Positions 1 through 34,742 of a stretch of DNA of 34,742 nt are shown here, in pieces (position 1 is the stretch's first letter; the number at the start of each line of letters is the position of its first letter). Source of the stretch: a virus. The DNA lies in the IMG/VR virus record IMGVR_UViG_3300025508_000069, positions 1 to 34,742 of that record, one strand, 5' to 3'. The notes under the pieces were generated by a model that was not told the DNA's origin, searched no databases, and saw only the letters and a list, made by a program, of their open reading frames with translations. The position numbers and the translations under genes were made by a program.

Positions 1-2
1 AG

Positions 3-1262
3 AGATTTGTATTTTGTAAAGTTGTTCGAAATGAGAACAAAGAGTTAATATTGGTTGATTCCAATGGAGTTGAATTTTTAGTTCCTCAACTAAATGAGGG
101 TGGTAGTTCTCTTTATAAGAGAGCAGTTGCAGCTGCTAACAACCCCACTAAGTACTGTTTTAAGGTACGTGTGAGTGGTAACCTTACAGAAGGTTCAATT
201 GAGTTTGGGAGAGTGCCAGGTGAGAAGTTTAACGGCGCTGAGCCTGTTGGGAATTTCAACAAACCAAATGGTGGGTTGGAACAATACCAAATGAAATCAA
301 CACCAACACCAACATCAACAGAGGCTGTTGCCGCTCCATTAGAAGATGATTTTCTAAAGTTCATTCACAATGAAGCAAAGGATTTAAAACCACAGATGTT
401 GTTTATGAACGAACTGAAGTGGAAATATCTTATCCGTAATATCATTAGAGGTAAGAACATTATGATGACCGGACCAGCTGGTTGTGGTAAAACTATGGCC
501 GCTAAGGCAGCTGCTAATTCAATTGAAGGTTACACTATGGAAATCTTCAACTTAGGTTCAACGCAAGACCCGCGGGCTACGTTAATTGGTAATACACAAT
601 TCGATACTAAAAAAGGAACTGTGTTTTCACCTTCACCTTTTGTTCAGGCTATCCAAACTCCAAATACAGTTATTGTATTGGATGAGATTACGAGAGCACA
701 CCCTGAAGCTCACAACATTCTAATGAGTGTTTTGGATGCTGGGCAACGTTACTTACGTTTAGATGAGGCCTCTGATTCACCTGTTGTGAAAGTTGCTGAA
801 GGTGTTTCCTTTATCGCCTCCGCTAACATTGGTAATGAATACACCGCCACTCGACAATTGGATAGAGCAATTGTTGATAGATTTCAAATTATTGAAATGG
901 ATACTTTAACTAAAGATGAGGAAACAAATCTACTTCAGATGATGTACCCATCTATTAATATAAGCAGTATTCAATCAGTTGCTGAAATCACTTCTATGAC
1001 TCGTTCAGAAGTTAAGAAGGAAACACCACAACTTACTAACGCACTTTCGACTCGTACAGCAGTTGAGATTGGTTCACTACTTTATGATGGGTTTACTTTG
1101 GAAGATGCCGCTGAGATTACTATCTACCCATTATTTGATGATGCTGGTGGAGCTCAATCTGAGAGAACATACATACGACAGTTTGTTCAGAAGTTCGTTG
1201 GTTCTACCGAAAAAGAAGACCTTTTCAATGTAGAAGCCGATACATTAGATAACCCATTTTAA
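3..1262 (+). CDS. MoxR-type AAA+ ATPase, 5' end outside window
   Basis: The reading frame is already open at the left edge, so the start lies outside the window; a TTG at 51 is not a credible start. The visible 419 residues contain Walker A GPAGCGKT (visible residues 157-164), Walker B VIVLDE (223-228), a sensor-1-like ASAN (272-275) and DRAIVDRF (287-294), where an arginine finger usually lies. This pattern fits the MoxR/CbbQ branch of AAA+ ATPases, which remodel or load partner proteins using ATP. About 110 residues before the ATPase core have no recognised domain and end in a Pro/Thr-rich linker (about 97-113). The usual partner, a VWA-domain protein, is not in the window and could lie to the left. 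A hairpin terminator follows the stop. The ATPase call is firm; its role in the phage is unknown. Confidence 0.85.
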   Translation, partial: RFVFCKVVRNENKELILVDSNGVEFLVPQLNEGGSSLYKRAVAAANNPTKYCFKVRVSGNLTEGSIEFGRVPGEKFNGAEPVGNFNKPNGGLEQYQMKSTPTPTSTEAVAAPLEDDFLKFIHNEAKDLKPQMLFMNELKWKYLIRNIIRGKNIMMTGPAGCGKTMAAKAAANSIEGYTMEIFNLGSTQDPRATLIGNTQFDTKKGTVFSPSPFVQAIQTPNTVIVLDEITRAHPEAHNILMSVLDAGQRYLRLDEASDSPVVKVAEGVSFIASANIGNEYTATRQLDRAIVDRFQIIEMDTLTKDEETNLLQMMYPSINISSIQSVAEITSMTRSEVKKETPQLTNALSTRTAVEIGSLLYDGFTLEDAAEITIYPLFDDAGGAQSERTYIRQFVQKFVGSTEKEDLFNVEADTLDNPF

Positions 1263-1282
1263 TTTAATCTTTAACTACTGAG

Positions 1283-1320
1283 AGTAACCCTCAACTAAAT
1301 GGGATGGGGGTTACTTTCTA
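1283..1320 (+). terminator. Hairpin terminator after the AAA+ gene
   Basis: AGTAACCCTC at 1283-1292 pairs with GGGGGTTACT at 1306-1315 (10 bp with one G-T pair, 14-base loop) and is followed by T-rich TTCTATT. It lies 20 bases after the stop of the AAA+ gene. The T run is interrupted, so efficiency is uncertain. Confidence 0.65.
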
Positions 1321-1333
1321 TTATAATAAAATT

Positions 1334-1510
1334 ATGAGTAAACTAAATTTAAACCCAGCCGATACGTTACAAAACGCATTGCCAGAAACATATACTGAAA
1401 AAGAATTGTTAAATTGCTTGGAATTGATATGGAAAAATCGTATATTTGTGGAACAATCTGATATGATTGTCTTAACTAACATAGCTAAATCAGGAACCAA
1501 TGGAATTTAA
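1334..1510 (+). CDS. Small protein of unknown function (58 aa)
   Basis: I do not recognise this protein. The frame could begin at an ATG at 1304, but that codon sits inside the terminator hairpin. The ATG at 1334 gives a natural start (MSKLNLNPADTLQ) preceded by A/T-rich sequence, with no Shine-Dalgarno. The product is small, soluble and mildly amphipathic, with no transmembrane segment or cysteine motif. Its last 11 bases overlap the start of the next gene, so the two are probably translated together. It opens the block of small unknown genes that runs to 4310. Confidence 0.6.
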   Translation: MSKLNLNPADTLQNALPETYTEKELLNCLELIWKNRIFVEQSDMIVLTNIAKSGTNGI

Positions 1511-1820
1511 TAATAAACACTTAGCAGATACTATCGTTAATCAGTTGACTGATGATAAGTTTTTTGAAAATGAGTTTATCGATAAGCATAAATTCAAAGT
1601 ACGGTTTTATAAGATATTAGAAAAATCCGATTTTATATCGAAATCAACAAACGAAGAAGAATTACTTAATCTTATAATGGATGTGGTAATTAATCTTAGC
1701 CGAAACATAATTAAAGAGAATGTTGATAATACTCTTAACGAATTAACAAATAAGGGTATTGTAAAAGAAGTAATAACAAAAAGCGGTGAAGTTGGATATA
1801 CAATGAACCAAATTAAATAA
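1500..1820 (+). CDS. Hypothetical protein (106 aa)
   Basis: This soluble, charged protein of unknown function is probably mostly helical: long stretches rich in Leu, Ile, Asn, Lys and Glu alternate around residues 15-90. No catalytic motif, cysteine cluster or membrane segment is visible. The start overlaps the preceding gene by 11 bases in another frame, which is typical of translational coupling in phage operons. The next gene begins five bases after its stop. The C-terminus (KEVITKSGEVGYTMNQIK) has the look of the wing of a winged-helix fold, but that is only an impression. Confidence 0.65.
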   Translation: MEFNNKHLADTIVNQLTDDKFFENEFIDKHKFKVRFYKILEKSDFISKSTNEEELLNLIMDVVINLSRNIIKENVDNTLNELTNKGIVKEVITKSGEVGYTMNQIK

Positions 1821-1825
1821 ATAAT

Positions 1826-2224
1826 ATGAAGAAAGAAGAAAACATAATTCCAGATGAATACTGGAGTACGCTATCAGACTCTGAAAAAGAGGGTATGGCT
1901 AAGGCAATGGAAGAATCAGAAATGTTTCTTATGAATGAGCAAGAGTGGAAAGAATTAGATGAAGAATATTATTCACGTCTAAGAGAACGGTTTGGCAAAG
2001 GACCTGATGAAATCGGCCCACGTGAATTTAAATCGTTTAAATCGGTTAATTTACCATTGTGGATGTTGGTTATTCCATCTGGGAGACAGAAGGATGGTGA
2101 TACCTATATTCAATACTTCCATACCATATGTGAAGACATGGAAGATACTAACTGTAATGGTTCGTATGAAATGGTTACAGAACAAGAATTAGAATCTAAA
2201 TTTAACATTAAATATAACAATTAA
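1826..2224 (+). CDS. Hypothetical acidic protein (132 aa)
   Basis: The family is not recognised. The N-terminal half (residues 1-60) is strongly acidic and probably helical, with many Glu, Met and Trp residues. The C-terminal half is more mixed and contains two cysteines (ICEDMEDTNCNG, about 105-116) spaced too irregularly for a zinc site. There is no signal peptide or membrane segment. The ATG follows an A-rich ATAAATAAT leader without a Shine-Dalgarno. It belongs to the tightly spaced run of small genes between 1334 and 4310. Confidence 0.65.
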   Translation: MKKEENIIPDEYWSTLSDSEKEGMAKAMEESEMFLMNEQEWKELDEEYYSRLRERFGKGPDEIGPREFKSFKSVNLPLWMLVIPSGRQKDGDTYIQYFHTICEDMEDTNCNGSYEMVTEQELESKFNIKYNN

Positions 2225-2237
2225 AATCAAAACAATT

Positions 2238-2438
2238 ATGAAGTATTATATCGCAAAAGTAAAAGTAGTAACTACCGATGATAAGGGTAGACAAAAGAAA
2301 ATAGTAGAGCAGTACTGTGTTCACGCCGTATCCGTAACAGATGCAGAGGCAAAGGTACATGAAGAGTTTAAGAACGATGGGTTAGAGTTTGAAGTAACTC
2401 ACGTTAATGAAACTAAAATTATTAAAGTTATATCATAA
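2238..2438 (+). CDS. Small DUF4494-like protein (66 aa)
   Basis: The sequence begins MKYYIAKVKVVTTDDKG and continues through QYCVHAVSVTDAEAKVHEEF. This pattern, a short beta strand, a turn with basic residues, then an A-x-SxTDAEAK helix, resembles DUF4494 proteins, which I associate with Bacteroidota and their phages; their function is unknown. The assignment is from memory of the motif and not from a search. The protein is small and soluble and probably forms an alpha/beta fold of about 65 residues. The stop overlaps the next start (TAATG), so the pair is likely coupled. If correct, the family link supports a Bacteroidota host. Confidence 0.65.
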   Translation: MKYYIAKVKVVTTDDKGRQKKIVEQYCVHAVSVTDAEAKVHEEFKNDGLEFEVTHVNETKIIKVIS

Positions 2439-2650
2439 TGGATTTAAATTACTCAGTAGGGAATACCGTAGTAGTTACCATCTTTAAAAAACATAAAGTG
2501 GGTAAGGTTGTAGAACGAGCAATTTCCTTAAATAACATCGTACACGCCGTAAAAATGGAAGATGGTAAATTATATGAAGGACTTTCTGTAATGGGTGATT
2601 CTGACATTTATATAAATTCAGCTTTAACTAAAGCATTTAATCACAAATAG
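2438..2650 (+). CDS. Hypothetical small beta-rich protein (70 aa)
   Basis: The function is unknown. The sequence is rich in Val and Ile with short alternating strands (VGNTVVVTIFKKHKVGKVVE, then IVHAVKMEDGKLYEGLSV), which suggests a small SH3-like or KOW-like beta barrel. It is soluble, with no cysteines and no membrane segment. The start shares bases with the upstream stop (TAATG), and the next gene starts three bases after its own stop. It has no promoter of its own. Confidence 0.65.
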   Translation: MDLNYSVGNTVVVTIFKKHKVGKVVERAISLNNIVHAVKMEDGKLYEGLSVMGDSDIYINSALTKAFNHK

Positions 2651-2653
2651 AAA

Positions 2654-2953
2654 ATGGCAATTGATATAGCAAAGTTTAAGCGATTAAAAAAGAAAATACT
2701 AAAGAAATTTCCTAATGCTTTAACAAAGAGGACTAGTGGTGGCTTATATTATGTATCAGATGGTGAGGGTAATTCCCTTACCTCTGAGTATATGATACCG
2801 GCTCAATCTACTGTGGCATTAGCATGGTATTGGTTAGGTGAAATAATTCGTATTGATAAAAATATTCAACGAACAAATCCTAACAGACTTAGTACGACTG
2901 ATTTTGAAAAGAAATTTAATAGGATTTCTAAAAGAAATAAAAAGGTTAAATAG
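2654..2953 (+). CDS. Hypothetical basic protein (99 aa)
   Basis: The protein is strongly basic at both ends: the first 25 residues (FKRLKKKILKKFPNALTKR) and the last 30 are Lys/Arg-rich. A central hydrophobic, aromatic segment (TVALAWYWLGEIIRI, about 57-71) lies between them. That segment is short for a transmembrane helix and more likely packs in a small globular core. The charge suggests contact with nucleic acid or an acidic partner, but no known DNA-binding motif is visible. It is the last gene before an intergenic gap carrying the ATATTTATAATA element. Confidence 0.6.
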   Translation: MAIDIAKFKRLKKKILKKFPNALTKRTSGGLYYVSDGEGNSLTSEYMIPAQSTVALAWYWLGEIIRIDKNIQRTNPNRLSTTDFEKKFNRISKRNKKVK

Positions 2954-2972
2954 GTTTTATTAATAGTGTTTT

Positions 2973-2984
2973 CATATTTATAAT
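2973..2984 (+). promoter_or_regulatory. Candidate phage late-type promoter element
   Basis: ATATTTATAATA stands in the only sizeable gap of the small-gene block, 25 bases before the ATG at 3010. The identical 12-mer occurs before genes at 25943 and 32379. Recognition by the gp55-like sigma encoded at 9562 is inferred, not shown. Confidence 0.45.
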
Positions 2985-3009
2985 AAATGTATAATTTAAA
3001 TTAGTAGTT

Positions 3010-3291
3010 ATGAAGCACGAAAGAAAATCCTATGTTAATCAAATAACACCACTTGATAATAAAACGCAAGAACGGTTTGATAAGTTGGGTAAGAATTACA
3101 GTTCAATTAATTTTGAAATGTCAAATTCAGTAACAGAAACAAATGTTAAAAATAGGTCAACAGTAATAGGTAGTTTAATTGTAGGTAAGCACCATGTAGA
3201 ATTAACCTACTCAGAATGTAACAGAGTAATGGAAATGTTAGTAGATGCACAAACTACTATTAGACAAAAGCAGAAATTAGGTATGTTCTAA
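3010..3291 (+). CDS. Hypothetical protein (93 aa)
   Basis: The family is not recognised. The protein has a polar N-terminal half (residues 1-45) and a C-terminal half with a hydrophobic strand (VIGSLIVGKHHVELTYSE) followed by an amphipathic helix (CNRVMEMLVDAQTTIRQKQ). The single cysteine argues against metal binding. It is the first gene after the candidate promoter at 2973 and leads a group of four genes ending at a hairpin at 4315. The stop overlaps the next start as TAATG. Confidence 0.65.
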   Translation: MKHERKSYVNQITPLDNKTQERFDKLGKNYSSINFEMSNSVTETNVKNRSTVIGSLIVGKHHVELTYSECNRVMEMLVDAQTTIRQKQKLGMF

Positions 3292-3716
3292 TGAAATCCA
3301 ATGACTTGTTTAATCAACTTGGAAATGGAGACCCGGAAATGAAGAACGCTCGGGACTGGGTTTCCTATAAAAAGTTTGAACAATCAGTTCCAACCATATT
3401 AACTTTAGAAGAGTTTGTAAATACTGTTTTAAAGAAGTCTATTATAACGGATGCTAAACCACAGTTGTGGTTCTCTACGAGATATATGGTGTCTAATTAT
3501 TTAGAATCGGATACTGATATGAGTGATGAGTATGTAGATAAGATGCTTGATAGAATCAATATGTTACATAAAAGTATTCAGAGCTCTGATGAGTTTATCC
3601 ACATACATCAATTTTTAAACGTATTGGTTGAGCACGTTTCTACCAAGCGAACTATTGTTCCAAAAGAGGTTTTGGAATATTTAAACAAATTATATAAAAC
3701 AAAAGGAATAACCTAA
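3291..3716 (+). CDS. Hypothetical helical protein (141 aa)
   Basis: This soluble protein is probably all-helical and of unknown function. Helical stretches are apparent at about 36-50 (TLEEFVNTVLKKSII), 60-72, 80-95 and 100-135. There is no catalytic signature. It starts inside the stop codon of the previous gene (TAATG) and is followed after 13 bases by another small gene, so it is probably expressed as part of the 3010-4310 unit. Confidence 0.65.
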   Translation: MKSNDLFNQLGNGDPEMKNARDWVSYKKFEQSVPTILTLEEFVNTVLKKSIITDAKPQLWFSTRYMVSNYLESDTDMSDEYVDKMLDRINMLHKSIQSSDEFIHIHQFLNVLVEHVSTKRTIVPKEVLEYLNKLYKTKGIT

Positions 3717-3729
3717 GATACTTATATAC

Positions 3730-3918
3730 ATGAAAGTAATAGAACTAGTAACAGATGAACAACACAGAAATGTTTTATATGAAATCATAAGTAAGTATAA
3801 AGGAGATACCCGCCTTTCTGAATTAAAATTGTATATGTTGAAAAACGATTACTTTTTAAAATTCGGACATGAGCCCACACGGTTGGCGTATCAGATATAT
3901 GTAGAATCTTTAAAATAA
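3730..3918 (+). CDS. Small hypothetical protein (62 aa)
   Basis: The protein is small and probably helical with many aromatic residues (Tyr, Phe). Nothing in it matches a family I recognise. There is no cysteine pair, membrane segment or clear nucleic-acid-binding motif. It sits between two unknown genes, 13 bases after the upstream stop and eight bases before the downstream start. Its length and spacing fit a real small phage gene, but evidence is limited to the intact frame and context. Confidence 0.55.
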   Translation: MKVIELVTDEQHRNVLYEIISKYKGDTRLSELKLYMLKNDYFLKFGHEPTRLAYQIYVESLK

Positions 3919-3926
3919 GGACTATT

Positions 3927-4310
3927 ATGGATGATAATGATTATTGGGATGAAGTTGAATACAACTTCTTTAATACATTAGATGATGTTGATAAGTTAAT
4001 GTATATGTACGATTTAATGTTAGGTGATTTTCAAAATGATTATTACGGTATCGATGATGATAGTGATTTTGAATTTGATGAGTTTGTTGATGATGATACA
4101 CCTATTAGGCAAGAGGTAACTGCATTAATTGATAAATCAGGCTACCTTTCAATAACAGGCGCTTCGGTTGAACTTTTAAATAAGGTTGTAACTACTATGG
4201 TAATGGATGGTATGATTCTTTCAGATAAAAAACTAGCAATGTCCGATAATGGTGAGATTTCACTAAACTATAGAGTAATAGGTACGACAACCGCAATATC
4301 AGTTAACTGA
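3927..4310 (+). CDS. Hypothetical very acidic protein (127 aa)
   Basis: The N-terminal 65 residues are extremely rich in Asp and Glu (for example DDDSDFEFDEFVDDD, about 44-58). Such acidic stretches in small phage proteins sometimes mimic DNA, but nothing here proves that. The C-terminal 60 residues look like a compact mixed domain (helix LLNKVVTTMVMDGMILS, then strands). AAGGAC lies eight bases before the ATG, one of few Shine-Dalgarno-like sequences in this half of the window. A hairpin begins five bases after the stop, so this is the last gene of its unit. Confidence 0.65.
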   Translation: MDDNDYWDEVEYNFFNTLDDVDKLMYMYDLMLGDFQNDYYGIDDDSDFEFDEFVDDDTPIRQEVTALIDKSGYLSITGASVELLNKVVTTMVMDGMILSDKKLAMSDNGEISLNYRVIGTTTAISVN

Positions 4311-4314
4311 CAAT

Positions 4315-4335
4315 TTGTCATAACCCATATGACAA
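4315..4335 (+). terminator. Hairpin after the acidic-protein gene
   Basis: TTGTCATA (4315-4322) and TATGACAA (4328-4335) form an 8-bp perfect stem with a 5-base loop, five bases after a stop codon. TATTTCC follows, without a true T run. The same bases also contain the overlapping inverted repeat TGACAA-T-TTGTCA (4308-4320), so the site might be an operator instead. The rest of the 100-base gap to 4411 is A/T-rich, and I see no clear host-type promoter in it. Confidence 0.4.
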
Positions 4336-4410
4336 TATTTCCGATTTAACATTATGGTACATCATTTGAACATTACATACTATAAATTATTAAACTAAAA
4401 TAAAGTTATT

Positions 4411-4764
4411 ATGAATTACAATGCAAACACACTAATTGATAGGTTACTATATGCTAACAATATTAGCCAATCGCAAAAAAATACCATCAACTCAAGCCAT
4501 ATGAATATATCAGATGATGGGGTATTGAATATGGAATTCGATGTACCTGGTTTCTCCAAAAATACAATTACAATCAAATCCGTTGGAAACCGATTGTTTA
4601 TTAATGGAGAAACTAGCGACCGAACACTTAACAAAGAGTATAAAATAGAACAGAAGTGGAATGCGGATGCCACGACTGCTAAAGTTTTGGATGGGGTACT
4701 TACTATCTCAATACCACCTTTAGAAGAATCTGATAAGAGGGTAAAAACAATATCAGTTAAATAA
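4411..4764 (+). CDS. hsp20: Hsp20 family small heat-shock protein
   Basis: This is a small heat-shock protein with an alpha-crystallin domain, an ATP-independent holdase that binds unfolding proteins. The 117 residues have a short N-terminal arm (1-27) and the crystallin domain (about 28-105). Signature segments are FDVPGFSKNTITI (43-55), LFINGE (62-67) and A-x-x-x-x-GVLTISIP ending at 102. The C-terminal tail has an I-x-V motif (ISV, 114-116), which in this family docks on a neighbouring subunit. The length is short compared with most bacterial Hsp20 proteins (about 140-150), mainly through the short arm. Hsp20 genes are known in T4-like marine phages, where they are thought to help virion protein folding. 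The stop overlaps the next start (TAATG). Confidence 0.9.
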   Translation: MNYNANTLIDRLLYANNISQSQKNTINSSHMNISDDGVLNMEFDVPGFSKNTITIKSVGNRLFINGETSDRTLNKEYKIEQKWNADATTAKVLDGVLTISIPPLEESDKRVKTISVK

Positions 4765-4967
4765 TGTTATGTAAAGAAGTTATAAATATATCAGATACGT
4801 TGTACATTGTTCTAAGGAAAATCAGAATTTCAGATAGACCCATTGTAGATACGTGGCGTGAACATCTTAGAGCCGATAGGGTTTTTAAAAAAGAACCCTA
4901 TTTCTATTTCTGTGAAGAAATTGTAGATGTTGAACCGATTGAAGAAGATAACATAGCAACTGATTAA
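4764..4967 (+). CDS. Hypothetical protein downstream of hsp20 (67 aa)
   Basis: This is a small protein of unknown function. The first half carries hydrophobic and basic residues (DTLYIVLRKIRISDRPIVD). The last 20 residues are acidic (EEIVDVEPIEEDN). Two cysteines (residues 3 and 50) are far apart. Its ATG overlaps the hsp20 stop, so it is almost certainly translated with hsp20. The strong terminator at 4974 closes the pair, making hsp20 plus this gene a two-gene unit. A functional link to Hsp20 is possible but not shown. Confidence 0.6.
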   Translation: MLCKEVINISDTLYIVLRKIRISDRPIVDTWREHLRADRVFKKEPYFYFCEEIVDVEPIEEDNIATD

Positions 4968-4973
4968 CTAAAT

Positions 4974-5004
4974 GGGGGAGTTTTTAATTAAGCTTCCCCT
5001 TTTT
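4974..5004 (+). terminator. Rho-independent terminator after hsp20 unit
   Basis: GGGGGAG (4974-4980) pairs with CTTCCCC (4993-4999), and the stem can extend inward by three weaker pairs. TTTTT follows at 5000-5004. It begins seven bases after the stop at 4967 and separates this unit from the host-type promoter at 5041. Confidence 0.85.
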
Positions 5005-5017
5005 ACGTCTTAAAGAC

Positions 5018-5072
5018 TTAACAATTTGGTAACATTAAAATTTGGAAATATGGAATTAATTCCGTATCTTTA
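5018..5072 (+). promoter_or_regulatory. Bacteroidota-type promoter before the four-cysteine gene
   Basis: TTTG at 5041-5044, a spacer of exactly 20 bases, then TATCTTTA at 5065-5072, matching the Bacteroidota -33/-7 pattern (TTTG, TAnnTTTG) with one mismatch. Upstream lie TTAACAATT (5018) and TAACATTA (5030), both also present before the next promoter. The predicted transcript start is about 15-20 bases before the ATG at 5097. Confidence 0.7.
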
Positions 5073-5096
5073 TTATGTAATAAAAAGATTAAAGTT

Positions 5097-5261
5097 ATGA
5101 GAGAATTAGATAATTGGTTTGGTGGAAATCCAATAGAACAGATAGATAAGATAATAAGTGAAATGTCCGCTCACGCAGAGAAAGCTGGTAAGGTTGTAGA
5201 TTGTGGTGTTTGTAAGAATACCAAAATTCAAAATGGACATACGTGTAATGTATGTAAGTAA
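5097..5261 (+). CDS. 54-aa four-cysteine (zinc-knuckle-like) protein
   Basis: This short protein has an intact ATG and stop. It carries two CxxC pairs near its C-terminus: CGVC (36-39) and CNVC (50-53), separated by ten residues. That is the layout of a small zinc ribbon or knuckle. The N-terminal 30 residues look like one amphipathic helix (NPIEQIDKIISEMSAHAEKA). The gene stands alone between a terminator and the next promoter and has its own host-type promoter, so it is probably expressed early and in its own right. A role as a regulator or host-takeover factor is plausible for such a protein, but nothing in the sequence specifies a target. Confidence 0.7.
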   Translation: MRELDNWFGGNPIEQIDKIISEMSAHAEKAGKVVDCGVCKNTKIQNGHTCNVCK

Positions 5262-5284
5262 TTAAGAATATTCTAATAGAACTT

Positions 5285-5339
5285 TTAACAATTGTTAACA
5301 TTATAAGTTTGGTAATACCACATTTTAATCTTACATTTA
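5285..5339 (+). promoter_or_regulatory. Bacteroidota-type promoter before uvdE, with palindrome
   Basis: TTTG at 5308-5311, a 20-base spacer, then TACATTTA at 5332-5339, one mismatch from TAnnTTTG. A perfect 14-bp palindrome, TTAACAATTGTTAA (5285-5298), lies ten bases upstream of the -33 element and could be an operator or activator site. The predicted transcript has a leader of about 35 bases before the ATG at 5383. Confidence 0.7.
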
Positions 5340-5382
5340 CAGAGTAATAAAAATTAATAGTTAAACATAAAAAATAAACAAT

Positions 5383-6291
5383 ATGCAGAATTTAGGATAC
5401 GCTTGTATCAACGAAACATTGGGTTCTCAGAAGCCTAGAATTACTACCAATCGTAGTATGATTAAGAGAACGTTCAAAGAGCGTGGTGTAGAATACGCAT
5501 CAGAGCTGAGTCTTCAGAATTGTAGAGATTTGATTGAGATTATCAAATGGAATCATCAGAACGGTATTAACTTCTTTAGAATTACTTCAGGTTTATTTCC
5601 GTGGTATTCTGAATATAAGTTATCAGATATGCCACATGCCAATCGTATCAAAACCCTATTAGAAGGTGCTGGTAATCTTGCTACTAAGTATGGTCAACGT
5701 ATTACGACTCACCCTGGCCCATTCAACGTATTACCATCGCCAAATGATAGAGTAGTACAAAATACCATTGATGAACTAACAGACCATGCTGAAGTGTTCG
5801 ACCTTATGGGATTATCACAAACTCCATACAATAAGATTAATATCCATTGTAATGGTGTTTACGGAGATAAGATTACTGCTATGGATAGATTCTGTAAGAA
5901 CTTTGATAGACTCCCTCAGTCGGCACAAAACAGATTGACTGTAGAGAATGATGATAAGGCTAGTATGTATTCTGTAACAGATTTAATGTACATTCACGAA
6001 CGTATCGGTATTCCAATTGTATTTGATTATCATCATCATAAGTTTTGTACAGGTGGGTTAACAGAAGAAGAAGCTCTTAAACTTGCAGTTAGTACTTGGG
6101 GTGATATTAAGCCTGTAGTTCATTATTCAGAATCTAAATCATTACACGAAGAGAATGATAAGATTAAACCACAAGCACATTCAGATTACATTTCAGAATA
6201 TATAAATACTTATGGATTAGATGTAGATATTATGGTAGAAGCTAAGAAGAAAGAATTAACCCTAGCTCAGTACAAAAGCGTGCACGCATGA
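5383..6291 (+). CDS. uvdE: UV-damage endonuclease (UvdE/UVDE family)
   Basis: UvdE nicks DNA immediately 5' of UV photoproducts and starts an excision-repair route independent of UvrABC. The 302 residues match the family along the whole length, with a TIM-barrel set of metal ligands: THPG (H110), INIH (H155), TVENDD (E188), FDYHHH (D215-H218), HYSES (H247), AHSDY (H266) and VEAK (E286). Other signatures are GYACIN near the N-terminus, RITSGLFPW (66-74) and HPGPFNVLPSPND (110-122). The length is normal for the bacterial enzyme, and no key ligand appears missing. It has its own host-type promoter, which suggests early expression. This would repair irradiated phage genomes or damage during infection in sunlit water. 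No Shine-Dalgarno is present; the leader is A-rich. Confidence 0.93.
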   Translation: MQNLGYACINETLGSQKPRITTNRSMIKRTFKERGVEYASELSLQNCRDLIEIIKWNHQNGINFFRITSGLFPWYSEYKLSDMPHANRIKTLLEGAGNLATKYGQRITTHPGPFNVLPSPNDRVVQNTIDELTDHAEVFDLMGLSQTPYNKINIHCNGVYGDKITAMDRFCKNFDRLPQSAQNRLTVENDDKASMYSVTDLMYIHERIGIPIVFDYHHHKFCTGGLTEEEALKLAVSTWGDIKPVVHYSESKSLHEENDKIKPQAHSDYISEYINTYGLDVDIMVEAKKKELTLAQYKSVHA

Positions 6292-6292
6292 G

Positions 6293-6439
6293 GTGGGGTT
6301 TAGCTTGTTTGATTATTTAATTCTTTTTATTTTAATATTTATTATTATATTTGTTGTTTTAACAACACTGTCTTATTTTAAGATAATAGAGTTATATATA
6401 AGTACAAATCAGGAATTTAGTAAAACCAATAATATATAA
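6293..6439 (+). CDS. Possible tiny single-pass membrane protein (48 aa)
   Basis: An open frame with GTG start lies one base after the uvdE stop and ends seven bases before the next gene. It would encode 48 residues: a short polar start, a very hydrophobic segment (about 8-29, rich in Ile, Leu, Phe and Val) and a polar tail (ELYISTNQEFSKTNN). This fills what would otherwise be a 154-base gap. Against it: there is no ATG in frame, and A/T-rich DNA encodes hydrophobic stretches by chance. A TTG at 6305 is the alternative start. If real, it could be a holin-like or membrane-partner peptide for the following membrane protein. Confidence 0.38.
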   Translation: MGFSLFDYLILFILIFIIIFVVLTTLSYFKIIELYISTNQEFSKTNNI

Positions 6440-6445
6440 AATAAT

Positions 6446-7465
6446 ATGAAAATTGTTAATAACTTTTTTACTAAGAGGGCTGGGTTTGGTGTTCTAATGG
6501 TAATTTCAACCATTTCGTTATCATTCTCAGCAGCATATTATTCTGTGTTTGGGTTAAGTTCCTTATTTGCTGGAGCAAAGACAGAAGTTATGATTATGGC
6601 AACATCACTTGAGTTCGCTAAATTAATAGTGGCATCATACCTACATAATAATTGGTCTAAGTTAGGTTGGTTATTTAAAAGTTACTTAACGACTGGTGTT
6701 ATTGTTCTAATGATAATCACATCAGCAGGTATATATGGATTCTTAACATCAGCATATCAAATCACATCTGACCAATTAACTATTATCGATAAACAAACAG
6801 CAGTTGTTGAATTAAAGAAAGATAGGTTTACGGAATCTTTAGCTGATTATAAGTTAGAAAAGATTCAACTTAACGAATCAATATCAGAACTCTCTAAGGG
6901 GTTATCTAACAACACTATTCAGTATAAAGATAAAGAGACAGGTGAAATCATTACAACTACCTCATCATCAACAAGAAGAGTTCTACAAGCACAATTAAAA
7001 GAAACTAAGGAACAGAGATTTATTGTATCCACTAAAATGGAAGCTCTTACAGATTCAATTACTTCTTTAGATTTAAAAGTATTGGATATGGAATCTAATA
7101 ACGAAGTTGCAGCTGAAGTAGGCCCATTAAGATATCTATCAAAGATTACTGGGAAGTCGATGGATATAATTGTGAATTGGTTTACGTTGTTAATCGTATT
7201 TGTGTTTGACCCATTAGCAGTAGCAATGGTAATTGCAATAAACAAATATATAGGTGGTAATACAAATGTAGTTGAACCAATTCGAAAAGAAGAAGAAGCG
7301 GTGGTGGTAGTTGCTGATACAACTCCAATTGTAGTTAAAGAACCAAAGAAAGTTAAGATAGAAAAATTACATGAAGTTGATAAAAAAACACTATATGGAG
7401 AAACTACCCCAAACCCAAATGGTAAAAACTATGGCGACTCAACAAAAAAGAATGAAGGTTTATAG
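6446..7465 (+). CDS. Multi-pass membrane protein with coiled-coil domain
   Basis: The function is not recognised. The 339 residues show likely transmembrane helices at about 13-34, 47-66, 81-102 and 242-266. Between the third and fourth lies a long polar, coiled-coil-like segment (about 108-220) broken by a Thr/Ser stretch (GEIITTTSSSTRR). The C-terminal 70 residues are a charged, Pro-containing tail. With four helices, the coiled coil and both ends would lie on defined sides of the inner membrane, probably with the coiled coil outside the cytoplasm. Similar architecture occurs in sensors, exclusion proteins and envelope-spanning structural proteins. It precedes the ClpP/GroES pair but is separated from it by a promoter. 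Confidence 0.75.
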   Translation: MKIVNNFFTKRAGFGVLMVISTISLSFSAAYYSVFGLSSLFAGAKTEVMIMATSLEFAKLIVASYLHNNWSKLGWLFKSYLTTGVIVLMIITSAGIYGFLTSAYQITSDQLTIIDKQTAVVELKKDRFTESLADYKLEKIQLNESISELSKGLSNNTIQYKDKETGEIITTTSSSTRRVLQAQLKETKEQRFIVSTKMEALTDSITSLDLKVLDMESNNEVAAEVGPLRYLSKITGKSMDIIVNWFTLLIVFVFDPLAVAMVIAINKYIGGNTNVVEPIRKEEEAVVVVADTTPIVVKEPKKVKIEKLHEVDKKTLYGETTPNPNGKNYGDSTKKNEGL

Positions 7466-7472
7466 AAATAAA

Positions 7473-7504
7473 TTAGGTAATGTGAAATAAATTTTGTATA
7501 TTTG
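7473..7504 (+). promoter_or_regulatory. Bacteroidota-type promoter before clpP
   Basis: TTAG at 7473-7476 (one mismatch to TTTG), a 20-base spacer and a perfect TATATTTG at 7497-7504. The ATG of the ClpP gene is 30 bases further on. It would drive clpP, groES and probably the HD-domain gene. Confidence 0.6.
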
Positions 7505-7533
7505 TATTAACAAATTAAAAACATTATAGTATT

Positions 7534-8175
7534 ATGAGTGATTTATACAACGATGGTAGAAGTACAACTACTGGTAATATAGATGCAAACTACGAAACCA
7601 CAGGAAAAACAGAAAAGGAAAAGTGGTTTCAGGAGTTTAGAGAGTTTGATTATGGTATTGATATTAAAGATAATATTATATTAATCCAAGATGATATATC
7701 GGCTGGATTAACATTTGATATTATTTCAAAGGTTAGGTTACTAAAAAAGATTAACCCAGAACTAAAATCAATAACCGTACTATTAAATTCAGGTGGTGGG
7801 GATGTTGTAGAAACATTAGGATTAATAGATTATATCCGAAGCCTAAACCAAAGTGATGGAATTAAAACTAACATAGTTTGTAGAGGCATGGCAATGAGTG
7901 CAGCAGCACTACTATTAGCAGCAGGAACTGGTCTTAGAGCAGCATCCAAACATTCTAAGATAATGGTTCACCAATTATCATCTTACGCAGGGGGTAAGTT
8001 ATCTGATTTAAAATCGAATGCTAAGTTTGCTGAATCATTAGAGAATGATTGTAATGAGATTATGGCTGAATGTACAAATAAAGATAAACAATGGTGGTCT
8101 GATAACCAACAAAACGATTACTTCCTAAACTCAGAGGAAGCATTAGAATTAGGAATAATAGATAAAATAATATAA
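7534..8175 (+). CDS. clpP: ClpP-type serine protease
   Basis: This is a ClpP-fold peptidase, which forms ring-shaped chambers that cut unfolded or tagged proteins; phage members can also act as prohead proteases. The triad appears intact: Ser122 in GMAMSAAALLLAAG, His146 in IMVHQL and Asp195 in QNDYFLNSEEA. The Gly-rich strand LLNSGGGDV (83-91) and the C-terminal EALELGIID also match. The first 40 residues are polar and look unstructured, longer than the usual ClpP propeptide. No AAA+ unfoldase of the ClpX type is in the window, so it may use a host partner or act alone. The groES gene starts four bases after its stop, which suggests joint expression from the promoter at 7473. Confidence 0.88.
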   Translation: MSDLYNDGRSTTTGNIDANYETTGKTEKEKWFQEFREFDYGIDIKDNIILIQDDISAGLTFDIISKVRLLKKINPELKSITVLLNSGGGDVVETLGLIDYIRSLNQSDGIKTNIVCRGMAMSAAALLLAAGTGLRAASKHSKIMVHQLSSYAGGKLSDLKSNAKFAESLENDCNEIMAECTNKDKQWWSDNQQNDYFLNSEEALELGIIDKII

Positions 8176-8178
8176 GTT

Positions 8179-8478
8179 ATGGAAACAAAATACAAACCTT
8201 TAGGGGACAGAGTAGTCATTGAGATTATTAAAAGAAACGATGATAAAACATCAGGTGGATTATACAAACCACAGGGAAACGATACAACTATGACAGGGAC
8301 TGTTATAGCAGTGGGAAAGGGATTATATACACATACAGGTAAGATGATTCCAATGAGTGTAAAAGTGGGTGATACCGTATTATTAGATGGTACTGGATTC
8401 AAACATAAGAATGGTAAGAACACATACAACATATACAGAGAGAGTGAGTTACTATCAATATTAGATGAAATCATCTAA
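8179..8478 (+). CDS. groES: GroES-type co-chaperonin
   Basis: The 99 residues follow the GroES (Cpn10) pattern: PLGDRVVIEII (7-17), a mobile loop around DDKTSGGLYKP (21-31), then GTVIAVGKGLYTHTGK (40-55) and KVGDTVLL (62-69). GroES caps the GroEL folding chamber. T4 encodes its own version (gp31) so that GroEL can fold the major capsid protein. This protein resembles cellular GroES more than gp31. In the mobile loop the usual Ile-rich triplet that contacts GroEL is replaced by GLY (27-29), which might tune its affinity. No GroEL gene is in the window, so host GroEL is the likely partner. It is coupled closely to clpP upstream. Confidence 0.92.
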   Translation: METKYKPLGDRVVIEIIKRNDDKTSGGLYKPQGNDTTMTGTVIAVGKGLYTHTGKMIPMSVKVGDTVLLDGTGFKHKNGKNTYNIYRESELLSILDEII

Positions 8479-8497
8479 CTTATTGATAATCAGTTAG
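8475..8497 (+). other. Weak inverted repeat after groES
   Basis: CTAACT (8475-8480, including the stop codon) and AGTTAG (8492-8497) form a 6-bp stem with an 11-base loop. There is no T run after it, so it is at best a weak attenuator or an RNA-stability element. Confidence 0.25.
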
Positions 8498-8518
8498 TTA
8501 CAATAAAAATTAAAAATT

Positions 8519-9292
8519 ATGATACACATTTTAGACGAAGCAAAAATTACTGAGAACTACACAAAGTTCAGAAAGTTAATCAACCAAACATTCACAGGCG
8601 AAAGATTACAATCCCTTAACAAGATGTATGACCATCTTGAGGATAGGATAATATTAACACCAGCATCATCAACCGCCCATTTCCACAACGCATTTGCTGG
8701 TGGTTATATAGAGCATGTATTAAGAGTTACTCAAAACGCAGTTAAGGTTTTTGAGATGTACGAAGAAGTTGGAATTGGTATTGGTGATTATGATAGAGAA
8801 ACTGTAATCTTTACAGCACTACACCATGACTTAGGTAAAGTTGGAAACGCTGATGAGAGTTGGTATATCCCAAACGATTCACAATGGCATATTGAGAACC
8901 AAGGTAAAGTATATAAAACAAATCCAACAATGCATTGGATGAATCTTAATGATAGAACGTTTTGGATGTTGAATCATTTCGGAATAACAATTTCAGAAGT
9001 AGAATACTTAGGTATCAAACTTACCGATGGGTTATACGATGATGGTAACAAACCTTACTTTATAGCATATGGTGCTGATAACGCATTGAAATCTTCATTG
9101 CCATTTGTAATGCACCAAGCTGATATTATGGCAGCTCGATTTGAAAATGAGAGATGGGTGAAATTAAAACAAGGAACTATCAGTACTAAGAACGTTGGTG
9201 GTAGACCCGCTAAAAAAACAAAGTTACAAAATATACAAATGCCCGCTAAAGTAGATTTTAAATCTATATTTGGGGATGTAGAAGAAGCTTAA
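8519..9292 (+). CDS. HD-domain metal-dependent phosphohydrolase
   Basis: The HD superfamily hydrolyses phosphate esters, including dNTPs, cyclic nucleotides and (p)ppGpp, using metal ions held by His and Asp. Likely ligands are His66 in GGYIEHVLRV, His103-Asp104 in ALHHDLGKVG and Asp202 in MHQADIMAARF, so the core appears intact. The segment between the second and last motifs (about 112-195) is rich in Trp, His and Tyr and may form the substrate pocket. The C-terminal 40 residues contain a basic patch (GGRPAKKTKLQ) and then an acidic end. The substrate cannot be read from the sequence: nucleotide-pool adjustment and degradation of defence signals are both possible. It follows groES after 40 bases. 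Confidence 0.85.
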   Translation: MIHILDEAKITENYTKFRKLINQTFTGERLQSLNKMYDHLEDRIILTPASSTAHFHNAFAGGYIEHVLRVTQNAVKVFEMYEEVGIGIGDYDRETVIFTALHHDLGKVGNADESWYIPNDSQWHIENQGKVYKTNPTMHWMNLNDRTFWMLNHFGITISEVEYLGIKLTDGLYDDGNKPYFIAYGADNALKSSLPFVMHQADIMAARFENERWVKLKQGTISTKNVGGRPAKKTKLQNIQMPAKVDFKSIFGDVEEA

Positions 9293-9293
9293 T

Positions 9294-9590
9294 ATGGAAT
9301 ATATAATAATAACATTACTCGTCATAGTTACAGTATTAGGTTACGCTCTATGGAACTCATTACGGAAGTATGAAATATTAGAGCAAGAATTAGAATATAC
9401 TGATAATATAATTGAGAAGGTATACACATCAATGCAGAAGGCTTTATTAAGAATGACATCCATTGATAGATTGGGTTCATTTCAAGCCGATGATGAAAGT
9501 GGGTATATCTTTGAGCAGATAAAAGAAGCAATAGAACAATTAAATAACGAATATAATTTAGATGGCGAAGCGGAGAAAGAAGAGAAGTAA
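9294..9590 (+). CDS. Small membrane-anchored protein next to sigma gene (98 aa)
   Basis: One N-terminal hydrophobic helix (about 4-20, IIITLLVIVTVLGYALW) is followed by a soluble, mostly helical acidic region. No enzyme motif is present. The segment MTSIDRLGSFQADDESGYIF (54-73) looks like the conserved core of a phage family often found near sigma or recombination genes in T4-like marine phages. That statement is from memory and not checked. The start lies one base after the HD-gene stop, and the 3' end overlaps the sigma gene by 29 bases. Confidence 0.7.
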   Translation: MEYIIITLLVIVTVLGYALWNSLRKYEILEQELEYTDNIIEKVYTSMQKALLRMTSIDRLGSFQADDESGYIFEQIKEAIEQLNNEYNLDGEAEKEEK

Positions 9591-10284
9591 GAGGTATTTC
9601 ACACAGATAACTGAGATAGCTATCAATGCATATAATAATTGTGATGATGATAGACTTAAAAATAAAATATACAATAGGTTTATCCATTACCCATTTGATA
9701 AATTATCAGAGAATGTAATCCATACTTATAAGACTTACTATTTTCAAGAACCATATGAGGATATCAAAGCAAACGTTGTAGCATTCTTAAATGAAAAGAT
9801 TGATAGGTTCAATGGTGATAATGGGAGAGCATTCTCTTACTTTACAGTTGTAGCTCGCAACTATTTATTCAATGAGAATAATGCTAACTATGCTAGAATG
9901 AAATCTAAAGCAGAAGTATCGGCAATAGATTTAAATAGAGATATTTCAAGTGAGTTAGCTTTAGATAATATTAGGGAATCCAAATCGGATTTTATGGACC
10001 AATATGTTAAGTATATTGATTTACATCTATACGATTTATTCTTAAAAGATAGAGATAGGTCAATAGCCGATAGCGTAAATGAATTATTTAGAACCCGTAC
10101 TGATTTATATTCTTACAATAAGAAAGCACTTTACATACTTATTAGAGAAAGGACTGGGGTGGATACACAATATATTACAAAAGTAATAAATAAAATGAAA
10201 CGTTTATATCTTGAATTGTATCGTGAATACAATATCACAGGATTCTTATCGATACACTACGAATTACAGGAGAACTATGGATAA
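9562..10284 (+). CDS. gp55: gp55-like late-transcription sigma factor
   Basis: The product is probably the phage sigma factor that directs host RNA polymerase to late promoters. The best match to sigma region 2 is at about 66-105, with FLNEKIDRFNGDNGRAFSYF and then TVVARNYLFNENN. The pattern F-x-x-x-x-G-x-AFxYFxxxxxN is typical of gp55 proteins and of sigma-70 region 2.2-2.4. T4 gp55 has 185 residues; this one has 240. The extra C-terminal part (about 165-230) includes a possible helix-turn-helix (RERTGVDTQYITKVINK), so it may read an additional promoter element. The N-terminus is very basic (AKRRKKRSKR). The gene starts inside the previous one and runs straight into the structural genes. Recognition of the ATATTTATAATA element is an inference. 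Confidence 0.8.
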   Translation: MAKRRKKRSKRYFTQITEIAINAYNNCDDDRLKNKIYNRFIHYPFDKLSENVIHTYKTYYFQEPYEDIKANVVAFLNEKIDRFNGDNGRAFSYFTVVARNYLFNENNANYARMKSKAEVSAIDLNRDISSELALDNIRESKSDFMDQYVKYIDLHLYDLFLKDRDRSIADSVNELFRTRTDLYSYNKKALYILIRERTGVDTQYITKVINKMKRLYLELYREYNITGFLSIHYELQENYG

Positions 10285-10642
10285 AGATAGTGAATTATTT
10301 AAAGGTAAAACATTTGCAGATATAATGTCGGATGTTTATCATAATTCAAAAAAGAAGGATAAGCAGATTAAACTTCTTATCGCTCAATTAGAACCATTGG
10401 TTACTAATATAAATGATGCTACTGTTGTAGTTCCTTTAATTAAGGAATATATGGATGTATCAGTTAGAAATGATGACCAAATAGTAAAACTCGCAGCTAT
10501 CGTTCAGCGAATGATGAAAGATGCAAACTCAGAAGATGGTGGTGGTTTAGGTTTGACTGAAGATGAGAAAAAACAATTAATGGCAAACGCAGAAGCAATA
10601 GATGCTAAAATTGATACGATGGTAGAAGAGGGGGATTTGTAA
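10277..10642 (+). CDS. Conserved-looking phage protein between sigma and hub genes (121 aa)
   Basis: The start is the ATG at 10277, preceded by CAGGAGAAC with a good Shine-Dalgarno (AGGAG). An upstream in-frame ATG at 10211 would lie deep in the sigma gene. The protein is soluble and helical: FKGKTFADIMSDVYHNSKKK (8-27), then LIAQLEPLVTNINDATVVVP, ending in an acidic tail. I recall similar proteins at this place in T4-like marine phages but know no function. A role in baseplate assembly is plausible from its position directly before the hub gene. It overlaps the sigma gene by eight bases and the next gene by TAATG. Confidence 0.7.
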   Translation: MDKDSELFKGKTFADIMSDVYHNSKKKDKQIKLLIAQLEPLVTNINDATVVVPLIKEYMDVSVRNDDQIVKLAAIVQRMMKDANSEDGGGLGLTEDEKKQLMANAEAIDAKIDTMVEEGDL

Positions 10643-11622
10643 TGGTACAATCTGGAGAAGTAATTGCTATTAATTTAACTGATGATGATTTTTCAACAAC
10701 TTATGCTATAAAGGTAAGATTAACACCTAATAATCAAGTAGCTATAGCATATGCACTCAATACTAATATTAAAAGAGTACCATTAATCGGTGAATCCGTT
10801 ATTATTGTACCAGCAACATTAGCAGAAGGGAATAGTACAAAAACGGTATCTAGATTATATTATATTGATGTAATATCAATTCAACAAAATATTCATCATA
10901 ACGCATTACCAGCTGTGGCTGGAGCTCCCTTAACCCAAACAGTAGCTGATTACAGTTCAACATCAGCTGGGAATCCAAATTCAGAGGGTGGTGATTCTTC
11001 AGTAGATTTAGGTGATGGGTTTGTAGAACGAACTGATGTAGGTTCATTACAACCATTCTTAGGTGATTTACTTATAGAAGGTAGGTTTGGGCACTCTCTT
11101 AGATTTGGGTACTCTCCTGAAGGAGCTGATACAACAGAAGACCCATCTTGGAATTCATCAACACCCGAAGACCCAATAACGATATTATCAAATGGAAGAA
11201 AGTCAGCTGGTTCTTATAATAAATTTATTATAGAAAATGTGGATGAAGATTTATCATCTATATGGTTAACCTCATCTCAAAAAGTTAAACTCAAAACATC
11301 TCAAAAAAATATAGGAACTGGGTTAACTCCACAATCTGATTTTGATAAACCATCTACCATAGTTAATTCAGATAGAATTATTCTTAATTCAAAATCTGAT
11401 TACATTATACTTAGTGGAGCTAAATCCGTAAATATAGCAACACCCGCATGGGCAATGGATATGGATAAGATGTTTACACTATTAGAATCATTAGTTCAAC
11501 AGGTAGCAGATTTAACCGCTGGGACTGCAACATTTGCAACTGGAGTCGGACCTACTGGCCCTGCAACAAACGTAGCAGATGTTCAAAAATTATTAACCGA
11601 TTTAAAATTAATGGCTCAATAA
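10642..11622 (+). CDS. gp5-like baseplate hub/spike protein
   Basis: The 326 residues open with an OB-fold-like barrel (about 1-80; strands GEVIAINL, AIKVRL, IGESVIIV). A Ser/Gly linker (105-125) and the segment PFLGDLLIEGRFGHSLRFG (138-156) follow. That segment is, from memory, the most conserved part of gp5-type hub proteins in T4-like phages that lack the lysozyme insert. Residues of about 235-260 (SDRIILNSKSDYIILSG) look like a short beta-helix repeat, as in the gp5 needle. The protein would sit at the centre of the baseplate and pierce the outer membrane. No lysozyme catalytic residues are visible, so cell-wall digestion must come from another protein. The C-terminus is a helix plus a Gly/Ala/Thr-rich stretch. 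Confidence 0.65.
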   Translation: MVQSGEVIAINLTDDDFSTTYAIKVRLTPNNQVAIAYALNTNIKRVPLIGESVIIVPATLAEGNSTKTVSRLYYIDVISIQQNIHHNALPAVAGAPLTQTVADYSSTSAGNPNSEGGDSSVDLGDGFVERTDVGSLQPFLGDLLIEGRFGHSLRFGYSPEGADTTEDPSWNSSTPEDPITILSNGRKSAGSYNKFIIENVDEDLSSIWLTSSQKVKLKTSQKNIGTGLTPQSDFDKPSTIVNSDRIILNSKSDYIILSGAKSVNIATPAWAMDMDKMFTLLESLVQQVADLTAGTATFATGVGPTGPATNVADVQKLLTDLKLMAQ

Positions 11623-12195
11623 ATGCCTGTATTATTCCCATCATTTCAATCAACGGTTGCACCTTACTTAGATGCTCCTATAGAAAAAACAGAAGCAGAT
11701 ACTGCTAAAGTTATTGCAGATGCATATGGGGTATCGGTTGCTAGTGGAATGATTACATTAATACCAGGTTCAGCAATCATATCAGCACCTCCGACTAAAC
11801 CAATTGAAGATGCAATATTGGATACCTTCAATCAGATAAAAGATTCCGAAGGCCCACCAACCCCACCTATGTTTTTAAAATGGGCTACTGAGACTGTAAA
11901 GTATTGGGCTGCAGTTACATGGACACCCTTACCACCACCACCAGGATATGTATCACCAACCTCTGGCGTTACGGTTCTAACAGGTGGAACTCCATCTCCA
12001 TTAGATGTGGGGTTATGGGCAGCATTTAACAACCCACCAGCACCAACCCCAATGGGTAGTATTATATGTGGTAAGTTAATATCAGCATTCACAACACATC
12101 TACTAACTGTAAACGGATTATATAATGGATTAATCCCAGCACCACCAGCACCACCAATACCAGGCCCACCTTTTCCTTGGATGGGTGTGTCATAA
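11623..12195 (+). CDS. Proline-rich structural protein (190 aa)
   Basis: The function is not recognised. The protein is unusually rich in Pro, with clusters PPTPP, PPPPG (about 104-108) and a C-terminal run from about 170 (PAPPAPPIPGPPFPW). A middle segment, VTVLTGGTPSPLDVGLWAAF (115-134), is well formed and hydrophobic. The start directly follows the hub gene stop with no gap. Its place between hub and gp25 suggests a component of the baseplate centre or tail tip. Its size is larger than a PAAR tip protein, and the PAAR repeat itself is not visible. There is no signal peptide. Confidence 0.65.
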   Translation: MPVLFPSFQSTVAPYLDAPIEKTEADTAKVIADAYGVSVASGMITLIPGSAIISAPPTKPIEDAILDTFNQIKDSEGPPTPPMFLKWATETVKYWAAVTWTPLPPPPGYVSPTSGVTVLTGGTPSPLDVGLWAAFNNPPAPTPMGSIICGKLISAFTTHLLTVNGLYNGLIPAPPAPPIPGPPFPWMGVS

Positions 12196-12209
12196 AACAA
12201 AAGACTTTA

Positions 12210-12221
12210 ATATTTATATAC
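12210..12221 (+). promoter_or_regulatory. Candidate late promoter element (variant)
   Basis: ATATTTATATAC shares the first nine bases of the repeated ATATTTATAATA element and lies 13 bases before the ATG at 12235, in the only gap of this part of the structural block. Confidence 0.4.
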
Positions 12222-12234
12222 AAACAGAAACACA

Positions 12235-12732
12235 ATGAAAGCAAAAGACTTAGCAACACTATTAGAATTGATTGTACGAAAGGTAGTTAAAGAGGAACTT
12301 AAACCAATTTTAAAAGAGGTTAGAAATAGTTCTAAACCAATTATCAAAGAAGTACGCAAAACTAAACAGAGAGACCCGCTGGACATTTCTCATGTATTGG
12401 AAGAATCTAGGGCAAATACCCCAAAAGCTAAACCAATCCAAGAGTTTACAAAAAACCCAACTTTAAATTCTATATTAAATGAAACCGCCAATGATGGTGA
12501 GTGGAGAAATATGGATGGTCAATTCGGAGCAAACCAAGCACAAGGATTTAACAGAGCCGGAATGGCAGATGCACTTGGGTATGGAAATGGCCAATCGAAT
12601 ATGATACCAACTACTGATATAGATGGAAAGCCGGTTGATACTAACAATGAGCAAGTAGCAGCAGTAGGAGCAGCATTAACTAAAGATTATTCAGCATTAA
12701 TGAAAACCATTAACGCTAAAAAAGGAAAGTAA
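12235..12732 (+). CDS. Hypothetical baseplate-region protein (165 aa)
   Basis: The N-terminal 45 residues form a strongly charged amphipathic helix (LATLLELIVRKVVKEELKPI), likely a coiled coil or oligomerisation segment. The rest is polar, rich in Asn, Gly, Ala and Gln, and probably loosely structured. No enzyme motif is visible. Proteins with this start (helix with KVVKEEL) occur near baseplate genes in T4-like phages as I remember them, without known function. It lies three bases before gp25 and follows the candidate late element at 12210, so it probably leads the gp25-gp6 transcript. Confidence 0.65.
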   Translation: MKAKDLATLLELIVRKVVKEELKPILKEVRNSSKPIIKEVRKTKQRDPLDISHVLEESRANTPKAKPIQEFTKNPTLNSILNETANDGEWRNMDGQFGANQAQGFNRAGMADALGYGNGQSNMIPTTDIDGKPVDTNNEQVAAVGAALTKDYSALMKTINAKKGK

Positions 12733-12735
12733 TAA

Positions 12736-13173
12736 ATGGCTCAAAGAAAAGAAAACTTTTACAACCCACTAGATTTTGAAAAAGATGTAGCAATTGGTAT
12801 AACATTACCATTCGGTAAGAACAATGGATTATTTTCTTTAAGTTATACAACTGAAGAGCAGGCGATATCTAATTTAAAGAATTTATTATTAACCAGAAAG
12901 GGTGAACGATTATTTCAACCTGAGTTTGGTTCAGATGTATATTCTCTTATGTTTGAACAGATGGATGGGGATTTAAGTACTGCCTTAGATGAACAAATAC
13001 GTGAAGATATTGGGTTTTGGTTACCATATATAGTAATTGATAAACTTACAGTAACCCCTGATTTTGATAGAAATTATGTAAACATATCATTAGATTTCAA
13101 AGTTACAGAACAAGGGGCTAATCAACAGATAACGATATTTGTAGATTCGGCTGGAACAACTACAATAGAATAA
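12736..13173 (+). CDS. gp25: Baseplate wedge protein, gp25-like
   Basis: This matches the gp25/GPW family, a small wedge protein that joins the inner baseplate to the first sheath ring and helps trigger sheath assembly. The 145 residues (T4 gp25 has 132) carry the family pattern: IGITLPF (17-23), SLSYTTEEQAISNLKNLLLT (35-54), RKGERLFQPEFGSDVYSLMF (55-74) and a C-terminal strand pair. The RxGERxxxPxFG core is the most diagnostic part. It sits directly before gp6, which is its physical neighbour in the wedge. Confidence 0.92.
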   Translation: MAQRKENFYNPLDFEKDVAIGITLPFGKNNGLFSLSYTTEEQAISNLKNLLLTRKGERLFQPEFGSDVYSLMFEQMDGDLSTALDEQIREDIGFWLPYIVIDKLTVTPDFDRNYVNISLDFKVTEQGANQQITIFVDSAGTTTIE

Positions 13174-13182
13174 GGGTTATAG

Positions 13183-15123
13183 ATGGCAAAGACAAATAAA
13201 ACAGATTTAGTAAGAAAAGATGTTTCCTTAGTTGGAAAGGATTTTGGTCAATTACGAAAAAACTTAATTGAGTTTTCTAAAAACTATTTCCCAAATACAT
13301 TTAATGATTTTAACGAATCATCTCCTGGTATGATGTTCATTGAGATGGCATCGTATGTTGGTGATGTTCTATCATTTTATACAGACACTCAACTAAGAGA
13401 ATCGTTACTTATAAATGCAGAAGAGAAAGCAAACCTATTTAATCTAGCCGCAACTTATGGATATAAGCCTAAAAATATAGTACCATCAGCAGTAACATTA
13501 GATGTGTTTCAATTAGTACCATCTAAAGGTTCAGCTGATACTGTAAGACCGGATTTCGATTATGGGTTAAAGGTTGCTAGAAATATGAGTGTTGGTTCTG
13601 ATGAATTTCAAGATGTTGAATTTAGAACAACAACTGATATTGACTTTCAATTTTCATCATCGTTTAATCCAACAGAAGTTTCGGTATATAGTATTAATGA
13701 AAGTACAAACGAACCAATATACTATTTACTTAAAAAACAAGTAAAGGCTACAAGTGGTACTGTAAAGACACAAACATTTACATTCGGTTCAGCTAAGATT
13801 TATGATAAGATACGGATAACCGATTCAAACATAATTAAAATAAAATCTATAACAGATGAAGATGGTGATATATGGACTGAAGTTCCATTCTTAGCACAAG
13901 ATACTGTATTTGAACAAATTGAAAATAATCAAGACAATACATTAGATTTCTCACAGCATGCAGGTGAGACTCCATATTTGTTACAACTGAATAGAGTTCC
14001 TAAAAGATTCATTACTAAATTTGAAGATGAAAGTAATTTAACAATTCAGTTTGGAGCAGGTATATCATCAAACGCTGATGAAGAAATAATCCCTAATCCA
14101 GATAATGTTGGTGCAGCGCTATACACCGCTAACGCATCATTAGACCAAGGTATCGACCCATCAAACTTCTTATATACAAAAACATACGGAGTAGCACCAT
14201 CCAATACAACCCTTACAGTTGAATATTTTGTTGGTAACGGAATTAAAGATAATGTACCTGCTAAAGATTTGATTAACATAACTGGTAGAGTATTTGAAAA
14301 TGATAATACATTAAATTTAAATCAAGACACCTTACGATTCTCAGAAAATTCATTAGCAGTTACAAATCCAACTCCTGCAGTTGGTGGTAGGAGTAAAGAA
14401 ACTGATGATGAGATTCGTAACAATGCAATGGCATACTTTGCAGCTCAAAATAGAACTGTAAGTAGAGAAGATTACATTATGAGATGTTACGCATTACCAC
14501 CACAATTTGGTTCGGTAGCAAAAGCATACATACTACAAGATTATCAAATAGAAAACAAAAAGGTAGATGGTAGTGTAGTATCAACGGAGATTCCAAACCC
14601 ATTAGCATTAAATTTATATACATTGGGTTATGATAATAAGAAAAAGTTAACTCAATTAAACAACGCAACTAAAACTAATCTTAAAACATATATTTCATAT
14701 TATAGAATGTTAACTGATGCAGTTAATATCAAAGATGCATTTATTGTTAACATAGCAATTCAATTTGATATTATAGTTTTACCAGATGCTAATTCAAATG
14801 AAACGTTATTAAGATGTATAGCAGCATTAAAAGATTATTTTAATATTGATAATTGGAGTATAAACCAACCTATAACATTATCTCAAATATATGTATTGTT
14901 AGATGGTATTCAAGGAGTCCAATCAGTACCTCGACCAGATGCACAAGGAGTTGGTGGGTTACAGATAACTAATAAATATAATGGTAATTATTCACCTAAC
15001 AAATATAGCATTAACACTGCTACCAAAATGGGTGTAATTTATCCACCTAAAGATTCATCAATATTTGAAGTTAAATTTCCTAATTTGGATATAAAAGGTA
15101 AAGTGATAACTCAATCATTCTAA
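13183..15123 (+). CDS. gp6: Baseplate wedge protein, gp6-like
   Basis: Gp6 forms the continuous ring of the inner baseplate. The 646 residues (T4 gp6 has 660) fit along the whole length. The N-terminal part has FSKNYFPNTFNDFNESSPG and MMFIEMASYVGDVLSFYTD (about 31-68), typical of gp6 and of the baseplate J family. The region GGRSKETDDEIRNNA (about 403-417) and the following segment NRTVSREDYIMRC (423-435) are the second conserved block. Gp25 precedes it after nine bases, as expected for proteins that assemble together. Nothing appears truncated. Confidence 0.93.
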   Translation: MAKTNKTDLVRKDVSLVGKDFGQLRKNLIEFSKNYFPNTFNDFNESSPGMMFIEMASYVGDVLSFYTDTQLRESLLINAEEKANLFNLAATYGYKPKNIVPSAVTLDVFQLVPSKGSADTVRPDFDYGLKVARNMSVGSDEFQDVEFRTTTDIDFQFSSSFNPTEVSVYSINESTNEPIYYLLKKQVKATSGTVKTQTFTFGSAKIYDKIRITDSNIIKIKSITDEDGDIWTEVPFLAQDTVFEQIENNQDNTLDFSQHAGETPYLLQLNRVPKRFITKFEDESNLTIQFGAGISSNADEEIIPNPDNVGAALYTANASLDQGIDPSNFLYTKTYGVAPSNTTLTVEYFVGNGIKDNVPAKDLINITGRVFENDNTLNLNQDTLRFSENSLAVTNPTPAVGGRSKETDDEIRNNAMAYFAAQNRTVSREDYIMRCYALPPQFGSVAKAYILQDYQIENKKVDGSVVSTEIPNPLALNLYTLGYDNKKKLTQLNNATKTNLKTYISYYRMLTDAVNIKDAFIVNIAIQFDIIVLPDANSNETLLRCIAALKDYFNIDNWSINQPITLSQIYVLLDGIQGVQSVPRPDAQGVGGLQITNKYNGNYSPNKYSINTATKMGVIYPPKDSSIFEVKFPNLDIKGKVITQSF

Positions 15124-15134
15124 GGAGATAAACA

Positions 15135-16229
15135 ATGATATATAGAATATACGGACAAAAGGATTCTACGATATACGAACAGGATGCATTAAGAGCACAG
15201 AATGCTGGTGGTGATGAAATATTAGAAGTAACTAAATTTTATGATACTCTTACTGATAGTATTCTAATAGGTAACAGTAGAATATTAACACAATTTGATA
15301 TCTCAACAATATCAGCATCAATATCAGCAGGAACGATATCATCTAATTGTAAATTTTATTTAAACCTCACATCAACTGAACAAGTTGGAGTACAGTCTGA
15401 ATATCAGTTAGATATATATCCTGTTTCACAAAGTTGGACAGAAGGTAAAGGTCAATTTTATGATTCACCAATTCAAACGGATGGTGTAAGCTGGCAATAT
15501 AGAAATAGTTCACTATGGTCGACGGGTTCATTTGCAAGTGGAACGACTGGTTCATACATACATAATGATGGTGGTGGTACTTGGTATACCGCATCAGCAA
15601 ATAACACAGCATACTCACAAACCTTTAACAAATATACTAATGACTTAAAAGTAGAAGTTTCTGAGTATGTTAAAGATTGGATGAGTGGTTCAAGAGATAA
15701 CAATGGATTTATTGTAAAACGACCATTATTAGAAGAGAGTGGTTCTACCAGATATGGTTCATCTAAATTCTTCTCAAACGAAACACATACTATATATGTA
15801 CCAACATTAGAAGTTAGATGGGATGATTCAGCATATACTACTGGGTCACTATCATCATTAACAGGCGATGATATTCTGATATACCCAAAGAATTTAATGG
15901 CAGAATATAAGGAAAATTCGAAGTCAAGAATAAGAGTAGTGGGTAGGCAGCGATTCCCACAAAGAACTTTCTCAACTTCTTCTCTATATAATGATGTTAA
16001 ATCTCTTCCTCAAAATACTTATTACCAGGTTAGAGATGTTGAAACCAATTTAGTGTTAGCACCATTCGATACAACTTATACTAAAATTAGTTGTGATTCG
16101 ACTGGTAACTATTTTGATTTTTGGTTTAATACACTTCAACCTGAACGATTCTATCAGTTTGAATTTAGAGTTGATAGAGATAGTAGACAAGAGTATTTTG
16201 ATGGTTATGTATTTAAAGTGGTTAGGTAA
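15135..16229 (+). CDS. Tail/baseplate protein with DNRLRE-like domain (364 aa)
   Basis: The start has the best Shine-Dalgarno of the window (AAGGAG, seven bases before the ATG). The first 240 residues resemble the DNRLRE (CBM96-type) beta-sandwich: DSTIYEQDALRAQNAGGDE near the start, SRILTQFDIS (48-57), YPVSQSWTEGKG (95-106) and a strand near 175 (LKVEVSEYVKDWMSG). Such domains bind carbohydrate or serve as structural sandwiches. The C-terminal 120 residues hold a further beta domain (YYQVRDVETNLVLAPFDTTY). It is probably a peripheral baseplate or tail component, possibly in contact with the cell surface. The stop overlaps the next start (TAATG). Confidence 0.65.
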   Translation: MIYRIYGQKDSTIYEQDALRAQNAGGDEILEVTKFYDTLTDSILIGNSRILTQFDISTISASISAGTISSNCKFYLNLTSTEQVGVQSEYQLDIYPVSQSWTEGKGQFYDSPIQTDGVSWQYRNSSLWSTGSFASGTTGSYIHNDGGGTWYTASANNTAYSQTFNKYTNDLKVEVSEYVKDWMSGSRDNNGFIVKRPLLEESGSTRYGSSKFFSNETHTIYVPTLEVRWDDSAYTTGSLSSLTGDDILIYPKNLMAEYKENSKSRIRVVGRQRFPQRTFSTSSLYNDVKSLPQNTYYQVRDVETNLVLAPFDTTYTKISCDSTGNYFDFWFNTLQPERFYQFEFRVDRDSRQEYFDGYVFKVVR

Positions 16230-17326
16230 TGGCGAATAGAAAAGTAAAAAGAAATACATCTAAACAAATAATATCATATACGTTAGACCCAGAGGGAACG
16301 GATTCGTATGGTACTGTTAAACTTGCAGCATCTAAAACTGTTTATGGTAAAGATGCGTTTAACAAAGTATTATATAGACAACCAACTGAATTAGTAAACG
16401 TAGGCCCATCACTTGAACTTACAATTATTAATGAAGAGAAATTGGATTTAAGAAACTTCACAGGATTCAGAGATGAATTCAGCGCTAGATATGAGTTACC
16501 TCCAAATGATAAAAAGTATTATTCATATAACCAAAGTTTTGAATCAACCAATGGTGAAAAGCCATATGGTAGTGGTAATTTAGGGTTCAGTAAAGTTGTA
16601 TTCGGGCCACCACAAGCAACACCAGGTAGATATACTATTACAAAAGAGTTGATAGATAGTGGTAACGATTTAAAGCTAACATACCAAATTCGCTCATTCG
16701 ATAGAAGAGAACCCACATATCCAAAAATTACTAAGAATGATGTTGCCATAAGGACTCTAGCAATTAGCGAAGGAAAATACAGCATGCAGGACGGTATCAA
16801 CTTACCTGGCGCTGAAGGCGAGTTTTACTCTGGTATGACTGATGCACAGGCTACCGCCTACTTAGACCGATATGTAGATTTAAGACGAGCTTTTGTAGGT
16901 CGCGATAGTAGTATTAAAGGTAATTACACTAATTTACAGATTCAACGGGCAATGAGGCATTTCTATGGATATGGTTCACCACAAAGAGCCTACAACCTAT
17001 CAACCCCTCTTGAAAATCGGTATATATTGTTGCCTGTTGCTATAGATACTCGATTCCAACGAATCAGAAAATCATCTGCAGAAACTTCGATTAATTCATT
17101 TGGGATACGAAACACCGTAACTAATTTTGATGCAGTTGCTGGAAATGATAAACGGCCTCCAAAAAGTAATGGGTTCAATCACGTAAATGGAATCACAATC
17201 CTAAACGAAGATATGAAAGAGTTTGATGAGTGGCAGATAGCCGGTGCTTGTGGTACTGGTAACAACGCTGAGGTTGGGTATTATGTAGATAGTAGTTTTT
17301 GGGATATTCAATTAATATCTAATTGA
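16229..17326 (+). CDS. Structural protein of unknown role (365 aa)
   Basis: I do not recognise a family. The protein has a basic N-terminus (ANRKVKRNTSKQ), a mixed middle, and a Gly/Asp-rich C-terminus ending in a beta-like segment (GYYVDSSFWDIQL). Around 190-245 the sequence turns helical and charged (DAQATAYLDRYVDLRRAFVGRD). There is no hydrolase motif and no membrane segment. It starts inside the stop of the DNRLRE-like gene and lies 16 bases before the 1638-residue gene, so it probably takes part in the same baseplate/tail substructure. Confidence 0.65.
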   Translation: MANRKVKRNTSKQIISYTLDPEGTDSYGTVKLAASKTVYGKDAFNKVLYRQPTELVNVGPSLELTIINEEKLDLRNFTGFRDEFSARYELPPNDKKYYSYNQSFESTNGEKPYGSGNLGFSKVVFGPPQATPGRYTITKELIDSGNDLKLTYQIRSFDRREPTYPKITKNDVAIRTLAISEGKYSMQDGINLPGAEGEFYSGMTDAQATAYLDRYVDLRRAFVGRDSSIKGNYTNLQIQRAMRHFYGYGSPQRAYNLSTPLENRYILLPVAIDTRFQRIRKSSAETSINSFGIRNTVTNFDAVAGNDKRPPKSNGFNHVNGITILNEDMKEFDEWQIAGACGTGNNAEVGYYVDSSFWDIQLISN

Positions 17327-17342
17327 TATAATAGAAGATAAT

Positions 17343-20300
17343 ATGGCAATAGACAGATTTCAAAATAAAGATATATTAACAACCTCAAAGGAGCCTGTAG
17401 AAAATACTGCAATATATTCTGCTGCTGATATTGTAAAAATACCTACTTTTACCGAACCTATCTCAGAAGATTTACTAAATAATTCAAAAGTTGAATCACA
17501 TTTATATTCAGCTGATTCATTAATACAATCTCAACAAACTGATATTGAATACGAACTATCTGAAAAAACAACACCATATAATATATTAATAAAGCCTGAA
17601 TTAGATGTAAGACTATCAGGGGTAAAAAGTGGTTATTATAGTGTTCTATATAACTTTGTTAACACTTTAACTGGTGAATTAGATATTAATAGGATATCAT
17701 CCGATTCAACTGAATTAGAATTAACAATTTCTGATAGCGAAACTTTTAGTGATTTATATCAATATGTACAATCAAATTTATCATCAAACTATAACGATGA
17801 TTTAGTATTAAACTTAGGTAATAACGAACTAATTCCAATTGTAGGGTTTGATTTTAATAACAACCCAAAAGTAGGTGAAATTGTAAAGAATGCACCATAT
17901 CCAATTGGAACAAATACCAATGATAAAAAAACAACATTTTATCCTTTATATGGTGAAGACGGGCTTTGGGTAGAGGTAACGGATGAATATACAGTTGTTG
18001 AAGAAATTCCGATGGAAGACCCATCCACCTCTTCTAATTCGTATGAATATAATGGAAACACCTCAGCCGTTGGTATTAGTAATGTTACAGCAGCTACAAC
18101 AACTTTTACAAGAACCCTCATTCCACCTAAAGCTACTGGTAGAGCTGCAAAATTCAACATTGTTAATGATAATGGTACACTTTCATACGAGCCCGAATTA
18201 GATACAAATGATAATATTATTTATTATACTAACGATGCAACTGATAATGATAGAAAATTTAATGGACCAGAGAATGGTACTGTTATTAACCAAGCCATCA
18301 AAAACTTTTCTAAGGTAAGATATTATGATACATCATTAGCTGATACTACTACTTTAAAAAATGTTGTAGTTAAATTATATAAACCTTTAAAAGATACTCA
18401 ACAGTTACTAAGCCCAACAATAGCACGATTGGTTCACGACTCATATATTGATAGAGTATCAGTTTTCCCATTTAGTAAATCGATTGAAACATCAGATTTC
18501 TCACCACCCAACTTTAAGATAGACCTCGGTAACTATGGTAAATCTCAAGGCACTAATTTAAAAAATTGGAATGAGTTATTAGATGCTAATCTATCAACAT
18601 CTCAACAAATTGTTGATAAGTATCTTAGTTCATCATTTGGTAACACTACACCTAATATAGATTATTCTGATTTTAAAAACTTTGTAAACTACTCATCAGC
18701 AGAAGAGCGTGTTCATAATTTTAAATATAAATTAGGATTAATAGAATCATACAATACTAGAATAACAACGTTAGAATCGGTTAGTGGTTCAGCTGCAATA
18801 ACAAACATATCCCAATCAATTCAACGGAGAGATAATGTAACGAGTGGATTTGATGGTTGGGAAAAGTGGATGTATTATGAAACAGGTAGTACATATACAC
18901 ATTACAGTTCATCCGCATTTACATTTAGCGCATGGCCTAAAGAATCATCATATCCAATTGTAACGTATTCAACTACTTCCCCTACGGGTGAAAATTACTT
19001 TAATGGGTTAATTTCATCTGCTAGTTTATTTGATTCTGAGAACGAAGCACGATTAACACGCTCAATACCAGCATCAATTGTAGAAGACCCTTTGAATAAA
19101 GATTATATTTTATTTATTGATATGGTTGGACATCACTTCGATATTACATGGAGTTATGTAAAAACATTAACTTCAATAAATACGAGGGAAGAGCATCCTT
19201 ATGATGGTATGCCAAACGAACTTCTTTATGATGTAGCAAAATCAATGGGTTGGAAATTAACTCATGGAAAAGATACATCTAACCTTTGGGAATATGCATT
19301 AGGAACAAACTCACAAGGTACACCAGCACAGAGTGGTTCATTGAAATCCAAACCACACGAACAAATTAATTATGAAGTTTGGCGTAGAGTTGTAAACAAC
19401 ATACCTTACTTATTAAAATCAAAAGGTTCTGCTAGAGCAGTAAAAGCATTAATTGCAACATATGGTATCCCACAAACATTTCTATCTATTAAAGAGTATG
19501 GTGGACCTATGGTTGAAGATGTTAGACCAATATGGGAACACGATAAGTTTGTATATCATTTAAGATTTGATACTGATAATTATATTACACTTCCTTGGGA
19601 TAAAATAACTGATGTAGATTCATCTACATACTTAGTGAACGACCCAAACCCAATTGATACAATAGAAATTCAAATTCAACAAAATTTAAGTAGAACAACC
19701 GCCGTATTAAATAAAGGATTAGATTTTGGTGTAGTATTAGAACCAAACTCATCTAGAGTTGGTAGAGGTAATATTCACTTTTTTCTAAGTGGTAGCGCCG
19801 GATATAAATCAGCATCTATAAATGATGTTATGGTATTTGATTCAACTATGAGTACTTTATTAGTACAAAGAGAATCATCAGTTGATGATATAACAGCAGA
19901 TAACACTTACAAAATACAATATCGTAGAAGCAGAAAAGATGATATCATTACAAATAAATCAGCTAGTATTTCAGTTGATGGTTCAAGCGAATCATCATAC
20001 AACGCAGCTTGGACTGGTAGTGGGGATTTAACTATTGGTAAAGATTTACCAACTGCTACTGGATTAACACTTTGGAACGCTGCTGAATATTTAAGTGGTT
20101 CTATCCAAGAAATTAGATATTGGGCAAATCCATTAAAAGATATCGTTGTTGATGAACACACTCTGTCGAGAGAAACGTATCATGGTAATTCAGCAACATC
20201 ATCTTACTTTGATTTGAAATTTAGGTTCATTCCTGATTCTCAATTGAAAAGTGTAACAAGCGCTTATAGTATAGTATCATCACATCCAAATAGAAATATA

Positions 20301-22259
20301 CTTACATCTGAAAACGGTAGCCCATTAACGGCATCACTTTTCAATTTTGAAGCTGATGATTTAAGAGGTGTTACCGAAGAATATTATACAAAAGTTCCTT
20401 CTGCTGGAGCTAACAATATAATGAACAATAAAGTTAGACTTGAACCTAGCAGATTAACTGGAATATTAGACCCTGATAAGAAAAAGGAAAAATCACAATA
20501 TGATTCTGCGCCTGTAGATTCAAATCAAGTTGGTGTATATCTTTCTGCTACAAAAATGTATAACGAAGATATCTACAATCATACTGGTTATTTTGAGATA
20601 GATGATTATATTGGTAATCCTGATACTAGAGAAGGTTATACTGAGCAGAATGAAGAATTAGATTATTTAAGAAGAAACGTATTCAAAAAATACACTTCTA
20701 AAAATTTAATAAATACTGTAATTAATATATTAGCAAGATATGACCAAACTGTGTTTGAACAGATTAGACAAACTATGCCGGCTAGAGTTGATTACAACTC
20801 GGGTATCTTAATTGAACCACATATATTAGAACGACCTAAATTTAAATCTAAAACAAAGGTAACATATACACAACCACAATATGATGTAACATTAAAACAA
20901 CATGAGAAGCCACTTAGTGCTGACTATACTGAATATACGACTATAGTAGAAGAGCCGGTAAAAATACCAAATACCGAATATTTAAAACAATATGAATCGG
21001 TGATACTACAACCAGTAAAACTTCCTATATTTACATACAATGATTACAATTTTACTTTAATACCACTTGATACTGATACAGTTGTATCTACAAAGGAAAA
21101 TCTACAATCAATTGGTAATCCGCAAATTAAAGATATGTATGCACCATCAGCATATAAATACAGCATATTAGTACCAACATCATCTACAGCCGATGTTGGT
21201 TACGGGGAAGGGTGGGCACCACAAACAAATGGCTATTGGAATTATAATGTAACATCATCCACAGCAATAAACGCTAAACTATCAACTTACGCAAAATCAA
21301 AGGTTTATTTTTATAGTACACGATTATCTGCATCATTAGGGTTACCATCATCATCATCATTAGTACCATCATCCGTATCAGCTGATGAGAAATCATTCGC
21401 AATGGAGAATCTAACATTCTTAGGATGTAAACTGACATCGGATTCATTAACAACGAATTCACCCGATACACCAGATGGTAAGCCTGTAATTGAAATATTT
21501 GCAGCAGATGCTAATGTATTAATCTATACATCAACAACCGCAGCTGGAGGTAACTTGGAGGTTGGTGCTCTAACGAATCAACCAGCCACATTTATCGATT
21601 TGCGAGAATTGTATGTATGGGAGTTTGTGAAGCATCAACTTTTAAAAGAATATAAAGCTGAGAAAAAAGCATTCAGAAAAAAGATTGGTAAGTTGGCTAG
21701 TATTGAAAAGACTCGTAGAGCTGAGTTTGCTTCTAGAATTGAAACCGATGTGATACGACGTGAATATGAAGACCTTAGACGGATTGAGTTTGATACTGTT
21801 AATAGCGGTCTTGATACATTCGATGTGAATGATGAAGCTGCAAACAATGAACTACAAGAAAGAGATAGACTTGAGCAAGAAGAAAGAGATAGACTTGAGC
21901 AAGAAGAAAGAGATAGGCTTGAGCAAGAAGCACGTGATGGATTCGAACAAGAATTAAGTGGTAATTTAATTAATTTAGATGATGAACCATTACCAATCTT
22001 TACAGGTAATCAGCAAGCCAGCCGATTCAAAGAATCTTTAGAATTTTTAAAAATAAAGTTTAAAGAAGATGATGAGAAGAATAAATATTTTCAAGTAATG
22101 GCGATTACCCCCGATAGGCAAACTGAATTACTATTATTAGATTATGCATTTAAACTTGCACCAGAAGGACCGTTACCGTATATTAAAAGTGCATCTACTG
22201 ACCCATTATTAATATCAGAAGCTAATTCCATTGTATCTGTATACGATAAGGCAAAATAA
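17343..22259 (+). CDS. Giant baseplate/tail protein with LamG-like domain (1638 aa)
   Basis: This is the longest gene in the window. The N-terminal 350 residues are polar with no recognised fold. Residues of about 640-740 carry a block (LYDVAKSMGWKL, YEVWRRVVNNIPYLLKSKGS, ALIATYGIP) that looks like a conserved helical core. Residues of about 740-945 resemble a concanavalin/LamG beta sandwich. The C-terminal part includes a long charged helix (about 1420-1540) with three copies of ERDRLEQE. It stands where T4 has gp7, the large wedge protein, and may fill that role with an added sugar-binding domain. This is inferred from order and size, since I see no direct gp7 signature. Confidence 0.7.
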   Translation: MAIDRFQNKDILTTSKEPVENTAIYSAADIVKIPTFTEPISEDLLNNSKVESHLYSADSLIQSQQTDIEYELSEKTTPYNILIKPELDVRLSGVKSGYYSVLYNFVNTLTGELDINRISSDSTELELTISDSETFSDLYQYVQSNLSSNYNDDLVLNLGNNELIPIVGFDFNNNPKVGEIVKNAPYPIGTNTNDKKTTFYPLYGEDGLWVEVTDEYTVVEEIPMEDPSTSSNSYEYNGNTSAVGISNVTAATTTFTRTLIPPKATGRAAKFNIVNDNGTLSYEPELDTNDNIIYYTNDATDNDRKFNGPENGTVINQAIKNFSKVRYYDTSLADTTTLKNVVVKLYKPLKDTQQLLSPTIARLVHDSYIDRVSVFPFSKSIETSDFSPPNFKIDLGNYGKSQGTNLKNWNELLDANLSTSQQIVDKYLSSSFGNTTPNIDYSDFKNFVNYSSAEERVHNFKYKLGLIESYNTRITTLESVSGSAAITNISQSIQRRDNVTSGFDGWEKWMYYETGSTYTHYSSSAFTFSAWPKESSYPIVTYSTTSPTGENYFNGLISSASLFDSENEARLTRSIPASIVEDPLNKDYILFIDMVGHHFDITWSYVKTLTSINTREEHPYDGMPNELLYDVAKSMGWKLTHGKDTSNLWEYALGTNSQGTPAQSGSLKSKPHEQINYEVWRRVVNNIPYLLKSKGSARAVKALIATYGIPQTFLSIKEYGGPMVEDVRPIWEHDKFVYHLRFDTDNYITLPWDKITDVDSSTYLVNDPNPIDTIEIQIQQNLSRTTAVLNKGLDFGVVLEPNSSRVGRGNIHFFLSGSAGYKSASINDVMVFDSTMSTLLVQRESSVDDITADNTYKIQYRRSRKDDIITNKSASISVDGSSESSYNAAWTGSGDLTIGKDLPTATGLTLWNAAEYLSGSIQEIRYWANPLKDIVVDEHTLSRETYHGNSATSSYFDLKFRFIPDSQLKSVTSAYSIVSSHPNRNILTSENGSPLTASLFNFEADDLRGVTEEYYTKVPSAGANNIMNNKVRLEPSRLTGILDPDKKKEKSQYDSAPVDSNQVGVYLSATKMYNEDIYNHTGYFEIDDYIGNPDTREGYTEQNEELDYLRRNVFKKYTSKNLINTVINILARYDQTVFEQIRQTMPARVDYNSGILIEPHILERPKFKSKTKVTYTQPQYDVTLKQHEKPLSADYTEYTTIVEEPVKIPNTEYLKQYESVILQPVKLPIFTYNDYNFTLIPLDTDTVVSTKENLQSIGNPQIKDMYAPSAYKYSILVPTSSTADVGYGEGWAPQTNGYWNYNVTSSTAINAKLSTYAKSKVYFYSTRLSASLGLPSSSSLVPSSVSADEKSFAMENLTFLGCKLTSDSLTTNSPDTPDGKPVIEIFAADANVLIYTSTTAAGGNLEVGALTNQPATFIDLRELYVWEFVKHQLLKEYKAEKKAFRKKIGKLASIEKTRRAEFASRIETDVIRREYEDLRRIEFDTVNSGLDTFDVNDEAANNELQERDRLEQEERDRLEQEERDRLEQEARDGFEQELSGNLINLDDEPLPIFTGNQQASRFKESLEFLKIKFKEDDEKNKYFQVMAITPDRQTELLLLDYAFKLAPEGPLPYIKSASTDPLLISEANSIVSVYDKAK
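21858..21953 (+). repeat. 24-bp in-frame tandem repeat in the 1638-aa gene
   Basis: Three 24-base units (21858-21881, 21882-21905, 21906-21929) are identical except for one silent A-to-G change in the third. A diverged fourth follows (21930-21953). They encode ERDRLEQE three times, then ARDGFEQE, residues 1506-1537, extending a charged helix. The near-identity suggests recent expansion. Confidence 0.9.
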
Positions 22260-22290
22260 TTATGATAACACTAAATAATAAGATAACATT

Positions 22291-23997
22291 ATGACTCAAC
22301 TAGAGAGATATAACTTAGCTAAAGCAAACGGAACATTCCGCGGCAATTTCGCTGAATTCCAAGTTAATGAAGCTATATTCGGAACTGGCTCACAAGGTGG
22401 TGGAGCGACTGGTGGGGATAACGCAGGTAGTGGAAATGATGGTGGTGGAACTAAAGGTGACACGGCCGGCAATACTTCTGGTGAAAGCTCTAATTCATCG
22501 GTATCGGCAGTAGGTGCAGCTGCAACGCCAAACACCGATTCTAATTCTATATCTGATGAAGACCGAGCTGAAAACGCTGCTAAATCTACTGCTGAATCTA
22601 TGAGGGGTGGAACAACAACAGGTGGTTTATTAAGTCTTGGTAAAAAAAATATTGAACCTCTAAGTAAATCGGCTCAACTCGCACAATGGAATGCTAAATA
22701 TGCAAAGTTTTCAGCAGATGATTTACAGAAAGAACAATATAGGTTAAGTCAATTAGGGGATACTGGTGGTGAGCTACTAAAGTTTGTTAATGGCGCCCTT
22801 AATAAAATCCTTACCGACCACCAAGCAGCACAACAAGCACATTTTAAAGCATTGGATGCAAAGAGAAAAGCTGCAGCAGATGCGGCTGCAGCTCTTGCTT
22901 CAAATACATCAACCAGGCTTAGACGAAATCGTTTGGCTGCTGAAGCAAAATCTGCCGAAGAAAACGCAAAAATCATAGCTGCTGAATTACTCATAAAAAA
23001 AGCAAAAGAAGATAAAGCTGCATTAGAACTTATTAAAGCAGCTGAAGAAAAAGCAAAACAGGACGCAGCTGATGAAGAAGCAAAACGTAAAGCCGCAGAG
23101 TTAGCAGGATTAACAGAAGCTCAGCGTATCCGAAACCGCCGTATTAAAGCGTTATTAAGTCAAGGTATAGTAGTTCGTAGCGGATACACATTGAAATCGT
23201 TTGAAGAACGAATGGAATTCTTAGATAATGACCGTATCCGTAGAAATACAGAAGATGAACGTAGGATTGCAATTGATATACTAATTGCAGATGAACCACA
23301 AACTAAACTTGAGTTTGATGAATATATAACGAACTTACAATTGGAATTTGATTTGCTAATGCAATCAGAGTACCCATGGTTTACCCGTACCCCCGCCACT
23401 ACACCAAAAGAAAAAGAAGATTTAAAAATCAGTATTGATGTAGAGCAGAAACGACTCAAAACACTTCAGCTCAGTCGGAGAGCTAAAAATAGAAAAAGAC
23501 GTGAGGATGAACTTGCAAGAAAGGCTGCTGAACGGGCATTAAAATATGCTGAACTTAGAGATGAAGAGCAACAGGATATTTTTGAAGATACTGTAAATGA
23601 TGATATGATAGAAGAATCCGAAGAAAATTTAGATTTAAATAATATGACAGATATAGAACGTGCCAGAAAAGAAATAAATGACTTAGAACGTAAGCTAGGT
23701 AGGAAAGTAGTACCGCATAGAGATATCATAGAAAGTACCGATTCCGATTTTGATATTGATTCGCAATTAAATCCAACTGATATATTAATAAGAGATGATA
23801 TAGAAATGGATATAGGTCTTACAGAAGAACGGCAGATTGAATTATTAGAACTTAAACAATCAATGGAATCAGATGACGGTGATGGGTTTTATATAACTAA
23901 AAAAATAGCAGAGTCAAAACTTAGAACTGCAATCGATGCGGTAGAAACTCAATTAAGAAACTCAATTAATAATAATATTCAAAATAACAATGGATAA
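22291..23997 (+). CDS. Coiled-coil protein with Gly-rich linker (568 aa)
   Basis: The family is unrecognised. Residues 1-30 form a small ordered start (LERYNLAKANGTFRGNFAEF). A Gly/Ser/Asn-rich linker follows (about 33-90), then a long Ala/Lys/Glu/Arg-rich helical region (about 130-300) and a second charged helical region (300-568). The sequence is typical of an elongated coiled-coil rod. The opening segment reads like a short docking peptide, with the linker as tether. It follows the 1638-residue gene, whose own C-terminus is a similar charged helix, so the two may pair. A tail-fibre connector or scaffold is possible; a tape measure is less likely, since no hydrophobic segments are visible. 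Confidence 0.65.
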   Translation: MTQLERYNLAKANGTFRGNFAEFQVNEAIFGTGSQGGGATGGDNAGSGNDGGGTKGDTAGNTSGESSNSSVSAVGAAATPNTDSNSISDEDRAENAAKSTAESMRGGTTTGGLLSLGKKNIEPLSKSAQLAQWNAKYAKFSADDLQKEQYRLSQLGDTGGELLKFVNGALNKILTDHQAAQQAHFKALDAKRKAAADAAAALASNTSTRLRRNRLAAEAKSAEENAKIIAAELLIKKAKEDKAALELIKAAEEKAKQDAADEEAKRKAAELAGLTEAQRIRNRRIKALLSQGIVVRSGYTLKSFEERMEFLDNDRIRRNTEDERRIAIDILIADEPQTKLEFDEYITNLQLEFDLLMQSEYPWFTRTPATTPKEKEDLKISIDVEQKRLKTLQLSRRAKNRKRREDELARKAAERALKYAELRDEEQQDIFEDTVNDDMIEESEENLDLNNMTDIERARKEINDLERKLGRKVVPHRDIIESTDSDFDIDSQLNPTDILIRDDIEMDIGLTEERQIELLELKQSMESDDGDGFYITKKIAESKLRTAIDAVETQLRNSINNNIQNNNG

Positions 23998-24040
23998 AAA
24001 TGGATATTCTTTTAAAATTACTTTAAAAAGATTTATTTAC

Positions 24041-24052
24041 ATATTTATTACT
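24041..24052 (+). promoter_or_regulatory. Candidate late promoter element (variant)
   Basis: ATATTTATTACT shares the ATATTTAT core of the repeated element and lies 29 bases before the ATG at 24082. The gap around it (23998-24081) is nearly all A/T; an imperfect inverted repeat (TCTTTTAAA...TTTAAAAAGA) stands just upstream. Confidence 0.35.
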
Positions 24053-24081
24053 ATAATAGGAAAAATCAAAAGGCAAATAAT

Positions 24082-24738
24082 ATGGGATATTTAGATAATT
24101 CATCGATAACAGTAGATGCTATTCTTACCAAAAAGGGAAGAGAGTTGTTATCAAAAGGGAGAGATTTCTTTGTAATTAGTCAATTTGCATTAGCAGATGA
24201 TGAAGTAGATTACGAATTATGGAATCCAGCACATCCACTAGGGTCAGATTACTATGGCGTAATCATAGAGAATATGCCAATCGTAGAAGCAGTGACTGAT
24301 GAGAACTATTCACTAAGATACAAACTCTTAACTTTACCAAAAAATACAATCAGAATTCCTATTGTATCAACAAACCCAGCGGTAATTAACATAGAAGAGG
24401 GTAGCGCTTCAACTGTAGTAACTTGTAATACTGTAAATGGTCAAAATACACTTGGGTATACAGTTACACTACTTAATTCAGATGCAGCTAGCATAGTTGG
24501 TGATGGTAAAGGTGTTGCAAACAACACAGATGTAGTTGGTGCAAACGAAGATAGGCGTAGTGTTTCAATAAGTACAGGCAGAACATTTACACTTACACCT
24601 AAAATATTACCTGATGAAACACAGATTTCAACTAAACTTATTATAGTTGGTAATGAAACTGGTGGGAGTACTGAAATTGAAGTAACGATTACAGATAACC
24701 CAGATGTTAACAACTTCAGTAACACAATAGGAAATTAA
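24082..24738 (+). CDS. Tail structural protein with possible Ig-like C-terminal domain (218 aa)
   Basis: The N-terminal 95 residues (MGYLDNSSITVDAILTKKGR, then ISQFALADDEVDYELWNP) form a well-defined domain that I associate from memory with structural proteins of T4-like marine phages. The exact position in the virion is unknown. The C-terminal 115 residues alternate in the manner of an Ig-like beta sandwich (VINIEEGSASTVVTC, then TKLIIVGNETGGSTEIEVTI), a fold often displayed on phage surfaces for weak binding to cells or sugars. AAAAGGCAAATAAT precedes the ATG, a weak Shine-Dalgarno. The next gene begins 21 bases after the stop. Confidence 0.65.
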   Translation: MGYLDNSSITVDAILTKKGRELLSKGRDFFVISQFALADDEVDYELWNPAHPLGSDYYGVIIENMPIVEAVTDENYSLRYKLLTLPKNTIRIPIVSTNPAVINIEEGSASTVVTCNTVNGQNTLGYTVTLLNSDAASIVGDGKGVANNTDVVGANEDRRSVSISTGRTFTLTPKILPDETQISTKLIIVGNETGGSTEIEVTITDNPDVNNFSNTIGN

Positions 24739-24759
24739 GAATACTAAAAGGAAAAAAAT

Positions 24760-25842
24760 ATGGCAATTTTACCAGCAGGTTCGTTTAATACACAGAGAAG
24801 AGTATATACGGCATTTAAAGTAGGTGATGTAGTTGAAGGTGGAGTCGAAAGAGTCACTAGAGGATTATGGAGTGGTAACGTAGGTACGTTAGCAGCATAC
24901 CACACATCATCAGCACAATCAGCAACTCAGAAATCATATTACTATGAGATTTTTAATGGGGTTTCAACATTAGCAACATCAGAAGCACAATACTCAGTAA
25001 CATATGGACATAATGCTGGTAGTGGTTCATTGGGCCAGAATGAAGATTCACCATCAAACGCAATCTATTCTCAATACGCACAAATATTACTTCCTGATAA
25101 TCAGAGAGTATTTAAATTTAATAGTATTGCATCGGAACATATATACGCTATCAATATGAATCGTGCTAGATTAAAAGATAGATTAGACCCAGGCAATTTC
25201 CAAATAGGATTAGCAACATTAAGTGGTAGTTTTACTCCTAACATTTATCATACAGGTTCTAACGTAGAAGTTTCAACAAATCTTAAAGTAGTAACTTTAA
25301 TTGATGATTCAGCTGATACTCAACAATCGGCAACTCAAATCGGTAGAGTATATAATTTAGTATCAGGTTCTATTACAGATGGTATTCACTCACCAAAAAC
25401 GCATTATGGTACAGTATTCCCAGAGCAGGGTGTTATTGTTTTAAACGCAGATACTTTAAATTCAGAGTTAGATTTTGGAACTGTAACTGGTTCAAATGTT
25501 AATGGTGATAATGCATTTAAATTGCATACATCCATTAGTGGGGCAGCTGCACTAAATTCTACATATGGGTTTGCAGCAAGAAACGAAGAAAAAGTACAAT
25601 CAACCTTTTATTTTGTAAGAGCTAAAAACGCTGAGTACAACTTTTCAAACAACCCATCATTTGTAACGGGTTCAAATGGGGCATTCAACCAACCAACATT
25701 TGTAAACAATCCTAAAGCATACATAACTACTGTTGGTTTATATAGTAGTATGCAAGAATTATTAGCAGTTGCTAAATTATCACAACCAATTTTGAAATCA
25801 TTTTCATCAGAAGTTCTTGTGAAGGTAAAACTAGACTTTTAA
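24760..25842 (+). CDS. Tail structural protein with shared C-terminal module (360 aa)
   Basis: The protein is rich in Ser, Thr, Asn and Gly with beta-type alternation and has no enzyme motif. The C-terminal segment (about 285-360) contains NNPSFV, AYITTVGLYSSMQELLAVAK and VKVKLDF. The same arrangement recurs in the next gene (NPTLR, YFTTIGLYNKEFELIAVGK, VKVRFDL), so the two are paralogous at that end, perhaps a common attachment module. AAAAGGAAAAAAAT before the ATG is Shine-Dalgarno-like. A strong terminator 20 bases after the stop marks this as the last gene of its transcript. Confidence 0.65.
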   Translation: MAILPAGSFNTQRRVYTAFKVGDVVEGGVERVTRGLWSGNVGTLAAYHTSSAQSATQKSYYYEIFNGVSTLATSEAQYSVTYGHNAGSGSLGQNEDSPSNAIYSQYAQILLPDNQRVFKFNSIASEHIYAINMNRARLKDRLDPGNFQIGLATLSGSFTPNIYHTGSNVEVSTNLKVVTLIDDSADTQQSATQIGRVYNLVSGSITDGIHSPKTHYGTVFPEQGVIVLNADTLNSELDFGTVTGSNVNGDNAFKLHTSISGAAALNSTYGFAARNEEKVQSTFYFVRAKNAEYNFSNNPSFVTGSNGAFNQPTFVNNPKAYITTVGLYSSMQELLAVAKLSQPILKSFSSEVLVKVKLDF

Positions 25843-25862
25843 TAATTAAGAATATATAATTC

Positions 25863-25904
25863 AAAAATGCCGTAAGTGTTTAAGTATGTTTACGGCATTT
25901 TTTG
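25863..25904 (+). terminator. Strong rho-independent terminator
   Basis: AAAAATGCCGTAA (25863-25875) and TTACGGCATTTTT (25890-25902) form a perfect 13-bp stem with a 14-base loop, the T run lying at the 3' side of the stem. It ends the transcript of the tail genes before the separate element at 25943. The inverse A run also makes it a plausible terminator on the opposite strand. Confidence 0.93.
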
Positions 25905-25942
25905 TTTATACTCATATCTTAGTATTAATAAATTATAAATTC

Positions 25943-25954
25943 ATATTTATAATA
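25943..25954 (+). promoter_or_regulatory. Candidate late promoter element (exact copy)
   Basis: ATATTTATAATA, identical to 2973 and 32379, stands 18 bases before the ATG at 25973 and follows a strong terminator, so a promoter is required here. The nearby TATAAAT (25934) makes an inverted repeat with it. Confidence 0.55.
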
Positions 25955-25972
25955 GAATCTAAGGATTAATAT

Positions 25973-27823
25973 ATGGCAGATGCTTACAAACCCATAAACG
26001 GGGGTGGGTTACAACAATACCCATACAACGCTCATAAAAGATGGGTGGTGACTGATAGTAATTACCGTCAGGCTCAATATGATATGTCTATATTAAAAGG
26101 TATATCACCACTATACAATGAAAAAGTGCCACTATCATCATCGGTTGATGGTGAGAATGTTGCTGATTCAACGCAGTTAGATAATTCTAATTCTAATAGT
26201 ACTACATTTCTGTCTTCTAAGGAGCAGAAGGTTGTTTGGTCTGGTTTAAATCAAATGTTTTTTAAACACAGGCCTAATAATGAGCGAGACCTCTACACAT
26301 CAGCTTCTATATTTTCAATCCCACATAATAGATTGGGTGATGGTATAAAACCGTTAAGTATAAATATAAGCGATATATCAACTTATAACCTACTTGGTTC
26401 TGGATTTACTATTATTGATAGAAAGATTGATGAGTATCATGGGTATCTTACTGATACTGCATTAAATACAGGCTCATATGTTCCATTCGCATCATTAGTT
26501 GGTTATTGGGGATTTAACGATGAAGTAGTACCTCGTAGTACTAGCTTAGATAAAGTTATATTTGATAGAAGTGGTTATACGAATCACGCAACAGGTAAAA
26601 ACTTAGTATATGAGCCAGGTATTCTTACATCAGGCACTGCATCTGTAGCATCAGGCACATCAGTAAAATTCAATGGTACTGATTCGTATATTCTAATTAA
26701 ACAGAAACCTATATATAATTTTGTAAAAGGTAATGATTACGCAATTTCATTATGGACTGATTTACCAGCATCACAATCTGATGCATCCGAAGATTACAAT
26801 TGGATTTTAAATAAACGTGGTACTTTTTTAGATTATGGAAAAGATAAGAAATTAAATGATGTTACAAGACGTAGAAATATAGAAAGCCCAATATTCCCAT
26901 ATGATGTAAAGGTTTACAATCAAAATACATCTAATAATGGTAAGGTTGTAATATCAATGTCAGATGGAATTAGAACCCCATTAGCAACATCAACTACACT
27001 TGTAAATGATGGACAACATCATGTTGTACTTAATAAAAATGGCTCTCTTTTAGAATTATGGGTTGATGGTACTAAAGAATCATCATCTTCAATAAATCTT
27101 AGAGGTGATGTATGGAATGATTATGATATATTATTAGGTTCTAAATTTACATCTGAGGGTGTATGGGATGTAGGTGAGGAATTCAACACATTAACAGGCT
27201 CATTAGATGAGGTTAGAATGTATAGACGTTCATTAACTGAAACTGAAATCGTAGGATTATCAGATAACGATTGGAGAACTGGCTCGGCATATCAAAGTGA
27301 TATAGTTGGGGAAGTTTTTTACAATCATGGTATAGCAGTAGTATCAGACCCTCGCCCTAAATATAAAAATGTTATGGTGGGTGCAACTGGTAATTGGGAT
27401 TATGGGCAAAACTTCGGATTCACAACAAAATACAAATCAACAAAAAAACTATTTGAAACATCAGTTTTATGTGAAGTTAATCGAAATGAATTTATTATAT
27501 CACAGAATCCTACATTAAGAAAGAATAACGATGTTACTTCAGAATTACTAAAACCATTCATTACAGGTTCGGATTTTAATAATTATTTTACAACAATAGG
27601 ATTATATAATAAAGAATTTGAATTAATAGCAGTAGGTAAACTTGCAACCGCTATCAAAAATAGAGATGAAGCTGATATCACAGTAAAAGTTAGATTTGAC
27701 TTAGATGGTGCATTTGGAAAACCTGTTGTACCTGTATTAAGTGAATCAATTAATTATACAATAAGTGAAGATAGTGCCAATAGCGGAAGCTTCGTTTGGA
27801 ATCGGCAAATAAATAAAAATTAA
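25973..27823 (+). CDS. LamG-domain tail protein (616 aa)
   Basis: After a polar N-terminal region (1-170), residues of about 180-430 form a LamG/concanavalin-like sandwich. Markers are LVGYWGFNDE, SVKFNGTDSYILI, DGQHHVVLNKNGSLLELWVD and LTGSLDEVRMYRRSLTETEI. Such domains on phage tails bind surface sugars, so this is a likely receptor-contact protein. Residues of about 500-580 carry the module shared with the previous gene (YFTTIGLYNKEFELIAVGK, VKVRFDLDG). TAAGGATTAATAT before the ATG is Shine-Dalgarno-like, and an exact copy of the candidate late element stands upstream. The endonuclease gene starts four bases after its stop, yet that gene is of a different functional class. Confidence 0.8.
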   Translation: MADAYKPINGGGLQQYPYNAHKRWVVTDSNYRQAQYDMSILKGISPLYNEKVPLSSSVDGENVADSTQLDNSNSNSTTFLSSKEQKVVWSGLNQMFFKHRPNNERDLYTSASIFSIPHNRLGDGIKPLSINISDISTYNLLGSGFTIIDRKIDEYHGYLTDTALNTGSYVPFASLVGYWGFNDEVVPRSTSLDKVIFDRSGYTNHATGKNLVYEPGILTSGTASVASGTSVKFNGTDSYILIKQKPIYNFVKGNDYAISLWTDLPASQSDASEDYNWILNKRGTFLDYGKDKKLNDVTRRRNIESPIFPYDVKVYNQNTSNNGKVVISMSDGIRTPLATSTTLVNDGQHHVVLNKNGSLLELWVDGTKESSSSINLRGDVWNDYDILLGSKFTSEGVWDVGEEFNTLTGSLDEVRMYRRSLTETEIVGLSDNDWRTGSAYQSDIVGEVFYNHGIAVVSDPRPKYKNVMVGATGNWDYGQNFGFTTKYKSTKKLFETSVLCEVNRNEFIISQNPTLRKNNDVTSELLKPFITGSDFNNYFTTIGLYNKEFELIAVGKLATAIKNRDEADITVKVRFDLDGAFGKPVVPVLSESINYTISEDSANSGSFVWNRQINKN

Positions 27824-27826
27824 GTT

Positions 27827-28249
27827 ATGGCAAAAGGTAATTGGAGTCACATCCAAAAGTCAAAAGGACATAAGAGTGGGTTGGAAACTCGTATAGATGA
27901 ACAACTCCAATCACAAGGTATTGATGGTGAATACGAACAACACGAAGTAAAGTACATCATACCACAAACAAATCATACTTACAGACCTGATTTTAGATTA
28001 CCTAATGGTATCTTCATTGAGTCTAAGGGTTGGTTTCTTCCAGAGGATAGAAAGAAGCATTTACTTATCAAAGAACAAAACCCTAATATAGATTTAAGGT
28101 TTGTTTTACAATCACCAAACGGTAAAATATATAAGGGTTCTAAAACTACATATTCCCAATGGTGTGAGAAGCATGGGTTCAAATGGGCTGGTAAGGAAAT
28201 ACCACAATCGTGGATAGATGAAAAAGAAAGTGTAAATTTCTTTGGTTAA
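27827..28249 (+). CDS. T7-type endonuclease I (Holliday-junction resolvase)
   Basis: This PDDEXK-type nuclease cuts branched DNA such as Holliday junctions. The catalytic residues fall at the same positions as in T7 endonuclease I: Glu20 (GLE), Asp55 (YRPDF), Glu65 and Lys67 (IESKG). Family patterns also match at DRKKHLLIKEQNP (74-86), LRFVLQSPNGKIYKGSKTTY (90-109) and WCEKHGFKWA (112-121). The length is 140 residues against 149 in T7, so the gene is complete. T4 itself uses a different enzyme (endonuclease VII) for debranching before packaging, so this is a replacement. It starts four bases after a tail gene, and its own 3' end carries the promoter for the primase gene. Confidence 0.93.
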   Translation: MAKGNWSHIQKSKGHKSGLETRIDEQLQSQGIDGEYEQHEVKYIIPQTNHTYRPDFRLPNGIFIESKGWFLPEDRKKHLLIKEQNPNIDLRFVLQSPNGKIYKGSKTTYSQWCEKHGFKWAGKEIPQSWIDEKESVNFFG

Positions 28250-28272
28250 TCCAAATATTATTTGTATATTTG
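28241..28272 (+). promoter_or_regulatory. Perfect Bacteroidota-type promoter before the primase
   Basis: TTTG at 28241-28244, exactly 20 bases, then TATATTTG at 28265-28272: every consensus base matches. The -33 element lies in the last codons of the endonuclease gene. The -7 box ends only seven bases before the ATG at 28280, so the transcript would start at or next to the start codon. Confidence 0.75.
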
Positions 28273-28279
28273 TTTCTAT

Positions 28280-29218
28280 ATGGAAGATAGACTATTAACA
28301 TTACTGGAATCGGTAATAGGTATTTCGAAGAAAACATCAGGAAATAACTATGCCTTTTATTCTCCATTCGCAGAACATTATAAACCAAAGTTAGAGATAA
28401 ACATTGAGTTAAACGCCGAAGGTAACAACCCTTGGCATTGTTGGATATCCGATGAAAAGGGTAAAACTATAAACTCATTATTCAGAAAGTTAAAGGTATC
28501 TAAGGATGTTTGGGATGAGCATAATTCCATATTCAGTAAGAAATATAAATTCCAAAATTTACCAATAAACGAACAGACTGGTAATAATTTGGTCGTATTA
28601 CCAACGGAATACCAGCCATTATGGAAGCCATCATCCTCAGTTATTAGAAAACACGCATTACGTTATTTAGACCAGCGTGGGGTTTCCGCATCTGATATTA
28701 TAAAGTATAGTATTGGGTATTGTGAGGATGGTGATTATAAACATAAAATAATTGTACCATCATATGATTTTAATGGTAGATTGAATTATTTCGTAGGTAG
28801 AAGTTTTTATGATACCACATACAAACATAAGAATCCAACTGTATCTAAAGATGTAGTGGGGTTTGATATGCTTGTTAATTGGGATTTACCAATTGTTATA
28901 TGTGAGGGTGTTTATGATGCAATCGCAATACGAATGAACGCAATACCACTATTCGGTAAATCACCACAATCAGAACTACAAAAGAAGATAATAGGTAAAG
29001 GTGTAAAGAAGATTTACATCGCATTAGATTCAGATGCTTTCACTAACGCATTAAGATTTGCACAAAATCTAATGAATGAGGGTGTTAGTGTCCACATAAT
29101 AGAACTTAAAGATTCAGACCCATCCGAAATGGGATTTGATGATTTTTACAAATTAATGAAAAATACAAAAGAACTTACTCTAACTAAATTGATGGAGTAT
29201 AAGCTAATGGGTGTATGA
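28280..29218 (+). CDS. DnaG-type DNA primase with degenerate zinc finger
   Basis: The primase makes RNA primers for lagging-strand synthesis. The toprim core is clear: ICEGVYDA (Glu209, Asp213), IALDSDA (Asp250, Asp252) and KDSDPSEMG (277-285), all needed for metal-dependent catalysis. The N-terminal zinc-finger region is recognisable but degraded: SPFAEHYKPKL (28-38) and WHCWIS (52-57), where four Cys ligands would be expected but only Cys54 (with His33 and His53) remains. The length is 312 residues (T4 gp61 has 342). The start at 28280 follows the promoter; an upstream TTG at 28262 lies inside the -7 box and is rejected. The stop overlaps the next start (ATGA), which couples it to the nuclease fusion. 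Confidence 0.88.
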   Translation: MEDRLLTLLESVIGISKKTSGNNYAFYSPFAEHYKPKLEINIELNAEGNNPWHCWISDEKGKTINSLFRKLKVSKDVWDEHNSIFSKKYKFQNLPINEQTGNNLVVLPTEYQPLWKPSSSVIRKHALRYLDQRGVSASDIIKYSIGYCEDGDYKHKIIVPSYDFNGRLNYFVGRSFYDTTYKHKNPTVSKDVVGFDMLVNWDLPIVICEGVYDAIAIRMNAIPLFGKSPQSELQKKIIGKGVKKIYIALDSDAFTNALRFAQNLMNEGVSVHIIELKDSDPSEMGFDDFYKLMKNTKELTLTKLMEYKLMGV

Positions 29219-32200
29219 GAAATATAACTAAGATTAAGTATGCTGGAAAGGTAAATAAGATTTACCATATAGCAGATGTACATATTAGAAATTTAAAAAG
29301 ACACTCAGAGTATAGAGATGTATTTAAGAATTTATATAAATACATTTCAGAAACAAAGACAGAAGATTCAATTATAGTATTAGCCGGTGATATAGTTCAC
29401 GCTAAAACGGATATGACTCCTGAAGTTATAGAGATGACTCAAACGTTCCTAAAAGAATTATCAAATTTACTACCAACGGTATTAATACCAGGCAATCACG
29501 ATGCAAACTTAAATAACCCATCGAGGTTAGATGCGTTATCTCCAATTGTTAATGCGCTAAATCATTCCAATTTACATTATCTAAAGGATGATGGTGTTTG
29601 GAGTATGGGTGGGTTAACATTCTCACATTCATCGGTATTTGGTGAATCAAAAGAAATAATCCCATCGGATGAAGTTAATGGTGATTACAAAATCGCATTA
29701 TATCATGGGCCTGTTGATAGGGTTGAAACTGAGCATGGATTCCAAATTGAGAATAAAAACGTAAATGTAGAATCATTTGATGGTTACGATTTAGTTCTAT
29801 TAGGAGATATTCACGTTCCAAACCAATCATTAAATTCAGAAGGTACTATTAAGTATTGTGGTTCAACTATTATGCAGAATCATGGTGAAGCTAAATATCC
29901 AGAGCATGGTATATTAGTTTGGGATGTTTCGACTAAAGAATCTGAGTTCGTTCCAATCCACAACGATTATGGGTACGTTACGGTGGACGTAGATGGTGGT
30001 AAAATAGTTGGTAACCCAATCATACCAAATAAGCCTCGAATGAGGGTTAGAGTGAAGGATACAACCCAATCTGATTTAAAGACTATATTAGCTGATATTA
30101 GAGTAGGCCGAAAAGTGCAGGAAGTTACAATCCAAAAGGTAATAACTGATACAAAGGATTCCACAGGCAGTACATCTGTAATCTTACAAAATGTAAGAGA
30201 TGTTGGGTTTCAAAATAAGCTTATTGAAGATTTCCTATCAGATAGATTCGTTGTTAGTGATGAACACTTAGAGGTTATCCGAAATATAAACAACGATATA
30301 AACTCCAAGCTAAGTCCAGCAGTAGGAATGAAGAATATTATATGGAAGCCAAAGACATTTGAGTTTTCTAATATGTTTTCATATGGTAGTGATAACACAA
30401 TTGATTTCAGTCAGATGAAAGGCGCTTATGGCATATTCGCTCCAAACGCTAGTGGTAAATCATCACTATGGGATGCACTATCGTTTTGTTTATTTGATAG
30501 ATGTTCCCGTACAAGCAAAGCACTTGATGTTTTAAATTATTCAAAGAATTCATTTGAATGTAAGTTTAACTTCGAAATTAACGGAGTAGATTATTTTATT
30601 GAACGTATTGCTAAGAAATCACCAAAGCGTGGTACTGTGAAGGTTGATGTTAACTTTTTCAGAATCAATGAGGATGGTTCTAATGAATCATTAAATGGAG
30701 AAGAACGTAGAGATACAAATTCAATGATTAGGCAGTATGTGGGTTCGTATGAGGACTTTACATTAACTGCAATGTCAAACCAATCTAATAGTAGTGGGTT
30801 CATTGAGAAAACACAAAAAGAGAGAAAAGAACTTCTTGCTCAATTCTTAGATATGGATGTATTTGAGGAACTATATTTTGTTGCAAACGAAGAAATCAAA
30901 GAATTAAGTGCTTTACTTAAAGATTATAAAAACCAAAACTTTACAGAGAAATTATCAGAAGCTAAGGATAGTTTAGTTGAAAATGAATCCGTACTATCAG
31001 ATGTTCAATCTAAATTAAATACACATCGTATAACAAAAGAAAAGATAACATCACAAATTGAGCTATTAATTCTAAAGTTAATTTCAGTCGACTCTACAAT
31101 AATTAATATCGATAAACTACATACTCTTAACAAATCACTTGGCAGTAATCTTAAATCAAAATCAAATGAGTGTACAGGTTACACCGATTCATTAGTATTA
31201 ATGTTAGATAAATTATCAAAAATTGAATCTGAATTTGAATCATACGACTTGATTGATTTAAAATCAAAGTATGTTAACTTTGAAAAATTTACTAAAATAA
31301 AAGATTATCTTCAAGAAGATTTGGATACAACAAATACTGAGATAATACATAAACAAAAACATTTAGATGGTATTGGTTCACTTTCATTTGATGATAATTG
31401 TGAACATTGTATTGCAAATAAAAACACACCATTTGCAAAACAAGCACAATCTTTAGAAACTGAAATAAAAGATTTATTAAAACACAAAAAAGAAAAACAA
31501 CTTGAATTTGATGAAGCTTGTATAAATAAAGCAAAGTTTGATGTTTCTGATATATTATCTAAAGTTAACAATTTACAGATATCAATTGATGATTATGAGA
31601 ATAAAATTGATAAGTTAGAGTTAGAATCAAAATCATGTAACTTAGAACTAACCGAGCTACAGACTCAAATTGATACAGTTAATGCTGATATTCAAAAATC
31701 AAATGAGCAAAAGGAATCGGTTGAGCATAACTCTAAAATACAATTAGAAATCGATAGTAGGAAAGAATCTCTAACCGAAATAGATAATCTTATTGATGAA
31801 ACAAATGATGAGTTAATTGATGTTAGTGGTAATATTCGTATTGCAAAGAACACAATTGAAACTGTCAATGATTCAATTAATAAGTTAGATTATATGGAAC
31901 GTAAGTATGAAGGGTATGAGTATTACCTTAAATGCGTTAAGAGGGATGGGATACCATATGAGTTAATATCAGATGTATTACCTAAGTTGGAGGTTGAAAT
32001 TAATAATATATTACAACCAATCGTAGATTTTCAGATACTACTTAATACTGATGGGAAAAACATTAATTCATACATTGCATATGGTGATGAAGAATTTTGG
32101 CCATTAGAGTTAACAAGTGGTATGGAGAAGTTTATATCATCGGTAGCAATCCGAACGGCACTTATCAACGTTTCAAACTTACCAAGACCAAACTTCATTG

Positions 32201-32388
32201 CAATTGATGAAGGATTTGGTTCATTAGATAGTGATAACTTCAACTCTCTATATTTATTATTTGATTACCTAAAGAGTCAATTTGACTTTTTAGTAACAAT
32301 ATCTCACATTGATAAAACGAGAGATATGGTAGACCAAATTATAGATATATCCAAAGTTGATGGATTTTCATCTATTAGATATTTATAA
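29215..32388 (+). CDS. gp47-gp46: Single-chain Mre11-Rad50 (gp47-gp46) nuclease/ATPase fusion
   Basis: The complex processes DNA ends for recombination-dependent replication and repair. Here both subunits form one chain of 1057 residues. The Mre11-like part (about 1-340) has IADVH (Asp21, His23), AGDIVH (Asp59), GNHD (93-96), YHG (His164) and LGDIH (198-200), a full metal-site set. The Rad50-like part (about 375-1057) has Walker A as APNASGKSS (409-417), coiled coils, a zinc-hook CEHC (729-732), a signature-like LTSGME (966-971) and Walker B IAIDEGFGSLD (995-1005). In T4 gp47 (339 aa) and gp46 (560 aa) are separate genes. The frame is continuous, with no stop or programmed frameshift between the parts. 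It begins inside the primase stop (ATGA) and ends within an ATATTTATAATA element. Confidence 0.93.
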   Translation: MRNITKIKYAGKVNKIYHIADVHIRNLKRHSEYRDVFKNLYKYISETKTEDSIIVLAGDIVHAKTDMTPEVIEMTQTFLKELSNLLPTVLIPGNHDANLNNPSRLDALSPIVNALNHSNLHYLKDDGVWSMGGLTFSHSSVFGESKEIIPSDEVNGDYKIALYHGPVDRVETEHGFQIENKNVNVESFDGYDLVLLGDIHVPNQSLNSEGTIKYCGSTIMQNHGEAKYPEHGILVWDVSTKESEFVPIHNDYGYVTVDVDGGKIVGNPIIPNKPRMRVRVKDTTQSDLKTILADIRVGRKVQEVTIQKVITDTKDSTGSTSVILQNVRDVGFQNKLIEDFLSDRFVVSDEHLEVIRNINNDINSKLSPAVGMKNIIWKPKTFEFSNMFSYGSDNTIDFSQMKGAYGIFAPNASGKSSLWDALSFCLFDRCSRTSKALDVLNYSKNSFECKFNFEINGVDYFIERIAKKSPKRGTVKVDVNFFRINEDGSNESLNGEERRDTNSMIRQYVGSYEDFTLTAMSNQSNSSGFIEKTQKERKELLAQFLDMDVFEELYFVANEEIKELSALLKDYKNQNFTEKLSEAKDSLVENESVLSDVQSKLNTHRITKEKITSQIELLILKLISVDSTIINIDKLHTLNKSLGSNLKSKSNECTGYTDSLVLMLDKLSKIESEFESYDLIDLKSKYVNFEKFTKIKDYLQEDLDTTNTEIIHKQKHLDGIGSLSFDDNCEHCIANKNTPFAKQAQSLETEIKDLLKHKKEKQLEFDEACINKAKFDVSDILSKVNNLQISIDDYENKIDKLELESKSCNLELTELQTQIDTVNADIQKSNEQKESVEHNSKIQLEIDSRKESLTEIDNLIDETNDELIDVSGNIRIAKNTIETVNDSINKLDYMERKYEGYEYYLKCVKRDGIPYELISDVLPKLEVEINNILQPIVDFQILLNTDGKNINSYIAYGDEEFWPLELTSGMEKFISSVAIRTALINVSNLPRPNFIAIDEGFGSLDSDNFNSLYLLFDYLKSQFDFLVTISHIDKTRDMVDQIIDISKVDGFSSIRYL

Positions 32389-32390
32389 TA
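32379..32390 (+). promoter_or_regulatory. Candidate late promoter element (exact copy)
   Basis: ATATTTATAATA overlaps the last codons and stop of the nuclease fusion and lies 20 bases before the ATG of the fibre gene at 32411. It would let the fibre gene be read late while the upstream cassette uses a host-type promoter. Confidence 0.5.
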
Positions 32391-32410
32391 AAGAAAACAA
32401 CGGAGCGTGA

Positions 32411-34742
32411 ATGTCATTAACATTTAAAAAGTCTACACCTAAAAATTATAATAACTTAGATATACTAATTGAGGACACTACCCCGTTATCAAATAACTAC
32501 TTTAGGGTATCCGATGTACCATCAATATTATGTAAGGGTAAGAACCTATTAAGAATATCAGCCCACCCATCCCATTTCCTACCAGATTCTCAAATAATAG
32601 TAGATATAAAAGATGCTAATGGTGAGCCGATATATTTTGAAATTCCTGAGTATTTAGAAGGAGATAAGAGTAGAATAATATCTATTTGGATTTATCACGA
32701 TAAAGATGATTATAACACTGCTAATGGTGAAGCTGTAATATCATTATATGGAATTGCAAAGCGAGATGTAAGGCCGGGTCGTAATAATGCAATACCTGCT
32801 AAGTATGAAGGTAAGTATAATCTTAAATGGTCTACAACTGTAAATGTTGATAGAAATCGAAATAACATATCACCCGTAATATTTAACTCAACATTACTAC
32901 CAACCACAACATTATCAGAAAGTATTGATGTTTATAAAAACTCACCTACGGATGGTACTGAGTTAGAATTCACACCCATAACTGGAAACGGTGCAAATTA
33001 TTTATTTCGAGGTAAAACTCCAATAATTAAAACTACTGATGGTCAATTCCTTCCAGAAATGGTTGGTAATAATATATTTTTAGATACCTTTGTAGAACCA
33101 GCACTACCGATATCTAAATATGATAACCCATTAAATATAACATCATATACTTCATCAATTAAATCTATAATAGATACAAATACGGTTATCTTAGATACAC
33201 CGTTCACAACTACGTTTACAGATAGAGATGAATTAATACATACATTTAATCAAATAGATTCAGCTAATTACTCTGTATCATATTTCCAAGAAGAATCAAG
33301 GACTAATACTGAAAATCAACGTTCATTTGCAAATGTTACATTTAGTGGATTAGAACCAATCACCGGTGTAGTTGATAAAATAAAAGTATTAATTAAATCA
33401 GATGGGCTGCCGGGTGAGTTCGAATTACTAAACGAAGTAACAGTACCATTTAGTTCATCGGTGGCAATTAAAGTACCAATCCCATCTGAACACTTAAACG
33501 ACCCTAAAATATTAAAATTTCAATATCTAAACTCAATCGGTGAAATATCAAGAACTCAAACCAAATTAAGGCCATTTACATTCGAAGGTGGTAACTCATA
33601 TATAGGAGGTGATAAAAACCTTATAAGTGGTTCTATGTTTATTTCCAATGCACTTGGTACTGGAATTCAAATGGGTGGATTATCATCTGGATTTATACGT
33701 TCGGTTGGATTCGATGGACAAACATCAGCATCATTAGGAAAAGGCCCGGGTGGATTTATAATCTATAGTGGTTCTGGTAATATGCTAATCGGAGAAGACG
33801 TACTACATGGTGTTGGTATGCAGATGATTGGTGATAATGACGATAGACACTTTATATTTACAACAGATGGTGGTGGGTTATTAGATGTTAAAACTGATAA
33901 ATTCTTTATTGGTACAACTGCAAGTCAATTCATTAGTGGTTCTGATAGTAATATAGAAATCAGTTCATCGTTATTTCACTTAGACCCAAAAAACAATTCA
34001 TTAGTAATTGGCGCCGGTACAGTAATAAACGCAGCATTATCTGCAAATGAAATATTTACACCAGCAACAATTGGTGGTGTACAATCGACACGATTAAACG
34101 CATCCGCATCAATTGATTCAGGTGGATTCGCTAGATTCGTATCAGCATCTATTGGGGGATTTGAAGTAAGTACAACACAAATCAATTCAGCAAATAATAA
34201 TCTCATATTAAAATCAAATGGGCAAATTACAGCATCATCCGCAAATATAAATGGTGATATAGTAACTGACAATATAACTGCGACGGGTGGAACAATTGGT
34301 GGATTTGAATTAACTTCAACACAAATAAATTCAACAAACGATAATCTCATATTAAAATCAAATGGACAAATCACTGCTTCTTCTGCAAATATAAATGGTG
34401 ATATAGTAACTGACAATATAACTGCGACGGGTGGAACAATTGGTGGGTTTAGTATAAACACCGCAACCATATCATCATCAAATAATAATCTTATATTAAA
34501 GGATAGTGGCCAGATAACAGGTTCAACTGTATTATTTAGTGGTGGAACAATTGGTGGGTTTAGTATAAACACCGCAACCATATCATCATCAAATAATAAT
34601 CTTATATTAAAGGATAGTGGGCAAATTACAGGCTCAAATGTATTATTTAGTGGTGGAACAATCGCTGGATTTGAAGTAGCAAGTACTCAAATTAATTCAG
34701 TTAATGATAATCTAATCCTCAAATCAAGTGGACAGATTACAG
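32411..34742 (+). CDS. Tail-fibre-like protein with tandem repeats, 3' end outside window
   Basis: The frame runs from an ATG with GGAG eight to eleven bases upstream to the right edge without a stop, giving 777 visible residues. The N-terminal 200 residues are mixed and may be the attachment end. Middle parts are Ser/Thr/Asn/Gly-rich with beta alternation. From residue 581 the chain is built of tandem repeats starting IGGF and containing NLILK and GQIT. This is typical of elongated trimeric phage fibres. The long antisense open frame at 33976-34581 is a by-product of the repeats. An exact copy of the candidate late element precedes the gene. Host range or receptor binding is the likely role; the C-terminal tip, which would decide this, is not in the window. 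Confidence 0.75.
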   Translation, partial: MSLTFKKSTPKNYNNLDILIEDTTPLSNNYFRVSDVPSILCKGKNLLRISAHPSHFLPDSQIIVDIKDANGEPIYFEIPEYLEGDKSRIISIWIYHDKDDYNTANGEAVISLYGIAKRDVRPGRNNAIPAKYEGKYNLKWSTTVNVDRNRNNISPVIFNSTLLPTTTLSESIDVYKNSPTDGTELEFTPITGNGANYLFRGKTPIIKTTDGQFLPEMVGNNIFLDTFVEPALPISKYDNPLNITSYTSSIKSIIDTNTVILDTPFTTTFTDRDELIHTFNQIDSANYSVSYFQEESRTNTENQRSFANVTFSGLEPITGVVDKIKVLIKSDGLPGEFELLNEVTVPFSSSVAIKVPIPSEHLNDPKILKFQYLNSIGEISRTQTKLRPFTFEGGNSYIGGDKNLISGSMFISNALGTGIQMGGLSSGFIRSVGFDGQTSASLGKGPGGFIIYSGSGNMLIGEDVLHGVGMQMIGDNDDRHFIFTTDGGGLLDVKTDKFFIGTTASQFISGSDSNIEISSSLFHLDPKNNSLVIGAGTVINAALSANEIFTPATIGGVQSTRLNASASIDSGGFARFVSASIGGFEVSTTQINSANNNLILKSNGQITASSANINGDIVTDNITATGGTIGGFELTSTQINSTNDNLILKSNGQITASSANINGDIVTDNITATGGTIGGFSINTATISSSNNNLILKDSGQITGSTVLFSGGTIGGFSINTATISSSNNNLILKDSGQITGSNVLFSGGTIAGFEVASTQINSVNDNLILKSSGQIT
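34151..34742 (+). repeat. Tandem repeats in the fibre gene (144-bp and 111-bp units)
   Basis: Units begin at 34151, 34295, 34439, 34550 and 34661, each with (I)GGF or IAGF. The first two are 144 bases (48 residues), the next two 111 bases (37 residues), and the last runs off the edge. The longer units carry an extra block ending in NINGDIVTDNITATGG, which the shorter ones replace by VLFSGG. Parts of neighbouring units are almost identical at DNA level. Confidence 0.9.

What the first reader, a model, noticed from the sequence alone, without database searches (positions are those of the whole stretch)
29215..32388. Mre11-like nuclease and Rad50-like ATPase fused in one chain
All metal-binding motifs of the gp47/SbcD/Mre11 nuclease are followed in the same uninterrupted frame by Walker A, a CxxC zinc hook, a signature motif and Walker B of gp46/SbcC/Rad50. 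In T4 and in cells these are two proteins. A covalent 1:1 link fixes stoichiometry and limits how ATP-driven opening can move the nuclease. The Walker A also begins with Ala instead of the usual Gly (APNASGKSS).
Basis: partly seen in the sequence, partly recalled or inferred. Interest (0 to 1): 0.62.

Follow-up and report, generated by a model that had tools for sequence, protein, structure and literature searches.

The report
Phage Mre11–Rad50 one-chain DNA-end nuclease
This phage gene really does join the two halves of the Mre11–Rad50 DNA-end-processing machine into one protein, but hundreds of related environmental phage sequences and several giant viruses carry the same kind of joined protein, and such fusions were described in 2011, so it is a well-supported yet ordinary member of a known family.

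Summary
Window 29215-32388 (+) is one uninterrupted 1057-aa frame. A Metallophos nuclease (residues 15-202) is followed by a cap domain, a two-helix motif and a ~10-residue linker, then a Rad50/SbcC ATPase with a CxxC hook. It is not a sequencing artefact: 113 of 133 relatives carry the intact fusion, 16 are cut by contig ends, and none found is a plain gp47+gp46 pair. The junction is gap-free in 53 proteins and under strong purifying selection.

The "all metal motifs" claim needs one correction: motif V is GDIH, with an invariant Asp where Mre11 has His. The Ala-first Walker A is real and invariant in this clade, so it is not a quirk of one contig.

It is not new in kind. Yoshida, Claverie and Ogata (2011, PMC3175470) described Mre11/Rad50 fusions. 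They reported the same motif II and motif V states in Mimivirus R555, and R555-like marine sequences beside phage primase and T7-type endonuclease genes. That is this gene's neighbourhood. The best full-length structural match here is a Tupanvirus (giant-virus) protein.

Most likely role: the phage's own Mre11–Rad50, making 3' ends for recombination-dependent replication. Possibly newer side-leads: relatives in which the fused gene is broken by endonuclease genes or by part of an intein.

The parts
29215..32388 (+). Mre11-Rad50 (SbcD-SbcC) fusion gene, 1057 aa
29215..29925 (+). Mre11-like metallophosphoesterase nuclease domain (residues ~1-237)
   Evidence: Pfam Metallophos 15-202; AF2 model
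29275..29283 (+). motif I D21-x-H23
   Evidence: invariant in 53 homologues
29386..29400 (+). motif II GDIVH (58-62)
   Evidence: key residues invariant in 53
29491..29502 (+). motif III GNHD (93-96)
   Evidence: invariant in 53
29704..29706 (+). motif IV H164
   Evidence: invariant in 53
29803..29814 (+). motif V GDIH (197-200): Asp198 where canonical Mre11 has His
   Evidence: invariant in 53; same substitution reported for Mimivirus R555; GDIH also in L004, pT24, PTm1, MA9V-1, GHIH in PAU, GHxH in T4 and S-SSM7
29938..30138 (+). capping-like domain (residues ~242-308)
   Evidence: secondary structure of the AF2 model
30202..30309 (+). two-helix (helix-loop-helix, Rad50-binding) segment, residues 330-344 and 349-365
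   Evidence: AF2 model; position matches the Mre11 HLH described for T. maritima
30310..30339 (+). linker between the Mre11 and Rad50 parts (residues ~366-375)
   Evidence: AF2 model; gap-free in 53 homologues
30340..30849 (+). Rad50 N-terminal ATPase lobe (residues 376-545)
   Evidence: Pfam AAA_23; AF2
30439..30462 (+). Walker A APNASGKS (409-416), Ala409 invariant in the clade
30856..31938 (+). antiparallel coiled coil (residues ~548-908)
   Evidence: helices in the AF2 model; fastest-evolving part, dN/dS 0.17-0.32
31399..31410 (+). zinc hook CEHC (729-732)
   Evidence: both Cys invariant in 53
31942..32385 (+). Rad50 C-terminal ATPase lobe (residues ~910-1057)
32110..32130 (+). signature motif LTSGMEK (966-972), SGME in place of canonical SGGE
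   Evidence: S, G, M, E invariant in 53
32194..32229 (+). Walker B and D-loop FIAIDEGFGSLD (994-1005)
28280..29218 (+). DnaG-type primase directly upstream; its stop overlaps the fusion start (ATGA)
   Evidence: primase upstream in 126 of 128 loci, ATGA at the fusion start in 97 of 130; start taken at the conserved MEDR (inference)
27827..28249 (+). T7-type endonuclease I (junction resolvase) upstream of the primase
   Evidence: Pfam PF05367 E 6.7e-55; upstream in 112 of 117 loci

Best explanation
The gene encodes a one-chain Mre11-Rad50 (SbcD-SbcC) enzyme of an aquatic tailed phage, belonging to the fusion family first described for Mimivirus R555. Two chains probably dimerise through the Rad50 heads (ATP-bound) and the CxxC zinc hooks, giving the usual M2R2 assembly from two polypeptides instead of four. 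ATP binding and hydrolysis gate access of DNA ends to the metal-dependent nuclease. The most likely job is the one gp46/gp47 does in T4: resecting phage DNA ends and breaks to 3' single strands for strand invasion by a phage RecA/UvsX-like protein, feeding recombination-dependent replication, with the neighbouring primase and endonuclease I serving the same pathway. Shown: the single frame, its conservation, the occupied catalytic motifs, the conserved gene order, and presence in phages that have a RecA-like recombinase and no separate Rad50-type gene detected. Inferred: dimer architecture, nuclease and ATPase activity, and role in replication.
For: Both halves pass curated cut-offs in one frame. 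Every known catalytic position is occupied by an invariant residue in 53 homologues. 113 of 133 loci are intact fusions, 16 are cut by contig ends, and all 13 contigs newly found with a query covering only a short intein-Rad50 stretch are fused too. Strong purifying selection runs through the junction. The predicted fold is nuclease-cap-HLH-linker-Rad50 (pLDDT 82), with PDB matches to Mre11-Rad50 complexes and best viral match Tupanvirus 'putative DNA repair protein' over 1315 alignment columns (E 1e-77). Gene order endonuclease I - primase - fusion is conserved. In 11 large records a RecA-like gene is found in 10, and no second AAA_23 protein in any; in Mel-JY01 the RecA is followed by polymerase and gp41-type helicase genes.
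Against: No biochemistry is known to me for this clade. Three conserved departures from canonical enzymes (Asp in motif V, Ala opening Walker A, SGME signature) could alter activity. The window is a 34.7-kb fragment, so this phage's own recombinase was not seen. pTM is 0.45 for the single-chain model, so relative placement of the domains is not reliable. Two records (G002, G003) gave no AAA_23 hit although they carry the gene, so absence of a second copy rests on a search with limited sensitivity.
Confidence: 0.87

Rival explanations
1. The fusion is an assembly or sequencing artefact that removed a stop or start between two adjacent genes.
For: Adjacent or near-adjacent gp47-gp46 genes are the layout in two-gene phages, so one lost stop could join them.
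Against: The same frame is uninterrupted in 113 of 133 loci from many different metagenomes and in complete named phage genomes; the junction has no gaps in 53 sequences.
Confidence: 0.01
2. The gene also makes a free Rad50-like chain by internal initiation near the junction, so the cell contains both fused and separate subunits.
For: ATG codons lie at residues 372 and 387; M387 is invariant.
Against: M372 is not conserved in the alignment (10 or fewer of 53). M387 follows the first Rad50 strand (376-385), so a start there would drop that strand, and its invariance fits a structural role. No well-spaced ribosome-binding site is seen by eye.
Confidence: 0.06
3. The fusion serves host-genome degradation or counter-defence (cutting hairpins or foreign DNA) more than phage recombination.
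For: T4 gp46/gp47 is annotated as needed for host-DNA degradation as well as recombination; SbcCD-type enzymes cut hairpins (literature).
Against: Conserved linkage with primase and endonuclease I and co-occurrence with a phage RecA point to replication and recombination. The roles are not exclusive.
Confidence: 0.12

Closest known systems
Mimivirus R555-type Mre11/Rad50 fusion proteins (Yoshida, Claverie & Ogata 2011, PMC3175470)
   Same: Order nuclease-cap-HLH-short linker-Rad50 in one chain; His at the last motif II position and Asp at the first motif V His; marine metagenome homologues next to phage primases and T7-type endonucleases, as here. Best viral structure match is the Tupanvirus protein.
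   Different: About 1050 aa against 1351 aa; phage not giant virus; Ala-first Walker A not reported for R555 in the text read.
T4 gp47/gp46 and cyanophage homologues
   Same: Same two domains; same inferred role in 3' end formation for recombination-dependent replication.
   Different: Two separate genes in T4, S-SSM7, SIOphi and Vibrio phage D239; Gly-first Walker A and GHxH motif V in T4 and S-SSM7; the fused proteins form one side of a supported branch against these four.
Fusions of jumbo phages pT24, PTm1, MA9V-1 and PAU ('metallo-phosphoesterase') and of LR756501
   Same: One-chain Mre11-Rad50 of 1202-1326 aa; GDIH in all but PAU.
   Different: LR756501 is 25% identical to the window protein, and the named jumbo phages are 23-24% identical to LR756501; Gly-first Walker A; longer chain; primase not found upstream of the LR756501 gene (L004).
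E. coli SbcCD and archaeal/eukaryotic Mre11-Rad50
   Same: Fold and catalytic motifs.
   Different: Two proteins; canonical GHxH motif V (P. furiosus) and SGGE signature.

Membership tests
R555-type Mre11/Rad50 fusion | Mre11-like domain N-terminal to Rad50-like domain in one frame | tested here: met
R555-type Mre11/Rad50 fusion | GDxxH in motif II and Asp for the first His of motif V, as reported for R555 | tested here: met
   GDIVH and GDIH; D59, H62, D198 and H200 invariant in 53 homologues; R555 description
R555-type Mre11/Rad50 fusion | cap and HLH regions kept, with a linker of about 9-12 residues before Rad50 | tested here: met
   AF2 model: cap ~242-308, helices 330-344 and 349-365, linker ~366-375; expectation
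R555-type Mre11/Rad50 fusion | full-length similarity to the giant-virus fusions | tested here: met
   Tupanvirus match over 1315 columns, 26% identity, E 1e-77; R555 itself was not compared directly
Mre11/SbcD nuclease | five metallophosphoesterase motifs with all ligands | tested here: inconclusive
   all motifs present, but motif V has Asp198 for His; metal binding untested
Rad50/SbcC ATPase | Walker A, Q-loop, signature, Walker B, D-loop, H-loop | tested here: met
   all present, key residues invariant, with Ala409 and Met970 departing from the consensus
Rad50/SbcC ATPase | CxxC zinc hook at the coiled-coil apex | tested here: met
   C729 and C732 invariant, mid-coil in the model
Mre11-Rad50 complex | ATP-gated Mn2+-dependent nuclease, M2R2 assembly | not testable with these tools
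   needs purified protein

The most novel reading that the evidence does not exclude
The clade is a biochemically distinct Mre11-Rad50: the covalent link plus three clade-conserved departures (Asp in motif V, Ala-first Walker A, SGME signature) give different metal use or ATP gating from the two-protein enzyme. The fused gene is also a recurrent target for splitting elements, so that some phages rebuild the enzyme from pieces, by two-polypeptide assembly (L036, L003) or by protein trans-splicing at Walker A (L050).
Probability: 0.2. Interest if true: 0.5.

Novelty: new member of a known kind. Interest (0 to 1): 0.22.

Why it matters
A single-gene enzyme would be convenient for structural work on how ATP opens access to the nuclease. 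It also corrects annotations, since complete phage genomes label these proteins only 'metallo-phosphoesterase' or 'AAA domain containing protein'. The finding itself mainly extends a 2011 report.

Tried and rejected
Assembly error: rejected, independent homologues are fused. Group I intron at the L036/L003 insertions: no Rfam intron match even at permissive thresholds; those insertions also lack intein splicing motifs by eye. Fused relatives on plasmids: none covering both halves. Cellular genomes: only 2 loci, both on short MAG contigs (11.4 and 4.1 kb) that look viral. Literature on Mel-JY01: none held. T4 Rad50 2026 paper searched for stoichiometry and HLH statements: none found. First count of primase neighbours (63 of 128) was wrong because overlapping genes were excluded; corrected.

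Full report
OBSERVATION. The reported frame is exactly as described: window 29215-32388 (+), ATG start, 1057 aa, no internal stop. Pfam puts Metallophos on residues 15-202 and AAA_23 on 385-591, both over cut-off. PHROG 77 (SbcC-like) covers 358-1055. NCBIfam lists SbcC, SbcD, Rad50 and Mre11 models, below their curated cut-offs. Sequence matches among solved structures are SbcC, Rad50 and Mre11 for the respective halves. The window is a 34.7-kb IMG/VR virus record.

IS THE FUSION REAL. Of 133 loci in hand, counting the window and some contigs fetched twice, 113 are uninterrupted fusions and 16 are cut by a contig end. Four remain. L004 is in fact one 1202-aa frame. L003 and L036 are interrupted by an endonuclease-like gene. 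L050 is interrupted by part of an intein. No plain two-gene relative turned up, even with a query covering only a short intein-Rad50 stretch (13 new contigs, all fused). The junction (330-389) is gap-free in 53 non-redundant homologues apart from one gap in one row. Nei-Gojobori dN/dS over residues 340-380 is 0-0.085, and the coiled coil is the most relaxed part (0.17-0.32).

ANATOMY. AlphaFold2 on a 53-row alignment (mean pLDDT 82, pTM 0.45) gives a nuclease domain, a cap (about 242-308), two helices at 330-344 and 349-365 where Mre11 carries its Rad50-binding helix-loop-helix, a linker of about 10 residues, the Rad50 N lobe from 376, a coil to about 908 with the hook at 729-732, and the C lobe. 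The low pTM means that domain placement should not be trusted. Yoshida et al. argued from the T. maritima complex that a 9-12-residue linker in this order fits the two-protein architecture; the linker here has that length.

DEPARTURES FROM CANON. Motif V is GDIH: an invariant Asp replaces the first His (alignment to P. furiosus Mre11 GHIH). Walker A begins with Ala in all 53 homologues and in the more distant contigs, so it is a clade feature; the jumbo-phage fusions and three of the four two-gene homologues checked have Gly, the fourth (SIOphi) not matching the pattern used. The signature reads SGME, not SGGE, in all 53.

CONTEXT. T7-type endonuclease I, DnaG-like primase and the fusion lie in this order. 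The primase is upstream in 126 of 128 loci, endonuclease I in 112 of 117, and the fusion start reads ATGA, consistent with overlap of the primase stop, in 97 of 130. In 11 large phage records no AAA_23 protein other than the fusion is detected; the search missed the fusion itself in two records that do carry the gene. Some records hold small separate metallophosphoesterases of 225-251 aa. A RecA/UvsX-type gene (phrog_97; annotated RecA at the same place in Mel-JY01) is found in 10 of 11. In Mel-JY01 it is followed by polymerase and gp41-type helicase genes.

MECHANISM. Best reading: the phage's own Mre11-Rad50, working as gp46/gp47 does in T4 to make 3' ends for recombination-dependent replication. 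Activity, dimer form and role are inferred. The link fixes 1:1 stoichiometry by construction; whether it restrains ATP-driven motion is unknown.

COMPARISON WITH THE KNOWN. Yoshida, Claverie and Ogata (2011, PMC3175470) described Mimivirus R555 and twelve further fusions, noted His in motif II and Asp in motif V of R555, and found many R555-like sequences in marine metagenomes beside phage primases and T7-type endonuclease genes. This window matches that description feature by feature. The best viral structure matches are giant-virus proteins: Tupanvirus (1315 columns, 26% identity, E 1e-77), Harvfovirus, Yasminevirus and others. Fused proteins also lie in complete named phages: Mel-JY01 (41% identity) and, more distantly, pT24, PTm1, MA9V-1 and PAU, labelled 'metallo-phosphoesterase'. 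In a 19-row tree the 15 fused proteins form one side of a supported branch against four concatenated two-gene pairs. Long branches, few two-gene rows and a midpoint root mean that a single origin is compatible, not shown; the 2011 paper favoured several origins.

VERDICT. The score is low for the finding itself. The side-leads (L050, L036, L003) may be the more original material: L036 and L003 resemble the split nrdA and gene 43 cases of T4-related phages, where the pieces make active enzyme (PMC2988022).

Noticed in passing
L050:1357-3654 (IMGVR_UViG_3300025030_001289): A C-terminal intein portion of about 129 aa ending ...GIVSHN is joined to the Rad50 half right after the Walker A GK, with a free-standing ORF at 102-1385 (no Pfam match, looks like an endonuclease gene). 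It resembles an atypically split intein in a fractured gene; the N-terminal half lies off the contig. Weak but consistent intein hits; only one example found.
   Followed up: partly
L036:5998-10122 and L003:4953-9178: In two distantly related phages the fusion gene is broken at the same place, just after the GDIH motif, by different endonuclease-like ORFs (weak NUMOD3 in L036, TnsA-like nuclease in L003). Both 5' pieces end in a similar extra tail (ELE.YL..GW). No intron match in Rfam. Looks like genes in pieces.
   Followed up: partly
L132 (genome contigs, Candidatus Nitrosopelagicus MAG contig): A contig binned into an archaeal MAG carries the fusion with endonuclease I and primase upstream; probably a viral contig in the bin, or a hint of a host link.
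   Followed up: no
window 5383-6291, 4411-4764, 8179-8478, 7534-8175: The phage also encodes a UvdE-type UV endonuclease, an Hsp20 chaperone, a GroES-like co-chaperonin and a ClpP-type (head maturation) protease.
   Followed up: no
window 32411-34741: Large ORF running off the contig end with repeated segments (SSNNNLILKDSGQITGS-like), probably a tail or fibre protein; no Pfam or PHROG match.
   Followed up: no
phage records pT24, PTm1, MA9V-1, PAU and Mel-JY01 (L149, L150, L157, L151, L002): Fused Mre11-Rad50 proteins are annotated only as 'metallo-phosphoesterase' or 'AAA domain containing protein'; the fusion is not named in those labels.
   Followed up: partly
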